From Gluconobacter japonicus (GTDB lineage Bacteria; Pseudomonadota; Alphaproteobacteria; Acetobacterales; Acetobacteraceae), in assembly GCF_002723975.1 (NCBI RefSeq), contig NZ_BEWO01000006.1:1-64000 (forward strand): a stretch of DNA of 64,000 bases, written 5' to 3'. Below are positions 1 through 64,000 of this stretch, piece by piece. Made by a program: the position numbers and the translations under genes. Within the stretch, counting starts at the first letter, position 1. Every line of letters begins with the position of its first letter. The notes beneath the pieces are model-generated. The model worked only from the letters and a program-made list of their open reading frames with translations, had not been told where the DNA came from and ran no database searches.

Positions 1-1
1 C

Positions 2-100
2 CACCTTGGTACCCACACGACTCTGCTAACGTTCATCGGGCAACACACAGACCCGCAAACAGTGCTTCTTTCCCACTCAGCCGCCAAAGCCACAGAATGA
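2..100 (+). CDS. Possible 3' end of a truncated gene
   Basis: Frame 2 is open from the window edge for 32 codons and ends in TGA at 98-100, four bases before a compact GC-rich hairpin. This is the arrangement expected at the end of a gene that starts outside the window. No family could be recognised from so few residues. A second frame is also open over most of the stretch, so the choice rests mainly on the hairpin position. Confidence 0.3.
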   Translation, partial: HLGTHTTLLTFIGQHTDPQTVLLSHSAAKATE

Positions 101-103
101 GTC

Positions 104-119
104 GGGGCAGGAATGCCCC
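104..119 (+). terminator. Hairpin after the leftmost partial gene
   Basis: A 6-bp perfect stem (GGGGCA with TGCCCC) closes a GGAA tetraloop. It is followed by A-rich rather than T-rich DNA, so it is only a weak candidate for a Rho-independent terminator. Confidence 0.3.
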
Positions 120-221
120 AGAGCACAAGATTGCATTTTAACAAAGGTTGCAATGGCTATATAAAATTTACTCTGTTTTCTTGTTGAGAATTTTTCAATA
201 TTCCATAAAAAACAGAGTATT

Positions 222-3200
222 GTGAACAAGTTTGATTTTTTTGTTTCATTTCCCCTCTGTGCAATTCTTCCAGAATCCTTAAAGCTGCATTCCGTGATTG
301 ATCATTCTTCCTGCACTCTTCCAGTTCACCAAGATCAGGCTCTGGCCGAACTGGCTTTCTTTCTCGCAGAAAAATCACAAGAGGCAGATAACAGCGCCTC
401 ACTGTCTGCATATGACGAGCAGGCCATACGCTTTCTATGCTGGCTCACTTTGTTCTTGGAGAAAAAGACGCGATCGAATCAGCCATTCATACGCCTATCC
501 AACGACTTGAACCGGAAAATTAGCCCCTCTCTTCAAAAATTTCAGAAAGATCTCATCCCAGATTTAAGAAATATCTTTTCTACTACACAAGAAAATGAAT
601 TTTCCCTTTCTTGTCATTACGATCATGAAGACATCCCAGATCAAACTTGTGCAAATACACTTGTCATAGGCCCTGAGTTCGACCCAAAGAAAGAGTTCAT
701 ATTTCTCTCAGACTGTCTGAATATCCGGATTTCTTCTCAGGATTCTGCACTTTCTTTTCTGAATGAAATATCTGAACCGGCCCATCGCTTTCGTCAAAAA
801 ATACGCCAGATTCTCGCCCACGATCTGGAAGGGCGCCAAGCCCAGAATGCACTCATTACAACAGTTCATACCCTCCAGAGAGCAGAAGAGACTACACGCG
901 CCCTTCGAATCAATACGCGTACCTCATTAAAAAATATTTCTAACCAAGAATCTGTTATTCAATCTCTATCTAAAAAATATCAACACATTCATTCAGAAAA
1001 TATTTCCCTTCATGAGAAGCTGAATGATATTCAAAAACAACTCGACAATACAAAACATCAACTCAAAATTTCTCTTTTTAGACAAGAAGAAATTGAAAAA
1101 TATTACACATACCTCCAACAGTCCTATGCGTCGTTCAACACAAAACTGGCACTAAGCCACCAAGCACTTGAAGCACTCAGAGACCTGCTTCACCGTCCTG
1201 CTCCTGTCTGGCGCAGACTTCTGAGAGCCCTGCGAACACCCTTTATACCTTACATACCAACGCTCCCCGAACCGCTGGTCCTACAAGATCTACCCTCACC
1301 CTCAACACCTTGCCTGTCCGACCCCATACCACCCGGCGCAGAAACCGCCTTCGTAGAGACGCTTCTGCCTTCTGACGAAGAATTCTCTTCTCCTGCTGCA
1401 ACACCGCGCATTCTCTTTGTTGCAGGCGAAGCCAACACTCCCGGCGTGACTTATCGCTGCTACCGCAACGCGGAAGCCGCACGCTGCGCCGGGTTTGAAG
1501 CTCGCGTTCAGGATTGTGCAAACGTCAGCTACGATGACATCTGCTGGGCAGACGTCATGATACTCTGGCGGGTAGAATACAGTGGGCATGTCAGCACAAT
1601 GCTTGATCTAGCCCAGCAGCAGAACGTCAAAACCATCTTCGACGCCGACGATATTGTTTTCGTTCCTCACTATGCCCGCATAGATCTGATTGACGGTATA
1701 AGGTCGATAGGAACAACCGAGGAAAGAATTGAACACTTCTTTACGGATGTTCGCCGCACCCTGATGCGCTGTGATCAGGGGTCAGCCACAACCCGGGAAC
1801 TCGCCCACGCGATGCACAAATTGCGACCGGTGGTACACATTCTTCCCAATACCTATGACAAAAACACTCTGCGCCGCTCCCGTCTAAATCGTCGCCTTCA
1901 AGAGGGACTTCACCTTTCCGCAGCAGGTGACACCCTCATTCGCATCGGATACGCCACAGGCACCAGAACACATCAGCGTGATTTTGCCATAGCCGCCCCT
2001 TCTATCGCATATGTTCTGTCACAGCGCCCAAACGTCAGACTCGTTCTGTTTCGGGAGAAAGCCAGTCAGTCCAGCATGCTCCTTCTGGAAGAGTTTCCAG
2101 AATTCCAAAACCTGAGCAGCCAGATCGAATGGCGGGAAACAGTTCCTCTCCCGGATCTTCCCGATGAATTCGGACGGTTTGATATTTCTATTGCCCCTCT
2201 CGAAGTCGGGAATGTCTTTTGCGAAGCAAAAAGCGAGATCAAGTTTCTGGAGGCCTCCCTTGCAGGAAGTGCTTCGATCGTCTCTCCAACAGGTCCGTTC
2301 AAACGTCTGGTTCGGCACGGCGAAACCGGCCTTCTTGCCGCAACCCCAGAAGAATGGACTGCCGCCCTTCTTTCGCTGGTTGATGACCCAGAACGACGGC
2401 AGCGCATGGCTCGTGATGCGTATCATGATGTACTGTGGCCCTTCAGCCCAGAGGCACAGACGCGACGCATAAGACTTGCCATCTCCTCACTACAAGGAGA
2501 CGAAGAAGCAGCCGAAGCTGGCGAACTGCTTCTTGCCCGCAAACATCTGGAGCATCGCCCTCTACCTGTCATTCCAGAAAACGAAACACTTTTTCATCAC
2601 GACGTTTTTGGAGAAGCTGACGTCACCGTCGTCATCACATCCTACAACTACGACAACTACATTCTGGATGCCTTGGATTCTGTCTCAGCTCAGACACTTT
2701 CTCAACTTGATCTGATTGTGGTTGATGACGGCTCAACAGATGGCTCCGTAGACCTGATACGCCTCTGGATGGAGCGAAATGTAACACGCTTCAACAGACT
2801 GATCCTGAAGCGCTCTCTCCGCAATGCCGGACTGGGAGGAGCACGAAACATTGGAATGGATACCGCAGAGACAGATTGCGTCATGCAACTGGATGCAGAC
2901 AATCTTCTGCGTCCGGATGCCTGCGAAACGCTTCACGCCGCTATGACATTCGGAATCGCGTACGCTTATCCCCTTATCCAGTGCTTCAACGAAAGTGGAC
3001 CGCTCCCACTTAGTCCTCAGGAAGTATCACCAGGCAGAGGCCCTTTTGCAGTTCTTGGCGACCTTCCCTTCAATCCGCTTTCGCTCGTCTCGGGAAACCG
3101 CGTGGATGCAATGGCAATGATTGCAAAATGGGCTTGGGCTGCCGCTGGCGGCTATTATGTTTCACGTGAAGCCATGGGATGGGAAGACTTTGATCTCTGG

Positions 3201-3392
3201 TGCACTTTAGCCGAACTTGGCCTGCCTGGCCGTCAGGTTCCAGCCATTCTGGCCGATTACCGCCAGCATACTTATTCCATGACAAATCTCTCTACGGAGC
3301 AGGCCGCTCATAAGGCGCGCGTCGTCAATTACGTCAAATCGCGTCACCCGTGGATTAATTTGACGGCAGAAGCCCCAGAACAACGCCTCTAA
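222..3392 (+). CDS. Bifunctional GT4-GT2 glycosyltransferase with coiled-coil region
   Basis: A 1056-residue protein beginning with GTG. Residues 1-190 are of unknown fold, about 190-325 form a heptad-rich coiled coil, about 395-740 resemble a GT4/GT-B glycosyltransferase (ILFVAGEANTPG, then FDADDIVF), and about 800-1056 are a GT2/GT-A domain with ITSYNYDNYI, VVDDGSTDGS and a DADN metal motif near residue 891. Such tandem enzymes usually build polysaccharide or glycan chains in the cytoplasm from nucleotide sugars. The first 900 bases are distinctly A+T-rich while the catalytic part is GC-rich, suggesting a spliced-on or fast-evolving N-terminus. There is no strong ribosome binding site, so the start is uncertain. 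Acceptor and sugar cannot be predicted. Confidence 0.85.
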   Translation: MNKFDFFVSFPLCAILPESLKLHSVIDHSSCTLPVHQDQALAELAFFLAEKSQEADNSASLSAYDEQAIRFLCWLTLFLEKKTRSNQPFIRLSNDLNRKISPSLQKFQKDLIPDLRNIFSTTQENEFSLSCHYDHEDIPDQTCANTLVIGPEFDPKKEFIFLSDCLNIRISSQDSALSFLNEISEPAHRFRQKIRQILAHDLEGRQAQNALITTVHTLQRAEETTRALRINTRTSLKNISNQESVIQSLSKKYQHIHSENISLHEKLNDIQKQLDNTKHQLKISLFRQEEIEKYYTYLQQSYASFNTKLALSHQALEALRDLLHRPAPVWRRLLRALRTPFIPYIPTLPEPLVLQDLPSPSTPCLSDPIPPGAETAFVETLLPSDEEFSSPAATPRILFVAGEANTPGVTYRCYRNAEAARCAGFEARVQDCANVSYDDICWADVMILWRVEYSGHVSTMLDLAQQQNVKTIFDADDIVFVPHYARIDLIDGIRSIGTTEERIEHFFTDVRRTLMRCDQGSATTRELAHAMHKLRPVVHILPNTYDKNTLRRSRLNRRLQEGLHLSAAGDTLIRIGYATGTRTHQRDFAIAAPSIAYVLSQRPNVRLVLFREKASQSSMLLLEEFPEFQNLSSQIEWRETVPLPDLPDEFGRFDISIAPLEVGNVFCEAKSEIKFLEASLAGSASIVSPTGPFKRLVRHGETGLLAATPEEWTAALLSLVDDPERRQRMARDAYHDVLWPFSPEAQTRRIRLAISSLQGDEEAAEAGELLLARKHLEHRPLPVIPENETLFHHDVFGEADVTVVITSYNYDNYILDALDSVSAQTLSQLDLIVVDDGSTDGSVDLIRLWMERNVTRFNRLILKRSLRNAGLGGARNIGMDTAETDCVMQLDADNLLRPDACETLHAAMTFGIAYAYPLIQCFNESGPLPLSPQEVSPGRGPFAVLGDLPFNPLSLVSGNRVDAMAMIAKWAWAAAGGYYVSREAMGWEDFDLWCTLAELGLPGRQVPAILADYRQHTYSMTNLSTEQAAHKARVVNYVKSRHPWINLTAEAPEQRL

Positions 3393-3410
3393 ACACTTTC
3401 CCGATGACAT

Positions 3411-3447
3411 AAAAAAACCCCGGACAGATTATCTGTCCGGGGTTTTT
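3411..3447. terminator. Bidirectional Rho-independent terminator
   Basis: An 11-bp perfect stem (CCCCGGACAGA pairing with TCTGTCCGGGG) with a 3-nt loop is flanked by A7 on the left and T5 on the right. It sits between the convergent glycosyltransferase and aldehyde dehydrogenase genes and can serve both. Confidence 0.92.
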
Positions 3448-3486
3448 CTGGTTGAATGGCCAGAGTTTCCCCTGACCATCACAACC

Positions 3487-4878
3487 TCAGAATGGAGCGT
3501 CGATATCAACAACGTCGATCAGCTTGTGATTGACGAATTCCTTGATCCCCAGACCGATCAGTTCACGACCGTATCCAGAACGGGCTACACCGCCGAACGG
3601 CAGATCAGCCTTCACCATCGTCGGGTGATTCACGTAAACCATACCCGTGTGGATCTTCTCGGCAACCTTCACGCCGCGAGCCGTATCCTTCGTGAAGACA
3701 GAGCCACCCAGACCAAACGGAGAGTCATTGGCAACGCGGATCGCCTCAGCCTCATCCTTCACACGATAAAGCTGGGTAACCGGACCGAAGAACTCCCAGT
3801 GACGGGCTTCATTGTCACCATGCAGGTTCGTCATCAGAAGCGGCTGGAAGAATGCTCCCTTCTCTGGAACAGGTGCACCGATCACTTCAACAACAGCGCC
3901 GTGCTTCTTGGCTTCTTCAACCTGAGCCTTCAGATCGTCAGCCGCCTTCTGCGAGGACAGGGGAGCCAACGTCGTGGACGGATCCATCGGATCGCCAGCC
4001 TTCAGCTTGGCAACCTCAGCCTTGTAGATCTCCAGGAACTGGTCGTAGACCGAATCTACAACAATCAGACGCTTGGACGACACGCAAACCTGACCAGCAT
4101 TCCAGTGACGGCCGAACGCAGCCCACTTGGCAGCCTTCTCAACGTCGGCATCTTCAAGAACCACGAACGCATCGGCACCGCCAAGTTCCATGGTGGCCTT
4201 CTTAAGCGCCTGACCTGCCGTGCTGGCAACAATGGCACCAGCTCCTTCAGAGCCTGTCAGAGCAACACCACAGACACGCGGGTCATTCAGGATCACAGCC
4301 GTATGATGACGGGCTGCATACAGGTTCTTGAACGCACCTTTCGGCAGGCCAGCTTCGATCATCAGATCATCGAAAATTGCCGCACACTGTGGAACGTTCG
4401 AAGCATGCTTCAGCAGAACCGTATTACCAGCAGAAAGCTGCGGCGCGATGATGCGGGCGATCTGGTAATACGGGAAGTTCCAGGGCTCGATCGCAAAAAC
4501 GATACCCTGCGGCTGATGGATCAGGATGGCTTCGCCTTCCTTCGGATCAGCAACCGGCAGCTTCTCTGGCTTCAAAAGCTCTTCAGCATTCTTGGCATAA
4601 TATTCGAAGATTTCAGCGGAGAGGATCGTCTCCAGCTTGGCTTCTTCATAAAGCTTGCCCATTTCAAGGGTCAGAAGCTTGGCATATTTATCAATATCGC
4701 GGCGCAGGATCGCACCAGCAGCACTCATGACCTTGGCGCGGTCTGCAAAAGACACATCGCGCCAGCTTTTGAAAGCCTCATACGCGTCAGTAATCGCCTG
4801 CTGAACTTCTTGGTCGGTTGCTTCCGGGAAAGTCTTCAGCGTCTCACCCGTATAAGGGTTGGTCGTAGCGTAAGCCAT
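3487..4878 (-). CDS. NAD(P)-dependent aldehyde dehydrogenase, succinate-semialdehyde-dehydrogenase-like
   Basis: A 463-residue member of the aldehyde dehydrogenase superfamily, which oxidises aldehydes to acids in the cytoplasm. Visible marks are the PWNFPYYQ cofactor region, the ELGG motif with the general-base glutamate and the AGQVCVSS segment with the catalytic cysteine. Length and sequence fit the succinate-semialdehyde branch, but the substrate is an inference. I chose ATG at 4878, preceded by GGAG at a good distance. A TTG nine bases upstream is also open but sits almost on that GGAG. The gene is monocistronic, ends at a shared bidirectional terminator, and is separated by about 110 bp from nadE on the other side. 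Confidence 0.9.
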   Translation of the reverse strand: MAYATTNPYTGETLKTFPEATDQEVQQAITDAYEAFKSWRDVSFADRAKVMSAAGAILRRDIDKYAKLLTLEMGKLYEEAKLETILSAEIFEYYAKNAEELLKPEKLPVADPKEGEAILIHQPQGIVFAIEPWNFPYYQIARIIAPQLSAGNTVLLKHASNVPQCAAIFDDLMIEAGLPKGAFKNLYAARHHTAVILNDPRVCGVALTGSEGAGAIVASTAGQALKKATMELGGADAFVVLEDADVEKAAKWAAFGRHWNAGQVCVSSKRLIVVDSVYDQFLEIYKAEVAKLKAGDPMDPSTTLAPLSSQKAADDLKAQVEEAKKHGAVVEVIGAPVPEKGAFFQPLLMTNLHGDNEARHWEFFGPVTQLYRVKDEAEAIRVANDSPFGLGGSVFTKDTARGVKVAEKIHTGMVYVNHPTMVKADLPFGGVARSGYGRELIGLGIKEFVNHKLIDVVDIDAPF

Positions 4879-4971
4879 GACGGACAAATCTCCGTTAGAT
4901 AAAATCGTACTTCAACATATTGGCATGAAAGCCACGGTACGGAACCCCCAACCCCTGAAAAGTTTGAAAGT

Positions 4972-6990
4972 TCACATAGCCGTGTTCTGTTTTAGCTCTT
5001 TTAGCCAGGATCGTGCGTTACTATCCGATGGAGCCCGCCAGTCCCCACGCGGCGAAAGTGAGCCTCCAGCAACGATTTTCGGCCCATTTGGCATAGCTGA
5101 GCGCTTGAACTGACTGGTCCCAAAAAACCGAAGAATAAACACTTCAAGCCAGTGACAGATCTCCGCCAGATCATAAGAAATCCGCCGATCTTCCGGATAA
5201 TGCGCAGGCCAGGAGCCCATCGTAACATCTCCCCACGCCTTTTCGGCCAGAAAGGCGATACGGGACGGGCGAAAACCATATCTCAGAACATAAAACAGTG
5301 TGAAATCCTGAAGGGCATACGGGCCAATCCTCTGCTCCGTACTCTGAATACCCTGCCCCGTATCCGGCACCAGTTCTGGCGAGATTTCAGCACTGACAAT
5401 CTTCTCCAGAACGTCAGCGGTGCCAGCCCCCAACTCGCCTTCCCGCGCCAACCATCGGATAACATGCTGAATCAGCGTCTTCGGCATTCCGGCATTAACA
5501 TTGTAATGGGACATCTGATCTCCCACGCCGTATGTGCACCAACCCAGCGCCAGCTCGGACAGATCGCCCGTACCGATCACAATCCCATTGCGGTGATTAG
5601 CCAGCCTGAACAGGAAATCGGTTCGCAACCCTGCCTGAACATTTTCGAACGTAATGTCATGAACCGGTTTCCCCTCTGCATATGGGTGACCAATCCCCTC
5701 CAGCATGGTCTCCGCAGCCGGTCGGATATCCAGTTCATTGGACTCCACGCCCAGCGCATCCATCAAAGCATGCGCCAGCCCACGACTTTCAGTGCCTGTC
5801 GCAAAACCCGGCATCGTGTACGCCAGCACATGCGTCCGGGGCCAACCAAGTTCATCTGCCGCCCTCGCAGCAACCAGAAGAGCCAGCGTGCTATCCAACC
5901 CTCCCGAAACACCAATAACGGCCCTTTGCGCGCCGCTGGCTTTCAACCTCTGACACAACGCACTGACCTGAATGGTCCAGGCCTCATAACAATCCCGGGC
6001 AAGCGTTTTCATGTCGGACGGCACGAACGGAAAACGAGGGACGTCCCGCTTCAACCCAAGATCCTCAACAGGCGCTCCCAGTTCGAAACCAATCGTGCGG
6101 ATACTTTCACATCCCACCCCGAATTGCCCGGTCCGCAAACGCTCCTGTCGCAACAGATCCAGGTCAACATCCGCGACAACAAGCCGCTCGCCCTGCGGAA
6201 ACCGATCAGACTGCGCGAGAAGACGCCCGTTCTCATGAATGGACACCTGCCCATCCCAGGCAAGATCCGTCGTGGATTCCCCTTCCCCAGCAGCCGCATA
6301 AACATAAGCCGTCAGCGTCCGCATGGACTGCGCCTGACACAGCAGCGATCGATCATCCGTCCGCCCGATCGTCACCGGAGACGCAGACGGGTTCAGAATG
6401 ATGCTCGCACCGGCCTGCGCCAGACGACCACTCGGCGGATTGGCCACCCACAGATCCTCACAGATCTCAACGCCCAGTGTCAGCCCGGTCTGATCTTCCG
6501 CTGCAAACAGAAGATCAGCCCCAAAAGGCACTTCCGTCCCATCAATCCGGATACTGCCCGTCGTCCCCAATCCTGACGTAAATTGGCGCGGCTCATAAAA
6601 CTCCCGATACCGGGGCAAATAGGATTTTGGAACAACACCAAGAATACGCCCGCGATGCAGAACAGCCGCACAATTATAGAGCAGATCGCCGCGACACAGC
6701 GGCACGCCCACAACAGCGACACTCATGAGAGACGCCGTTTGCTCCGCGAGCCAGATCAGGGCCGACCGCGCCTCCTCCAGCACCACATCCTGGAACCGAA
6801 GATCATCAAGCGTGTACCCGGTCAGCCCAAGCTCTGGAAAAACAACAGCAGCAACCCGCTGACGGTCACAGTCTCTTAAAACCTCCAGAACCCGCTCTGC
6901 GTTGACCTGCGCCTCGGCCAACGAAACAGGCAACGTACAGGCTGCAATCCGCGCAAAGCCCTGATGATAGAGAGAGCGGAATCCGGTCAT
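4972..6990 (-). CDS. nadE: Glutamine-dependent NAD+ synthetase
   Basis: A 672-residue two-domain enzyme for the last step of NAD synthesis: ATP-dependent amidation of nicotinic acid adenine dinucleotide with ammonia released from glutamine. The N-terminal carbon-nitrogen hydrolase domain shows the Glu-Lys-Cys triad (FPELGLTGY near residue 53, [10 protein letters not shown] near 122, VEICEDLW near 177). The C-terminal synthetase domain has the ATP pyrophosphatase loop GVSGGLDST near residue 365. The length matches the long bacterial glutamine-dependent type rather than the ammonia-only type. Start is ATG. It appears to be transcribed alone, divergently from a small membrane protein gene. Confidence 0.96.
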
Positions 6991-7156
6991 GTTGCTTCTT
7001 TCGGGACAGAAAAACCTGGGAGGCGGATCATGTATTGAGTGCCGTCGTCATGAAAGCGCCGTTGCGAAATTGAACCGGAATGACATTGCGCCGTTCTGCA
7101 TTGCTCATCCCCGTTCCTCCAATGGACGGAACATCATGACACAGGAGACATTACCC

Positions 7157-7330
7157 ATGGATCTTCTTCGCTGGACAATTGTCTTCCTCATCCTCGCGCT
7201 CTGCGCCGCCGTCCTGGGCTTCGGAGGAATTTCGGCAGATTTCGCCTATATCGGCAAGATCCTGTTCTTCATCTTCCTCGTTCTGCTGGTCATCAGCCTG
7301 ATCTTCGGCCGAGGTCGCCCGAGATTCTGA
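7157..7330 (+). CDS. Small DUF1328/YtjA-family membrane protein
   Basis: A 57-residue protein made of two hydrophobic helices (about 5-25 and 29-50) with a short basic tail GRGRPRF, typical of the DUF1328 (YtjA) family of small inner-membrane proteins of unknown role. ATG at 7157 is preceded by AGGAG at 8-bp spacing. In-frame codons reaching further upstream lack such a site and would add non-family sequence. The gene ends only five bases before the convergent end of dsbB. Confidence 0.85.
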
Positions 7331-7335
7331 AGACT

Positions 7336-7851
7336 TCAGCCTCGGGACCGGAACAACCGTACGGTTCCGAGGCTACCCAGCACAAAAACGGCGACAGCAT
7401 ACAGCCCCCCCAGTTCCGTCATGGAAACAGGAAGGCCGAACAGATAATCCGGGGAATCACAAGGCTTGTTCGGGCGCGATGGCATGGACGCCATCCAGTC
7501 TTTGAAGCTTCCCCCATGAAAAACTGGCGCACGACATTCAGGAGCCGGACTTGGCCAGAATTTGTGCTCCACACCAGCGTGTAAAACCGCCAAACCAATA
7601 CTGACTGCCACACACACCAGCCCGGCCAACACCGAATAGCGCGCATAACGTCGCGGCACGGCAAGAGTCAGAACCCCAATCGCAATCAGAACACGCCATG
7701 GCCGACGCTCCCAAAGGCAAAGCTCACAGGGCGCAAGCAAAAGCCTGTGCTCTGCAAACCAAGCGGTCCCCAAAGCAGCCAGACCAGCCAGAACGAACAA
7801 CCCTCCCAGAATCCTGGTCATATCGGGCTGTTTCGTTCCAGTCAGGGTCAT
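7336..7851 (-). CDS. dsbB: Disulfide bond formation protein B
   Basis: A 171-residue inner-membrane protein that re-oxidises periplasmic DsbA and passes electrons to quinone. Four hydrophobic helices are visible. The first periplasmic loop carries the redox pair Cys42-x-x-Cys45 (CELC) and the second carries Cys106 (PECRAP) and Cys131 (NKPCDSP), which is the complete DsbB set. The start codon overlaps the last four bases of otsA (ATGA), so the gene is translationally coupled to the trehalose genes, an unexpected operon partner. The final codons form one arm of a hairpin shared with the facing gene. Confidence 0.93.
   Translation of the reverse strand: MTLTGTKQPDMTRILGGLFVLAGLAALGTAWFAEHRLLLAPCELCLWERRPWRVLIAIGVLTLAVPRRYARYSVLAGLVCVAVSIGLAVLHAGVEHKFWPSPAPECRAPVFHGGSFKDWMASMPSRPNKPCDSPDYLFGLPVSMTELGGLYAVAVFVLGSLGTVRLFRSRG
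7339..7373. terminator. Hairpin inside the 3' end of dsbB, between convergent genes
   Basis: A 12-bp stem with one G-T pair (7339-7350 with 7362-7373, 11-nt loop) begins one base inside the dsbB coding end and eight bases after the stop of the facing small gene. There is no long T-tract, so it may be a terminator or a 3'-end stabilising structure. Confidence 0.45.
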
Positions 7852-9185
7852 GGTCGGGAAGCCTCCAGGCTATCAAGAAACTGTTTGGCCCAGCTTCCCG
7901 CCGTATTGCGGGACACTTCGCCATAGAGCGCGGACCATGCCTCATGACGGGTCTCCACGTCCATGGTCAGTGCCGCATGAAGCGCATCTGCCATCCCCTC
8001 GGCATCCAGAGGGTTCACCTGCAACGCTTCTGGCATTTCAGGCGCAGCTCCCGCAAAACGAGATAGCACAAGAACCCCAGGGTCCTTGGAATCCTGCGCC
8101 GCCACAAACTCCTTGGCGACCAGATTCATACCATCGCGCAGCGGCGTAATGTACCCGACATCCGAGACCCGATAGAGCCCCGCCAGAACATTCCGGGAAA
8201 TCGGCCAGGTCGTATACCGGATCGGAACCCAATCCGGCGTGCCATAAGCGCCGTTGATCGTCCCGACCAACCCGTCCAGCTCCTCCTTGAGCAGCCGATA
8301 GCTTTCGACACCTGTGCGTGACACCGGCGTAATCTGAAGAAACGTGACCTTTCCACGATACTCCGGATAATTCTTCAACAGCATTTCATAGCCACGCATC
8401 CGCTCCGGAAGACCCTTGGAATAATCCAGACGGTCCACACCGATAATCAGACGCTTGCCAACAAGACTGTCGACAATCTGTTCGACCTCTTCTGCTGCGG
8501 CACTCTCAATCGCCTGCTGCCTGAACCGGATCGGATCAATCCCGATCGGCACAGCCTCAACATCTGCTGTCAGACCTGACGCCTCAAAACACCCCCGCAA
8601 ATTCTGAGCATCCTCAGGCGTCTGAACCCCAATCTTGTCACACCCCGCAAGCCCTTCCAGCAATCTCTTCAACTGCGGAAGAAGACGCGCCACACTCCAG
8701 GGTGGAAACGGAATGTGCAGAAAAAAACCAATCCGCCCCGTAACGCCACGATCTCTCAACATCTGCCCCAGCGGAAAAAGATGATAATCGTGAATCCAGA
8801 TCGTATCGTCTTCTTTAAGAAGCGGCACAAGACGATCCGCGAATACGGCATTGGCTTCGTAATACGCCTCACAATCCTCACGCGTATAACGCATGAGCTG
8901 TGTTCGGTAATGACAGAGTGGCCAGAGAACACCATTCGAGAAGTTCAGATAGAACCGGTCATACTGCCGTGGCGTCATGTCGAATGTGGCGTACGTCACA
9001 TTCCCCACGCGCTCTTCCGTAACAGGACGCTCCATCGCGTCGTCATCCTGTTCACCAGACCACCCGAACCACAAACTGTCACGCGTCTGAACCGCATCAT
9101 ACAGCCCGACAGTCAGCCCTCCGGCAGGCTGCGTCCGCTCTCCGGGCGCTGGTGTACGATTGGAAACAACAATCAGGCGCCCCAT
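7848..9185 (-). CDS. otsA: Alpha,alpha-trehalose-phosphate synthase
   Basis: A 445-residue GT20 enzyme that joins UDP-glucose and glucose 6-phosphate to give trehalose 6-phosphate in the cytoplasm. Family marks include VVSNRTP at the N-terminus, GGLTVGL, IWIHDYHLFPLG, GFFLHIPFPPW, GVDRLDYSKGLPER and LRDGMNLVAKEFVA. Its start overlaps the end of otsB by 13 bp and its end overlaps dsbB by 4 bp, so the three genes form one operon read otsB-otsA-dsbB. Trehalose is an osmotic and desiccation protectant in acetic acid bacteria. Confidence 0.97.
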   Translation of the reverse strand: MGRLIVVSNRTPAPGERTQPAGGLTVGLYDAVQTRDSLWFGWSGEQDDDAMERPVTEERVGNVTYATFDMTPRQYDRFYLNFSNGVLWPLCHYRTQLMRYTREDCEAYYEANAVFADRLVPLLKEDDTIWIHDYHLFPLGQMLRDRGVTGRIGFFLHIPFPPWSVARLLPQLKRLLEGLAGCDKIGVQTPEDAQNLRGCFEASGLTADVEAVPIGIDPIRFRQQAIESAAAEEVEQIVDSLVGKRLIIGVDRLDYSKGLPERMRGYEMLLKNYPEYRGKVTFLQITPVSRTGVESYRLLKEELDGLVGTINGAYGTPDWVPIRYTTWPISRNVLAGLYRVSDVGYITPLRDGMNLVAKEFVAAQDSKDPGVLVLSRFAGAAPEMPEALQVNPLDAEGMADALHAALTMDVETRHEAWSALYGEVSRNTAGSWAKQFLDSLEASRP

Positions 9186-9895
9186 CCATGTCCCTCCGAC
9201 AAATCATGCAGCCACCGGCGGAATGTGGCTGCATCAGGAAAATCATCAGGAATAAGCCAGCCATCACCCCCCATCTGGCGGGCAGCCCTCACTCCATCCA
9301 TGTCTGTAACGTCATCACCGACAAAGAGTGGCAACCGGCCCTGAAAAGGATTTTCAGCCATCAGTTCACGGACTGCTCCGCCCTTATCCACCCCCAGAGG
9401 GCGCAACTCGATGGCCATATGCGCATCCTGAAGCCGAAAACCATTCGGCTCAGCCGCCCAATCACCAACCAGAGACCGAAAGGCCGGTTCCGCATCCTGA
9501 TTCTGCCGATAATGCAGAACCATCCCTGCCCTTTTGCGCTCAACACTGGCACCTGGATATCGCGCCACGATGTCTTCGGCGCCGCCCAGCCAGTCCGCGG
9601 GAACAGCAGGCAGAACCCGATGATCAACATCGTGCACCGGTGACTTGCGCATAGCGACACCATGTTCACCTGCAACAGCATACGGAATTCCGGGAAGGAA
9701 ATGATCGATCTGCGCAATCGGCCGCCCTGTCACGATCGCCAGAGCCCCACCCAGAAGATCTTTCAGCCGAAGCAGATCTTCCGTCAAACCAGCAGGAACA
9801 ATAACGCTTTCAGGTGTCGGAGCGATATCAACAAGCGTTCCATCGAAGTCCAGCAGCAGCGCTGCCTTGGAAGGCGGAAAAGGAACCTGGATCAT
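9173..9895 (-). CDS. otsB: Trehalose-6-phosphate phosphatase
   Basis: A 240-residue HAD-superfamily phosphatase that removes phosphate from trehalose 6-phosphate. Motif I LLLDFDGTLVD (residues 14-24) contains the nucleophilic aspartate, IVTGRP is motif II, and FVGDDVTDMDG near the C-terminus is the Mg-binding motif. It is the promoter-proximal gene of the otsB-otsA-dsbB operon, with the distal otsA overlapping its end. The start is an ATG 55 bp from the end of the preceding lipid-transport/periplasmic gene set. Confidence 0.95.
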   Translation of the reverse strand: MIQVPFPPSKAALLLDFDGTLVDIAPTPESVIVPAGLTEDLLRLKDLLGGALAIVTGRPIAQIDHFLPGIPYAVAGEHGVAMRKSPVHDVDHRVLPAVPADWLGGAEDIVARYPGASVERKRAGMVLHYRQNQDAEPAFRSLVGDWAAEPNGFRLQDAHMAIELRPLGVDKGGAVRELMAENPFQGRLPLFVGDDVTDMDGVRAARQMGGDGWLIPDDFPDAATFRRWLHDLSEGHGWGA

Positions 9896-9949
9896 GAGTC
9901 AGTTATCTCTTTCCAGTGTCAGGATTATCCCCGCTCCGCCACTCTCCCT

Positions 9950-10630
9950 TTACTCTAGACCGGGATCAGCCTCAGGAGGGGGCAACGGTTGCCCGGAAGG
10001 CGGAGCCTGCGGCGCAGACGGCACAAGAGACTGTGCCCCACCGCTTGGAGGTGCGAGAGGAATGGGGGAATGCGTATCCGGAGCCAAAGGCACCGGCCCC
10101 CCTTCAGAGGACGGCGAGGAATGAGACTGATCATCCCCTCCTTCTTCCTCTGGTGCATTTGTGTCAGTGAGTTGCGGCGTTTTTATGGCCGGCAATGGGC
10201 CCGCATCCGGCGCAACCTTGTCTCCAGCGCAGGACACAACACGCACATCATACAGGGGGCTGCCATAAGTCGCGACAGACGGCTCATTCTGCAGCATCCA
10301 CCCATCGAACGGCGCACGCGCAGAATCTCCCGTGTCACGAAGATGCAAAAGAACACCCGCATCCGCCGGAAGCGTCTCAGGCCGACTGACACAGGCTTCA
10401 ACAGCCACGGAAAGCGTCCCGTAAGTCGCAGTCCCGCCGACCGGAACAGTCAACGTCTCGATATGTGCGTCCAGACGGTTCAGAACACGAATAACTGCCT
10501 GTGTACGACCCTGCCAAAGATCAGCCGGATACATTGCCGGAGGTGCAACCCCAACTGCAGCCTGAGCCCATGATGATGCGCCAACCATCAGAAGCACCAT
10601 ACCAACAGAAAAAGAACGCTTAACCATCAT
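9950..10630 (-). CDS. Secreted DUF2155-family protein with proline-rich tail
   Basis: A 226-residue periplasmic protein. A signal peptide ends near ASSWAQA. Residues about 45-140 match the DUF2155 pattern of alphaproteobacteria (ATYGTLSVAVEAC, WMLQNEPSV and SPLYDVRVVSC with a likely disulfide pair). The last 80 residues are Pro/Ser/Gly-rich and probably disordered. I chose ATG at 10630 because AAGGGA lies 8 bp upstream and the codon overlaps the previous stop as TGATG. A GTG one codon earlier is possible. It is third in an operon with mlaD. The function of DUF2155 is not established. Confidence 0.8.
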   Translation of the reverse strand: MMVKRSFSVGMVLLMVGASSWAQAAVGVAPPAMYPADLWQGRTQAVIRVLNRLDAHIETLTVPVGGTATYGTLSVAVEACVSRPETLPADAGVLLHLRDTGDSARAPFDGWMLQNEPSVATYGSPLYDVRVVSCAGDKVAPDAGPLPAIKTPQLTDTNAPEEEGGDDQSHSSPSSEGGPVPLAPDTHSPIPLAPPSGGAQSLVPSAPQAPPSGQPLPPPEADPGLE

Positions 10631-10851
10631 CACTCTTTTCCCTTGGCAGTCGGATCCACAAGATCTGCCAGCATCGCCGTAAAGGACCGACGCATCGCCT
10701 CAGGCGAAACGCCCATCAGAATTCCATCCTCAAATGCATCCTGAAGAGCCTGCCGAAGCTCGGAATCATTTTCCCGCAGCACGCGCACCTTCTCAACACA
10801 GGCCACCGGCTGCCCATCGTGATCCAGCCAAGGGAAATCAGCCGATGTCAC
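10630..10851 (-). CDS. Small conserved hypothetical protein in the mlaD operon
   Basis: A 73-residue, acidic, mostly helical soluble protein with no signal peptide or membrane segment and no family I recognise. It is coupled on both sides, with ATGA overlapping the mlaD stop and TGATG leading into the DUF2155 gene, so it is very likely translated. The segment ALQDAFEDGILMGVSPEAM could be an amphipathic helix. The position suggests an accessory role in the same envelope process, but nothing in the sequence shows it. Confidence 0.6.
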   Translation of the reverse strand: MTSADFPWLDHDGQPVACVEKVRVLRENDSELRQALQDAFEDGILMGVSPEAMRRSFTAMLADLVDPTAKGKE

Positions 10852-11396
10852 GGCTCGTCCGACAAGCTACCAGCAGGCTTCTGCGTTTGAGCAGCCTGCG
10901 TCTTCTGGGCCTTCTGAAGCGTATCCGTCACGGAGAAAATGAACTTGCTCAGAAGCTGTTCCAGACTAATGGACCCCTGCGTCTCCGTCAGAGCACCGCC
11001 AGCCTTGACCGTCGCATCAGCGCCCCCAGGAGACAGCGCAATATATTTGCCACCCAGAAGGCTATCAGACGTAACGATCGCAGCAGAATCCGTCGGCAGC
11101 TTTACATCCGGTGACAACGTGAACGTCACCTTCGCCTGAAAGGTCTTCGGATCAACCACTTCCGACGTCACATGCCCAACCGTAATACCCGCAAGACGGA
11201 CATCCGAACCGACATTCAGACCATCAATCTGGCTGAAAGACGCATGGACCTGGTAGCCCCCATCATTGCTCTGATGATGCCCCAGCATGGCCAGAACAAG
11301 CATTCCGGCCAGAAAAACCAGCACCAGCAGTCCGGCAAGCAGTTCCAGCCGGTCCTGACGAGCGGCAGGACGCGCTGTTCCCATGGCTGCGCTCAT
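10848..11396 (-). CDS. mlaD: MlaD-family lipid-transport protein
   Basis: A 182-residue periplasmic substrate-binding subunit of the Mla phospholipid transport system. One N-terminal membrane anchor (LLAGLLVLVFLAGMLVLAML) is followed by the MCE domain, with FSQIDGLNVGSDVRLAGITVG and SDSLLGGKYIALSPGG. The length is typical of MlaD. I chose ATG at 11396, which has GAAGGTG upstream. Longer in-frame starts lack a site. The partner ATPase and permease (MlaF, MlaE) are not in this window. The two following overlapping genes replace the mlaC/mlaB partners seen in enterobacteria. Confidence 0.9.
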   Translation of the reverse strand: MSAAMGTARPAARQDRLELLAGLLVLVFLAGMLVLAMLGHHQSNDGGYQVHASFSQIDGLNVGSDVRLAGITVGHVTSEVVDPKTFQAKVTFTLSPDVKLPTDSAAIVTSDSLLGGKYIALSPGGADATVKAGGALTETQGSISLEQLLSKFIFSVTDTLQKAQKTQAAQTQKPAGSLSDEP

Positions 11397-11590
11397 GACG
11401 TCACCTTCGAAAAAATCATTTTCCTGCACTAGCGGACTCCGTGGCGTCCGTCCAACCCTCCCTTGAGAAACAGAGATCATCCCCCTCTGAAAATGTTATC
11501 CCCCATATCCCCATGTTCCCACCCATTAACACGGCAAAATGGCTTGTTTTCCGGCTTCCGAGCCGCAGAGACGAAGCGTAGATTCGCAGC

Positions 11591-13105
11591 ATGACAGCCC
11601 GTCTTCACTGGACCGGCGTTCGGATGCGAACGCTTCGGGTCACGACCGATCCGGACGACAGCGCCACGCGCTCCGTCACCCTTCCGGCTGCCTGGGAGGA
11701 TGACGCCGCCCAGGCTCTGACCCAGATCACACAAAGTGGTGGGCCTCTCCGCCTTTCAACGGAGGCTGCACGCTGGGTTGATATGATTGACGCCTGCCCA
11801 CCACTCCCGGGCACACCAGCCAACACCCCATCACCGGGTCGCAGCCTGTCATGCCTTCTTCTTATGCGACAACTGGCTCCCAATATTGCCCTCTGGGAAC
11901 GCCATACCGACGAAATGCCCGGCTTTATCGTTCGCCTGTCCGGATTCGTGCAGGATGATGGCTTCGCGCCCGAACATTTTGTCGCCTGCCTCAAACTGGC
12001 CTGTGATTCCCTGCGTCGACTACACGCAACCACACGGATCGAACGCACCGGCGAACTTCCGCTGTTCGACCTGCCAGTCAATCCCTCAGAAGAATCCGCT
12101 GGCCTTCTTCTGCTCACGGATCTGGATGCCTGCCTGGCTTCCATGGGGCTGGATTATGACAGCGAAGACGGACGCAATGCCGCAAAGGCCATTGCCGCCC
12201 TTGCTACAAGCATAGCCCGCGCAGGCACAGACCTCCCCTTGCCCTCCATTCCGGAATGCAAGGCCCTTCCCGATCTTCGAGGACTGGCCGCACAAGCCTG
12301 CGCAACCCAGGAAGGGCGTCACCTGTCCCCGATTGAAACAGGATTTTCCGCTCCCGGCGCCGTAGATGCACTTCTTGGTGTGGAAGCCTGCGGACTGGCT
12401 CCTGTTTTCTCCCCACTACGGGATGACGGTCACCTCCGTGCATCAACCCTTGCGCGCCTCGCTCATCGCGGATTGACTCCGGAATCCGCTCTGGCTCTGG
12501 CTCTGGCTGGCGAAACCCCTTTGCCACCAACACGCCCGGAAGCTCACGCTGCGATGCACCGCTTTCTGGAAAAATCCGTCGATTTTCTGCCAGAACTACC
12601 CGAACCGGAACTTGCCAACCTCAGGGCAAAACTTGAGCGCGGCGTGCGTCGACCACTCCCCATGCGGCAGACAGGGTTTACACAAAGAACCGCCGTTGGC
12701 GGACACAATCTGTTCATGCGCACAAGTGAGTTTGAAGACGGCACCCTGGGAGAAATCAGCATTATCCCAACCCGCGAAAGCCCCATGGCCCGCGGCCTCA
12801 TGGACTGTTTGGGTCAGGCCGTCAGCATTGGCTTGCAATTCGGCGCCCCCCTTGAAGCTTTTGTGGAGCGATTCGCCTATACGCGCTTCGGTCCTGCCGG
12901 AACGGTCGAGGGCGATCCAGGTGCGGCTTACGCCTCATCCATGCTCGACTACGCCTTCCGCACATTGTCCGAAGCCTATCTCGGACAGCATATGCCTGAC
13001 GCTCCCCAGATTGAACCCAGCTCGGAAGATCCGTCTCCCATGCTGCCATTCGATCACTCTTCAGGCGATAGCCCACGCGGGCGACGGCTCAGACTGGTAA
13101 GTTGA
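11591..13105 (+). CDS. Ribonucleotide-reductase-like (NrdJ C-terminal) pseudoenzyme
   Basis: A 504-residue protein. Residues about 355-470 closely resemble the extreme C-terminal domain of alphaproteobacterial vitamin B12-dependent ribonucleotide reductase: a GFTQRTAVGGH-like start, MRTSEFEDGTLGEI, AVSIGLQFGAPLEAF, RFGPAGTVEGDPG and SMLDYAFR. Upstream, LTDLDACLASMGLDYDSEDG and GVEACGLAPVFSPLRDDG echo the reductase barrel but in eroded form. I see no active-site cysteine segment or finger-loop catalytic motif. It is therefore probably not a reductase. A regulatory or structural role is possible but unproven. It stands alone between the divergent mlaD operon and the FO operon. Confidence 0.7.
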   Translation: MTARLHWTGVRMRTLRVTTDPDDSATRSVTLPAAWEDDAAQALTQITQSGGPLRLSTEAARWVDMIDACPPLPGTPANTPSPGRSLSCLLLMRQLAPNIALWERHTDEMPGFIVRLSGFVQDDGFAPEHFVACLKLACDSLRRLHATTRIERTGELPLFDLPVNPSEESAGLLLLTDLDACLASMGLDYDSEDGRNAAKAIAALATSIARAGTDLPLPSIPECKALPDLRGLAAQACATQEGRHLSPIETGFSAPGAVDALLGVEACGLAPVFSPLRDDGHLRASTLARLAHRGLTPESALALALAGETPLPPTRPEAHAAMHRFLEKSVDFLPELPEPELANLRAKLERGVRRPLPMRQTGFTQRTAVGGHNLFMRTSEFEDGTLGEISIIPTRESPMARGLMDCLGQAVSIGLQFGAPLEAFVERFAYTRFGPAGTVEGDPGAAYASSMLDYAFRTLSEAYLGQHMPDAPQIEPSSEDPSPMLPFDHSSGDSPRGRRLRLVS

Positions 13106-13147
13106 TGAAGAAATGGCGTCTACAGGCCTTCGCGTGGCTGGAATACA

Positions 13148-13176
13148 TTGACAGCCCGCGGACTCGTCGGTAGCTA
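13148..13176 (+). promoter_or_regulatory. Candidate promoter of the FO operon
   Basis: A perfect -35 hexamer TTGACA (13148-13153) is followed after 17 bp by TAGCTA (13171-13176), a poor -10 match. It lies about 75 bp upstream of the first FO gene, in the only sizeable gap before the operon. Confidence 0.35.
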
Positions 13177-13251
13177 GCGCCTGCGTTGAGAAGGAATCCG
13201 GATATTTTGCCCGGATGAGAAGGACGCGCACAGGGTAAGGGATCAGACAGC

Positions 13252-13620
13252 GTGGCAGACGCCCCTTCCGATGAGAACGGTTCTTTCGATGAGCGCCTGA
13301 AGCGCGCAAGGAAGAAGCTTGACCCTCGGGCGGAAGAGTTTTCCACAAAGTCCACCGACGAAGACACATCAACTTATGCGTCTTTCGGTGTTGCGATCCG
13401 GGTTGGAACCGAGCTTGTTGCCGGTCTGGCGGTTGGAGTGGCGTTAGGTTACGCTCTTGACCGCTGGCTGGGTTACAGGGTCTTGTTCCTGCTGCTTTTT
13501 GCCCTGCTGGGTTTTGGTGCCGGCATGATGAATGTCTGGCGAGTGTTGAATGGGCCGGGCATGGTACCCGAGCCAAAAGATGACGGGAGAAGCCAGCGTG
13601 GCAGCCGGATCGACGATTGA
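13252..13620 (+). CDS. atpI: ATP synthase assembly protein AtpI/AtpZ
   Basis: A 122-residue protein with a charged N-terminus and two membrane helices (about 55-75 and 80-100; VGVALGYALDRWLGY is the usual family signature). AtpI helps assemble the c-ring and may carry Mg. The gene starts with GTG at 13252, with TAAGGG upstream, and is first in the FO operon. Its end overlaps the start of atpB. Confidence 0.85.
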   Translation: MADAPSDENGSFDERLKRARKKLDPRAEEFSTKSTDEDTSTYASFGVAIRVGTELVAGLAVGVALGYALDRWLGYRVLFLLLFALLGFGAGMMNVWRVLNGPGMVPEPKDDGRSQRGSRIDD

Positions 13621-14347
13621 CGCGCTCGGACAGTTCGAGCTCCATCCGGTTCTCGGATCTCTGGGCGAAGCTTTGCGGTTCTCACAGTCTCCACTGTTCA
13701 TGCTGATCGCCGTTGTGCTGGTGCTTGCATTCCTCTTCATCGGAATGCGTCCGGCCTCCGTCGTTCCCGGTCGTCTCCAGGCCGCAGCCGAAATCGGCTA
13801 TGACTTCATTCACGACCTCGCCATCGGCACAATGGGCGAAGAGGGCGCAGCTTTCTTCCCATTCGTGTTCGCTCTGTTCTTCTTCATTCTGGCCGGTAAC
13901 TACCTCGGCCTTCTCCCCTTCTCCTTTACCTACACGAGCCATATCGCAGTCACACTTGCGCTGGCCGTCACGGTATTCCTGATCTCGATCCTGGCTTCCC
14001 TGCGCTTTCAGGGTCTGGGCTTTTTCAAGCACTTCATGCCGGCCGGCGCCCCTGTATGGCTGTCACCGCTGCTTGTGCCGATCGAGATCCTGTCTTTTCT
14101 TTCTCGCCCCGTCAGCCTGTCGATCCGTCTGTTCGCCAATATGGTGGCCGGTCACGTTCTGCTCGAGGTGTTTGCCGGCTTCACAATCATGCTCGCCGGT
14201 CTGGGCTTCTTCGGTCATATTCTGGCCGTTGCCCCGATCGCGATCAACATTGCGCTGACGGCTCTGGAATTGCTGGTGGGTGTGCTTCAGGCATACGTTT
14301 TCGCCATCCTCACCTGCATCTATCTGCGCGAGGCCGTCGCTCACTGA
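13598..14347 (+). CDS. atpB: ATP synthase FO subunit a
   Basis: The proton-channel subunit, about 249 residues with five or six membrane helices. SLSIRLFANMVAGH contains the essential arginine and IALTALELLVGVLQAYVFAILTCIYLREA is the conserved last helix pair. I prefer GTG at 13598, because GGGAGA lies 8 bp upstream and the product begins directly with the family N-terminus. ATG at 13580 is an alternative and would overlap atpI more. Together with the c, b' and b subunits it forms the membrane rotor-stator. Confidence 0.95.
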   Translation: MAAGSTIDALGQFELHPVLGSLGEALRFSQSPLFMLIAVVLVLAFLFIGMRPASVVPGRLQAAAEIGYDFIHDLAIGTMGEEGAAFFPFVFALFFFILAGNYLGLLPFSFTYTSHIAVTLALAVTVFLISILASLRFQGLGFFKHFMPAGAPVWLSPLLVPIEILSFLSRPVSLSIRLFANMVAGHVLLEVFAGFTIMLAGLGFFGHILAVAPIAINIALTALELLVGVLQAYVFAILTCIYLREAVAH

Positions 14348-14393
14348 GCGCGGTTTGGCACAACCCCTGTATCGACCCTAAAGGAACCTGACC

Positions 14394-14618
14394 ATGGACG
14401 TTCTAGCCGCTCGTGAAATCGGCGCCGGTATCGCAGTAATCGCCCTCGCAGGCGTCGGCATCGGCCTCGGCAACATCTTCTCGACGCTTGTGAGCTCCAT
14501 TGCTCGCAACCCGGCTTCCCGCCCGCACGTTTTCGGCCTCGGCATGCTCGGCTTCGCTCTGACGGAAGCTGTTGCTCTGTTCGCGCTGCTGATCGCCTTC
14601 CTGATCCTGTTCGCCTGA
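14394..14618 (+). CDS. atpE: ATP synthase FO subunit c
   Basis: A 74-residue hairpin of two membrane helices joined by the polar loop containing Arg38-Asn-Pro. Glu58 in [10 protein letters not shown] is the ion-carrying carboxylate. The residues around it do not show the Na+-binding Gln/Ser pattern, so it should carry protons. The start has AAGGA upstream, and the strong codon bias fits high expression of the c-ring. Confidence 0.96.
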
Positions 14619-14626
14619 GGTCGAAC

Positions 14627-15187
14627 ATGCACCGCACGCCACGTCTTTTCCTGTTCGCCGCTCCGCTGGCGGCTGTGCCGGGCCGAGCTGTGGCTGCGGG
14701 CATGCCCCAGCTGAACGTCCATGATCCGCTGCTGATCGGACAGGTCGTCTGGGGAGCCGTCATTTTTGCCGGCTTCTACATTGTCCTCAGCCGCTCCGCT
14801 CTGCCGCGGATCGAGCGCGTGCTGTCCAACCGACGCACCCGCATCCAGAATGATCTCGATATTGCCCGCCGTGCGAAAGCAGAGTCTGACCGCGCAAGCG
14901 CCGAACTTCTGAGCACCCGCCATGAAGCGGCCGCACAGGCCCGGGCCAATGTAGAGCGCATCCAGAACGAGGCTCGCCTCAGCGCCGAAGCGCACGCACG
15001 GGAAACCGCCAAGCGTCTCGAAGCTGACGTCGCGAACGCCGAAGCACGGATCGCCCAGTCCCGCGAACAGGCTTTGTCCAGCCTGCCAGCAATCGCTACC
15101 GGTACCGCCCAGAACCTCGTTTCCCGCCTGATCGGGGACCAGGACGAGCAGACTATCGCCAGCGCCGTCAAACGCGTCAGCGCTTAA
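14627..15187 (+). CDS. atpG: ATP synthase FO subunit b'
   Basis: A 186-residue peripheral-stalk subunit. One membrane helix near residues 40-60 is followed by a long charged coiled coil rich in Ala, Arg and Glu. The first 25 residues look like a cleavable leader, and an internal ATG at MPQLNVHDP would remove them. It lies directly before the b gene. The b'/b gene pair is typical of alphaproteobacteria and phototrophs. The gene is named atpG, atpX or atpF2 by different authors. Confidence 0.88.
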   Translation: MHRTPRLFLFAAPLAAVPGRAVAAGMPQLNVHDPLLIGQVVWGAVIFAGFYIVLSRSALPRIERVLSNRRTRIQNDLDIARRAKAESDRASAELLSTRHEAAAQARANVERIQNEARLSAEAHARETAKRLEADVANAEARIAQSREQALSSLPAIATGTAQNLVSRLIGDQDEQTIASAVKRVSA

Positions 15188-15197
15188 GGAGACGACG

Positions 15198-15698
15198 ATG
15201 TTCCACGAACCCCGTTTCTGGACCGCCCTGGCTTTTGTCCTGTTCTTTGTGATCTTTGGTCGCAAGCTCTGGACCGTGATCACCAGTCATCTTGATGCCC
15301 GCGCCGAGGGCGTCCGTCGTGATCTTGACGAAGCAGCACGCCTTCGTCGTGAAGCCGAACAGATGCTGGAAGATGCCACCCGCGAACGCGAGAAGACGCT
15401 TGCTGAAACGCAGGCCATGATCGCCCGCTCCGAGACGGAAGCAGCTGCTCTTGCAGAACGCGCCCGTCACGAAGCAGAAGCAGCAGCAGCTCGTTACGAG
15501 AAGATGGCTCACGATCGCATTGAAGCCGCCGAACGCGCTGCCATCCGCGAAGTTCAGGAACGTGCGACAGCAATCGCAATTTCCGCAGCACGTGACGTTG
15601 TGGCTTCCCGTCTTTCCGAAAGCCCGGACGTTGCTGCCCAGTTGATTGAGCAGAGCATTCAGAACCTTCCGGAAGCTCTCCGCCGTTCCGCGGCCTGA
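15198..15698 (+). CDS. atpF: ATP synthase FO subunit b
   Basis: A 166-residue protein with an N-terminal membrane helix (FWTALAFVLFFVIFGRKLW) and a long alpha-helical stalk that dimerises with b' and holds F1 against rotation. It is the last FO gene; the F1 genes (atpHAGDC) are not nearby. The split FO and F1 operons are normal for alphaproteobacteria. The spacing to the following glycosyltransferase gene is only 4 bp, so they may be co-transcribed. Confidence 0.93.
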   Translation: MFHEPRFWTALAFVLFFVIFGRKLWTVITSHLDARAEGVRRDLDEAARLRREAEQMLEDATREREKTLAETQAMIARSETEAAALAERARHEAEAAAARYEKMAHDRIEAAERAAIREVQERATAIAISAARDVVASRLSESPDVAAQLIEQSIQNLPEALRRSAA

Positions 15699-15702
15699 GC
15701 CT

Positions 15703-16455
15703 ATGACTGCCCTCCGCCCATCGCAGGCCTCCGTGACTCTTTCGATTGTCATGGCGGTATTGAACGAGGCGGAAAATATACTCCCGGTGTGTCAGGAACT
15801 CGCAGGAGTTCTTGACCGCCTTCCGGAAAATACTGAAATTGTTGTCGTTGACGATGGCAGCACAGACGCCACCGTCCAGAAGCTTCTCGAAGCCCGGCAA
15901 CAGTATCTTCCCAATATCAGAATCATCAGCCACCCACGGCGCCTTGGAAAATCCGCAGCCCTAAGAACAGGCGCAACCGCGGCCCATGGGGAATGGATGG
16001 CCACCATCGATGGTGATGGGCAGGACGATCCGTCTTCCATCATCCGGATGCTGGAACTTGCCCGCACAGCCAACACTCAACCTCCGCTCGTTGTCGGAGT
16101 GCGCCGCAAGCGGAATGACAGACTGTCGCGCCGCGTCGCCACAAAACTGGCAAACGGCCTGCGCCGCAGACTTCTGAACGATGGCTGTCCGGATACCGGT
16201 GCGCCCCTCAAGCTTTTTTCCCGCGAGATGTTTCTGCGTATTCCGCAGTTCGAGGGTGTCCATCGTTTCCTGCCAGCCCTGCTCGGGCATTACGGTGCAC
16301 CGCTGATCTGCCATGAAGTCCAGCATCGTGCGCGACTGCACGGTTCTTCCAAATACACCAACTTCAATCGGGCTCTTGTTGGCATCCGCGATCTGTTGGG
16401 TGTCATGTGGCTACAGAACCGTACTCACCTGCCCGATCATCTGACCGAACACTGA
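15703..16455 (+). CDS. GT2 polyprenyl-phosphate glycosyltransferase (DPM1/ArnC-like)
   Basis: A 250-residue GT-A enzyme with SIVMAVLNEAENI, VVVDDGSTDATV, DGDGQDDPS (metal and nucleotide sugar) and LHGSSKYTNFNRA, all typical of dolichyl-phosphate mannose synthase-like enzymes that put a sugar on undecaprenyl phosphate. There are no C-terminal membrane helices. The ATG at 15703 follows the atpF stop by 4 bp; a longer start would overlap atpF. The next gene is an ArnT-like transferase that would use the lipid-linked sugar, so the two probably form a lipid A or envelope modification pair. Confidence 0.85.
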   Translation: MTALRPSQASVTLSIVMAVLNEAENILPVCQELAGVLDRLPENTEIVVVDDGSTDATVQKLLEARQQYLPNIRIISHPRRLGKSAALRTGATAAHGEWMATIDGDGQDDPSSIIRMLELARTANTQPPLVVGVRRKRNDRLSRRVATKLANGLRRRLLNDGCPDTGAPLKLFSREMFLRIPQFEGVHRFLPALLGHYGAPLICHEVQHRARLHGSSKYTNFNRALVGIRDLLGVMWLQNRTHLPDHLTEH

Positions 16456-16531
16456 TCCATCCACGATAGGGGATGGCCTTTGGGCCCGTCTCCGTCCACC
16501 ATTCCGTGATGGACCGGAACGGAGCCTCACC

Positions 16532-18184
16532 ATGAAATTGACATTCCGGCACTATGCCCTCCTTGGGCTGGTCACCTTCCTGCTCGCTCTGTCAGGACGC
16601 ATGACGCTTCCTCCGCTTGACCGCGACGAGCCGAGATACATGGAAGCCTCGGAGCAAATGCTGACCTCCGGCAATTTCGTGGATGTCCGTTTTCAGGATA
16701 AACCCCGCTACCTTCAGCCGGCCGGCATCTACTGGCTTGAAGCCTCTTCAGCACAAATCGCCAAGACATTTCTGGACCCAGGCGTTCTCAGAAAAACCTG
16801 GCCCTACCGTGTTCCAAGCCTTCTCGCAGCCACACTCATTGTTCCACTCACTGCCTGGATGGGAACAGTCCTGTTTGGCTCAACTACGGGCCTGATGGCT
16901 GCTGGCCTACTGATGGTCTCGACGCTTTTCGTCGCCGAGAGCCATATGGCGACGATCGACACTGTCCTGCTGCTCGATGTGCTGTGCTTTGAAGCAATGC
17001 TTCTAAGGGCCTTCACCGATCGCCAGAAAAATATCCCCACTCCGATTCCGGTCGCCTGCGGTTACTGGTTGGCTCTGGGCATTGGACTCATGCTCAAAGG
17101 ACCAGTCGTTCTCATTCCCGGTTTCGGCACCCCTCTCGCGCTCTGGGCCGTGGAACGGAACAAGACATGGTGGTCCCGCCTCCGCCCCCACTGGGGCTGG
17201 CTCCTCATGCTCGCCGTGGTCGTTCCCTGGTGCATCGCAATTGACGTCGTCAGCCATGGTGAATTCTTCTCACGCGCCATCGGCCGAAACTTTCTGGGCA
17301 AAGTCGCGCACGGTCAGGAAGCACACGGACTTCCTCCCGGCTTTCACCTCCTGGTGTTTGCACTGGCATTCTGGCCCGGATCGCTCTTCGCAGCTCTGGC
17401 CCTGCCCGCCATCTGGAAAAACAGAAAACTTCCACAGGTCCGCTTCCTGCTAAGCTGGATCATTCCCCACTGGATCGTGTTCGAGCTTATCGCAACCAAG
17501 CTGCCGCACTATGTCCTCCCCACCTATCCAGCCATTGCCATTCTGACCGCAGCATCCCTAACAGTCTGGTCCGTGCCCACGCTATCTCGATTGGGTAAGG
17601 CCGCTTTAGGACTATACGGCACACTCTGGGCTATGATCGGAATAGCCTTCTGCGTTGCCGGAACAATCCTGCTTTACAAGATGGAACACGTCTTTTCTCT
17701 GCGCGAAGGCCTAGCTCTCTGTGGCACACTCCCTTTAATGGGAGCCGCAATTTTTCTGCTGCTGCGCCAGCATCGGCAACAGGCCGCCTTCTGTGCAATG
17801 GGCGCTGCAGTCATTGCACAGGCAGGTCTTTTCCTGGCTGTCATCCCCAACCTGCAGACAATCCGTCTGGCCCCACGGGTAGCCGCCCTTTTCGAAGACG
17901 TGAAACCCTGTGACCAAAGTGTGCTGGTTTCCACGTCTTACTCCGAGCCAAGTCTGGTTTTTCTTGCAGGCGAACAGACCCAGCTACTCGGCCCTGAAGC
18001 AGCCGCTCTTTACTTGCAAAAAAATCCAAAATGCACCCTCGCGCTTGTTGATCGAAAAGACGAGACTATTTTCAAAAATGCGCTGGGAAAAACCGGAATG
18101 AGCGTCGTCGAATATGGGCGCGTCAAAGGCCTGAACTACTCAAACGGCCATCACCTCGATCTGGGCCTCTTCGCCCCGGATTAA
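16532..18184 (+). CDS. ArnT-like inner-membrane glycosyltransferase
   Basis: A 550-residue GT39/GT83 (GT-C) protein with about eleven membrane helices. The first periplasmic loop has the catalytic acidic motif LDRDEPRYMEAS and, further on, FQDKPRYLQPAGIYWLE, as in 4-amino-4-deoxy-L-arabinose transferases of lipid A and protein mannosyltransferases. A C-terminal soluble domain is present. It has its own CGGAG site before the ATG and follows the GT2 donor synthase by 76 bp. Which sugar and acceptor it uses cannot be told from sequence. It is the last gene before the mobile element. Confidence 0.85.
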   Translation: MKLTFRHYALLGLVTFLLALSGRMTLPPLDRDEPRYMEASEQMLTSGNFVDVRFQDKPRYLQPAGIYWLEASSAQIAKTFLDPGVLRKTWPYRVPSLLAATLIVPLTAWMGTVLFGSTTGLMAAGLLMVSTLFVAESHMATIDTVLLLDVLCFEAMLLRAFTDRQKNIPTPIPVACGYWLALGIGLMLKGPVVLIPGFGTPLALWAVERNKTWWSRLRPHWGWLLMLAVVVPWCIAIDVVSHGEFFSRAIGRNFLGKVAHGQEAHGLPPGFHLLVFALAFWPGSLFAALALPAIWKNRKLPQVRFLLSWIIPHWIVFELIATKLPHYVLPTYPAIAILTAASLTVWSVPTLSRLGKAALGLYGTLWAMIGIAFCVAGTILLYKMEHVFSLREGLALCGTLPLMGAAIFLLLRQHRQQAAFCAMGAAVIAQAGLFLAVIPNLQTIRLAPRVAALFEDVKPCDQSVLVSTSYSEPSLVFLAGEQTQLLGPEAAALYLQKNPKCTLALVDRKDETIFKNALGKTGMSVVEYGRVKGLNYSNGHHLDLGLFAPD

Positions 18185-18239
18185 CCTACACAAGTATACC
18201 CGCACCAAGTGCACAAACATCCCGCCGTTAAAGAAAACA

Positions 18240-18256
18240 CCATGGTGGAGCTGAGG
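18240..18256 (+). repeat. attL core repeat (17 bp)
   Basis: CCATGGTGGAGCTGAGG is identical to 31566-31582, where it covers the last 14 bases of tRNA-Ala including the encoded CCA. Here it stands 56 bp after the ArnT-like gene with no tRNA body beside it, which is the signature of a site-specific insertion. Confidence 0.9.
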
Positions 18257-18376
18257 TCCACCAAATCTATGTGTCTGGGCGTCTCTGGCACCACCATTAA
18301 GTCAATGTTTTCATAGGAATAATTTTCAGAACTATCCCATGACGTCCCTAGAAGTCTCCCATGATGCCATTTTTTA

Positions 18377-18411
18377 ACATGGGTTGGAACGTGGGTTTTC
18401 TATCATGGGTC
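18377..18411 (+). repeat. Integrase arm-type repeats, left
   Basis: Three direct copies of a 9-mer, ACATGGGTT (18377), ACGTGGGTT (18389) and TCATGGGTC (18403), lie between attL and the integrase start. The same motif recurs just inside attR. Their place and mutual spacing of 12-14 bp fit arm-binding sites of a tyrosine integrase, but this is inferred from position only. Confidence 0.5.
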
Positions 18412-18435
18412 GGATTTTCTAGGGTAGAATGGTGC

Positions 18436-19647
18436 ATGCCCAGAATCGCTTCAAACCGCCTAACCGCCCGAACCGTCGCCTCTCTCAAGGACGGAGTTTA
18501 TGGAGACGGAGGCAATCTATGGCTGACCATCAAAGGCAACGTCCGGGCATGGTCAGTCCGCTTCAAAAGCCCGATCACCGGGAAATCTCGTGAGATGGGC
18601 CTGGGCCCCGTCCGCGACGTGGGCTTGGCAGACGCTCGTCGTTTGGCAACAGAAGCCCGACACATGATAGCTGAAGGCTTGGATCCGATTGAAGAACGCA
18701 AGGCTGAGAAGGCCGCCCGAAAGCGTAAATCCGGACTGACTTTTGAGGACGTCGCTCGTCGATATATTCAGGAACAGACCCCCGCCTGGAAAGATCAGAG
18801 ATCGGCACCCGTCTGGACCAGTTCTCTCGAGATTCACGTTTTCCCCACTTTCGGAAAGAAGCTCGTATCTGCGGTCGATACAGATGACGTCCTGCACATC
18901 CTTCGCCCCATATGGACCGAGAAGACAGAGACCGCAGGCCGGGTCCGTGGACGGATTGAACGGATCCTGGACTATGCAAAGACCCATGGCTGGCGAGAGA
19001 GTGAGAACCCGGCAAGATGGAGAGGACACCTTTCCAATATCCTTCCCGCTCCTTCAAAGGTCGCCAAAGTTGAACATCATGCCGCAGTGGATCGGAAAGA
19101 CATCGCCCTAGTCATGGCTGCCCTCGCAGCATCAAATGGGCTTGCTGCCCAAGCCGTCCGGTTCTTGTGTCTGACTGCTGCCCGATCGGGTGAAGTCCGC
19201 TTTGCCACGTGGGATGAGATTGATCTGGAGCAGAAGATCTGGACAGTTCCAGCCGAACGCATGAAAGCCAAGCGGGAACATCGTGTCCCGTTAAGTGATG
19301 GTGCGCTGGAAATCCTGCAGGCTGTCTCCCCACTGCGCAATTCTCGCCAAGGCAACTTCATCTTCCCAGGGCAACAGCGGGGCAAAGCTCTAACAGACGT
19401 CGCTCTATCCAAGGCCCTTCACACAGCAGCCGGGACCAAAGATGTTACTGTCCATGGCCTGCGCTCTACCTTCAGAGACTGGGCGGCTGAAGAGACGGAT
19501 TTTCCTAGGGAGGTCGCCGAGATGGCGTTAGCACACGCCATTGGTGATAAAGTGGAGGCTGCTTACCGGCGTGGCGATTTATTTTCAAAACGACGAGCTT
19601 TAATGGAGAGTTGGGAGAATATAATTTACTATTGCCAAGTATCTTAA
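18436..19647 (+). CDS. Tyrosine-type site-specific integrase, DUF4102 N-terminus
   Basis: A 403-residue P4/tRNA-island type integrase. The N-terminal DUF4102 arm-binding domain (LTARTVASLKDGVYGDGGNLW) and a SAM-like core-binding domain precede the catalytic domain. Catalytic residues are visible: Arg in TAARSGEVRFATWDE, His-x-x-Arg in HGLRSTFRDWA and Tyr in EAAYRRGDLF. ATG at 18436 gives a normal N-terminus; an earlier in-frame ATG would run through the arm-type repeats. It should catalyse insertion into, and with an excisionase removal from, the tRNA-Ala gene. Confidence 0.95.
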   Translation: MPRIASNRLTARTVASLKDGVYGDGGNLWLTIKGNVRAWSVRFKSPITGKSREMGLGPVRDVGLADARRLATEARHMIAEGLDPIEERKAEKAARKRKSGLTFEDVARRYIQEQTPAWKDQRSAPVWTSSLEIHVFPTFGKKLVSAVDTDDVLHILRPIWTEKTETAGRVRGRIERILDYAKTHGWRESENPARWRGHLSNILPAPSKVAKVEHHAAVDRKDIALVMAALAASNGLAAQAVRFLCLTAARSGEVRFATWDEIDLEQKIWTVPAERMKAKREHRVPLSDGALEILQAVSPLRNSRQGNFIFPGQQRGKALTDVALSKALHTAAGTKDVTVHGLRSTFRDWAAEETDFPREVAEMALAHAIGDKVEAAYRRGDLFSKRRALMESWENIIYYCQVS

Positions 19648-19701
19648 CATACTCTCTTCTTAAATAGGACGCACAATCAAGTGCGCCCAAAAGGAGAATT
19701 T

Positions 19702-19977
19702 ATGTCTAGGTCTACAGAAGAGGACATCGCAAAAGCGGTGATACGCTATCTCGATACACTCCCAAACAAAGAAGACAAAGTAAGGAATATTATATATAAT
19801 CTACCAAACCACATATCCCTTACTACCGAAGATACTAAAGAATCTAAAACCCGCGAGGGTGAAGAGGTCTGGGAGCAGCAGGTCAGAAATATCATTTGCC
19901 ATAGAGGAGAAGATGGGAATGCTATTACTGACAAGCGCTTAAGCTATCCGGGCAGAGCGACCCTAAAAAAGCTCTAA
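19702..19977 (+). CDS. Small winged-helix-like protein next to DNA methyltransferase
   Basis: A 91-residue acidic protein from ATG at 19702 with a good AAGGAG site. EEDIAKAVIRYLDTLPN at the start and QQVRNIICHRGEDGNAI near the end recall the small winged-helix domains found at the N-terminus of Mrr-type nucleases and beside DNA methylases. I cannot see a nuclease motif. Its last 15 bp overlap the convergent end of the adenine methyltransferase gene. Both lie in a markedly A+T-rich patch, unlike the rest of the element, which suggests a separate acquisition. Confidence 0.65.
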   Translation: MSRSTEEDIAKAVIRYLDTLPNKEDKVRNIIYNLPNHISLTTEDTKESKTREGEEVWEQQVRNIICHRGEDGNAITDKRLSYPGRATLKKL

Positions 19978-20604
19978 CATCTTTTTAGGGTGCTTGCTCT
20001 TGGATATATTATCTTGAAACCGGGATTTGTATCCAGGAGCAAACCATTTTAACTCAGTAGACGATGTTTGATTTTTATCCCAAACGAACCAAGCGTATGC
20101 AGTAGTCCCACTACTAGTTGCCTTCATTCCGGCGGGGTAGAAAGTAATTCTTTCACTAAAAACCCAAACTCTGGCAGGTGGCGTCTTATGAAAAATAGTA
20201 TTTGTTCTCTTAGCTCCTTCCAAAAAAGCCAACCTAAGAAGTAATGCAAACTTACTCTCAGAGAGTTCTATCCCTTTTTTTATAAATCCTTCTGCACTAT
20301 GAAACGGTGGATTAGTAACAATATTTTTAAACTTCTGGTTTGCTTCCAGAAAATCCACTCCGGACTCACCGTAACCGCGTTCATATAAATCAGAAGACCT
20401 AACTCGGGATCCGGTCGTCTCCAACACTTCCGCCATAGCTCCATTGCCACAAGCGGGCTCCCAGATTTCGCCTTCAAAACTTTCGTTATCAACTAAGGCG
20501 TGTGTAGCCCAGGCTGGTGTTGGGTAGAAATCAGGGCCATTCAAATCGGCATTACGTTTTGTAGTAGGCTTGTAGCCTCCGTTAAGATGATAAGTCGGAT
20601 CCAT
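19963..20604 (-). CDS. Phage-type DNA N6-adenine methyltransferase
   Basis: A 213-residue SAM-dependent methyltransferase with motif I EPACGNGAMAEVL (about residues 49-61) and the catalytic motif IV TNPPFHSAEGF (about 97-107), an NPPF type that methylates adenine N6. No separate target-recognition domain is evident. The YAWFVWDK segment near residue 168 is usual for phage-encoded members. No restriction endonuclease is nearby, so it is probably an orphan enzyme protecting the element or regulating it. It is convergent with the small winged-helix gene in an A+T-rich patch. Confidence 0.85.
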   Translation of the reverse strand: MDPTYHLNGGYKPTTKRNADLNGPDFYPTPAWATHALVDNESFEGEIWEPACGNGAMAEVLETTGSRVRSSDLYERGYGESGVDFLEANQKFKNIVTNPPFHSAEGFIKKGIELSESKFALLLRLAFLEGAKRTNTIFHKTPPARVWVFSERITFYPAGMKATSSGTTAYAWFVWDKNQTSSTELKWFAPGYKSRFQDNISKSKHPKKMLELF

Positions 20605-20796
20605 CGTAGCTCTCCTAAAGCGCTTTTGTCCTATGTAGAACTCGTCGAGTCTGCTGCCTAGGACTTAAAGAATCCGCATCCGTTATGTGCGAGCACCTGA
20701 AAATTTCTGATCAAGATCCTTGCGTTTCGAAATCTTGATCCATCAGACTAAATCCATAGCCACCGCCCTCTGCAGGGTAACTATGGAGAACAAACC

Positions 20797-20997
20797 ATGC
20801 ACACCCTGAATGACTTCCCTGAATACGCCAGCATCCCTCTCATCACCCAGCGATTCAACATTAGCCGCTCAGGGATTTACCGGATGCTCAGCCAGGGAGA
20901 CATTCAGGCCGTGAAGGTGGGACGCTCTACAAGGATCGTGACGCGCTCTGTGGAAGCTTACTTTGCTCGGTTACCGCGGCTGGGAGAGGTGGCTTGA
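20797..20997 (+). CDS. AlpA/excisionase-like helix-turn-helix protein
   Basis: A 66-residue MerR-like winged helix DNA-binding protein. ITQRFNISRSGIYRMLSQGD is the helix-turn-helix and VKVGRSTRIVTRSVEAY the wing with its final helix. The ATG has GGAG upstream. It is clearly paralogous to the protein at 23516-23725 (both share SRS-x-YR, GDI-A-K-GRST and LPRL at the end). In P4-like elements such proteins activate the integrase or act as excisionase. Its isolated position near the integrase half of the element suits that role. Confidence 0.75.
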   Translation: MHTLNDFPEYASIPLITQRFNISRSGIYRMLSQGDIQAVKVGRSTRIVTRSVEAYFARLPRLGEVA

Positions 20998-21021
20998 AAA
21001 CAGTTCCTGCCGTGGCATTTG

Positions 21022-21432
21022 TCAAAGTGGCATTTGCTCAAACTTTCCAGCTTTTCCCATAGGAAGCTTAAAAAGAGATCCGCCACCCACCTGACTGATA
21101 AAGGTTTCAATATCAGGCCATCGCCAAATCAAATTTGACGCGATCTGATGCACTGGTGTCTTTTGGTAACCGGGCGCCAAAACGAAACCTCGTAGCTTCG
21201 CTTGCCGGAACACAACACGTTCTGCTCGATTTTTCTGAATACGCCCATCGCCTGTGATGACAATCCAGTCATTACTTTCATTCTGAAGAAACGACATCCA
21301 CTCGACGTCGGACGCATGCCTTCCGCAAGGTAGGTCTCGAATATGGGTAGCTGAATGGTTTCTATGGTGAAGAAAGCCATTCAATGTTTCCGCCAAAACG
21401 GGAGACGTACAATTGTCGAAAAAAACTTTCAC
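21022..21432 (-). CDS. PIN-like toxin, VapC45 type
   Basis: A 136-residue protein starting MKVFFDNCTSP, with the first acidic residue at Asp6 and VITGDGRIQ as the second acidic motif, as in the PIN-like domain of the VapC45/DUF5615 group of predicted RNases. Its start overlaps the upstream gene by 4 bp (ATGA). The partner length (234 aa) and order match mycobacterial VapB45-VapC45. The toxin is expected to cleave RNA when freed from its antitoxin; that is inferred from family only. Confidence 0.65.
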   Translation of the reverse strand: MKVFFDNCTSPVLAETLNGFLHHRNHSATHIRDLPCGRHASDVEWMSFLQNESNDWIVITGDGRIQKNRAERVVFRQAKLRGFVLAPGYQKTPVHQIASNLIWRWPDIETFISQVGGGSLFKLPMGKAGKFEQMPL

Positions 21433-22133
21433 GCTGCAAGAGCAGGCTCAGAAAGTTTTTGCTCAAAGGCAACAGCCCGCCGTACTGCCCGAACCGGCAC
21501 ATCCCACATCTTAGCCACCAGCTCCACCGAACCTTCCGTACGGACAGCAGAAGCCAGATGCTCGGTCGGAACTGACGTCTCTTTCTCTATGGGCTTACCG
21601 AACGAACGAGCGGGATCAATCAGTACTCCTGCCTTTTCGCCTTGGGGCCACCATGCTGTGGGATAAATCCCGTCAAACTGAATATCCCGCAAACTGTCCT
21701 TCACAACCCGTGCAAAAGCATATTGGCTCCTGAACAGATCCAAGCATTCTGGCTCTCCGTCCTCTTCAGCCTCAGATTCAGCCACTTGAAGAAAAACTGA
21801 ACGACCGTCTGTTTTCAGCCATTTAGTCGCGAGCGGCCGCTCACCAACAACCTGTTGAGCGATTTCAATAGCTCGGCGTAGCTTCTTTGCACTCAGGCCA
21901 TTTTCGATAAAGCTGGATGCTACACGAGCCTCCAACATATCCCGGAAACTTAAGTATGCTTTGCCATCGTCTAGGTCGATTTCAGACTTCCACAATGGTG
22001 AATAATGCTTCCCATTTGCCTCATGGCCTTGAAGCCACCTACGAAGTTTGGCGGAGCGGACGTTGATCAAACGCCCAGCTTCGGCAGGCGTATATAGCCC
22101 TATGCCGACTAGGGTTTGAACGTTCTGGCTCAC
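21429..22133 (-). CDS. VapB45-like antitoxin with MerR-type DNA-binding head
   Basis: A 234-residue protein. GIGLYTPAEAGRLINVRSAKLRRWL near the N-terminus is a MerR-like helix-turn-helix. The middle has the DUF433-like element YLSFRDMLEARVASSFIENGLSAKKLRRAIE. The C-terminal helix region (VRTEGSVELVAKMWDVPVRAVRRAVAFEQ) looks like the toxin-neutralising DUF433 part. It precedes the PIN-like gene with an ATGA overlap, as expected for an antitoxin-first operon that represses its own promoter. It is cargo of the mobile element. Confidence 0.65.
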   Translation of the reverse strand: MSQNVQTLVGIGLYTPAEAGRLINVRSAKLRRWLQGHEANGKHYSPLWKSEIDLDDGKAYLSFRDMLEARVASSFIENGLSAKKLRRAIEIAQQVVGERPLATKWLKTDGRSVFLQVAESEAEEDGEPECLDLFRSQYAFARVVKDSLRDIQFDGIYPTAWWPQGEKAGVLIDPARSFGKPIEKETSVPTEHLASAVRTEGSVELVAKMWDVPVRAVRRAVAFEQKLSEPALAA

Positions 22134-22334
22134 TTACAATACTCCGCACCTATCCTTTTGGGGCACTATGCCGTGACGCCCATCAGATGTCATTACAAGA
22201 AAAGTTACATGTTCTGATGACCACTCAAACCATCAAAACGGCTTTTCGAAAATGGAGGCTTGCGGTCCGCTCAAATAGGATCTGTTCGATTTCGGACCAA
22301 AGGCGGGTGACTAGTGCGCTATCGCCAACTTGAC

Positions 22335-22592
22335 TCACTTTCTCAGTCTAACCCCAGCCCCACTACCATTCTCAGGCACAAACTCTACACCAGCGGATTC
22401 CAAGGCTGTACGGATGGCAGTGATTGTAGTGGAACGAGGAGAGCTTTCTCCTCCTTCAATGCGAGCAATGGTCCGCTTTGGGAGCCCGCTTTCAGACGCC
22501 AATTTATCTTGTGTCCAGCCAATCAATGCGCGTCCTGCTCTCACCTGAGCTGGGCAAATAGCATCATTGATGACATTTTCTCTTGCATTCAT
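22335..22592 (-). CDS. XRE-family repressor
   Basis: An 85-residue single-domain helix-turn-helix protein: RAGRALIGWTQDKLASESGLPKRTIARIEGGE is a textbook Cro/CI-type HTH. There is no peptidase or multimerisation domain. It is transcribed away from the long rightward operon that begins at 22703, so it probably acts as the element's master repressor at the shared intergenic region. The ATG at 22592 lacks an obvious ribosome binding site, so a leaderless transcript is possible. Confidence 0.8.
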   Translation of the reverse strand: MNARENVINDAICPAQVRAGRALIGWTQDKLASESGLPKRTIARIEGGESSPRSTTITAIRTALESAGVEFVPENGSGAGVRLRK

Positions 22593-22620
22593 AAAAGGAG
22601 AGTGTCACCTATGATGACAT
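22568..22620. promoter_or_regulatory. Candidate operator repeats between repressor and rightward genes
   Basis: TGATGACAT occurs at 22568-22576 and again at 22612-22620, and TGTCA/TGACA form an inverted pair at 22603-22619. They straddle the repressor start, where a CI-like operator would be expected. The evidence is only repetition and position. Confidence 0.25.
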
Positions 22621-22702
22621 CTCGCAAGAGATAAAGCGGTCGAACAGAAGGGGTAGGAGCCTTCCTGTCCGACCTAACCACATACCGAAGGATAGTTCGG
22701 CA

Positions 22703-22888
22703 ATGGCTAAGCACGTCTATACCATGCCCGCTGCTCGCGTGGCAGGGGCGCTCAATCTGCGCCTGGTTTCTGAAATGGTCTCTGGCTTCGGCATCTCCCT
22801 CATGCTGGCTCTCGCCCTCTTAGGGATGATGAAACCTGATCCGGTCATGAGCCGTCACGCCCCACGTCAGGTGGAGGCCGTGCGATGA
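22703..22888 (+). CDS. Small predicted membrane protein
   Basis: A 61-residue protein with one hydrophobic segment (GFGISLMLALALLGMM, about residues 28-43) and basic flanks. AAGGAT precedes the ATG. It is the first gene of the rightward set and overlaps the next by ATGA. I do not recognise a family; early membrane proteins of satellites sometimes interfere with host or helper functions, but nothing here shows that. Confidence 0.45.
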   Translation: MAKHVYTMPAARVAGALNLRLVSEMVSGFGISLMLALALLGMMKPDPVMSRHAPRQVEAVR

Positions 22889-23274
22889 CCACCACACCAG
22901 CTTTACGCACTCCCATGGGTAGCCCTGACCAGATCGGCTTTGTGCGCATCTACGACATGAATATGGCTCCGGCCTTCCGACGTGGTGATTATGCCGCCTA
23001 CCGGAAAGACGCGCCCATCTTCATTGCTGACGGCCAGTATGTGTTGGAAACTCTGCCGGGCTCTTATTCCGTCTATCGCGTCCAGCGCACCAAAGGCGGA
23101 TTTAAGATTTGGCAAGACAACACGAGCACATTTCAGACAGTCTCCGCTGATACATTGGCCAGCATAAATCGTGGAATTGTCGTCGGAGCGTTTCTAACGT
23201 TTGACGCAGGCTTCATGCGCGGGGAGCCGGTCGTGTCTTCCTACACCAATGTAGCCACGGAGATTGTATTATGA
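22885..23274 (+). CDS. S24/LexA-like protein without visible catalytic residues
   Basis: A 129-residue protein resembling the C-terminal domain of LexA/CI-type repressors: IYDMNMAPAFRRGDYAAYRKDAPI is the beta-rich active-site region, and QYVLETLPGSYSVYRVQRTKGGFKIWQDN is the following strand pair. The position of the nucleophilic Ser (normally S-M-x-P) is Asn, and the expected Lys region reads VYRVQR. It has no DNA-binding head. It may dimerise with, or be a decoy for, an S24-type repressor. It is coupled to the upstream gene by ATGA. Confidence 0.55.
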   Translation: MTTTPALRTPMGSPDQIGFVRIYDMNMAPAFRRGDYAAYRKDAPIFIADGQYVLETLPGSYSVYRVQRTKGGFKIWQDNTSTFQTVSADTLASINRGIVVGAFLTFDAGFMRGEPVVSSYTNVATEIVL

Positions 23275-23515
23275 ATTTAATATTGTCCCCAGATATTTCG
23301 TGGTGTAGAATGACGTTCAACCACGTAATATTCATTTACGTGTCGACACTATGGGGTTTTCGTACACAGGCTGATGCCGGACGAGAACTGAAAGTCCGAG
23401 TGTCGGATCGGCTGCCTTTCCAGCTTACCCGCTGGTGGTCTGATGACTGGGCGAAGTGCCAAGCTGATGCTTGGGGGTCGAGAAGAGCATTAATCTCTTT
23501 TCAGGCGTACTTGGC
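23275..23515 (+). other. Gap with doubtful 82-codon frame and inverted repeats
   Basis: One frame (23271-23519) is open and overlaps the previous stop by 4 bp, but the product has no recognisable feature and runs over the next start, so I doubt it. The stretch contains a CGTGGT/ACCACG inverted pair (23299-23328) flanked by AATATT words, which could be a hairpin or operator for the next AlpA-like gene. Confidence 0.3.
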
Positions 23516-23725
23516 ATGACAGAACAAATCTCAGAAATAGATCGCGTAACGCTTCGTGTTCGGGAAGCGTGCCATATCTTCTCCCTCAGCCGTAGCGAGC
23601 TTTATCGCCGCATCGGATCCGGCGATATCGAGGCAATTAAAATCGGGCGGTCGACGCTTATCGTGAAGGATTCTGTCCTCCGATGGCTGTCGTCTCTGCC
23701 TCGCTTAAAAGACAAAAGCCTCTAA
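23516..23725 (+). CDS. AlpA-like helix-turn-helix protein, second copy
   Basis: A 69-residue DNA-binding protein: VREACHIFSLSRSELYRRIGSGD forms the helix-turn-helix and IKIGRSTLIVKDSVLRWL the wing and last helix. It shares roughly half its residues with the 20797-20997 protein, including the LPRL end, so the element carries two divergent paralogues. The start at 23516 is chosen to give the family length. The role is probably transcriptional control of the replication genes or excision. Confidence 0.7.
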   Translation: MTEQISEIDRVTLRVREACHIFSLSRSELYRRIGSGDIEAIKIGRSTLIVKDSVLRWLSSLPRLKDKSL

Positions 23726-23798
23726 TCCCTGAACCTACCCTACGTATGGAGCAGGTTTAGGGCCGCTTTGTCGTAGGCTGAGCCTCAAGGCTGAGACA

Positions 23799-24026
23799 AT
23801 GACTATTATGAAGATTGAGCCCCGCGGCGAAAGCTTGCGGATGGCAACGGGGAAGAACTGCCTTCTCCAAGGCGATAAGCGCATTGCGCGCTATCTGGAT
23901 ATTTCCCCGCGCAGGGTCAAATACCTACGCCGGACCTATGGCCTGCCGGTCTTTCAGATTGGCCGAACAGTTTGTGCCCTGACAGAAAGGCTTGATGCCT
24001 GGAAAGAGGAGAGGGCATCAGCATGA
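23799..24026 (+). CDS. Small helix-turn-helix regulator
   Basis: A 75-residue protein. LLQGDKRIARYLDISPRRVKYLRRTYGLPVFQIGRT looks like a phage-type HTH in which the recognition helix is followed by a short wing with IGR, a common pattern of elements' DNA-binding modulators. It overlaps the following gene by ATGA, so it belongs to the replication operon. A second ATG three codons in is an equally good start. Confidence 0.6.
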   Translation: MTIMKIEPRGESLRMATGKNCLLQGDKRIARYLDISPRRVKYLRRTYGLPVFQIGRTVCALTERLDAWKEERASA

Positions 24027-24451
24027 AACGCCTTCATAACCCCTTCCATATCGGCCAAGTCCGCGGCTGCGCCGTGCGCTTTTTCCGTGCCCCGAATGAC
24101 GTAGTTGCCCTGCCTTGGCATGCCTGTGCCGATCTGACAGCAGCCGCCGCGTTGCCGGACGACCTGCGAACGGTTTTTTTGAACATGACCAAATCCGGTC
24201 AATGGCAGGACAGCGTTCGAACAGTCGCCACAGACGCTGGAGATGTGCTGATTGCCCCGCATTTTGTTGCCCAGGGGGCCATGGGTGCTTTTCAGCAATA
24301 TGGCCTCGTTGACGAGGGCTTTGAGGACGACTGGTGCATCACCGCTGCCGAAGCAGCCTGCAAAATGCAGGAAGGCATGAGCCCAGAAGAAAAGCTGAAG
24401 AACATCATAATGATGGGACGTCAGCATCTGGATCGGGAGGATGACCTGTAA
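24023..24451 (+). CDS. Hypothetical protein of the replication operon
   Basis: A 142-residue soluble protein with no recognised family. The first half contains CAVRFFRAPNDVVALPWHACADL and the C-terminal third is helical (ITAAEAACKMQEGMSPEEKLKNIIMMGRQ). It is tightly coupled (ATGA upstream, TAATG downstream), which supports expression. Because it sits between a regulator and the primase it may be a replication accessory, but no motif shows this. Confidence 0.55.
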   Translation: MKRLHNPFHIGQVRGCAVRFFRAPNDVVALPWHACADLTAAAALPDDLRTVFLNMTKSGQWQDSVRTVATDAGDVLIAPHFVAQGAMGAFQQYGLVDEGFEDDWCITAAEAACKMQEGMSPEEKLKNIIMMGRQHLDREDDL

Positions 24452-24705
24452 TGGACGCCTCTTTCATTCCCGGCCTGCTCCACGCAGCTGAGATCTGCGA
24501 CCAGTTCGAGAACGAGAATTTTTCGATCTCGACGGAAAAAATGATGCTCCGGATGCAATATCCGGATCTGCAAGTACCTGGTGGCGATGGTTCTTGGTCC
24601 CTGTCCTTGTCAGACCATGAGCACATCCACTGTTGCAAGGCCCACGCCGCCCGCGAGATCGCAGCTTTCCTTCGCCGCCTCGTATCGGAAGGGAGCAAGT
24701 CATGA
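24451..24705 (+). CDS. Hypothetical protein preceding primase
   Basis: An 84-residue acidic protein. The start overlaps the previous stop by one base (TAATG) and its stop overlaps the primase start (ATGA). Two Cys and three His near LSDHEHIHCCKAHAAREI could bind metal, but the spacing does not match a known finger. Function unknown. Confidence 0.5.
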   Translation: MDASFIPGLLHAAEICDQFENENFSISTEKMMLRMQYPDLQVPGGDGSWSLSLSDHEHIHCCKAHAAREIAAFLRRLVSEGSKS

Positions 24706-25508
24706 GCGCCTCCCTCAAAGTGGAAACCCCTCTTCATGAGGAGGCAGCCCGCAAAGCTGCTATGCTCGCCCGGAGCCTTCCAGTCTTCCCTTGCCGTGAA
24801 GACAAGGCACCCGCATGCCGCAACGGGTTCAAAGACGCTGTACGAGGCGAGAAAGATGCTCTCGCACTATGGCGTCAGTGCCCAGGACCGCTCATCGGCG
24901 TTCCGACTGGTGTCTTTTCCGGTTTTGACGTTCTGGATCTCGACTTGCAGCACGCAGCGGCTGACGAATGGTATGGCGAGCACTGCACTCAGCTTGCCGG
25001 TCACCGGATGCAGCGCACGCGCTCGGGGGGCGTGCATCTCCTTTTCCAGCATCGCGAGGGTCTGCGGAACAGTGCCAGCAAACTCGCACGCGGCGTCGAT
25101 GTCAGGGCAGATGGCGGATACATCATCTGGTGGCCTGCTACAGGCTTGGAAATCATTGAACGGGTCCGTCCCCAGCTCTGGCCAGCCTGGCTGATCGAGG
25201 CCCTGACACCGGCACCACCCCCGAAAGCCGATCTATCAAAGATCGAGAACGGCCTGAAGGATGCGGACCGATATGCGGCCGGTGCCTTGCGTGCTGCCGT
25301 CCGGGCTGTTGCAGCAACCGGGCAAGGTGGCCGGAATGACCGCCTGAATGCAGAAACCTATTCCCTCGCCCGCTTCGTGCCTGAAGGATACCTGACTGTC
25401 AGCCAGATTGCGGAAGCCATGGCAGCAGCCGGACTGGAAGCGGGCCTCACGCCTCAGGAAATCCAAAAGACCATTGCGTCCGCGCTGAAATCGAGAGGTG
25501 TCATGTGA
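24702..25508 (+). CDS. Bifunctional DNA primase/polymerase (Prim-Pol)
   Basis: A 268-residue archaeo-eukaryotic-type primase. FPCREDKAPACRNGFKDA is the typical N-terminal strand. GVPTGVFSGFDVLDLD carries the metal-binding aspartates, RTRSGGVHLLFQHREG holds the conserved SGG-H segment, and ARGVDVRADGGYIIWWP completes the prim-pol domain. The last 60 residues (QGGRNDRLNAETYSLARFV) resemble the primase C-terminal helical domain. It should prime replication of the element. It is coupled by ATGA upstream and by GTGA to the helicase downstream. Confidence 0.9.
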   Translation: MSASLKVETPLHEEAARKAAMLARSLPVFPCREDKAPACRNGFKDAVRGEKDALALWRQCPGPLIGVPTGVFSGFDVLDLDLQHAAADEWYGEHCTQLAGHRMQRTRSGGVHLLFQHREGLRNSASKLARGVDVRADGGYIIWWPATGLEIIERVRPQLWPAWLIEALTPAPPPKADLSKIENGLKDADRYAAGALRAAVRAVAATGQGGRNDRLNAETYSLARFVPEGYLTVSQIAEAMAAAGLEAGLTPQEIQKTIASALKSRGVM

Positions 25509-26746
25509 GCACCACTCTGGACCAGATTGTTTCCGGCGCGACAGACAAAGCCGTCACTGCACAGCATCAGGCAAAGGAACGTGAGGCACTTGGTCCGGCA
25601 GGGAGCAAGGCGCTCCTGACATTCGATACTGACAACTGGCAGGAAAGCAGCATCCCCAAACGTCCGTGGGTTGCTCCTGGCTATCTTCTGCGCGGCGCTG
25701 TTACCGTAGTAGTCGGGGCGCCTGCAGCAGGTAAATCGAGCCTGATGGTTGGATGGGCAGCAGCGCTCGGACTGGGCTTGCGCTATGGGCGTATGCAGAC
25801 ACCGCCCCGCAAGGTCATGACCTACAATGTCGAGGATGACCGCGACGAGCAGCGCCGTCGTTTCTCAGGTGTCCTGCGATACATGGGCCGCACATCTGCG
25901 GATCTCCGACAGAACGTCATCCGGATCGGCACGGATGGTATCGGAACCCTGCTGACCATCGACCCGAATACACATGCCCTCATTCCCACAGAAGCCATGC
26001 ATCAGATGCTTCAGCAGATTGCCAGCATGCGCCCGGACGTCCTCATTCTGGATCCGCTAGTTGAGCTTCATGAGGCCGAGGAAAACGACAATACGGCCGT
26101 CCGCTCTGTCATGGCTTATTTCCGCAGTCTGGCAATCCGCTACGAGATGGCGGTTGTCCTGCTCCATCACACTCGTAAAGGCTCTTCAGCAACGGCTGGC
26201 GACCCTGACGTGGCACGCGGCGCATCGTCCGTCATCGGTGCTGCCCGTATCGTGCTGACAGTCACCGTCATGACCGAAGAGGAAGCCAATAACTTTGGGA
26301 TCAAGGCTGACCATCGGCGGTTCTTCTCCCGCGTTGATGGCGCCAAGATCAATGCCGCTCCAATCGGGACTGCTGAATGGTTCGAGCGGGAGTCACGCGA
26401 ATTGGACAACGGTGACATGGTGCCGGTCATGGTGCCCTGGTCCCCGCCGCATGACATGATCTCCATGGAGCAGATGGACGCTATCAAGGCAGGGATTGCG
26501 AAAGGCAGCCCGACCGGTCCGTGGAGCCCGAAGCTTTCAAAGGATGCCCGGTCTGTGAAACGCCTTCTGAGTGAGAGCGGTGTCAGCACTGCTGAAGGGC
26601 AACGGAAGGTTCTGGACGAACTGATGTGTGCCGGGTTCGTAGCAGCAACATTCAAACGCGGAGATAACCGGGTCAAAGCACAAGGCCTACGTGCTCCTGA
26701 CGGCTCGCCTGGTAACGTACATTGGCTTTCAGGCGAAGACACATGA
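25505..26746 (+). CDS. RepA/DnaB-like replicative helicase ATPase
   Basis: A 413-residue RecA-fold ATPase. Walker A is VVGAPAAGKSS (about residue 69-79), Walker B is PDVLILDPLVELHEAEEND, and VVLLHHTRKG is the sensor histidine motif, as in hexameric RepA-type helicases and the AAA_25 family. The C-terminal 100 residues may be a winged helix (KRLLSESGVSTAEGQRKVLDELMCAGFV). It starts with GTG overlapping the primase stop. Primase plus helicase form a self-contained replication module placed directly upstream of the repeat-rich gap. Confidence 0.9.
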   Translation: MSTTLDQIVSGATDKAVTAQHQAKEREALGPAGSKALLTFDTDNWQESSIPKRPWVAPGYLLRGAVTVVVGAPAAGKSSLMVGWAAALGLGLRYGRMQTPPRKVMTYNVEDDRDEQRRRFSGVLRYMGRTSADLRQNVIRIGTDGIGTLLTIDPNTHALIPTEAMHQMLQQIASMRPDVLILDPLVELHEAEENDNTAVRSVMAYFRSLAIRYEMAVVLLHHTRKGSSATAGDPDVARGASSVIGAARIVLTVTVMTEEEANNFGIKADHRRFFSRVDGAKINAAPIGTAEWFERESRELDNGDMVPVMVPWSPPHDMISMEQMDAIKAGIAKGSPTGPWSPKLSKDARSVKRLLSESGVSTAEGQRKVLDELMCAGFVAATFKRGDNRVKAQGLRAPDGSPGNVHWLSGEDT

Positions 26747-26860
26747 TCCATGCATCTTCCATGCAAGATCCATGCATGCATGGATGTCGGAACCCTATAG
26801 GGGAGATGACCCATGCATGCGGGTCACTCACCCTTGCGGGTTCCGTGCAGGATCCATGCG
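26745..26860. repeat. Tandem 11-bp repeats and palindromes after the helicase gene
   Basis: CCATGCA-centred units occur at 26745, 26756 and 26767, exactly 11 bp apart (consensus gATCCATGCAt), then as a perfect 18-bp palindrome ATCCATGCATGCATGGAT (26768-26785), a near-palindrome GACCCATGCATGCGGGTC (26808-26825) and a last unit at 26851. The cluster begins on the helicase stop codon. It looks like a protein-binding array, perhaps for replication or copy control. Confidence 0.7.
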
Positions 26861-26930
26861 GTAGCAGTTGTATCTTAGGGGGGAGACACCGCCCTCTCAC
26901 GGCAGCGAAATACCCATTTGGGATTTCCCA

Positions 26931-27074
26931 CAATGTCATACAGATCGGCCGTAATGTCCTACACAGACCCATCCGGACATTTCCAAAATGTCTTACACCG
27001 CCCACTTAATGTTTTACCCGTTACGGATATCCAACATCCCATAATGTTTTACCCAGGTAGACTTTTTGTTTTAC
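26931..27074 (+). repeat. Six-iteron array, candidate replication origin
   Basis: Six 11-mers of consensus wAATGTYYTAC start at 26931, 26952, 26986, 27007, 27042 and 27064. They form three pairs with 21-22 bp between members and about 55-57 bp from pair to pair, all in the same orientation. The last is degenerate at its 5' end. Such phased direct repeats downstream of primase and helicase genes are the hallmark of a theta-type origin. No other gene fits the 930-bp gap around it. Confidence 0.7.
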
Positions 27075-27137
27075 CGAAAAGGGGAGTAACGGGGGGACCA
27101 ACCTTTGCCCGAGCAGCACGTTGAAACGGAGGTGGCT

Positions 27138-27182
27138 ATGCAAGAGAGAGAATTCTGCAGGACGCCTTGTTTGAAGGGCTGA
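27138..27182 (+). CDS. Possible 14-codon leader peptide
   Basis: A strong ribosome binding site (ACGGAGGTGGCT) is followed by ATG and 14 codons ending in TGA. It is the only gene-like signal in the repeat-rich gap between helicase and resolvase. It may be a leader peptide or the relic of a longer gene. Apart from it and the repeats, I see nothing convincing in 27183-27530. Confidence 0.2.
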   Translation: MQEREFCRTPCLKG

Positions 27183-27533
27183 ATTGATCTTCAGGATGAG
27201 GAAGAAAAGAGACCCTTCCGCTCTCAAAAATCGTCTGCCTCATTTTTCGCGGCCGAAGACGAAATTTCGAAAACCTGGGCGCCCTGCCCTGCACCTGCAT
27301 GGTCAGCCACACTTCGTACGCGCGGCGCCCAATCTACGTCTTTCACGCGCCCATCATGCCCGAGCAATTTAGCGCCATGCGAGCGTGCGTGGGAGCATAT
27401 TGTGCGGACGAAATTCGTACACAGTCAGTTTTGCTCACTTTTAAGCCGTCCCGATCCGGACACCCGATTACATTTTCCCAATCAAGTAAAAACATAACGA
27501 TCTTGCCTCCTGATCCCTCAGGACGTCTCCCGT

Positions 27534-27662
27534 TGTCCTAAAAGGCAAGCTCATTTGGGACATGAGAACGATGGGACAAAATGACGGAAAGTCCTTGTCC
27601 TATGAAATTATGTTTGACTTTTGAGACGGCATCAATCTAGGGTCTAAGGGATTTTTAGGACA
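27534..27662. promoter_or_regulatory. Candidate res site / resolvase operator
   Basis: TGTCCTAAA (27534) and TTTGGGACA (ending 27562) form a 29-bp inverted-repeat site much like site I of Tn3-family resolvases. TGTCCTATG (27596) with GAGAC (27623-27627) and a GTCTAAG...TAGGACA pair (ending 27662) could be sites II and III. All lie directly upstream of the serine recombinase gene, as in Tn3-type res. Confidence 0.5.
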
Positions 27663-27673
27663 TGAGGCCCGCT

Positions 27674-28240
27674 ATGAAGATTGGATATGCCCGCGTTTCG
27701 ACGGTTGATCAGGATGCCGGACTGGAAGCCCAGATCCGGGATTTGAAGGCAGCCGGATGCGAGAAAGTCTTTGCTGAGAAGATCAGTGGCAAGGATGCAA
27801 AGCGCCCTGAACTGCTGGCTGCGCTTGAGTTTATCCGTGCTGGTGACGTGCTGGTGGTGACGAAGCCCGACCGCATGGCGCGCTCAACGGCTGACCTGCT
27901 GGCCTACGTTGAAGCATTGAAGACCAAGGGGTGCGGCCTGATTGTCCTGTCAATGAATGGGACAACGCTCGATACGACAAGCCCCACTTCAAAGCTGATG
28001 CTGACTATGCTTGCAGCGGTGGCAGAGTTTGAGCGTGACCTGATGCTAGAACGTCAACGGGAAGGCATCGCCAAGGCGCGCCAGGAAGGCAAATACAAGG
28101 GCCGCCCTCGAACGGTCATGTCCCAGGCTGAGACCATCCGCAGGATGAAGGCTGACGGCCTCTCGGCGGCTGCAATCGCCAAGGAACTAGGAATTGCACG
28201 GTCTGGCGTCTATCGGGCATTGGAGTCAAATAATTCATAA
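27674..28240 (+). CDS. Serine recombinase, resolvase/invertase family
   Basis: A 188-residue small serine recombinase. GYARVSTVDQDAGLEAQI holds the catalytic serine (RVS). KPDRMARSTADL and EFERDLMLERQREGIAKAR are the conserved arginine and dimer-helix regions, and the C-terminal MKADGLSAAAIAKELGIARSGVYRAL is the Hin-like DNA-binding helix-turn-helix. ATG at 27674 has GAGG at good spacing. It could resolve replicated multimers of the element at the adjacent res-like site, which fits an element that replicates extrachromosomally. Confidence 0.92.
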   Translation: MKIGYARVSTVDQDAGLEAQIRDLKAAGCEKVFAEKISGKDAKRPELLAALEFIRAGDVLVVTKPDRMARSTADLLAYVEALKTKGCGLIVLSMNGTTLDTTSPTSKLMLTMLAAVAEFERDLMLERQREGIAKARQEGKYKGRPRTVMSQAETIRRMKADGLSAAAIAKELGIARSGVYRALESNNS

Positions 28241-28305
28241 GTCATCACAGCCCATCATAGGGCTTTAGAAACCTTCATTTTGTCCCTTCTTGTCCCTCAA
28301 ACAGA

Positions 28306-28560
28306 ATGAAGGCGAAACACTGTCTCGATAGACTCCCCCTCATGCAAATCATGAATGGGACACACCCCGATATGACAGACTGCATTTCAATGCAGGAAGC
28401 GGCGCGCCGCATCAGCATCTCTAAATCTACCTTGGAAAGACTTCTTGCCAGCGGGCGAGGACCTGAGACTTTCCGTGTTGGGCGCCGTCGCCTGATCCGC
28501 ATTGAGCATCTTAACGTCTGGCTCAAAAATCAGGGCGCCGTGATGGTAGGTGCGGCATGA
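28306..28560 (+). CDS. Excisionase-like helix-turn-helix protein, third copy
   Basis: Up to 84 residues; starts at 28351 or 28372 are equally possible, since none has a clear ribosome binding site. The domain MQEAARRISISKSTLERLLASGRGPETFRVGRRRLIRIEHLNVWL is a DNA-binding HTH_17/excisionase module and more distant from the other two AlpA-like proteins of the element. It overlaps the next gene by ATGA and heads the terminase gene set, so it may control packaging gene expression or excision. Confidence 0.7.
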   Translation: MKAKHCLDRLPLMQIMNGTHPDMTDCISMQEAARRISISKSTLERLLASGRGPETFRVGRRRLIRIEHLNVWLKNQGAVMVGAA

Positions 28561-28853
28561 CCCATACCCTCGAAACGGCGGCCCAGGCTGCCGGTCTGAT
28601 CGATATGGATTTGCTCAAGATCGCTGATCCAGCCCTTGCTCCTGAAAAGGCCGTTGCCGTGCTCCAAGGGCGGTATCCTGCCGCCTTCGTTCCACGTGAG
28701 ATCCCTAACGCCTGCACCATGTCCGATGCGGATTACCGGGCTGCAAAGCAAAAACTGGACAGCAACACGCACTACGATTTTCGCCAGGCACAGGATAAAG
28801 AATGGCTGAAACAGGCGGAGATCAAATATGGCACTCGAGGTGCATCACAATGA
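28557..28853 (+). CDS. Hypothetical protein upstream of terminase genes
   Basis: A 98-residue soluble protein without recognised motifs. The central YRAAKQKLDSNTHYDFRQAQDKEWLKQAEIK is charged and helical. It is coupled on both sides by ATGA overlaps. In many prophages a short protein of this kind precedes the small terminase, but similarity cannot be claimed from sequence alone. Confidence 0.5.
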   Translation: MTHTLETAAQAAGLIDMDLLKIADPALAPEKAVAVLQGRYPAAFVPREIPNACTMSDADYRAAKQKLDSNTHYDFRQAQDKEWLKQAEIKYGTRGASQ

Positions 28854-29359
28854 CCCCAGAGCAAGAAATACAAGATCGATTTCATGCTGTTCGTGCAATT
28901 TACGAAAATGCACGCGGACGAAGCAATTGCCCATGGGATCTTCTGGACCGAAAAGTACAAGCACTATCCATCCTGGTCTCCCGCACAATCAATGCTGATT
29001 GGGCTAACCGAGCACCGGCAAAGAAACAGGCTGAATATACTCGTACCCTTGTTGAGTTAGATAATGCTGCAGACGAGTTTACTCGTTGGCGAGATATGCC
29101 AGCACAGGAACTCGCCAACGCATCCGTTAAAGCCACGATGCCCCCTGAGGCGCCTCCTGCTCAACCTGCGGAACGCGCTCGTATCCTTCTGGACAGCCTG
29201 CACCAGCGCGGCATCAGATTGGAAGTAGGTAGCAAGGGCCGTATCAGCGCTCGCCCTGCACGCCTTTTGACTGATCAGGACAAGCAATCCCTGATTGCTC
29301 TGAAAGCTTTTGTGGCGGCTCTCTGGAAAGAGAGAAATGACGTGTGGGTGGTCGAATAA
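28850..29359 (+). CDS. Hypothetical protein with a TubC-docking-like C-terminus
   Basis: A 169-residue protein from an ATG overlapping the previous stop. The N-terminal 90 residues are helical with Trp/Arg-rich segments. The last 50 (LLDSLHQRGIRLEVGSKGRI followed by LLTDQDKQSLIALKAFVAALW) resemble the small TubC N-terminal docking fold also found in mobile-element proteins. Its role is unknown; the docking-like module suggests protein-protein contact. Confidence 0.5.
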   Translation: MTPEQEIQDRFHAVRAIYENARGRSNCPWDLLDRKVQALSILVSRTINADWANRAPAKKQAEYTRTLVELDNAADEFTRWRDMPAQELANASVKATMPPEAPPAQPAERARILLDSLHQRGIRLEVGSKGRISARPARLLTDQDKQSLIALKAFVAALWKERNDVWVVE

Positions 29360-29451
29360 TGGCTACCAAAACAGACTCTTCAATCGTGGACGGTATCACT
29401 GTCCACGCAATCGTCTTTTGCCCCTCTGTGGACGATTGGAAGGAAGGCTGA
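29359..29451 (+). CDS. 30-residue ORF bridging two element genes
   Basis: ATG overlaps the previous stop (TAATG). The frame is open for 30 codons and ends one base before the ATG of the next gene, whose ribosome binding site AAGGAAGG lies inside it. It contains a GTGGAC/GTCCAC inverted pair. Exact fit in the gap suggests real translation, but no homology can be judged. Confidence 0.35.
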   Translation: MATKTDSSIVDGITVHAIVFCPSVDDWKEG

Positions 29452-29452
29452 A

Positions 29453-29950
29453 ATGGGCCGCCAATGCACTATCTGCGCGCACCCCCTGGTCCGCGACATT
29501 GACCGCGCTTTGATTGATCCTCACCGGACCTATCTGAGCGTGGCAGAGGCGTTTCCTGGCACTCATGCCAAGGCTTTAGAGCGTCACCACAAGACCCACT
29601 TGATTCCGCGTTTGCAAAAGGTCGACGGACTCCGGCAGGGCGACGCAGAAGAGGCCATTGGCTTACTTGCTCAGATGGATGATCTGCGCGAACGGGCCAT
29701 GAAGCTGTTGAAACAGGCTGAAGACGGCGGAAACACCCGAACGGCACTAGCTGCCGTAAAAGAAATCCGGGGCGTTCTCGACAGTCTTGCCCGCATCACC
29801 GGCGAAGGCACACGCACAGGCACGGTGATCAACGTCTTCAATGCGCCTGCCTGGGTCAATGTGCAGACGAATATCCTGACGGCTCTGACACCCTTTCCCG
29901 AGGCACGCGCTGCTGTAGTGAAGGCATTGGCGCAGACAGAGCATGATTGA
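29453..29950 (+). CDS. Small terminase subunit-like protein
   Basis: A 165-residue protein. The N-terminus has a CTICAHP-x-H knuckle-like start and DRALIDPHRTYLSVAEAFPGTHAKALERHH, a helix-turn-helix for DNA recognition. The centre is a coiled-coil-prone helix (EEAIGLLAQMDDLRERAMKLLKQAEDGG). Size, architecture and position directly before the terminase ATPase, with an 8-bp overlap, fit a TerS that selects pac or cos DNA. The annotation rests on context and general features. Confidence 0.6.
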   Translation: MGRQCTICAHPLVRDIDRALIDPHRTYLSVAEAFPGTHAKALERHHKTHLIPRLQKVDGLRQGDAEEAIGLLAQMDDLRERAMKLLKQAEDGGNTRTALAAVKEIRGVLDSLARITGEGTRTGTVINVFNAPAWVNVQTNILTALTPFPEARAAVVKALAQTEHD

Positions 29951-30722
29951 AGCTGACATTAATCGCGAACTGGTCCACGCGCTCGACCCGGTAGCATTCG
30001 CAGTCGAGCGCCTTGGTTTCACGCCTGACCCTTGGCAGGAACGCGTCCTCCGCTCAAACAGCAATCGCATTCTACTCAACTGCACCCGTCAGGCTGGTAA
30101 GACCACCATCACGGCAGTTCTCAGCCTGCATACGGCCATTTATCAACCGCGATCCCTCATTCTTCTTTTCAGTAAAGCGCAACGCCAGTCCTCGGAGCTA
30201 TTGGCCAAGATCCACGGCTACATAAATACCATGGAAAGGCCACCTCTCCTGACGAAAGAGGCCGCAACTGAAATCCGCCTAAAGAACGGCTCCCGTGTCG
30301 TCTCTCTTCCTGGAGACGGGGACAGCATCCGCGGCTATTCCGCCCCCAACCTCATTGTTGAAGACGAAGCCGCATTCGTCACCGATGAGCTTTACGAAGC
30401 CTTTCTCCCAATGCTTGCCACCAGCAATGGGCGCCTGATCCTCATGAGCACCCCAAATGGTAAACGTGGTCACTTTCATGCAGCTTGGTCAGGCATGAAC
30501 ACGAAGTGGCAGCGGGAAAGCATCACCGCCAGCCAGGTCTCGCGCATCAGCCCGGAATACCTTGAAGACATGCGCGCTGAATACGGCCCCTGGAAATTCC
30601 AGCAGGAGTTCTTCTGCAAATTCGTGGAGGCCAACGACCAGTTCTTCTCTGATGAAGCCATTGAGCGCGCCTTTTCCCGACAGGTTCCTCTTCTCTCCCT
30701 CAATTTCGAGATCCCTGCATGA
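29943..30722 (+). CDS. Large terminase, ATPase domain as separate gene
   Basis: A 259-residue protein equal to the N-terminal motor half of phage TerL. PDPWQERVLRS is the adenine-binding Q motif, LLNCTRQAGKTTI the Walker A, LIVEDEAAFV the Walker B with catalytic glutamate, and LMSTPNGKRGHFH the coupling motif III. It ends at LNFEIPA just where the linker to the nuclease should be. The stop overlaps the next start by 4 bp (ATGA). DNA translocation into a procapsid powered by ATP is the family function. Confidence 0.85.
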   Translation: MIEADINRELVHALDPVAFAVERLGFTPDPWQERVLRSNSNRILLNCTRQAGKTTITAVLSLHTAIYQPRSLILLFSKAQRQSSELLAKIHGYINTMERPPLLTKEAATEIRLKNGSRVVSLPGDGDSIRGYSAPNLIVEDEAAFVTDELYEAFLPMLATSNGRLILMSTPNGKRGHFHAAWSGMNTKWQRESITASQVSRISPEYLEDMRAEYGPWKFQQEFFCKFVEANDQFFSDEAIERAFSRQVPLLSLNFEIPA

Positions 30723-31447
30723 CGAACAATTTGCTTCGAGATCAGTTGATCGAAGACCGGTACGAAATCACTCCGGGCAGCCTGTCCGGCTATACGGTCG
30801 GACTGGATCTGGGGAAGTCACAGGATTTCACAGCCATCAGCATTGCCGAGGCCTGGAAGTGTGAGCGACTCCGGTGGCAGAAAACGCGCTTTCAGCCTAT
30901 GGCAGAAATTGCCTCTCGACGACCGGTCAATCGTTACCGGGTTGTGAATGTCCGACGATACCCTCGTGGTACGCCTTATCCTGATATCTATCGCTCGGTT
31001 CAGTCGATCCTTGCGCAACTTCCTGCCGCCCCCATGGCTCCGTCGCTCTTTGTCGACCGCACAGGAGTAGGCGGCCCTGTAGTAGACGCCATGCGGGAGA
31101 TGGGCATTGCTCTAACCGGCATATCTATTACCGGAGGAAGCAGAATCAATCGCGTGTCGTCTCAGGACGTGAACGTGCCAAAAGCGCTGCTCGCTTCCAG
31201 CCTGGACATTGCTTTTGCTGAAGACCGATTGGAACTGACATCGGAGGCCGAAGCGTCTGACGCTCTACGAGCTGAGTTACAAGGCTTCCGAGTCAAGAAG
31301 ACATCGCATGGCAACGAAACCATGGAAGCCTGGCGTGAAGGAATCCATGACGATCTGGTCCTGGCGACCGCAATGGCTATCTGGGGCGCAGATAACCGGC
31401 CTCAGCCTGCGACTTGGAGACCAACGTCTTTTACGATTGGACGATAA
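30719..31447 (+). CDS. Large terminase, RNase H-fold nuclease domain as separate gene
   Basis: A 242-residue protein equal to the C-terminal nuclease half of TerL. SGYTVGLDLGKSQDFTAI gives the first metal-binding aspartate, APSLFVDRTGVGGPVVD the second acidic strand, and IHDDLVLATAMAIWGAD the final catalytic aspartates. It starts with its own ATG on the stop codon of the ATPase gene in another frame, so the enzyme is made as two chains. It cuts concatemeric DNA during packaging in related phages. It is the last element gene before attR. Confidence 0.82.
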   Translation: MTNNLLRDQLIEDRYEITPGSLSGYTVGLDLGKSQDFTAISIAEAWKCERLRWQKTRFQPMAEIASRRPVNRYRVVNVRRYPRGTPYPDIYRSVQSILAQLPAAPMAPSLFVDRTGVGGPVVDAMREMGIALTGISITGGSRINRVSSQDVNVPKALLASSLDIAFAEDRLELTSEAEASDALRAELQGFRVKKTSHGNETMEAWREGIHDDLVLATAMAIWGADNRPQPATWRPTSFTIGR

Positions 31448-31479
31448 TTCGTCCCTCCACAGCCCACGACATCCCCTAA

Positions 31480-31514
31480 AAACCCATCATTAAACATGGG
31501 TTTTATCGTGGGTC
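31480..31514 (+). repeat. Integrase arm-type repeats, right, with hairpin
   Basis: ACATGGGTT (31494) and TCGTGGGTC (31506) repeat the left-arm 9-mer. AACCCATCA (31481) is an inverted copy, giving an 8-bp AAACCCAT/ATGGGTTT hairpin that may also end transcription of the terminase genes. The sites lie about 50-85 bp inside attR. Confidence 0.5.
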
Positions 31515-31565
31515 AGAAGAAGTAATTTTTCAATAAATGACTATTTATCAAGGAAAATAACGCCT

Positions 31566-31582
31566 CCATGGTGGAGCTGAGG
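31566..31582 (+). repeat. attR core repeat (17 bp) within tRNA-Ala
   Basis: CCATGGTGGAGCTGAGG, identical to 18240-18256. Read on the minus strand it is the 3' end of tRNA-Ala with the acceptor strand and CCA plus three flanking bases, so insertion leaves the tRNA intact. Confidence 0.9.
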
Positions 31583-31644
31583 GGAATCGAACCCCTGACC
31601 TTCTCATTGCGAACGAGGCGCTCTCCCAACTGAGCTACAGCCCC
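31569..31644 (-). tRNA. tRNA-Ala, anticodon CGC
   Basis: The 76-nt cloverleaf reads GGGGCTG as 5' acceptor strand and CAGCTCC-ACCA at the 3' end, with the G3-U70 pair that identifies alanine tRNAs. The D arm is GCTC...GAGC, the anticodon loop TTCGCAA gives CGC (codon GCG), and the T arm is AGGGG-TTCGAAT-CCCCT. CCA is encoded. The anticodon stem has one C-A mismatch at 27-43. Its 3' end is the target of the mobile element. Confidence 0.95.
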
Positions 31645-31787
31645 ATGGTGTTTGTGATAGTTCTGACAGAGAGTGTTTCTGTCAAGCATTCGGAGAGAGA
31701 GTTGTCCTCTCCCGGAGAGACAGATACAAAACCCGCTTCTGCCCGACTGCTGTCGGGTCTTTCGCGACTGCCGACGAGGTTTTCAGC

Positions 31788-32093
31788 ATGCTTGCCCTGC
31801 ACGCCATTATCCTGATGATCATTCAGGCCTTCGTCTGGGCCCTTCTGGCTTACTGTATCCTGTCCATGCTTCTGGGCTTTGGCGTTCTGGATATCCGTAA
31901 CCGGTTTTTCTATTCGCTGTTCAACACACTGGCCCGCGTTGTCGAACCTCTGCTCTCTCCTATCAGGAACATCCTACCCAGTACGGGTGGCATGGATTTC
32001 GCCCCGATGATCCTGTTGCTGCTGATCCAGTTCCTTGTCTATCCGCTCGTGAACCGTGTCTTCGCAATGCTGATCTATCACTCCGCCTTCTGA
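31788..32093 (+). CDS. YggT-family membrane protein
   Basis: A 101-residue protein with two hydrophobic regions (about 5-32 and 70-95) separated by the conserved [34 protein letters not shown] loop, diagnostic of YggT. The family is linked to envelope integrity and osmotic stress, with no defined biochemical role. GAGG precedes the ATG. A CCCGAC/GTCGGG hairpin lies in its leader at 31742-31757. Confidence 0.9.
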
Positions 32094-32096
32094 ACC

Positions 32097-32309
32097 CTAC
32101 CTCACCGCGCGCCACACTTCTTCCATTGCATCGGCAAGAACATCGTGCGGTTCACTCCACTGCCCATCATGGGCAGGAGGTTGCATCCAGACACGCCATC
32201 CCTTCCCTGCGTCCCGTTCGATCCGCAACGCCCAGTCCTCAGGCAACCGACTGAGAACGCGCTCCAGACGCACTTGGCTGGTGAGCGGCTTGGCATAATT
32301 ATGCCCCAT
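32097..32309 (-). CDS. Small conserved hypothetical protein
   Basis: A 70-residue soluble protein rich in Trp and charged residues (GWRVWMQPPAHDGQWSEPHDVLADAMEEVWRAV), convergent with yggT and ending only 3 bp from it. No signal peptide or known domain. The sequence pattern looks constrained rather than random, so it is probably a genuine lineage-specific gene. Confidence 0.5.
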   Translation of the reverse strand: MGHNYAKPLTSQVRLERVLSRLPEDWALRIERDAGKGWRVWMQPPAHDGQWSEPHDVLADAMEEVWRAVR

Positions 32310-32343
32310 AACAGTAGCCCTTCTTCAATCAGACATTCCAAGT

Positions 32344-33270
32344 CTAGAAGACCATATTCACCGCAACTTCCGGCATGATGGCTCTAGACGCATTATGCCC
32401 TGTAAATGGGACGATAACCCCGCCAATAAAACCCATGGCCGGGCTCCAGTTATACTCCATTGCTGGACCAAGGTTGTAAGAGCCTGACCAGGACGACCGA
32501 GTATGCACCAGCTGTGAGGTTTTACGGTATTTCCCAGTCAGTTCAGTCGAGCCGACCCAAGTGCCATAAAGATCCAGAGACATCACCCAGCGTTTTGTCA
32601 GGCCATATTCGAAAGACGCCCCTTCGTTACCAAACGTCCCAGGGTGGGCAGTTCCCGAAAAGCCAGTCGATGTTCCGTAGCTGGTTATATCGTGTAAATG
32701 AGCCGTTGTGAGAGGCCGCCGCCCCACAGCCCAAATCCGTAACCGTGCAGCGTGCCCCATAAGCCGATAGACAGACTGGCTTTGGAACCCGAAGCGCAAA
32801 AACCAGACACCCTGCCCCACACCATTTTGAGACTGCGACAAACCGGAATAATTCCTCGTAGGAGCAATAAACCCCAGATAAGCCGTCACGGAGGGCCGAT
32901 ACCGTGCCGGACGCGCTGTCAGAATATTATAATGAAGCTCAATTGGCAGATCATTGAACTTTACGCCCGTACTGCTCTGACCTTTTCCCCATCCATAGGA
33001 AAATGTCGGTAACGAATAGATCGAAAGCCGATCCGTCAGACCATATTTGATCAATGTGTATTGAGACACTGACCTCTGAGCCGTGACAGGCCGGATTTCT
33101 CCCTGCGCATCGAACCGCCCCGAAGGGACGGCCCCCTGCAAATACGGTTCAACAGCAAGAGCACCAGCTTTTGTTTCTGCTGGAGAGGGTGAAAACAAAG
33201 ATCCCGTATACCATTGCTCAGGAACAGTCTGAGAAGCCGAAAAAGCCCTTGAAACTGACAGACTCTCCAA
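32344..33270 (-). CDS. Outer-membrane beta-barrel protein with unresolved start
   Basis: From the first conventional start (TTG at 33270) the product is 308 residues, rich in alternating strands with aromatic girdles and ending in Phe (AVNMVF), the usual barrel signal. It may belong to the phenol-degradation MetA-like/transporter barrel group. In the same frame upstream, codons to 33309 spell a good signal peptide (IRTFSFLFAVFCC and on to SRAFSA) but no ATG, GTG or TTG precedes it before a stop at 33328-33330; ATT at 33309 or ATC at 33315 would be needed. Either initiation is unusual or the 5' end is damaged. Confidence 0.65.
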   Translation of the reverse strand: MESLSVSRAFSASQTVPEQWYTGSLFSPSPAETKAGALAVEPYLQGAVPSGRFDAQGEIRPVTAQRSVSQYTLIKYGLTDRLSIYSLPTFSYGWGKGQSSTGVKFNDLPIELHYNILTARPARYRPSVTAYLGFIAPTRNYSGLSQSQNGVGQGVWFLRFGFQSQSVYRLMGHAARLRIWAVGRRPLTTAHLHDITSYGTSTGFSGTAHPGTFGNEGASFEYGLTKRWVMSLDLYGTWVGSTELTGKYRKTSQLVHTRSSWSGSYNLGPAMEYNWSPAMGFIGGVIVPFTGHNASRAIMPEVAVNMVF

Positions 33271-33440
33271 ACAACAGAAAACAGCAAAAAGGAAGGAGAA
33301 AGTACGAATATTGATGTCGAAGCACCATTATGTTGGCCGATGGAACAAACCACCTCCACCATACGCAACTTTCGACACACCTCAACTCTCAACCAACCCT
33401 TCGTGCCTTCATATTTTTGAAATCCGGAAATTCAGAAACC

Positions 33441-34904
33441 TCAGGCTGTCCCACCAACCGTCAAACCCGAGAGTTTCAGCGTCGGTTGCCCCACGCCAAC
33501 CGGCACACCCTGTCCGGCCTTTCCACAGGTCCCGATCCCGGGATCAAGCGCCATATCAGACCCAATCATGGAAATCTGGTTCATGACATCTGCGCCGTTA
33601 CCAATCAGAGTGGCGCCCTTCACAGGCCGCGTCACCTTTCCATCCTCAATCAGATACGCCTCTGACGCCGCGAAAACGAACTTCCCAGACGTAATATCAA
33701 CCTGACCACCGCCAAAATTGACCGCATACAGACCCCGCTTCGTTGAGCGGATCATCTCTTCCGTAGTCGCGCTCCCTTCCAGCATGACGGTATTCGTCAT
33801 CCGGGGCATCGGCGCATGGGCATAAGACTCCCGCCGACCATTCCCGGTCGGAGACACACCCATCAGGCGTGCATTCAAACGGTCCTGCAAATACCCAGTC
33901 AGAATACCGTCCTCGATCAGAACCGTGCGACCCGTCGGCGTTCCCTCATCATCAATGCTCAGCGACCCACGACGTTCCGGCAACGTGCCATCATCAATAA
34001 CCGTCACGCCCGGCGAAGCCACACGCTTTCCGACCATCCCCGTAAACGACGATGTCCCTTTGCGGTTGAAATCCCCTTCCAACCCATGACCCACAGCCTC
34101 ATGAAGCAGAATACCCGGCCAGCCCGGACCAAGAACCACGTCCATTTCACCAGCTGGTGCAGGAGCTGCATCTAGGTTCAGAAGCGCCTGCCTCAGCGCC
34201 TCATCCACAGCCGCTTTCCATGTTCCGGCATCCAAAAGCCGCGACAGCTCGTATCGACCGCCCTGCCCATGCCCACCACTCTCGCGGCGACCATCTTTTT
34301 CCACAACAACCGACACGTTCAGACGCACCAGCGGCCGCAGATCAGCAACCCGGCCACCAGCATCGGCCCGACGCATGATCTGCACAGCCTGCCACTCGGA
34401 ACTCAGACTGGCGCTCACCTGCACAACACGCGAATCCAGTGCCCGCGCATATGTATCAATCTCGCCGAGAACCGCCGCCCGCGCCGCAAAATCCGTGCCT
34501 TCCAGAGGTCTGGCATCAGCATAAAGCCGCTGGTTTGTAGACCGTGGCCCGGGCGCCATAATGCCACTACGCCCTTGTCGCACAGCCCCAACCGTGCTCA
34601 CCGCACGCGCAAGAGCCTCCTCACTCATTTCGTCCGAATGAGCAAAAGCCGTTTCGGTCCCGAGAACCGCGCGCAAACCAAACCCGGAAGACGTCGTGAA
34701 GCTGGCAGACCGGATCGTACCATCATCCAAAGAGATGCCTTCGTTCTCGCGATATTCAAGAAACAGCTCTCCGTCATCCACGCCTTCCAAGCCCTGCGCC
34801 ACCAGAGCCTCCGCGCCATCCCGCGTCAGTCGGGATCCCGGACGGTCGAAAAACAGGGCATCCGTTGTGGCAAGAGCCCCCAGCGCTTCTGCGGCAATGG
34901 ACAT
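33441..34904 (-). CDS. tldD: Metalloprotease TldD
   Basis: A 487-residue member of the TldD/PmbA family, whose TldD-TldE complex degrades unfolded peptides and matures some ribosomally made peptides. The zinc-site motif HEAVGHGLEGD lies near residue 267, followed by the conserved SLSIDDEGTPTGRTVLIEDG region and a C-terminal ELVGNG-like turn. AGGAG sits 9 bp before the ATG. The partner PmbA/TldE is not in the window. It is co-directional with the aminotransferase gene but probably independent. Confidence 0.93.
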   Translation of the reverse strand: MSIAAEALGALATTDALFFDRPGSRLTRDGAEALVAQGLEGVDDGELFLEYRENEGISLDDGTIRSASFTTSSGFGLRAVLGTETAFAHSDEMSEEALARAVSTVGAVRQGRSGIMAPGPRSTNQRLYADARPLEGTDFAARAAVLGEIDTYARALDSRVVQVSASLSSEWQAVQIMRRADAGGRVADLRPLVRLNVSVVVEKDGRRESGGHGQGGRYELSRLLDAGTWKAAVDEALRQALLNLDAAPAPAGEMDVVLGPGWPGILLHEAVGHGLEGDFNRKGTSSFTGMVGKRVASPGVTVIDDGTLPERRGSLSIDDEGTPTGRTVLIEDGILTGYLQDRLNARLMGVSPTGNGRRESYAHAPMPRMTNTVMLEGSATTEEMIRSTKRGLYAVNFGGGQVDITSGKFVFAASEAYLIEDGKVTRPVKGATLIGNGADVMNQISMIGSDMALDPGIGTCGKAGQGVPVGVGQPTLKLSGLTVGGTA

Positions 34905-34981
34905 GGTCTTGATCTCCTGGCTGAGAGGGCGAAACGAGGTTCAGAGATAGTGTGCGAGACGCTGAAGAGAAGAGGGCAGGC

Positions 34982-36145
34982 TCAGGACAGAGCCTTTTCC
35001 AGTCTGCAAAGCGCTTCTTCAAGGATTTCAGGCTTCTTGCAGAACGCAAAGCGGATCAGGTTTTGCGGAGCAGCCGGACCGCCAGGATCGTAGAACGCAG
35101 AAACAGGGATGGTCGCAACACCGGCCTGCTCAACCAGCCATTTTGCAAACTCTACATCCGTTCGCCCCTGCGCATGGCCCGTAATGTCCGCCACGATGAA
35201 ATAACTTCCATCGGCAGGCAACGTCTCAAATCCCAGACGATTCAAACCATTCCGCAACAGATCCCGGCGCAGTTCCAGATCAGCTGACAGACCTTGATAG
35301 TACTCATCGTCCTTGTTCAGACCATGAGCCACCGCCCGCTGAAGATTAGGAGCCGTAGCAAAAACCATCACCTGATGCGCCTTCGCAATCACAGACGCTA
35401 ACGCAGCGGAAGCAGTCACATACCCGACCTTCCACCCCGTCAGGGAGAAACTCTTCCCTGCACTGCCAATTCTCATGCATCGTTCGCGCATGTCCGGCAG
35501 CGTCATCAACGGAATATGTTTCACGTGGAACGTCAGGTGCTCATACACCTCATCGCAAACCACATACGCATCATGGTCTCGAACCAGTTCGGCAATCAGA
35601 TCCAGCTCTGCCCGCGAAAAGACCTTCCCAGCCGGATTCATGGGAGAGTTCAGAATCATCGCTTTGGTCTTCGGACCAAAAGCGGCTCTGAGCTCCTTTT
35701 CCGGAAGATCCCAGTGCGGTGGCTGCAAACGCACACATTTCGGAACAGCCCCGATCAACTTCAGCATGGGAAGATAGGTGTCATACAGCGGCTCAATCAG
35801 AACCACTTCATCGCCCGCTTCCACAACCGCCATCAAACAGGCTGCCAGAGCCTCCGTCGCACCAGACGTCACAACCACTTCCGTCGCGGGATCAATCTCC
35901 AGCCCATAGAAACGCTGGTTAGACGCCGCAACTGCTTCCCGTAACTCAGGCAACCCGGTCAACGGGGCATACTGGTTCCGGTTATCCTTCAAAGCCTCGG
36001 CGGCAACCGCGATAATATCCGCAGGCCCCTCCGTATCCGGAAACCCTTGCCCCAGATTGATCGCATCATGCTTGAACGCAAGCTGGGACATAACCGTGAA
36101 CACAGTTGTGGGAAGTGACGAAAGATAGCGATTGGGCGTTTTCAT
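34982..36145 (-). CDS. PLP-dependent class I/II aminotransferase
   Basis: A 387-residue fold-type I aminotransferase. The Schiff-base lysine is in SAGKSFSLTGWKVGY. NLGQGFPDTEGP at the N-terminus, TSGATEALAAC, NSPMNPAGKVFS and CDEVYEHLTF complete the cofactor site. The sequence resembles the YbdL/kynurenine-aminotransferase group, which acts on methionine and aromatic amino acids. The substrate is not certain. It ends 77 bp before the tldD start on the same strand. Confidence 0.88.
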   Translation of the reverse strand: MKTPNRYLSSLPTTVFTVMSQLAFKHDAINLGQGFPDTEGPADIIAVAAEALKDNRNQYAPLTGLPELREAVAASNQRFYGLEIDPATEVVVTSGATEALAACLMAVVEAGDEVVLIEPLYDTYLPMLKLIGAVPKCVRLQPPHWDLPEKELRAAFGPKTKAMILNSPMNPAGKVFSRAELDLIAELVRDHDAYVVCDEVYEHLTFHVKHIPLMTLPDMRERCMRIGSAGKSFSLTGWKVGYVTASAALASVIAKAHQVMVFATAPNLQRAVAHGLNKDDEYYQGLSADLELRRDLLRNGLNRLGFETLPADGSYFIVADITGHAQGRTDVEFAKWLVEQAGVATIPVSAFYDPGGPAAPQNLIRFAFCKKPEILEEALCRLEKALS

Positions 36146-36500
36146 GAACCGGGACTTTGACAGGAGCAGAAAGGAATTTTCACCATTGCAGGAGGAGCGT
36201 CGTGTGAAAAGCCATTCCGTCCTTGAAGGGCGGCTCTAAACACTTGCCCCATGATGACACAGATAGAAGCCCACTTGCCTTGGAAATCATAAAGTTTTCC
36301 CGATCGGACAACACAGAACAGGGAACATTGCTCCCATACCTTATACGACCGAAAGCCATACCCGATCAGTTCAAACCCCGTTTCCGGACATTTCCTTTCT
36401 TCAAAAGATGATAAAATGAAGCGCTGTGTCGTACTCGACAGATGGGAAATTGTCCCGTAATCGTTTTGAAGCCGTTCACACGATGCAAGGCGACAGATCG
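36146..36500. other. Divergent intergenic region before glnA
   Basis: About 355 bp between the aminotransferase and glnA. The right third is A+T-rich with a TGATAAAAT word (36410-36418) that could serve as a -10 element of glnA. I see no convincing sigma-54 site (TGGC-N8-TTGC), riboswitch or small ORF with a ribosome binding site. Confidence 0.4.
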
Positions 36501-38033
36501 ATGGCCAGAAAAGCCCCTACTTCTTCCACCGCCAAACCGAAAGCCGCTGCTCCGCGCCGCGCTTCCGCCAAGGCAGCAACACCCAAGACCACAGCCGCAG
36601 CTGGCAAGCCGCCGGCACCGAACCCCGCAGCCGTAGCGCGCGTTTTCGAAATGATCCAGGAGCACGCGGCTGAATTCGTCGATCTGCGCTTCACCGATCC
36701 CAAGGGCAAGTGGCACCACACGACCCAGACAGTCTCCACCATTGAAGATGATACCTTCGTTGAAGGCTTCATGTTCGACGGTTCCTCCATCCAAGGCTGG
36801 AAGGCCATCAACGAGTCCGACATGGTCCTGCTGCCGGATCCGGAAACGGCCGTCATGGACCCGTTCTCCGCGAAGCCGCAGCTCATCCTGTTCTGTGACA
36901 TCGTCGACCCGAAAACCGGTGGTTTCTACAACCGTGACCCGCGCTCGACTGCAAAGCTCGCAGAAGCCTATCTGAAAGAAGCCGGCTTCGGTGACACGGC
37001 ATTCTTCGGTCCGGAAGCTGAGTTCTTCATCTTCGACAACGTGCAGTTCGGCACGGGCCCGAACTTCGGCACGTACCAGCTCGACAGCATCGAAGGCCCG
37101 GGCGCATCCCTGAAGGCCTACCCGGAAGGCAACATGGGCCACCGCCCTGTCGTCAAGGGTGGCTACTTTCCTGTCCCTCCAGTGGACAGCGAACATGACC
37201 TGCGCGCCGAAATGCTCTCCACGATGGGCGAAATGGGCCTGCCGATCGAGAAGCACCATCACGAAGTTGCACAGTCCCAGCATGAGCTTGGCACGAAGTT
37301 CGCAACGCTCGTGAAGTCCGCTGACTTCATGCAGATCTACAAGTACTGCGTGCACAACGTCGCCCACTCCTACGGCAAGACGGCCACGTTCATGCCGAAG
37401 CCTATCGCAGGCGACAACGGCTCTGGCATGCATGTTCACCAGTCCATCTGGCGTGACGGCAAGCCAACATTCGCTGGGGACAAGTATGCGGACCTGTCTG
37501 ATGAAGCCCTGTACTACATCGGCGGCATCATCAAGCACGCGAAGGCTCTGAACGCCTTTACGAACCCGTCCACCAACTCCTACAAGCGTCTGATCCCGGG
37601 CTTCGAAGCGCCTGTGCTGCTCGCCTATTCCGCAGCCAACCGCTCCGCTTCCTGTCGTATCCCGCATGCGACGAACCCGAAAGCAAAGCGCGTTGAAGTC
37701 CGCTTCCCGGACCCGATGGCAAACCCATACCTCGCCTTCGCTGCCATGCTGATGGCTGGCCTGGACGGCATCCGCAACAAGATCCATCCGGGCGACGCCA
37801 TGGACAAGGATCTGTACGAACTTCCAAAGGAAGAGCTGGCTCAGATCCCGACGGTCTGCGGTTCGCTCCGTGAAGCCCTTGAAGCCCTCAAGGAAGATCA
37901 CGCGTTCCTTCTCGAAGGCGGCGTCTTCACCAAGGACCAGATCGAGAGCTACATCGACATCAAGTGGGCAGAAGTCTACAAGTTCGAGCACACGCCGCAC
38001 CCGGCAGAGTTCGAAATGTACTATTCGGTCTGA
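36501..38033 (+). CDS. glnA: Glutamine synthetase type I with N-terminal Lys/Ala/Pro tail
   Basis: A 510-residue enzyme condensing ammonia and glutamate with ATP. The core from about residue 50 is a standard Gln[49 protein letters not shown], and [11 protein letters not shown] with the adenylylatable tyrosine near residue 439. Ahead of it is a tail of about 45 residues, largely Ala, Lys, Pro, Arg and Ser, resembling a histone H1 end and absent from ordinary GlnA (about 470 residues). ATG at 36501 was chosen; it has AAGG upstream, and open codons extend further. Confidence 0.95.
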
Positions 38034-38059
38034 TCCGAACAGACATCTGTCAAACGAGA

Positions 38060-38087
38060 AAGCCCGGCCATCGCGCCGGGCTTTTTT
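38060..38087 (+). terminator. Rho-independent terminator of glnA
   Basis: A 9-bp stem (AAGCCCGGC with GCCGGGCTT) with a 6-nt loop, followed by TTTTTT at 38082-38087, 27 bp after the glnA stop. Confidence 0.93.
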
Positions 38088-38117
38088 GTATGCAGTTTCC
38101 CTGCTACGGCATCCCTT

Positions 38118-38747
38118 ATGATGCACCCCGCCTTCGAGGCTTTCTCAACTTCCATTCTGCCGGTTCTGGATATCGCCGGCACCGCTGTGTTCGCCGTCTC
38201 AGGAGCACTGGCGGCCGCGCGTGAACGCCTGACGATCCTGACATTCATGTTCTTCGCCGCCATCACAGGCGTCGGAGGCGGTACCGTCCGCGATCTGCTG
38301 ATCGGAGCCCCAGTCGCATGGATACACAATTCCACAGGCATCACAGTCTGCATGGTCTGTGCCCTGCTTGTCTGGTTCACCCCGGGGCGCCTCTGGTCAG
38401 AACGCGCCGTGGACTGGTTCGATGGAATGGGAATTGCCGCTTACGGCGTGTACGGCTCCGCCAAAGCTATTGCTTACGGCATTCCCCTCGTTCCGGCAGC
38501 TCTTATGGGCATCGTCAGCGCCTGCATGGGAGGTATCTTTCGGGATGTTCTGGCAGGCGTCCCATCCATCATCATCCGCCCTGAACTCTACGTGACGGCC
38601 GTAGCCCTCTCCTCATGCAGCTATGTGCTTCTCACCACACTTGGCCTCAGCACAACACTCGCAGCAGCAATCGCCATTACGGCCGGTTTTGCCCTGCGTG
38701 CCCTTGCTCTCATCAAAGGGCTCGGACTTCCTCACTACCGGAAATAA
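38118..38747 (+). CDS. TRIC-like/UPF0126 membrane channel protein
   Basis: A 209-residue protein with seven hydrophobic segments in two repeats of the UPF0126 (YicG) domain, each with the glycine-rich signature: GVGGGTVRDLLIG in the first and ACMGGIFRDVLAG in the second. Prokaryotic relatives are trimeric cation channels; one YicG group transports glycine, which is interesting given the gcv operon 3 kb away. Substrate is not established here. Confidence 0.88.
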   Translation: MMHPAFEAFSTSILPVLDIAGTAVFAVSGALAAARERLTILTFMFFAAITGVGGGTVRDLLIGAPVAWIHNSTGITVCMVCALLVWFTPGRLWSERAVDWFDGMGIAAYGVYGSAKAIAYGIPLVPAALMGIVSACMGGIFRDVLAGVPSIIIRPELYVTAVALSSCSYVLLTTLGLSTTLAAAIAITAGFALRALALIKGLGLPHYRK

Positions 38748-38777
38748 CGCCACCCCAGACGGGAAAGACCATCATCC

Positions 38778-39770
38778 ATGCGCTTCGTAACCTGCCTGCA
38801 CAAGCTTCTGATAGCGCTTCCGTTCTTTCTCGCTCCGGCATGTAGCAGGGCAGCGAATTTTGACATCGTGGTTCTTGGTGCAAAAGGCGGTTTGGAAGAC
38901 GGAAACCTGAGCGCCTATTTCATCCGTCCAATCACATCAGACAAAGGTGTCCTCTGCGACGCCGGAACCATCCTTCACGGCCTGAAGGAAGCAACCAGAA
39001 CAGGCGCCTTCGACACACACACCCTGACATCAAAGACCTTGTCCCCGGAAGGCGAAATCCTTCATGACAGGGTCACCGCCTACCTCATCAGCCATGCCCA
39101 TCTGGATCATATCGCCGGCCTCGTCGCCGTCTCGCCAGATGACGTCCCCAAACCCATTCTGGCACTTCCGTCCGTCAACGCCGTTCTGGCGGAACACGTC
39201 TTCAACTGGCAGGTCTGGCCCAACATGAGCGACCGCGGCCCCACACCCCGCCTCGGCCTGTATCATTATCAGGACCTTGAACCCGGAAGAGCTGTCCCCC
39301 TGCCACAAACCCCACTTCAGGTTCAGGCTTATCCCCTCAACCATGGCGGCGTGGAATCAACCGCGTTCCTGCTAATCAGCGGATCAGACGCCCTGCTCTA
39401 TCTTGGCGATACAGGCCCAGATACCCCCCAGCACTCGGACAATCTGCATCACCTCTGGCAAGCCATCGCACCACTGGTTCATCAGAAACACCTGCATGCC
39501 ATCCTGATGGAATGCTCCTACGACAACAGTCAACCTACCAGCCACCTCTATGGCCATCTGACACCACACTGGGTCCAGAAAGAACTACAGGATCTGCAAA
39601 CGGTCGCAGGAACCAGGCTCCAAGGCCTTCCCGTCATCATCACGCACGTCAAGCCAACGCTCAAACGTCAGGAGGATCCCGCAGCCCGTATTTTCGAAGA
39701 ATTGAACGCTACGAATGTAACAGGCGTCCATTTCATTATGGCCCATCAGAGCCTGCATCTCAGGCTCTGA
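38778..39770 (+). CDS. Class II 3',5'-cyclic-nucleotide phosphodiesterase, exported
   Basis: A 330-residue metallo-beta-lactamase-fold phosphodiesterase of the PDE1/CpdP type. A signal peptide of about 25 residues ends near CSRAA. The metal motif is SHAHLDHIAG (near residue 105), with VQAYPLNHGG, LYLGDTGPDT and ECSYDN as further metal ligands. It would hydrolyse cyclic nucleotides in the periplasm. The last codons form the left arm of an 18-bp perfect hairpin. Confidence 0.9.
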   Translation: MRFVTCLHKLLIALPFFLAPACSRAANFDIVVLGAKGGLEDGNLSAYFIRPITSDKGVLCDAGTILHGLKEATRTGAFDTHTLTSKTLSPEGEILHDRVTAYLISHAHLDHIAGLVAVSPDDVPKPILALPSVNAVLAEHVFNWQVWPNMSDRGPTPRLGLYHYQDLEPGRAVPLPQTPLQVQAYPLNHGGVESTAFLLISGSDALLYLGDTGPDTPQHSDNLHHLWQAIAPLVHQKHLHAILMECSYDNSQPTSHLYGHLTPHWVQKELQDLQTVAGTRLQGLPVIITHVKPTLKRQEDPAARIFEELNATNVTGVHFIMAHQSLHLRL

Positions 39771-39778
39771 TGGGCCAT
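39738..39778. terminator. 18-bp perfect hairpin across a stop codon
   Basis: Arms 39738-39755 and 39761-39778 are perfectly complementary (ATGGCCCATCAGAGCCTG) with a CATCT loop. The phosphodiesterase stop codon (39768-39770) lies in the right arm. The structure separates it from the convergent metallochaperone gene. No T-tract follows, but stem strength suggests bidirectional termination or mRNA 3'-end protection. Confidence 0.7.
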
Positions 39779-39788
39779 GCGGCTTCAA

Positions 39789-40001
39789 TCAGCCAACAAC
39801 GTCAAAACCAACATCTTCAACAGTGTCTTTCAGTGCAGAAGGCGAAACCTTTGCTTCATCAAACTGAATGACAGCCTGAGCCGGCTCCAGCGTGACTTCC
39901 GCTGCCGACACACCCGGCACAGCCTCAAGCGCCTTCTGCAACTTGCCTGAACACCCCGTGCAGGACATGCCCTCAACCTTGAACGTCACAGATGCAGTCA
40001 T
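39789..40001 (-). CDS. Heavy-metal-associated (CopZ-like) metallochaperone
   Basis: A 70-residue ferredoxin-like HMA protein with GMSCTGCSGKLQKAL, giving the Cys14-x-x-Cys17 copper-binding pair, and the usual PGVSAAEVTL strand. ATG at 40001 follows AAGGAG closely; an earlier in-frame start lacks it. It would shuttle Cu(I) in the cytosol. No copper ATPase or CueR gene is adjacent. Confidence 0.9.
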   Translation of the reverse strand: MTASVTFKVEGMSCTGCSGKLQKALEAVPGVSAAEVTLEPAQAVIQFDEAKVSPSALKDTVEDVGFDVVG

Positions 40002-40085
40002 GGGTGTCTCTCCTTTATCCCTGTTCCGTCGCTCCAACAGCGGCACCCCAGAAGAGACACATTCCCATTGAAATTGAAACTGCTT

Positions 40086-40400
40086 TCAGACCCCGTCACT
40101 GATTTCATCCAGAGGCTCCACACGCATCAGCTGCACAGTAGCATTCAGTCGATCCAGAAGCCCCGCCAGAGCTCGGAAATGCGGCGTTTCAAGATGCTGC
40201 TCAAATGCTGCCGTAGACGCCCAGCGCTCCTCCGCCGTAAACCGTCCTGCCGTCTCCATATCCCGGCTGATCACGTAACGCTGGCAGCCTTCTTCCTTGC
40301 GGGACGCCACCGTGCAGCGCACCAGTTCCAGCTCTAGGTCGCGCGCCCTGTCAGCAGAAACAGTCAGGATAGCGACAACACAGGCAGAATGGCTCATCAT
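40086..40400 (-). CDS. Antibiotic-biosynthesis-monooxygenase-fold protein
   Basis: A 104-residue ABM/YgiN-type dimeric ferredoxin-like protein: EEGCQRYVISRDM in the centre and FEQHLETPHFRALAGLL near the end are family signatures. Relatives act on quinols or small stress metabolites. AAGGAT precedes the ATG pair at 40400/40397. A second ABM protein with the same H-L-TPHF signature is at 45835-46137. Confidence 0.8.
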   Translation of the reverse strand: MMSHSACVVAILTVSADRARDLELELVRCTVASRKEEGCQRYVISRDMETAGRFTAEERWASTAAFEQHLETPHFRALAGLLDRLNATVQLMRVEPLDEISDGV

Positions 40401-40547
40401 AAGATCCTTCAGGAAACGAAACGCAGCACCGTCATGAAACATCCGATCCACGGCCCTGCCAAAGCCTGTTTCTAAAAGATCGGTTTTCAGAAGTCTCGCC
40501 CATGTTTCACATGAAACATCCTTTTCCTATCACCGGAACCAACATCC

Positions 40548-41018
40548 ATGAGTCTCGAAAGCGTCAAAGCAGATCTCGCCACCCGTGCGCCTGACCTCTC
40601 CGTCGTCGTGACCAGCAGCTCCACAGCAACAGTCGAAGAAGCCGCCGCCACACATGGCGTCGAACCCGACCAGATTGCCAAAACCCTCGGCGTCAAAGTC
40701 GGATCAGGTCCAAATGCCAGAACCGTTCTCGTCGTGATGGCAGGCACAAAACGCCTGGACAACCGCCTGACGAAAGAAACGCTCGGCGGTCGCCCCCGCT
40801 TCCTCAACGGTGAAGAGGTTCTGGCCCTGACAAGCCACCCACCGGGCGGCGTCTGCCCATTCGGCCTCCCCGAACCTCTCCCTGTGTACTGCGATGACTC
40901 TCTGCGCGCCTTTGAACAGATCATCCCTGCTGGCGGAGCCACCAACGCTTCCGTGATCCTCACACCGCAACGCCTTGCAGAACTGACGTCCGCCACATGG
41001 GTCAAAGTCAGCACCTGA
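40548..41018 (+). CDS. YbaK/EbsC-type aminoacyl-tRNA deacylase
   Basis: A 156-residue editing enzyme that removes wrongly attached amino acids from tRNA. The essential lysine lies in VMAGTKRLDNRLTKE, and LTSHPPGGVCPFGL is the conserved substrate loop of the family. It is not fused to a synthetase. The gene ends before a short terminator that also faces gcvP. Confidence 0.88.
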   Translation: MSLESVKADLATRAPDLSVVVTSSSTATVEEAAATHGVEPDQIAKTLGVKVGSGPNARTVLVVMAGTKRLDNRLTKETLGGRPRFLNGEEVLALTSHPPGGVCPFGLPEPLPVYCDDSLRAFEQIIPAGGATNASVILTPQRLAELTSATWVKVST

Positions 41019-41044
41019 CCCTCGCCTCTATCCAACAAAAAAGA

Positions 41045-41064
41045 CGCCCCTCTCAGGGCGCCTT
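41045..41064. terminator. Bidirectional terminator between ybaK-like gene and gcvP
   Basis: A CGCCC/GGGCG stem (41045-41049 with 41056-41060, 6-nt loop) has an A-rich left flank from 41035 and CCTTTT at 41061, between two converging genes. Confidence 0.7.
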
Positions 41065-41085
41065 TTGCATCAAAAACAGACCAGC

Positions 41086-43923
41086 TTACGCGTCCGCATA
41101 AGTGGAAATATCCGGGCAAGAACAAATCAGATTCCGATCACCCCAGGCATTATCCAGTCGCCCCACCGGAGACCAGTACTTGGACGTGGAAACACCCCCA
41201 GGGAAACATCCGGTCTCACGGCTGTAAGACCGATCCCACGCACCCGCCAGATCCGCCGTCGTATGCGGCGCAAAACGCAGCGGGCTGCTTTCGATCGCAA
41301 CAGCACCAGCCTCCACTTCGGAAATCTCCTTCCGAATGGCGATCATCGCATCGCAGAACCGATCCAGCTCGACCTTGCCCTCAGACTCTGTTGGCTCAAT
41401 CATGAACGTGCCCGCTACGGGGAAACTGACCGTCGGGGCATGGAACCCGTGGTCAATCAGACGCTTAGCAATATCGTCCACCGTCACACCAACTGCATCC
41501 TTGATTGGCCGCAGATCAACAATGCACTCATGCGCCGTAAAGCCATTGCTGCCCCGATACAGTACCGGATAATGCGCTTCCAGACGCGTCGCGATGTAGT
41601 TCGCATTCAGAATGGCCACTTCCGTTGCACGGCGCAGCCCCTCATCGCCCATCATCATGATGTACGCCGCAGAAATCGGCAGAATGGACGCTGACCCATA
41701 TGGTGCAGCAGAAACGGCAATCCCGTTCTGGCCCGGCAGATACGGCGCCAGATGGCTCCCCACGCCAATCGGCCCCATGCCCGGCCCACCACCGCCATGC
41801 GGAATGCAGAACGTCTTGTGCAGATTGAAATGCGAAACATCGGCCCCGTACAAGCCCGGTCGTGCCAGACCAACCTGCGCATTCAGGTTCGCACCATCCA
41901 GATAAACCTGCCCACCAGCCGCATGAACAAGATCACAGATCTCGACAATCCGTTCCTCAAACACACCATGCGTGGACGGATAGGTAATCATGATGGCCGC
42001 CACACGCCCGTCATGCTGCGCGATCTTCGCCTTCAGATCCTCAACATCCACGTTGCCATTGCTGTCACAGGCCACGACAACAACACGCATCCCCACCATG
42101 TGGGCAGAGGCCGGATTTGTCCCATGCGCAGACGCCGGAATCAGACATACATCGCGATCCATATCCCCACGCGCCTGATGATAACCCCGGATCGCCAGAA
42201 GGCCTGCAAACTCACCCTGTGCGCCAGAATTTGGCTGAAGCGACACAGCATCATAGCCCGAAATCGCACACAGCGTCCGCTCCAGATACGCGAACAGTTC
42301 CGCATACCCAGCCTGCTGGTCTTTCGGCGCAAACGGATGAATCCGCCCGAACTCTGGCCAGGTAATGGGAATCATCTCCGCCGTCGCATTGAGTTTCATC
42401 GTGCAGGAGCCCAGCGGAATCATCGTCCGATCCAGCGCCAGATCCTTGTCAGACAAAGACCGCATATACCGCAGCAGATCCGTCTCCGAACGATGAACAT
42501 GGAACACCGAATGCGTCAGCAAAGCCGCCTGACGGGACAGCGCCTGCGGCAGACCTTCTTCAACGGAAAGCTCCCGCTCCAGAACCGCAATACGCGCCTC
42601 GTCCGCCCCAAAACACTGCCACAGCGCCCGAATGGTCTCAGGCGTCGTCGTCTCATCACAGGACAGACCAATCCGTCCTTCGCCCGCATCACGCAGATTG
42701 ATCCCGGCGTCCAGAGCCTTGGCAAGAATGCCCTGTGCATCGGAACCTGCCTGCACTGTCAGCGTGTCGAAAAACGTTTCCGTCTCAACCGTCACGCCAA
42801 GAGCCTCCAGACCCGCAGCCAGAATAGTCGCCAGACGATGCGTACGACCCGCAATCGCCTTCAGCCCTTCCGGCCCATGATACACCGCATACATAGACGC
42901 AATGACGGCCAGTAAAACCTGCGCCGTGCAGATATTGGACGTCGCCTTCTCCCGGCGGATATGCTGTTCCCGGGTCTGCAACGCCAGTCGATACGCCGGA
43001 CGCCCGGCGCTATCACGGGACACACCGACCAGACGCCCCGGCATATGCCGCTTGTAAGCGTCCTTCGTCGCCATGAACCCGGCATGCGGGCCACCACCAC
43101 CCATCGGCACGCCATAACGCTGCATGGAACCAATGGCGATGTCCGCGCCCAGAGCCCCTGGGCTTTCCAGCATCACAAGAGCCAGCGGATCACAGGTCAC
43201 GGCAACAATACCGCCCTGCGCATGAACAGCCTCAATCACACCCCGCGGGTCACGCACAGCCCCAGACGACCCCGGATAGGACAGCAGCGCACCAAACACG
43301 GACGCCGCATCCAGATCCGTCGCCGGATCACCCACCACAATCTCCCAGCCCAGCGGCTCGGCCCGCGTCTTCAGAACAGCCAGCGTCTGTGGATGCGTAT
43401 CAGCATCTACGAAGAACCGGCCGGACTTGGACTTGCAGATACGCTTGGCCAGCGCCATAGCCTCCGCACAGGCCGTGCCTTCATCCAGCAGGGACGCATT
43501 GGCAATATCGAGCCCTGTCAGATCAGCCACAAGCGTCTGGAAGTTCAGAAGCGCCTCAAGGCGCCCCTGACTGATTTCCGGCTGATACGGCGTGTAAGCC
43601 GTGTACCAGGCCGGGTTTTCCAGAATATTGCGTTGGATGACCGGCGGAAGAACCGTGTCGTAATATCCCTGCCCGATCATGGACGTCAGAACACGATTCC
43701 GGGACGCAATCTCCCGCAGACGCGCCAGAGCCTGCTGTTCCGTCAGCGCCGCGCCAATCCCGTGGTCACCACGATCAAGAATGGCTTTTGGAACCGTCCG
43801 GTCAATCAGATCATCAAGGCTGGACGCCCCGATCGTCTGCAACATCTCCGCAATTTCAGAGGAGCGTGGGCCAATATGGCGGGAGCTGAAGTCTTCGGTC
43901 TGTTCAGGCCACAGGATCGTCAC
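41086..43923 (-). CDS. gcvP: Glycine dehydrogenase (decarboxylating), P-protein
   Basis: A 945-residue single-chain P-protein of the glycine cleavage system, which decarboxylates glycine and passes aminomethyl to lipoylated GcvH. The PLP lysine is in [21 protein letters not shown] near residue 705. The N-terminus has [17 protein letters not shown]. The start is GTG at 43923. It is the last gene of gcvT-gcvH-gcvP, separated from gcvH by a 76-bp gap with a terminator-like hairpin. Confidence 0.98.
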
Positions 43924-43964
43924 GGTATCGTTCTCTGGAAATCTTGATGGGCAGGGAAAGAAAA

Positions 43965-43990
43965 ATGGGTCCGACAGAAGCCAGACCCAT
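43965..43990 (-). terminator. Terminator-like hairpin between gcvH and gcvP
   Basis: On the minus strand ATGGGTC and GACCCAT form a 7-bp stem with a 12-nt loop, followed at once by TTTTTC. It resembles a weak intrinsic terminator or attenuator that would lower gcvP relative to gcvT-gcvH. Confidence 0.5.
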
Positions 43991-43999
43991 CACAGAACG

Positions 44000-44359
44000 T
44001 CAGAGGCTCTTGTACTGCTCTGCCGTCAGAAGGGACGTCACGTCATCCGGGTTGGAAACCTTCATCTTGAAGATCCAGCCCTCACCTTCCGGGTCATTAC
44101 CAACCAGCGTCGGCTCGTCGGACAGCTTCGTATTGAAACCCGACAGCACACCGGCAACCGGAGCATAAATGTCAGACGCCGCCTTGACGGATTCCACAAC
44201 CGCAGCAGCATCGCCCGCCGCCACGTCCGTGCCCTCGTCCTTGGCTTCCACGAACACCAGTTCGCCCAGTTCTTCAGAAGCATGCGCCGTAATGCCTACG
44301 GTCGCTTCTTCCCCGTCCAGACGGATCCATTCATGCGATTTGGTATAATAAGTCGTCAT
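44000..44359 (-). CDS. gcvH: Glycine cleavage system H protein
   Basis: A 119-residue lipoyl carrier protein. The lipoylated lysine is Lys59 in VVESVKAASDIYAPVAG, and GITAHASEELGELVFVE is the conserved hairpin before it. It carries the aminomethyl group between GcvP and GcvT. It follows gcvT with a 17-bp gap in the same operon. Confidence 0.97.
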   Translation of the reverse strand: MTTYYTKSHEWIRLDGEEATVGITAHASEELGELVFVEAKDEGTDVAAGDAAAVVESVKAASDIYAPVAGVLSGFNTKLSDEPTLVGNDPEGEGWIFKMKVSNPDDVTSLLTAEQYKSL

Positions 44360-44376
44360 CGCTGCTTTTCCTTGGC

Positions 44377-45510
44377 TTAACGCTTGAAACCGGGCGCCAC
44401 GAACGGCATCGCCCGAATATGAACCGGAACGAATTTCCCACGCAGTTCGGCGAACAGCGCCGTGTCATTTCCCGCGTAGTCTGTTGCGACATATCCCATC
44501 GCCACCGGCGCCTGGACCGTCGGGCCAAAAGCCCCTGACGTCACCACGCCGATCTCTTTCTGGCCTTCCGCATCCGCAAAAAGCTTCGCCCCCGCACGAA
44601 CAGGCGCACGCCCCTCCGCCATCAGGCCAACACGCTTGCGGCTGACACCCTCACGAGCCTGACGCAGAACGATTTCAGCGCCCGGATAGCCCCCTTCACG
44701 AGAACCTCCTTCGCGCCGGGCTTTCTGAATAGCCCAAGCCAGAGAGGCTTCAATCGGCGTGGTCGTCGTATCGATATCATTGCCATACAGGCAAAGCCCC
44801 GCTTCCAGACGAAGCGAATCCCGGGCTCCAAGCCCAATCGGAAGAACCTGTGGCTGGGCCAGCAACGCCCGTGCAACAGTCTCCGCATCCGCGGCTGCAC
44901 AGCCAATTTCGTAACCGTCTTCGCCCGTGTAACCCGAACGCGACAGCGTCACCGGAACACCAGCAAGCTCCGTCTCGATCACGTCCATAAAACGCATATC
45001 GACCGCTGCCCGACAAAGAGGTGCAAGAGCCTCCTGAGCCTGCGGTCCCTGTAACGCCATCAGCGCGCGATCAAACTGTCGCGTCACAACACAACGGTTG
45101 GAAAGAGCCGCTTCAATCAGCCCCGCATCCTGCTCTTTGCAGGACGCATTCACCACAACGAACAGATCATCGCCCATATTGGCGACCATCAGATCATCCA
45201 GAATACCTGCGGCATCATTGGTCAGAAATCCGTAGCGCTGCCGTCCCTTCGCAAGCCCCGCATAATCAGCCGGAATCAGGCTTTCGAGCGCCAGAGCCGC
45301 ATCCCGGACATCACCACTACGGGCAGAAATCCTGATCTGCCCCATATGGGAGACGTCAAAAAGCCCGGCCTTGCTACGCGTGTGCAGATGCTCGGCCATC
45401 AGCCCGGCCGGATACTGAAGCGGCATCTCATAACCCGCAAACGGCACCATCTTGGCACCAAGCTCCAGATTGAGAGCGTGAAGAGGAGTACGCTGGAGAG
45501 AGTCGGTCAT
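44377..45510 (-). CDS. gcvT: Aminomethyltransferase, glycine cleavage T protein
   Basis: A 377-residue tetrahydrofolate-dependent enzyme releasing ammonia and 5,10-methylene-THF from the GcvH-bound intermediate. PFAGYEMPLQYP, GLFDVSHMGQI, SRSGYTGEDGYEI and LGARDSLRLEAGLCLYG are diagnostic. It is the first gene of the operon, 67 bp after the 3' edge of the tandem glycine riboswitch. Confidence 0.97.
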   Translation of the reverse strand: MTDSLQRTPLHALNLELGAKMVPFAGYEMPLQYPAGLMAEHLHTRSKAGLFDVSHMGQIRISARSGDVRDAALALESLIPADYAGLAKGRQRYGFLTNDAAGILDDLMVANMGDDLFVVVNASCKEQDAGLIEAALSNRCVVTRQFDRALMALQGPQAQEALAPLCRAAVDMRFMDVIETELAGVPVTLSRSGYTGEDGYEIGCAAADAETVARALLAQPQVLPIGLGARDSLRLEAGLCLYGNDIDTTTTPIEASLAWAIQKARREGGSREGGYPGAEIVLRQAREGVSRKRVGLMAEGRAPVRAGAKLFADAEGQKEIGVVTSGAFGPTVQAPVAMGYVATDYAGNDTALFAELRGKFVPVHIRAMPFVAPGFKR

Positions 45511-45577
45511 AGGGTAGGTCCGGCCCGGTCAAAACATGAAGGTGCAGACGCACCCGGAGTTTCCGGAATACGCCGCC

Positions 45578-45735
45578 CCTTCTGTCCTTTTGCCTGAGAT
45601 CGCTATCCCGTCGGCGGGTACGTCAGGCGCACCTCTCTCCAGAATTTACCGACCAACTCGGTCCTTTGGCCTGAGAGTTTCCGGGGCGGTTGCTCCTTCG
45701 GCGCCAGCTCTAAAAGCTGGTCTCTCCCGTATTGG
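45578..45735 (-). ncRNA. Tandem glycine riboswitch of the gcv operon
   Basis: On the minus strand two aptamers follow each other. The first has CGGGAGAGAC, GCCGAAGGAGCAAC, GGAAACTCTCAGGC and CAAAGGACCG. The second has CTGGAGAGAGG, CCGACGGGATAGCG, ATCTCAGGC and AAAAGGACAG. These are the conserved cores of the gcvT-type riboswitch, linked by a short spacer. It should turn on gcvT-gcvH-gcvP when glycine is abundant. The expression platform between 45511 and 45577 contains no obvious strong intrinsic terminator, so control of translation initiation is likely. Confidence 0.95.
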
Positions 45736-45834
45736 TCGGACTTAATCCTGCCAGTTTCCCAATTTCTTCGCAATCGTTACGATCTGTTCCGCGTTACGAT
45801 TTCTGGACATTTTTAGACTTTGAAAGGAGCCACA

Positions 45835-46137
45835 ATGGCTGGCGAACTGACCGTCATCGCAGAATTCTCCATCAATCCGGAGAACCGCTCTCTTTTTCTG
45901 GAAAACTGCGCTTATGACAGTGAGCGTTCCAACGCAGACGAACCCGGTTGCCTCGCCTTCGACGTCATCACTTCAAACGAAGATCCCAACACCATCGTGC
46001 TGGTCGAGCGCTACACGGATCAGGCGGCCTTCGATACACATCTCAAAACACCTCATTTCGAGAAATTTGCCGCAACAACAAAAGCTCTGGGCGCAGTCGA
46101 AAAAAGCGTCCGCTTTTTCACAAGGACAGCCCCATAA
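45835..46137 (+). CDS. Antibiotic-biosynthesis-monooxygenase-fold protein
   Basis: A 100-residue ABM domain protein, putative quinol monooxygenase: DSERSNADEPGCLAFDVI, TIVLVERYTD and FDTHLKTPHFEKFAATT are typical. AAAGGAG precedes the ATG at 45835. It is one base from the lipoprotein gene that follows and belongs to the same family as 40086-40400. Confidence 0.82.
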   Translation: MAGELTVIAEFSINPENRSLFLENCAYDSERSNADEPGCLAFDVITSNEDPNTIVLVERYTDQAAFDTHLKTPHFEKFAATTKALGAVEKSVRFFTRTAP

Positions 46138-46138
46138 T

Positions 46139-46414
46139 ATGCACACACTGAAAAACAGTCTTTTCGGCTGCGCTTTCCTGCTGGTCACGGCCTGTGCCGC
46201 TTCCCCTAACCAGAAGACACCAGAACACCGCATCATCGGCATGCCGAACCCTGCCAGCGCAAGCTGCATCAAACAGGGCGGCACACTCGAAATCGTAAAC
46301 GGTCCCACCGGCCAAAGCGGAATGTGCCACCTCCCGTCCGGACAGACCTGCGAAGAGTGGGCTTTGTTCCGCGACCACCGCTGCCAGAGCACACCACAGA
46401 CCACGAAACCATAA
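46139..46414 (+). CDS. DUF333-family small lipoprotein
   Basis: A 91-residue protein with a signal peptide and lipobox LVTACAAS (Cys19). MPNPASASCIKQGG, NGPTGQSGMCHLPSGQ and CEEWALFRDHRC are the full DUF333 signature (relatives of the Escherichia coli putative hemolysin lipoproteins). Two cysteine pairs probably form disulfides. The ATG follows the ABM gene stop after one base, so the genes are co-translated. Confidence 0.88.
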   Translation: MHTLKNSLFGCAFLLVTACAASPNQKTPEHRIIGMPNPASASCIKQGGTLEIVNGPTGQSGMCHLPSGQTCEEWALFRDHRCQSTPQTTKP

Positions 46415-46488
46415 TCCTCATCAGCCGTTTCCCCTGCCTCCAATGTCGTCGGGGAACGGCTTCTTCGGCACATTGGGCCTTTCAGACT

Positions 46489-46512
46489 AAATACATAGCA
46501 TGTTATGTATTT
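46489..46512 (+). promoter_or_regulatory. Palindromic operator upstream of marR-like gene
   Basis: AAATACATA and TATGTATTT are perfect 9-bp inverted arms around GCATGT, 33 bp before the regulator start. MarR dimers bind such A+T-rich palindromes, so this is probably the self-repression site. Confidence 0.65.
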
Positions 46513-46529
46513 TATCCACATTATCCACC
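46512..46529 (+). promoter_or_regulatory. Two adjacent DnaA-box-like 9-mers
   Basis: TTATCCACA (46512-46520) is a perfect consensus DnaA box and TTATCCACC (46521-46529) directly abuts it with one change. They lie between the palindrome and the MarR start. Binding by DnaA is only inferred from sequence. Confidence 0.45.
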
Positions 46530-46545
46530 TAAGGCGGATTTCCCC

Positions 46546-46983
46546 ATGCGGACCCAGGCGCCCTGTCTCTCCATCGGATTCCTCGCCACCACAACAGGGC
46601 GCCTGTTTACGCGCCTGATGGAGCAGAAACTGAAACCCGCCGGAATGCGCGCAGGCCAGATCCCGGTCTTTCTCGCTTTAGGAAAAGGGGAAATCCTCAA
46701 TCAGAAATATCTGGCCGAATTCGCAGGCATCGAGCAGCCCGGCATGGCAACCCTGCTGGCCCGCATGGAACGCGACGGCCTTATCGAGCGTGAAACCGAT
46801 CCCAACGACAAACGTGTCAGCCAGATTCGCCTGACACCAGACGGGCTGATGAAAGGCCAGAAAATCATTCCGATCATGGAAGAAGCGAGCAAGGAAGCCT
46901 TCAAAGGCTTTACCCCACTCGAGCGAGACATTCTCATAACGCTTCTGGAACGGATGAGCAGCAGTCTCGAACGCTGTCTTTAA
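46546..46983 (+). CDS. MarR-family transcriptional regulator
   Basis: A 145-residue winged-helix repressor. YLAEFAGIEQPGMATLLARMERDGLIERETDPNDKRVSQIRLTPDG contains the recognition helix and the DxR wing of the family. ATG at 46546 follows AAGGCGG. No divergent target gene is adjacent; the upstream DUF333 lipoprotein and ABM genes run in the same direction and may be regulated together with it. Ligand unknown. Confidence 0.9.
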   Translation: MRTQAPCLSIGFLATTTGRLFTRLMEQKLKPAGMRAGQIPVFLALGKGEILNQKYLAEFAGIEQPGMATLLARMERDGLIERETDPNDKRVSQIRLTPDGLMKGQKIIPIMEEASKEAFKGFTPLERDILITLLERMSSSLERCL

Positions 46984-46986
46984 AGC

Positions 46987-47012
46987 CCCCTCACTTTTAG
47001 AAAAGTGAGGGG
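46987..47012. terminator. Bidirectional terminator between marR-like gene and speE
   Basis: CCCCTCACTTTT and AAAAGTGAGGGG are fully complementary over 12 bp with only AG between, giving a strong stem with T/A-rich apex; GGGGAAAAG continues. It lies between convergent genes. Confidence 0.8.
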
Positions 47013-47021
47013 AAAAGCACC

Positions 47022-47894
47022 TTACTTGTCCGTCTTCGGAAGGTGCTCGGCAATATATGGCGGCAGATTGAAAGACCCGACGTGAATTTCCGGCGTCCAG
47101 TAACGCGTCGTTCCAAGAATATTGGCAGCCTCTGCACGCGCGCGGATCTGCTCCAGCGTCTGCGTGTTTGGTGACTGGCCCTTGGAGGCCATACCCAGCG
47201 TCATGAAGCCGCCAACATAGGTCGGAACAGCGGCAACATACGCTGAGACATGCGGGAAGAATTTCGCACGACGCAGGCTCGTCTCATACAGTTCATCAGC
47301 CTGCATGAACGGCACACCGCACTGGTTCACAATCAGACCTTCATCCGACAGGATACGCGCGCAGTTGCTGTAGAACTCATCCGTAAACAGGACTTCACCC
47401 ACCCCAATCGGGTCCGTGCTATCAACGATAATGACATCAAAAGATCCGTCAGCAGCCTTGGCAACATAGTCGATGCCATCGCCAACGATCACTTCCGCAC
47501 GCGGATCGTTCCAGGCATCCCCTGCAATATTCGGCAGATGCTGCTTGGAAAGCTCGATCACCGCACCGTCAATTTCCACCATAACGGCTTTCTCGACGGT
47601 CTTGTGCTCCAGAACGCGACGCAGAACGCCACCGTCCCCAGCCCCAATAATCAGAACACGCTTGGCACACGGATGCGCCAGAACAGGAACATGCGTCAGC
47701 ATTTCCTGATAAACGAACTCATCGCGCTCCGTGATCTGGATCACACCGTCCAGAACCAGCACACGACCATGGCTGGAGCTTTCAAAGACCACCACGTCCT
47801 GGAAGTCAGATTTAACGCGCGCAAGTTCACGCGTGACCAGAAAACGCTGTCCCCAGTCCGGGTACAGGGTCTCGTTGATCCATGTTTCAGCCAT
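47022..47894 (-). CDS. speE: Spermidine synthase
   Basis: A 290-residue aminopropyltransferase that adds the aminopropyl group of decarboxylated SAM to putrescine. VLIIGAGDGGVLREVL-like SAM-site sequence (here LIIGAGDGGVLRRVL), YQEMLTHVP and DVIIVDSTDPIGVGEVLFTDEFY are diagnostic. I took ATG at 47894, with AAGGA upstream; a TTG three codons earlier is less likely. It follows speD by 73 bp in the same operon. Confidence 0.96.
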   Translation of the reverse strand: MAETWINETLYPDWGQRFLVTRELARVKSDFQDVVVFESSSHGRVLVLDGVIQITERDEFVYQEMLTHVPVLAHPCAKRVLIIGAGDGGVLRRVLEHKTVEKAVMVEIDGAVIELSKQHLPNIAGDAWNDPRAEVIVGDGIDYVAKAADGSFDVIIVDSTDPIGVGEVLFTDEFYSNCARILSDEGLIVNQCGVPFMQADELYETSLRRAKFFPHVSAYVAAVPTYVGGFMTLGMASKGQSPNTQTLEQIRARAEAANILGTTRYWTPEIHVGSFNLPPYIAEHLPKTDK

Positions 47895-47967
47895 GGTCTT
47901 CAATTCCTTGTCGGGATTTCAGTGCAGAAGCAGGACCGGCCCCACCGGGCCGATCCTTGCCTGAGGA

Positions 47968-48447
47968 TCAGGACGCGCTAGCGTTCCTGTCCTGGACGCG
48001 TCCACGGCGCACGGCATCGACTTCGATACGGCCAGCCTGGAACAGACGCTGCATGACCGGAATCGAGAGATTCGGATCACATGCGCCACACATAAAGACG
48101 TCAACCGCAGCGTAATTCCGCTCCGGCCACGTGTGGATCGAGATGTGGCTCTCAGCAAGCACGATCACACCAGACACGCCACCATTCGGCGTGAAGTGAT
48201 GGAAATGGCTGTGCAGGATCGTTGCACCAGCAGCGATTGCTGACTCGCACAGAGTCTCATCAATACGTGCCGGATCATCCAGATTCCGGGCATCCCAGAA
48301 ATCGATCAGCAGGTGATTGCCGGCATAGCGTTCGCCATCCCGTTCAATAAAGTAGTCCTTGCGCTCCTCTTCAACAGAGTGAGCATCGCTGTTCTGGATA
48401 TCTCTCGGGAGTTCCGATACCATCCCCAGTTGAGCAAGTGCGTTCAT
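47968..48447 (-). CDS. speD: S-adenosylmethionine decarboxylase proenzyme
   Basis: A 159-residue prokaryotic-type AdoMetDC. The self-cleavage site is Glu99-Ser100 in LAESHISIHTWPERNYA, where Ser100 becomes the pyruvoyl group. HFHHFTPNGGVSGVI and VFMCGACDP complete the active site. It supplies decarboxylated SAM to SpeE. ATG at 48447 was preferred to longer frames because GGGGGTACGTG precedes it and the family N-terminus begins near here. The N-terminus is somewhat longer than in Bacillus. Confidence 0.95.
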   Translation of the reverse strand: MNALAQLGMVSELPRDIQNSDAHSVEEERKDYFIERDGERYAGNHLLIDFWDARNLDDPARIDETLCESAIAAGATILHSHFHHFTPNGGVSGVIVLAESHISIHTWPERNYAAVDVFMCGACDPNLSIPVMQRLFQAGRIEVDAVRRGRVQDRNASAS

Positions 48448-48890
48448 CACGTACCCCCAAACCAGTAGACAGCCTGTTGGGCGAAATCGCCCCCTTGGGC
48501 CAAGAAGCGCGGTGTTAGAGCCCCCTCCCTGCGGATGCAAGGATTTTCTGCCCTGATTCGTTAATATGTCATATTCTAGGAAGAAACAGGCGTCCGCCCA
48601 CGCTTCCATACATTGCGCTCATCAGTGTCTGGCGCACCTCACAACTGGGATAGCAGCATAAAAACACCCCAAGATCCCTCTCAAAAGAGGCTTCGTCTTG
48701 GGATGGGCCGACACATCAACGCTTTTTAATCCAATAATTCAAGGACCTGTCATATCCGTATTAAAAAACGATTCGGAGCGCCTCAAAACAAAAAAACACG
48801 CGTCCCAAAGCCGGAAATCCTCCAACTCCGAGACGCGTGTTTTTCCTGCCCCTCAGCAGAAAACCGCTGAGGGACTCCAACCCGTAAAGA
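48448..48890. other. Gap between speD and ilvC with three hairpins
   Basis: Next to ilvC are a CCCTCAGC/GCTGAGGG stem (48850-48873) and a 13-bp AAAAACACGCGTC/GACGCGTGTTTTT stem (48792-48844) that probably terminate the ilv operon on the minus strand. A third structure at 48668-48702 has a CCCAAGA/TCTTGGG outer stem and a CCTCT/AGAGG inner stem. It could belong to the speD leader or a small RNA. No ORF with a good ribosome binding site is seen. Confidence 0.5.
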
Positions 48891-50436
<1,546 letters not shown>

Positions 50437-50437
<1 letters not shown>

Positions 50438-52233
50438 CAGACCAACATCATCCCTTCTTCGGTCAGACCTGCCGCCGCGGAATCCTGATCCGGGCCAAGC
50501 AGCATCTGGTTATGGGCCGCCCCCGACGGAATCATCGGATAGCAGTTTTCGTTTTCCGCCACGCATATATCCGCGATGACAGGACCATCATGCTCCAGCA
50601 TCCGGCGAATGACATCATCCAGTTCGCCCACACAGGTCGCACGCATTCCCGTTGCCTGAAACGCTTCTGCCAGCTTCACAAAATCTGGCAGCGCCTCACT
50701 GTAAGACTGGGAATAGCGCGACCCATGCAGCAGTTCCTGCCACTGGCGCACCATGCCCATATACTGGTTGTTTAGAATGAAGATCTTCACTGGCAGACGA
50801 TACTGCGCAATCGTCCCCAGTTCCTGAATGTTCATCAGGGTCGAGGCTTCACCCGCGATATCAATCACCAGCGCATCCGGATGCGCTACCTGCGCACCCA
50901 CAGCAGCCGGCAGACCATAGCCCATCGTTCCCAGACCACCGGAAGTCAGCCAGCGGTTCGGCTCGGCAAACTGGAAATGCTGGGCCGCCCACATCTGATG
51001 CTGGCCAACCTCGGTGGACACAAACGTGTCACGCCCCGTCTCCATCGCCATTTCATACAGACGACGAATGGCATGCTGCGGACGGATCACCGCAGACGGC
51101 GTCATGTCCTGCGTGAAGCCGAAGCCATCCACGCTGCGCCAGGACGCAATCTGGTTCCACCATGTGCTCAGATCAGGTGCTGGCGTGTCGTCCCACGCAT
51201 CCAGCAACGCCTGAAGCGTATCGCGAACATCCCCTTCGAGACGCACATCCACACGAATGATCTTGCCGATCTGGCTCGGATCAATATCCGCATGAACCTT
51301 GAACGAGTTCGGTGAAAACGCATCCACACGGCCCGTCACGCGATCATCGAAACGCGCACCCAGAGCGATCAGCAGATCACAGCCATGCGTGGCCATATTC
51401 GCCTCAACAGACCCGTGCATGCCCAGCATACCCAGGAACTGCGGATCAGGAGACGGAAACGCCCCCAGCCCCATTAGCGTGGACGTCACCGGGAAACCTG
51501 TCTTGCGCGCCAGACGACGCAGCAGCTCAGACGCTTCCGGACCGGAATTAATGATGCCACCGCCCGTGTAGAACAGCGGACGCTTGGCCGTCTTCATGGC
51601 CTGGACCGTGCGGGCAATCGCTTCGGCATCCGGCCCACCCTGATGGCGGAAACGCTTCAGCCGGGACATGGCAGGGGCCGTCAGCGGAGCCTGACCAACC
51701 GTGATGTCCTTGGGCAGATCAACCAGCACAGGCCCCGGACGACCGGAACGCGCCACCTCAAAAGCTTCACGCACCGTCTGGGCCAGAGCGCCCGGCGTCC
51801 GCACCAGATAGTTGTGCTTCGTGGCCGGACGGGTAATGCCCGTCGTGTCCGCTTCCTGGAACGCATCATTGCCGATCAGCTTCGTCGGCACCTGACCGGT
51901 CAGGCAGACCAGCGGGATCGAATCCATCAGCGCGTCAACAAGGCCGGTCACGGCATTGGTCGCACCCGGACCAGACGTCACCAGAACAACGCCAACCTTG
52001 CCCGTCGAACGCGCATAAGCCTCAGCCGCATGAACGGCAGCCTGCTCATGACGGACAAGAATGTGGCGAATACGGTCCTGCTTGAAAAGCGCATCGTAGA
52101 TTGGAAGGACAGCGCCCCCCGGATAGCCAAAGACTACCTCTACGCCCTGTTCATCGAGAACGCGCAGAAGCACCTCCGCGCCATTCAGCGCTTCGTTGCC
52201 TGTTGTTGCGTCTCTTTCAGCAGCAGCCGTCAC
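50437..52233 (-). CDS. ilvB: Acetolactate synthase large subunit
   Basis: A 598-residue ThDP-dependent enzyme condensing pyruvate with pyruvate or 2-oxobutyrate. VFGYPGGAVLPIYDAL and RHEQAAVHAAEAYAR carry the catalytic glutamate, and IDIAGEASTLMN with NNQYMGMVRQWQ is the ThDP-Mg site. The motif reads GEAST where many bacteria have GDGSF. It starts with GTG behind a perfect AGGAGG that overlaps the miaA stop codon. Confidence 0.97.
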
Positions 52234-52242
52234 CGTATCCTC

Positions 52243-53250
52243 CTAAGGGGTATGAGGCGCGGGATTTAGGACAGGTTGGGGTGTGCCGTCAACTCGTACA
52301 GATATAAAATGTTCTATTTTTTCGTATTCAGTTTTCGATTCTTGCGTAAAATGGGCATATCTTTGAAATGAAATCATTGAATCAGCCTCTACACCCAGAG
52401 CGTGATGCCGAAACCATGTGGCCTGACGGCGGGTATATCGTCCAATCGCCAGAACGGCCGCCTGCTGCGCGGCTTCAAGCGTCATGTCACCCTGCAGAAC
52501 TGCCGCAAGTTCCGGAACCCCATGCGCACGCATGGCAGGCAGAACAGAATCCAGCCCCCTCGCAATAAGACGACGCACTTCTTCCAGAGCGCCAGCTTCA
52601 AGCATCTGTTCAAACCGCACATTCAGAGATTGCCGCAACACATCACGCGGCGGGTCCAGAAGAACAGACACAAACCGGCACGGCGCAGGCGGCAACCCCG
52701 GCTGGGTACGCCACCATACCAAACCATGCCCGGTCCCGCGCCACACTTCCCAGGCCCGCGAAATCCGCTGCGTGTCATTCGGCCGAAGCGTTTCCGCCGT
52801 TTCGGGGTCCACCTCCGCAAGCCGGGCATGCAATGCCGCTGGACCAATGTCTTCGGCCAGCGCCCGCGCTTCCTGACGCGCCTCATCGCCGGGATCGGGC
52901 ACTTCCACCAGCCCATCCGTCAGTGCTCGAAGATACATCCCCGTACCGCCACAGAGGATTGGCAGGCGTTCTTCCGCCCAGGCAGCCTCCATTTCCTCAA
53001 GCGCCCGTACCCGCCACCAGGCCACACTGCCCGGCGTTGCTGCATCCAGCATACCGTAAAGCCGGTGCGGAACAGCGGCCTCATCAGCCGCGTCAGGGCG
53101 AGCCGTCAGAATGTGCAGATCACGATAAACCTGCATGGAATCCGCATTGATCACCGTCCCCCGGAAAGTCCGGGCAAGGTCCAGAGCCAGAGCCGACTTG
53201 CCGGAGCACGTCGGGCCAGCCACAATGAGTGCTGTCTTCGGGGCGTTCAT
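52243..53250 (-). CDS. miaA: tRNA dimethylallyltransferase
   Basis: A 335-residue enzyme that puts dimethylallyl on A37 of tRNAs reading U-starting codons. The P-loop is IVAGPTCSGKSALALDLA, DSMQVYRDLHILTARP binds substrate, and GGTGMYLRALTDGL and GRYTRRQATWFR are conserved. The C-terminus has an extra tail of about 25 residues. It heads the operon with ilvB-ilvN-ilvC, separated by 9 bp, an unusual pairing, and is divergent from serB. Confidence 0.95.
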   Translation of the reverse strand: MNAPKTALIVAGPTCSGKSALALDLARTFRGTVINADSMQVYRDLHILTARPDAADEAAVPHRLYGMLDAATPGSVAWWRVRALEEMEAAWAEERLPILCGGTGMYLRALTDGLVEVPDPGDEARQEARALAEDIGPAALHARLAEVDPETAETLRPNDTQRISRAWEVWRGTGHGLVWWRTQPGLPPAPCRFVSVLLDPPRDVLRQSLNVRFEQMLEAGALEEVRRLIARGLDSVLPAMRAHGVPELAAVLQGDMTLEAAQQAAVLAIGRYTRRQATWFRHHALGVEADSMISFQRYAHFTQESKTEYEKIEHFISVRVDGTPQPVLNPAPHTP

Positions 53251-53292
53251 CCCCCTGTTCCTGCCACACGCGCTGGACCGTTACGAGAGCTT

Positions 53293-54186
53293 ATGTCCCT
53301 TCCTTCCGTTCTGACCCTCATTGCCGACCGCAAGGCTGGCCCCCTCAAACCAGAAGCCATCGACGTCGCCCGCTCGCTGGTGAAGGGCAAGGCCCCCATC
53401 GTCCTGTCGGACGGGGAAGCTGTCGATATTCCATGCCCAACACCCGGCCCAGGCTCGGCGAGTGCTGCGACAATCCGCGCAACCCTCGCGCCCTATCAAA
53501 CAGACGCCCTGCTCCTGAAAACCCGTGGCCGCCGCAAAGCCGTTCTAGTCGCGGACATGGACAGCACCATCGTCACTGGCGAAACGCTGGACGAAATGGC
53601 AGCTCTGCTCGGCATCGGGGAACAGGTCGCGGCCATTACCCGCGCCTCCATGAATGGAGAGATCGACTTCGAAACCTCCATCGAACAGCGCGTCGCCCTG
53701 CTGGCCGGTCACCCTGCGTCTGTTCTTGAAGAAGTCTGGAAAACCGTCACCCTGACGGAAGGTGCCAGAGAACTCGTCTGCACCATGCGCAAGCACAATG
53801 CCCGCACGGCACTCGTCTCAGGCGGCTTTACCTGGTTCACCCAGAAGGTCGCTGAACTCTGCGGCTTCGACGAGAACTACGGCAACAGCCTTGAAATCGT
53901 GGATGGAAAAATAACCGGTCGTCTCGATGCCCCGGTTCTTGGCCCAGATGCCAAACTGAGCCACCTCGAATCCCTGACTGCCGAACGCGGCGTTCAACTC
54001 AAGGCCGCACTAACAACAGGCGATGGCGCAAACGACATTCCGATGCTGGCCAACGCAGGCCTCGGTCTCGCCTTCCACGCCAAGCCAAACGTGAAAAAAA
54101 TCATCGGCACGCAGATCAATTTCGCCAATCTGCGCGCCCATCTGTTTGCTCAGGGCTACAAGGCAGCCGATTTCGTCGCCGACTAA
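53293..54186 (+). CDS. serB: Phosphoserine phosphatase
   Basis: A 297-residue HAD enzyme for the last step of serine synthesis. The nucleophile motif is ADMDSTIVTGE (Asp88, Asp90). VSGGFTWFTQKV is motif II and TTGDGANDIPML motif IV. The N-terminal 75 residues are an ACT-like regulatory region. Start ATG at 53293 follows CGAGAG; the frame stays open far upstream but that part is antisense to miaA. Serine made here feeds the glycine/one-carbon genes elsewhere in the window. Confidence 0.94.
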   Translation: MSLPSVLTLIADRKAGPLKPEAIDVARSLVKGKAPIVLSDGEAVDIPCPTPGPGSASAATIRATLAPYQTDALLLKTRGRRKAVLVADMDSTIVTGETLDEMAALLGIGEQVAAITRASMNGEIDFETSIEQRVALLAGHPASVLEEVWKTVTLTEGARELVCTMRKHNARTALVSGGFTWFTQKVAELCGFDENYGNSLEIVDGKITGRLDAPVLGPDAKLSHLESLTAERGVQLKAALTTGDGANDIPMLANAGLGLAFHAKPNVKKIIGTQINFANLRAHLFAQGYKAADFVAD

Positions 54187-54201
54187 CCTCGTGCACCCGC
54201 C

Positions 54202-54846
54202 TCAATACCCCCAGGTATAGGGCGGGACACCCCCGTCATAGGCCGGAGCACCGTAGTACCCCTGAGGCACGGCATACCCCCCTGCTGGAACACACCCCTG
54301 ATACTGGGTCAGATAATATCCGGCCGGACACCCAGAGGCGGCGTTCTCAATCGCCATTCCAGCAGCAACACCCAGCGCGGCGGCGCCAAGGCCCCAACCG
54401 CCCCAGCCCCAGCCGCCCCCCCAGCCCGGTACCCCCCAACCATAGCCATACCAACCGGGGCCACCCCAACCGTTCCAGCCACTCCATCCGGGACGTCCCC
54501 ACCCCATAAAGCGCGGGCCACCCCAGCCTCCACTCCAGTTTCCATAACCCGGCCGGAATCCCCAGCCCGGTCCACCACCATATCCACCGCGAAACCCGGC
54601 CGGACCACCCCTAAACCCGCCGCCATATCCACCGGGACCTCCGCCAGGACCGCCGCGAAAGCCACCACCACCGGGTCCACCACGGAAACCGCCACCTGGA
54701 CCGCCGCCCATTCCTCCCCTGAAGCCACCACCACCAGGGCCACCACGGAAACCTCCGCCTCCTTGCTGGGCGAACGCCGTCATCGGGAGGCTTCCAGCAA
54801 GGGCAGCCATCAACAGTGCTCCGACGGTTTTCTTCGTGATGTTCAT
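54202..54846 (-). CDS. Secreted glycine-rich low-complexity protein
   Basis: A 214-residue protein. A signal peptide ends at AFAQQGG. Residues about 27-135 are FRGGPGGGG-type repeats that become GWGG-rich, and the C-terminal 60 residues contain AALGVAAGMAIENAAS and CPAGYYLTQYQGCVPAG with two cysteines. ATG at 54846 follows GAGGAG. It is related in style to RcnB/glycine-rich periplasmic or surface proteins. Function unknown; possibly surface-associated. Confidence 0.75.
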   Translation of the reverse strand: MNITKKTVGALLMAALAGSLPMTAFAQQGGGGFRGGPGGGGFRGGMGGGPGGGFRGGPGGGGFRGGPGGGPGGYGGGFRGGPAGFRGGYGGGPGWGFRPGYGNWSGGWGGPRFMGWGRPGWSGWNGWGGPGWYGYGWGVPGWGGGWGWGGWGLGAAALGVAAGMAIENAASGCPAGYYLTQYQGCVPAGGYAVPQGYYGAPAYDGGVPPYTWGY

Positions 54847-54963
54847 GGCCTGTCTCCTCGGAAAGAGCCGTATTCTGTCTTCAGTAAATATCGGTAACAC
54901 CCTGTTCTCTGAAAAGGGCTGTTTCAGGGCATGAAACAAGTCGTTTCACGTGAAACATACCAG

Positions 54964-55479
54964 TCACCGACGGCGCTTACCCCGGGCCCCGATATGTCCC
55001 CCCAGACGCTGCAACGCATCTCGAAGCTCATCGTCCTCAATTTCCGGAACATCGACCTGAATGGGCCTTGGCCGAGCCGGACGTGGCCGCTCAAACGCCG
55101 TCATATCCTGCACGATTTTAAGACGCACGATCATCGCCTCTCCCCGCAGGCCACAGGTTGTGTTGATCCGTTCGATAATCTGAGGCGCAAGATGCTGAAG
55201 CTCCATCGCCACAGGCCCAGAACAGGCCAGCGTCAACGTCCCCGCAGAAAACCGCCGCGGCTCCGTCACTTTAGACAGGCGCTGCCCGATAAAATCTTCC
55301 CAATCCATGGACAATCGAACCAGCAATGGCGATTTTTTTTTGAAAGCGGGCTGGGTAATTCCCGGCACCAAAGCCCCGATCTGCCGCGCTCCACCCCGTT
55401 TAGCCGTCCAGTTCTGTTTGGGCGTAAATGTATCAGTCCGATCACGAAGGTTCTTGTTTGGACCCCGATCCTTCGTCAT
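54964..55479 (-). CDS. dciA: DciA/DUF721-family protein
   Basis: A 171-residue protein with the DUF721 domain: LLVRLSMDWEDFIGQRLSKVTEP and LTLACSGPVAMELQHLAPQIIERIN. DciA loads the replicative helicase DnaB in bacteria lacking DnaC/DnaI. The C-terminal 40 residues are basic and disordered. ATG at 55479 is preferred, because the longer frame would run through the start of mutY, which begins 11 bp away on the other strand. Confidence 0.82.
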   Translation of the reverse strand: MTKDRGPNKNLRDRTDTFTPKQNWTAKRGGARQIGALVPGITQPAFKKKSPLLVRLSMDWEDFIGQRLSKVTEPRRFSAGTLTLACSGPVAMELQHLAPQIIERINTTCGLRGEAMIVRLKIVQDMTAFERPRPARPRPIQVDVPEIEDDELRDALQRLGGHIGARGKRRR

Positions 55480-55489
55480 ATCCCTCTCC

Positions 55490-56551
55490 GTGACTCCTGA
55501 TGCTTCCGACCTGCTGCGCTGGTACGATACGCACCGCCGCACCCTGCCCTGGCGTAGCCTCCCCGGCGAACGCCCCGATCCCTATGGCGTCTGGCTAAGC
55601 GAAATCATGCTTCAGCAGACGACGGTAAAAGCTGTCATAGCGTATTACGAACGCTTTCTCACGCATTACCCCACTGTACAGGATCTGGCCGCTGCCCCGC
55701 AGGAAGACGTACTCCGTCTCTGGGCCGGGCTCGGCTATTATGCCCGCGCCAGAAATCTGCACGCCTGCGCAAAACGCGTCGCTGAACTCGGACAGTTCCC
55801 AGACACCGTTGACGAATTGCTCAAGCTCCCAGGCATCGGTGCATATACAGCGCGCGCCATTGCAGCCATCGCTTTTGGTAGACCCGTTGTCCCGGTTGAT
55901 GGAAATGTCGAACGTGTCACGTCACGACTCTTCGCCATTGAGGACCCGCTTCCTGCATCCCGGCCCCTCCTGGCACGGCAGGCCGCATTACTGAACCAGT
56001 CCAAAGACGCACAGCAACGCCCCTCCGACTTCGCTCAGGCATTGTTCGACCTTGGCGCCACACTCTGTACACCCCGTAACCCGTCCTGCCTCACCTGTCC
56101 TTGGCGCCCAGCATGTCAGGGTCACGCCGATGGAATTGCGGCCACCCTTCCCCGCAAAGCCCCCAAACAGGCAAAACCAACCCGCTATGGCACTCACTTC
56201 GTTCTTCAGGATGCATCCGGGCATATGCTGATCAGAACGCGTCCTGAAAAAGGATTACTCGGCGGCATGGACGAATTTCCCGGTACAGACTGGCTCGCAA
56301 CCCCATGGGACGAGAAAGACGCCCTCGCAATGGCTCCGGTTTTGGGCCCATGGACAGCCTGTGGAGAGGTCATCCATGTCTTTACCCATTTCACGCTTCG
56401 GCTCATGATTTACGCCGCAGCCCTCCCTGCAGGCCATAATGCAGGGATCGATCCCTCTTTTGGCACGTTCCGGTCCACAGAGCGCGCCGCCCTGCCAGGT
56501 GTTATGAAAAAATGCCTGGCCCTCGCAGTTGCTGATTTGGAGACACGATGA
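55490..56551 (+). CDS. mutY: Adenine DNA glycosylase
   Basis: A 353-residue base-excision enzyme removing A opposite 8-oxoguanine. The catalytic Glu38 is in LSEIMLQQTTV. The helix-hairpin-helix LPGIGAYTARAIAA and catalytic Asp137 in VPVDGNVERV follow. The Fe-S cluster cysteines are in CTPRNPSCLTCPWRPAC, and the C-terminal NUDIX-like domain has the usual FTHFTLRL. It starts with GTG; no ribosome binding site is seen because the dciA start is only 11 bp away. It overlaps the next gene by ATGA. Confidence 0.93.
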   Translation: MTPDASDLLRWYDTHRRTLPWRSLPGERPDPYGVWLSEIMLQQTTVKAVIAYYERFLTHYPTVQDLAAAPQEDVLRLWAGLGYYARARNLHACAKRVAELGQFPDTVDELLKLPGIGAYTARAIAAIAFGRPVVPVDGNVERVTSRLFAIEDPLPASRPLLARQAALLNQSKDAQQRPSDFAQALFDLGATLCTPRNPSCLTCPWRPACQGHADGIAATLPRKAPKQAKPTRYGTHFVLQDASGHMLIRTRPEKGLLGGMDEFPGTDWLATPWDEKDALAMAPVLGPWTACGEVIHVFTHFTLRLMIYAAALPAGHNAGIDPSFGTFRSTERAALPGVMKKCLALAVADLETR

Positions 56552-57171
56552 ACGCAACCCCTTCCCTGACCCGCCTGTGGTTCATGGACTGGCATGGTCG
56601 GGTTCTCAGCCACGACCCTATCCGGGATGACTTCTCACAGGCTCCCTTTGAGCCCGGCATCCACCCGGGCCTGTCCGCACAGCTTCCCGTTCCACTGCAC
56701 CTGCCATGCAGTGTTGCCTTGGAAAAACGGGTTTCCATGCCCCGCCCGCTCCCCCGGTTTGAAATGCAGGCCGCACCGAACGGACTCGTCTGCTTTCAGG
56801 TCAAAGACAAAGGCACCTACCTCAAAAGCGCCCGTTTCCCGCACGGTGGAGAAGTCGTCGCCACATCACCTCAGATTGCCCAATGGGAATCTTTTCTCCC
56901 CATGAGCGAGAATTTTCTGCGCGGCCTCTCCGCACTTCTTGTCCCGCAGGCCGCAACCCTGACAGACCCGCAGACAGGTGAAGCCTTTTCAGCCATCCAG
57001 TTACACTCTGGATTTATCGGAGAAATAAACGGAAAGCGGCTTTCTCTCGTCAAAAACACCTCAGCCATCGAACAACTTGGCTCCCTTGCAGCAGGGCAAA
57101 CAGCGGACATTTCCTTTCAGGAAGAAGATCATGACACGCCCTTAATAATCCGCGTTCAACGTCCTGGTTGA
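56548..57171 (+). CDS. Hypothetical protein coupled to mutY
   Basis: A 207-residue protein with no signal peptide or membrane helix and no recognised domain. The N-terminus (LTRLWFMDWHGRVLSHDPIRD) is Trp-rich and the middle alternates strands, suggesting an all-beta fold. ATGA overlap with mutY supports co-translation. It may be lineage-specific; a link to DNA repair would be guesswork. Confidence 0.55.
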   Translation: MNATPSLTRLWFMDWHGRVLSHDPIRDDFSQAPFEPGIHPGLSAQLPVPLHLPCSVALEKRVSMPRPLPRFEMQAAPNGLVCFQVKDKGTYLKSARFPHGGEVVATSPQIAQWESFLPMSENFLRGLSALLVPQAATLTDPQTGEAFSAIQLHSGFIGEINGKRLSLVKNTSAIEQLGSLAAGQTADISFQEEDHDTPLIIRVQRPG

Positions 57172-57280
57172 CACCGTATGACACAGACGTCACGATTGAT
57201 GTGAGCTCTCGTAAAAACCGGACCCATTACCCTGACTTTGCGTTGTTTCCCCTGACATCTCTGAGGGAAAGCAATTCGCA

Positions 57281-58459
57281 ATGTCTCATGATATCCCGAC
57301 CATTATTCCTCATCTCGCCCCGTCCATTCTGGATACGGGAATGGTCGAGAAAGGTCAGATCAATTTCGGAAACTGGCGCGGGGACGCCGATGTTCCCGAA
57401 AGCCAACCCCCACAGGCCCTTCCCCCTTCAGAGCGGGTAGGGTTTGCCATCATGGGCCTTGGCCGTCTGACCCTCGGAGAAATCCTCCCCGCCTTTGCAG
57501 ACTGCCACTTCGCAAAACCTGTCGCACTCATCTCCGGACGACCCGAAAAAGCGCGTTTAACGGCACATAGCTACGGCATCGGAGACGACTCCCTCTTCAC
57601 ATATGATGACATCCACCGTCTGGCAGATCGCCCCGATATTCAGGCCGTATATGTCGTCACCCCCAACGCTCTTCACGAAAAACAGGTCGAAGCTCTCGCT
57701 GCAGCCGGAAAACACGTCCTGTGCGAAAAGCCGATGGCCAATTCAAGTGCAGAAGCCCAGCACATGATCGACGTCTGTCGGAAAGCACACGTCAAACTTA
57801 TGATCGCCTATCGCTGCCATTACGAGCCCTTCAATCAGGCAGTCCGCAAACTGGTCCAGAGCGGAGAACTGGGGCGCCCGAAACTTGTAGAAGCCATCAA
57901 CACCCAAATGCAGGGCAGCGCAGACCAGTGGCGCCTCAAACCGGAACTGGCAGGGGGCGGAGCGTTACCAGATATTGGACTGTACTGCCTGAACGGCACA
58001 CGCGCCGTCCTTGGAGAAGAGCCGGAAAGCCTTTTCGCTCAAATGGTCAGCCCCCCAAATGACCCGCGCTACAAAGATCTGGATGAAACATTCTCATTCA
58101 TGCTCCGCTTTCCATCCGGCGTAATCGCAAACTGCGCGACCAGCTACGGAGCCCATGAAAGCAAGGATCTTCGAATCCAGCTCGAAAAAGGCTGGATCAC
58201 CCTTGAAAATGCTTTCTCCTACACCGGCCATCGCCTTCGGATCGGCAGACGGGAAGGCAACCATAAAACTGTCAGCGAATGGCGGCTTCCCGCAGAAAAC
58301 CAGTTTGCTCTTGAGATCGACCATTTCGCAGATTGTATCCTGAACGATCTCACCCCCAGAACCCCCGGCGAAGAAGGACTGCGCGATCAGAAACTCATGG
58401 AGTCCCTCTATGAGTCCGCAAAAACAGGACGAATGATCCACCTGTCCCCGACGTCATAA
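57281..58459 (+). CDS. Gfo/Idh/MocA oxidoreductase, glucose-fructose-oxidoreductase-like
   Basis: A 392-residue dehydrogenase. The Rossmann NADP site is FAIMGLGRLTLGEILPAF and the catalytic lysine is in VLCEKPMANSS. YRCHYEPFNQ and LPDIGLYCLNGTRAVLGEEP match glucose-fructose oxidoreductases that interconvert sugars and sugar alcohols or lactones. Unlike the Zymomonas enzyme, there is no Tat signal, so it is cytoplasmic. It ends at TAA overlapping the ATA codon at which the next gene seems to start. Confidence 0.85.
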   Translation: MSHDIPTIIPHLAPSILDTGMVEKGQINFGNWRGDADVPESQPPQALPPSERVGFAIMGLGRLTLGEILPAFADCHFAKPVALISGRPEKARLTAHSYGIGDDSLFTYDDIHRLADRPDIQAVYVVTPNALHEKQVEALAAAGKHVLCEKPMANSSAEAQHMIDVCRKAHVKLMIAYRCHYEPFNQAVRKLVQSGELGRPKLVEAINTQMQGSADQWRLKPELAGGGALPDIGLYCLNGTRAVLGEEPESLFAQMVSPPNDPRYKDLDETFSFMLRFPSGVIANCATSYGAHESKDLRIQLEKGWITLENAFSYTGHRLRIGRREGNHKTVSEWRLPAENQFALEIDHFADCILNDLTPRTPGEEGLRDQKLMESLYESAKTGRMIHLSPTS

Positions 58460-58905
58460 AAGTCCTGTTCTTCCTGCTGGCCCTCGCAGCCGGTTTTGGA
58501 AACCCGATTCAGTCAGCCGCCAACGCCGGATTGAACAAGGCTCTCGGTCCAGCATCGACAGTCCTGACCGTTTACAGTGTGGCACTGGCAGCCCTGCTCT
58601 GCACGCTGCCAGTCCTTGCACTCAGCGACCCGTCCGAGCCTTTTATTGACCGTCTCTCACACGTTCCATGGTGGGCGTGGGTGGGCGGCCTCTTCAATGT
58701 CGCGTTTGTCCTCGCCGGCTCTCTGGCAGCACGGGAAATTGGTTCAGCCGTTTTCACTGTAACAGTCGCAAGCTGTGCCATCGCTCTCTCCGTCCTTCTG
58801 GATCACTTCGGACTGCTCGGACTGGAGCAACATACCGCCTCCCCCCCACGCCTCATTGGAGCGACCATGGCGATCAGAGGAATCTTTCTGGTCAGCATGT
58901 TCTGA
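58456..58905 (+). CDS. DMT-family transporter (DUF606/YdcZ) with ATA at the start position
   Basis: The full family frame begins at 58456 with ATA AAA GTC CTG, giving M/IKVLFFLLALAAGFGNPIQS and 149 residues with five membrane helices, the normal YdcZ length. No ATG, GTG or TTG exists in frame before the TTG at 58531, which would cut off the first helix. The ATAA overlap with the previous stop looks like a former ATGA in which a single G-to-A change kept the stop (TGA to TAA) but lost the start. Function could be lost or rely on AUA initiation. Confidence 0.6.
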   Translation: MKVLFFLLALAAGFGNPIQSAANAGLNKALGPASTVLTVYSVALAALLCTLPVLALSDPSEPFIDRLSHVPWWAWVGGLFNVAFVLAGSLAAREIGSAVFTVTVASCAIALSVLLDHFGLLGLEQHTASPPRLIGATMAIRGIFLVSMF

Positions 58906-58924
58906 ACGCAGCTGACCAGAAAGA
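58883..58924. terminator. 14-bp hairpin across the end of the transporter gene
   Basis: TCTTTCTGGTCAGC (58883-58896) pairs perfectly with 58911-58924. The stop codon is in the 14-nt loop. It separates this gene from the convergent catalase gene 10 bp further on. Confidence 0.6.
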
Positions 58925-58933
58925 CGGCTTCCC

Positions 58934-60418
58934 TTAGTCGCCCTGAGTCGTCGGCGCAGAAGAAGACAGCCCCGTCATGATCCGCGTAACAGCCTGTCGC
59001 ACGCCAGCTTCCCATTCCGGATCTGCCTGCCGGAACAGAGCAAATTGCCGTTCCATGATCTCTGCCGGAACACCCGTCATGGCCCCGGCAATATTATTGA
59101 AGAAACGCTCCCGCTGAGCAGCATCAAACAGACGGAACAGCGCGCGCGGCTGCGCAAAATCATCCCCGTCAGTGCGATGCTCGTAGTAGCCCGCATCCCC
59201 ATTGATCCGCAGAGGCGGCTCCATGGCAGCACTCTCTTCAACTGGCCCGCCAAACGAATTCGGCTCATAATATTCGCCATCCCCCGGCTCAGGCGCATCA
59301 AACCGCATGGGACCATCCATGTGATAATTTTTCACGGCAATCTGCGGACGGTTCACTGGCAGCGATTCATAATGCGTCCCCACCCGGTAACGATGCGCAT
59401 CTGCATAAGCAAACAGACGCCCCTGCAAGAGCCTGTCAGGCGAGAAGCCAATGCCCGGCACGATATTGGATGGTGAAAAAGACGCCTGCTCGATCTCCGC
59501 AAAATAATTCACGGCATTACGATTCAACTCCATGACGCCCACCTCCTGCAAAGGATACTCCGCATGAGGCCAAACCTTCGTCACATCGAACGGATTGAAA
59601 CTGACGCGCTCCGCCTCCGCCTCTTCCATCACCTGAATGAACACAGTCCACCTCGGGAAATCGCCGCCCTCAATGGCCTCGTAAAGATCAGCCTGCGCGC
59701 TCTCACGATCCTGCCCGATGACAGCATTCGCCTCATCATTCGTCCAGAAACGGTGCCCCTGCTGGGTCTTGAAGTGGAACTTCACCCAGAAACGCTCACC
59801 CTGTGCATTCCAGAGCGAAAACGTGTGGCTGCCATACCCGTTCATGAACCTGTAGCCCTGCGGCAGCCCACGATCGGAAAACAGGATCGCCACCTGATGC
59901 AGGCTTTCCGGACTCAAAGACCAGAAATCCCACATCGCCGTCGCAGACCGGCGGTTCGTACGCGGATGACGCTTCTGGGTATGAATGAAATCCGGAAACT
60001 TCATCGGATCACGGACAAAGAAAACGGGCGTGTTGTTCCCAACAAGATCCCAGTTCCCCTCATCGGTATAAAACTTCAAGGCAAAACCCCGAACATCCCG
60101 TTCAGCATCCGCCGCACCGCGCTCACCCGCGACAGTGGAAAAACGCGCCAGCATATCGGTAGTCTTGCCGACTTCAGAAAAAATGGACGCCCTGCTAAAA
60201 CGGGTAATGTCATGCGTGACCGTAAACGTGCCGAACGCGCCTGAGCCCTTGGCATGCACAGTCCGCTCAGGAATACGCTCCCGGTTCTGGTGCGCCAGTT
60301 TCTCGAGCAACTGATAATTTTCCAGCAGCAGCGGCCCACGCGGACCTGCCGTCTTGCTATCCTGATTACTGACCCAAGGGGCACCTGCGGTGGTGCGAAT
60401 GATAGTCCGGTCGGCCAT
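58934..60418 (-). CDS. katA: Monofunctional haem catalase
   Basis: A 494-residue clade-type catalase splitting hydrogen peroxide. The essential histidine is in [12 protein letters not shown] (about residue 55), [10 protein letters not shown] holds the conserved Asn and the haem tyrosine is in [14 protein letters not shown]. Length matches small-subunit catalases. AGGAG precedes the ATG by 9 bp. Between it and the next gene, 60470-60530 holds A+T-rich inverted words (AAAGGTT/AACCTTT, AACCGA/TCGGTT) that may be its regulatory region. Peroxide arises from incomplete oxidation in these bacteria. Confidence 0.97.
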
Positions 60419-60652
60419 GGCCTGATCTCCTGTCTTAACAAGTGAGACCAGTTAGCCGATACACAAACAAAAGGTTAAACCGATTTATTTTTTATCTGTG
60501 TTCGGTTTTTCCTTTTAAAAACCTTTCAAGTTTGCGTCAGTGTTTGATCCATTTCCTGCACAGATTTTCTTTTTCCCCTACCCTTCGACAATATCCGTAA
60601 GATCGGCCCTGCCCATGAAACCCCATGGCATCAAAGCTGTTAGGAGACTGAT

Positions 60653-61096
60653 ATGCTGAAAACTGTTTTTTCCCTCTCCCTTCCTGTCGCAGCGCTGTCT
60701 GTCGCCCTCGGTCTCGCCGGTTGCGTTAATGACAATACCAGCCCACAGGAAAAGCAGCTCATCTCCGCAGGGTTCGTCAGACACCCCGCCAATTCTCCGT
60801 CTCGCCGCGCAGAGCTGCAACTCATGCCGCAACACGTCTTCCTGACACGCAAAACGCCCGAGGGTCTGCGCTACATCTATGCAGATCGGGACCTGTGTGA
60901 CTGCGCCTTCGTTGGCACGCCAGAAGCTTTCGAAAAATACGCGGCTGAACAGCCTCACGGCGTCTCCACAACACCCGCCCCAGAATCAGACGCCACAAAA
61001 TCAGACATGCACCAGACGACAGATCCCAACACAACCTCGTCTGCCCTCGGCCAAACCCCCGCAACATCCAGCGGGCCTGCCAAGAAAAATCCCTGA
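60653..61096 (+). CDS. Lipoprotein of unknown function
   Basis: A 147-residue protein with signal peptide and lipobox LGLAGCVNDN (Cys24). Residues 28-100 contain KQLISAGFVRHPANSPSRR and LRYIYADRDLCDCAFVGTPEAF, a pattern common in small proteobacterial lipoproteins. The tail is Thr/Pro/Ser-rich. AGGAGA precedes the ATG. Divergent from katA. Function unknown. Confidence 0.7.
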   Translation: MLKTVFSLSLPVAALSVALGLAGCVNDNTSPQEKQLISAGFVRHPANSPSRRAELQLMPQHVFLTRKTPEGLRYIYADRDLCDCAFVGTPEAFEKYAAEQPHGVSTTPAPESDATKSDMHQTTDPNTTSSALGQTPATSSGPAKKNP

Positions 61097-61128
61097 CCGT
61101 TTCCAGAGCATCAAGAAACCGACATCAC

Positions 61129-61163
61129 GCTGTTTGGCATAGCTCAATGCAATACCAAACAGC
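61129..61163. terminator. Hairpin between convergent lipoprotein genes
   Basis: GCTGTTTGG (61129-61137) pairs with CCAAACAGC (61155-61163), with an inner CAT/ATG pair. No clear T-tract. Placed in the 117-bp gap between two converging genes. Confidence 0.5.
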
Positions 61164-61213
61164 ACCAACATAACCTGTGTTACAGATCCAGAAGGCTGGA
61201 TGGTTTTTCGTTG

Positions 61214-61648
61214 TCAGGGCAAAATTTTCAGGTCTTCAGAGTCTCCAGTAAAAACCTGCGTCTGAAAATAATATTTTCCTGTCGGCGTTCCGTCGTCATT
61301 TAGCCAGAAAACAGGAACCCTCTGAGCAATCCCGGACACAAGGATTGTTCGGTTCATGAAATACTGTTCAGCCGACTGTGACGTATTACGCAGCAAATCT
61401 TTTGCCATAGCGCCTCTAATGGCCACAACAAGGGTTTTTGGATCTCTGTAATCCTGGGCAGAATCCAGGTACATTGATCCGTCACTCCAACCAACGCGCC
61501 TTACAGTCATTCTGAATTTACCGACCACTCCGGAAGGATCAGCATGAACCGCAGAAATCGCGGTCTCAGGCGTGTAAATTTGCGGTCCACAGCCAGTAAG
61601 ACCGCAAATCAAAAGAGAAAAAGCAGAGAGTGTCAGAAAACGAGGCAT
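61214..61648 (-). CDS. Putative lipoprotein
   Basis: A 144-residue protein: the signal peptide has LLICGLTGCGPQIY with a lipobox cysteine (Cys20). The mature part has YTPETAISAVHADPSGVVGKFRMTV and a C-terminal GKYYFQTQVFTGDSEDLKILP. I do not recognise a family. ATG at 61648 starts a proper signal peptide; the longer frame adds a non-signal segment. A+T content is higher than in the neighbours. Confidence 0.55.
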   Translation of the reverse strand: MPRFLTLSAFSLLICGLTGCGPQIYTPETAISAVHADPSGVVGKFRMTVRRVGWSDGSMYLDSAQDYRDPKTLVVAIRGAMAKDLLRNTSQSAEQYFMNRTILVSGIAQRVPVFWLNDDGTPTGKYYFQTQVFTGDSEDLKILP

Positions 61649-61761
61649 CAGTTTCCGCTTCTTGGACAGACAGTCTTTATTAACTGTCTTCTGAATGTAT
61701 CCTTCTGTAACAGAAACAGGTTTTTTCCGCCCAGACAACAGGCACCCAGCTCATATTCCCT

Positions 61762-62826
61762 TCAGAGAAGCCGGGCGAGTTTCATGAACAGAAACGTCAC
61801 AGCCATGAACACGAAACACACAAACCCGGCTTCGATTGTTCCCCACGCCCCCTGCGCCAGAAACATGCCGCCCGTGTTCATACCGAAGAAGCCGGTCACG
61901 AAGGTCGCCGGCAGCATCAACGTCGTCCCCACCGAAACAATGTACAGACGACGGTTGGTTTCTTCCGCCTGATTGGACCCCAGTTCGTCCTGCAGGGAAC
62001 GCGCCCGGTCCTGCAAAGCAATCAGATCGTCCAAAGCCGCATGAACCTGACGCTCCGCACGGTCACGGAGTTCGTCTTCCGCCCATTCAGGAAGGTCCAG
62101 ATCCTCATCCTTCAGAACACGGTCAATCGGCGTGACAACGCGTCTGAGTTCCGTCGCCCGACGGCGTACCTTACCGACAATACCACCCAGATGCCCCAGA
62201 TCAGACCGATGCTCGATCAACAGAAGAACATCCTCCGCCCGATCCAGATCATCATCAAGCTGGCCAAGCTGCCGACGCACGGTTCCCGTAAATTCCCGTA
62301 ATGCCCGATCCACAATCCCCGCAGGGGTCGGCGGAATATGGTCAGGCCTGAGGGACCGATAGGCCGCCCCAAGAACAGGAATGGGATTGCGTCGTGTTGT
62401 AATCAGAAGGTCAGGCCGCATGGCAAAACGCCAGGCGCAGATTTCCCGGTCGTCTTCCGCCAATGCATCATCAAATGCGGGAAGCGCCCCCCAGATCAGA
62501 TCATCAACGGCCTCAAGCGCAATACCGTACTCTGTTTCCGCCAGCATGGCGCGCACGTCTTCCGGTAGCCCTGGCAGATGAGCGACAAAGGACCGGGCAG
62601 AACTGTGAACAGTATCAAAATGAAGCCAGAACCACCCCTCGGACGATGGCACACGCCCCGGAACCAACAGATCTTCAACTTCTCCCGCCCCCAGAGACCG
62701 CAATTCCTGTCCCGGAATCGCATGCACAGCCCAGACAAGACCATTGGCGAAGGCAGGTTTTCCAGTTTCCTGGAACGCCGGATCAAGCACCGTGAAAGGA
62801 AAGTTGTAAGTGGGGTTCTCTGACAC
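61762..62826 (-). CDS. CorA/ZntB-family divalent cation transporter
   Basis: A 354-residue protein. The N-terminal soluble part includes SSEGWFWLHFDTVHSSARSF, followed by a helical bundle and two C-terminal membrane helices. The signature GMNTGG (TGFFGMNTGGMFL) is the selectivity-loop motif of the family; ZntB members mostly export or import Zn. GTG at 62826 is chosen, with AGGAGG five bases upstream. The cation cannot be told from sequence. Confidence 0.85.
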   Translation of the reverse strand: MSENPTYNFPFTVLDPAFQETGKPAFANGLVWAVHAIPGQELRSLGAGEVEDLLVPGRVPSSEGWFWLHFDTVHSSARSFVAHLPGLPEDVRAMLAETEYGIALEAVDDLIWGALPAFDDALAEDDREICAWRFAMRPDLLITTRRNPIPVLGAAYRSLRPDHIPPTPAGIVDRALREFTGTVRRQLGQLDDDLDRAEDVLLLIEHRSDLGHLGGIVGKVRRRATELRRVVTPIDRVLKDEDLDLPEWAEDELRDRAERQVHAALDDLIALQDRARSLQDELGSNQAEETNRRLYIVSVGTTLMLPATFVTGFFGMNTGGMFLAQGAWGTIEAGFVCFVFMAVTFLFMKLARLL

Positions 62827-63025
62827 GGCAGCCTCCTGTTCTTCAGGGGGTATTCTGGACCTGCGCCGGTTTCGAACAACACGACAGAAGGTGATCTGCC
62901 GTTCTCTGACATGCCCGGGCAACTGACGCAATATGCTGCATCGGGGCAACTGTCACGCTGTCCGGGAGTTATCAGATTATTCCCGGAGGAGCCAGCTCTT
63001 CCCTTTGCAGAGGAAAATTCAAGAC

Positions 63026-63379
63026 ATGTCCATTCGCCTGAAAGCCTCCCTGCTTGCCGCAGCCGTTATCATGGCCTCTCCTGCCGTTTCATCAGCAGCT
63101 TTCGCGCAGGCCGTCAGCAGCCCGAGCAACGATCAACCCCAGACGTCCAGTTCTGCGACGCAGAAAGCGCAGAATTCCACGATTGACCAGCCTGCCAATC
63201 ACCTGCCGACGAACCCCCGTACCATCACAGAACAGCCGGACCAGCCCGCCCCTCAGGCGCCTCACGCCATGACGGACACAACAAAGCAGGGCAAAACCGA
63301 ATACAAGCACCATCTGAAGCGCACACATCAGACACCGCGGACGGTCAAAACCAAGACCGACACCGCACAGCCGAACTGA
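63026..63379 (+). CDS. Small periplasmic low-complexity protein
   Basis: A 117-residue exported protein: signal peptide ending SSAAFAQ; the rest is Gln/Thr/Pro/Ser/Asn-rich with a basic end (KHHLKRTHQTPRTVKTKT). Probably disordered. Start follows AGAGGA. Nothing suggests its function; the composition recalls small acid-stress or periplasmic chaperone-like proteins, with low confidence. Confidence 0.55.
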   Translation: MSIRLKASLLAAAVIMASPAVSSAAFAQAVSSPSNDQPQTSSSATQKAQNSTIDQPANHLPTNPRTITEQPDQPAPQAPHAMTDTTKQGKTEYKHHLKRTHQTPRTVKTKTDTAQPN

Positions 63380-63395
63380 CACAGACCAGATGCGA

Positions 63396-63420
63396 CGGAG
63401 CCACACTTTGCGTGGCTCCG
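63396..63420 (+). terminator. Hairpin before ahcY
   Basis: CGGAGCCAC and GTGGCTCCG form a 9-bp perfect stem with a 7-nt loop, 17 bp after the preceding stop. A second weaker stem (CTGCC/GGCAG, 63439-63457) lies just before the ahcY ribosome binding site TAAGGG. No clear U-tract follows the first stem. Confidence 0.45.
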
Positions 63421-63469
63421 CCAAGCCTCTATACCTGCTGCCATCCAAGACGGGCAGTAAGGGCCAATC

Positions 63470-64000
63470 ATGACCACGCAGGACTACAAGGTACACGACA
63501 TTTCCCTCGCAGACTGGGGCCGCAAGGAAATCTCCATCGCTGAAGGCGAAATGCCCGGCCTGATGGCACTCCGCGAAGAATACAAGGACACCCAGCCGCT
63601 CAAGGGTGCGCGTATCGCTGGCTGCCTCCATATGACCATCCAGACCGCCGTGCTGATCGAGACGCTGACGGCTCTCGGCGCAACGGTCCGCTGGTCGTCC
63701 TGCAACATCTTCTCCACGCAGGATCACGCAGCAGCAGCCATCGCTGCAGCCGGTATTCCCGTCTTTGCCTGGAAGGGCCTGACGGAAGAAGAATTCAACT
63801 GGTGCATTGAGCAGACCATCACGGGTCCGGACGGCTGGACGCCGAACATGATCCTCGATGACGGCGGCGACCTCACGGTCATGATGCACGATCAGTTCCC
63901 GGAACTCCTGAAGGACGTCCGCGGCCTGTCCGAAGAGACGACGACGGGTGTGCATCGTCTCTGGCAGATGGCCAAGGCTGGCACGCTGAAGGTTCCGGCC
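63470..64000 (+). CDS. ahcY: Adenosylhomocysteinase, 5' part (runs off the window)
   Basis: The first 177 residues of S-adenosylhomocysteine hydrolase, which splits SAH to homocysteine and adenosine in the methyl cycle. [43 protein letters not shown] and [12 protein letters not shown] are diagnostic, and [10 protein letters not shown] carries the conserved aspartates. Start ATG follows TAAGGG. The NAD-binding domain lies outside the window. Product use links with the SAM-consuming speD/speE genes. Confidence 0.97.

Follow-up and report, generated by a model that had tools for sequence, protein, structure and literature searches.

A predicted two-gene large terminase, with separate motor and nuclease genes, in a satellite-like element of Gluconobacter japonicus

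Is a large terminase (TerL) that reads as two overlapping genes a broken enzyme or a genuinely divided one? In the textbook TerL, motor and cutter form one chain and are joined by a linker. In the window analysed here, that is, the whole 64,000-nucleotide stretch of a Gluconobacter japonicus contig, the motor half is encoded at 29943..30722 (+) as an ASCE ATPase of 259 aa with an ATG start and without a nuclease domain, and the nuclease half at 30719..31447 (+) as an RNase H-like protein of 242 aa with its own ATG. According to the ORF map, the stop codon of the motor ORF and the start codon of the nuclease ORF share a 4-base overlap, ATGA, and the frames differ; the two domains of a TerL are not on one polypeptide here, and likewise in 80 of the 144 ATPase-domain ORFs of the survey described below. 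A sequence-only reading had proposed both the division into an ATPase and a nuclease gene and the second start codon overlapping the first stop in another frame, and the gene assignments and ORF coordinates bear it out on either point. On sequence grounds, the locus can be taken as a two-gene large terminase, its predicted motor and an intact RuvC/RNase H-like nuclease being encoded separately.

What identifies the first gene as a TerL motor? The alignment of motor halves shows conserved Walker A (R49, Q50, G52, K53) and Walker B (D141, E142) residues along with S169-T170-P171, matching the Walker A, Walker B and motif III read off the sequence earlier; the ASCE ATPase of a TerL, coupling motif included, is thus complete. 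The window copy matches Terminase_6N in Pfam (1.6e-10) and phrog_7579, ‘terminase large subunit’, in PHROGs (2.6e-55), and the motor family profile matches the P74-26 and T4 gp17 ATPases at about 6e-21. Its AlphaFold model (mean pLDDT 91.5) has the T4 gp17 ATPase 2o0j as the top Foldseek match (E 3.2e-15, rmsd 2.5).

The nuclease half is recognised less directly. As a single sequence, the window copy had no match of its own in Pfam, and NCBIfam returned none for five of five copies tested; of 57 nuclease halves aligned together, 32 matched Terminase_6C, and the window copy was not one of these. In PHROGs, the window copy matches phrog_27743, ‘unknown function’, at 2.7e-36, and both PHROG profiles matched by the pair are about half a TerL long (239 positions for phrog_7579, 233 for phrog_27743). 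Compared with single-chain terminases, the nuclease family profile matches the whole domain of the solved G20c/P74-26 TerL nucleases (5m1f, 5tge; about 2e-16), so that each half aligns to its counterpart in fused TerLs, as the sequence-only reading would have it. Foldseek ranks the G20c TerL nuclease 5m1o first for the AlphaFold model (mean pLDDT 91.2; E 3.1e-8), with a high rmsd of 9.9 over 213 columns despite a probability of 1.00, and also ranks a Thermus RuvC (E 8.7e-3). The acidic RNase H-type motifs expected in the second frame are all there (D30, D113, D211/D212); the three essential acidic positions of a TerL nuclease are hence present, but on a separate chain. None of the 81 distinct nuclease ORFs deviates at D113, G116 or K155; all 80 that extend far enough have D212, and 78 of 81 have D30, the exceptions being the broken copy of L002 and one copy each of the tandem pairs in L067 and L118. 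With 17 of 21 pairs usable, the ATPase half had a median dN/dS (NG86) of 0.09; the nuclease half, with 13 usable out of 21, had a median of 0.13. Both values are only rough because the other pairs were saturated. By these estimates both genes are under purifying selection, and the low dN/dS places the conservation of both halves beyond chance.

How far does the split extend? We took distinct ATPase sequences as the survey unit, with the window included (as L017) and one place counted twice (L084/L088). The 144 distinct ATPase-domain ORFs comprise 80 split, 57 fused and 7 unclassified cases, the last being six without a detected nuclease and one cut ORF. Residues left past the end of the ATPase profile are distributed bimodally, with 0–34 in the 80 split and 162–261 in the 57 fused ORFs. 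Left out of the survey were MMP17 (ATPase part identical to that of MMP7) and L055/L056 (under the E-value cut). The six ORFs without a detected nuclease include MMP7, truncated where its record stops; L146, which by eye has a nuclease ORF missed by the distance rule; and L151, in which, again by eye, the motor is followed by a separate nuclease of another Terminase_6C subfamily (3696-4292). L151 thereby represents a second kind of split. In L114, another of the six, a motor half (2869-3729) had no nuclease ORF recognised downstream. The sampling was seeded: a scan started from the nuclease yielded 25 split and 0 fused ORFs, and one started from fused TerLs yielded 23 split against 49 fused. 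The split and fused counts are therefore no frequencies. Nuclease matches amounted to 10/397 in the family genome sample (several of them fragments or weak), 7/385 in the class sample (three of them weak and in long fused-looking frames) and 11/398 in the phylum sample. Used as the only query, the window nuclease gave no match in an initial scan of viral sequences; alignments were needed to find relatives.

The closest comparisons come from seven Acetobacteraceae loci (L001-L006, L009), and a search of these related elements for the same split found the motor as a separate ORF in all seven. In six of them (L001-L006) a further ORF lies between the halves, whereas L009 has a 15-bp gap. The interposed ORFs are 100-146 aa long and fall into two unrelated families by clustering; those of L005 and L006 had no database match that would give them a family name. 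In the Acetobacter sicerae element (L002, 3848-4640), a break leaves the nuclease half in two frames of its own. Beyond the family, split TerLs occur in a Rhodospirillales assembly (L007) and other families of Pseudomonadota, in many viral contigs, on plasmids (three of Salinibacter ruber, one of Streptomyces virginiae, one of Rhodobacteraceae) and in an archaeal Methanoregulaceae assembly (L008), which may be mis-binned since the assembly is uncultured. Across 79 pairs, motor distances correlate with nuclease distances (r 0.68, a value reached in 0 of 2000 permutations), as expected if the two genes travel together, and r falls to 0.42 for pairs with motor identities <60%. With nuclease start codons picked by rule, the nuclease starts in the -1 frame relative to the motor in 50 of 78 pairs, in +1 in 18 and in the same frame in 10; the 4-base overlap recurs in 30 pairs, and in 21 the nuclease starts >150 bp downstream.

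Could a terL that is normally fused nevertheless have been broken here by a private frameshift or a sequencing error, or could this be a decayed prophage remnant? The nearest isolate-phage TerLs are indeed fused (Riverbug, 417 aa; MMP17, 415 aa), and L002 offers an example of a nuclease half in decay. Set against these are the 80 split ORFs out of 144, the low dN/dS of motor and nuclease, and the ORF interposed between the halves in six of the seven Acetobacteraceae loci. Had all relatives been fused, the site would pass for a private frameshift; the seven relatives with a separate ATPase ORF, together with the survey, refute this at the family level, and we consider the whole explanation very improbable. 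As far as sequences can tell, the split TerL is old and conserved and carries no sign of a private frameshift. The earlier description of a designed split thus keeps its core, a genuine two-gene form that relatives share in their separate ATPase ORFs, while ‘designed’ gives way to ‘evolutionarily conserved’. A related idea is that a fused TerL is still made from both genes, by programmed frameshifting or stop read-through, for which the same 4-base overlap in 30 of 78 pairs, the window among them, might speak. The three frame relations (50/18/10), the 21 pairs whose nuclease starts >150 bp downstream and the many nuclease genes that have their own start codon past the motor stop all argue the other way, leaving this route only a slim chance.

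Self-splicing introns or inteins could also join the halves, as described for Jug phages in the accessible text of PMC12363816. Some pairs do have hundreds of bases between the halves, and the ATPase gene of L051 carries a long insert. Rfam, in turn, placed no intron family above the gathering score in the window or in 11 loci; the group I or II intron that would part the fragments of an intron-split terL is lacking, and in the window the genes overlap and therefore leave no room for one, which excludes an intron between the halves of this pair and makes splicing in general hardly credible. In the 841-aa motor gene of L051 (6214-8736), an insert of about 400 residues, perhaps an intein, separates the early ATPase motifs from the later ones. 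A last alternative would retire the pair from packaging: the motor would be a relic, and the nuclease would serve elsewhere, for instance against other phages or in the resolution of replication intermediates. This would fit the window element without recognised capsid genes, the Thermus RuvC among the Foldseek matches (E 8.7e-3) and the nuclease-type ORF in G753, where the 3.6-kb locus fetched holds no motor ORF. Yet Walker and nuclease residues are conserved, the motor is under strong purifying selection, and in several viral contigs the pair stands directly ahead of portal and capsid genes; we regard retirement as unlikely. The G753 nuclease-half ORF lies at 1501-2130 of its locus (L066).

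A two-gene terminase that probably acts in packaging is the reading we carry forward. How did it arise? In a 104-row tree, from which ten rows had been dropped (eight flagged as long or odd, plus close partners) and near-duplicates thinned, parsimony with HGTV-1-like fused TerLs as the root required four changes: one split, at a node of 94 rows with support 100/97, and three re-fusions, namely Riverbug with L100, L135, and 25 L010-like rows. The number and direction of these events are provisional because the bootstrap is unsettled, the root is a choice and the rooted set came out as not monophyletic in a test of the chosen outgroup. A first tree of 139 rows, with several long branches, had needed seven split/fused changes and was set aside; in it, two fused rows joined the Acetobacteraceae on a branch of 4.8, which we took for an artefact. 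When aligned to the split nuclease family by hhalign, the nuclease domain of the Riverbug group scored 99.7 and that of the outgroup 99.8, compared with 5.3 for that of the L010-like clade, which is also a Terminase_6C domain by Pfam. As the L010-like nuclease barely matches the split family, the motor there has apparently re-fused with a different cutter. Provisionally, the simplest history would be one split and three re-fusions, one of them with a different nuclease subfamily.

What kind of element carries the pair? Direct 17-bp, att-like repeats at 18240..18256 and 31566..31582 bound a 13.3-kb, tRNA-integrated element, the right repeat overlapping the 3′ end of tRNA-Ala(cgc) (31569-31644, -). 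A tRNA gene also follows the pair in 4 of 11 Rfam-scanned loci (L003, L005, L009, L022). Hand-picked ORFs, chosen without a gene caller, include a tyrosine integrase (18361..19647, +), a Prim-Pol primase/polymerase (24633..25508, +), an AAA_25 ATPase that is likely the replicative helicase (25505..26746, +) and a serine resolvase/invertase (27662..28240, +), the last three by Pfam and PHROGs. The same databases identify an HTH_17 excisionase-like regulator (28306..28560, +) that also matches a small-terminase PHROG weakly (E 0.005); further genes encode a methyltransferase and an S24-like repressor. Portal, capsid and tail families had no match among 18 ORFs (Pfam) or 17 (PHROGs), a scan that a very divergent capsid gene could escape. 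With att repeats, an integrase, its own replication genes and no capsid genes within the 18 ORFs scanned, the integrated element has the make-up of a phage satellite, and it is this lack of a recognised portal, capsid or tail gene that leads us to call it satellite-like. Directly upstream of the motor lies a CxxC protein of 165 aa (29453..29950, +) that matches nothing in Pfam, PHROGs or NCBIfam. It is homologous to gp33, which lies upstream of TerL in Thermus phage Riverbug, and has homologues in 26 of the 47 loci compared; because of its position, it is a candidate small terminase.

Elsewhere, the pair is found in capsid-poor as well as capsid-bearing settings. By annotation, the 11.2- and 14.9-kb Salinibacter plasmids and the 16.3-kb Streptomyces plasmid have no gene named portal or capsid, and on the Salinibacter and Streptomyces plasmids seen, the nuclease half is annotated ‘hypothetical protein’. 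With this label and no NCBIfam match, the nuclease half will be missed by terminase surveys, and plasmids and islands with a split TerL may be overlooked satellites. Two small Salinibacter plasmids encode tape-measure-like proteins (L096, 7132-9018; L097, 9641-11467). In some viral contigs, the pair precedes genes for portal and capsid, which come in at least three kinds: a Mu gp29/Riverbug-like portal (L029, L034, L046), a T7-type connector with a GP7-like capsid (tested for L040; homologues in L033, L039 and L054) and an SPP1-like portal (tested for L061; homologues in L035, L058, L059 and L063). Three loci carry tandem nuclease genes behind a single motor (L067, 890-2139, -; L118, 3766-4974; L098, 5178-6436); one copy is without the motif I aspartate in L067 and in L118, and both keep D30 in L098 (pSR31).

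How might such an enzyme work? The CxxC protein would mark the element DNA, and the separate nuclease, bound non-covalently to the motor, would make the initiating cut; motor subunits would then ring up at the portal and pump DNA, and the nuclease, rejoining or having stayed, would make the terminal cut. The ATGA stop/start overlap probably couples nuclease translation to that of the motor. By this packaging route, the satellite-like element may use a terminase of its own to fill helper-phage procapsids with its DNA. Taken as a whole, a two-gene TerL with this packaging route and satellite-like use is the best explanation at hand, and we think it probably correct. A wider proposal we make tentatively, with slightly more doubt than belief: a widespread, so far unnoticed class of modular terminases, with motor and cutter as free subunits, may be common to uncultured phages, where it goes with three or more portal types, and to satellites and plasmids without capsid genes in Pseudomonadota, Rhodothermota and Actinomycetota. 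Some members would have two cutters, one of them catalytically dead (L067, L118), cutters would have been swapped and re-fused more than once, and the capsid-less carriers would be satellites that commandeer helper procapsids with a complete terminase of their own.

A candidate helper is found in the same genome: contig C8 (L180) carries a myophage-type prophage with a single-ORF TerL, portal, major head protein, sheath and baseplate wedge. Its role as the helper is a guess, since the window element had no blastp match to it. Matches to the C8 prophage were confined to three of the nine elements compared, all three of them sister elements with homologues of its tail genes (L009, 42% over 298 aa; L002, 37% over 364 aa; L003, three ORFs). 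Portal profiles PF05136 and PF04860 had no match in the window's own genome, although the portal of the C8 prophage belongs to a different family; PF06074 had none there either, but its controls matched nowhere, and PF04860 had none in 8 records. Given the other portal family of C8, such negatives do not show absence.

Among known motors, the phi29-type packaging ATPase likewise lacks an active attached nuclease. There the likeness ends, as an active-looking TerL nuclease is encoded next door here; in the accessible text of PMC7617512, the phi29-type motor is called simply the ATPase. The TerLs of Thermus phages G20c/P74-26 and Riverbug share ATPase fold, nuclease fold and catalytic motifs with the window pair, and Riverbug has the CxxC gene upstream too. 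Riverbug TerL is, however, one polypeptide of 417 aa, and G20c TerL is described, in the source text available, as a full-length protein with both domains, as against two chains in the window. Jug phage terL also lies in separate ORFs; according to the accessible part of PMC12363816, it is split by group I introns and restored by splicing, whereas here the Rfam scan of the window and 11 loci gave no intron, and the genes often overlap. Capsid-forming PICIs and the Streptomyces satellites Mulch/Flayer carry both terminase subunits, as the satellite-like window element may; in contrast to that element, where neither was recognised, they also encode a portal and a (major) capsid protein, and the available text of PMC10690885 mentions no split TerL. 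The N4-type two-subunit RNA polymerase, in what we could access of PMC5418858, is a phage enzyme likewise permanently divided, with genes adjacent or spaced; as a different enzyme, it is a parallel only.

We also searched 50,697 isolate-phage records with five nuclease halves as queries. The window and L030 copies matched only the fused TerL of Riverbug, L040 matched 11 records, most of them from G20c-like Thermus phages, and L061 and L096 matched none of these records. In the literature searched, which mostly excludes subscription journals and was accessible in part, we found no account of a two-gene TerL family, the sole ‘split terL’ met there being the intron-made one (PMC12363816). PHROGs holds the halves as two families, one of them of ‘unknown function’; they are thus known as sequences, and were not found described as a two-gene terminase. 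One T4 model, in the accessible text of PMC7617512, has the nuclease domain grip and move DNA. A natural TerL family without the covalent link would permit a direct test of whether pumping needs the linker, and would also let one test the number of cutters per motor ring and the timing of cutting.

Other features of the window may be recorded here. Within the element, a PIN_10 gene with a weak DUF433 partner (21022-22133, -) likely forms a toxin-antitoxin-like pair, and about 0.9 kb (26747-27661) is without an assigned gene. Outside the element, tandem glycine riboswitch aptamers lie at 45572-45739 (-).
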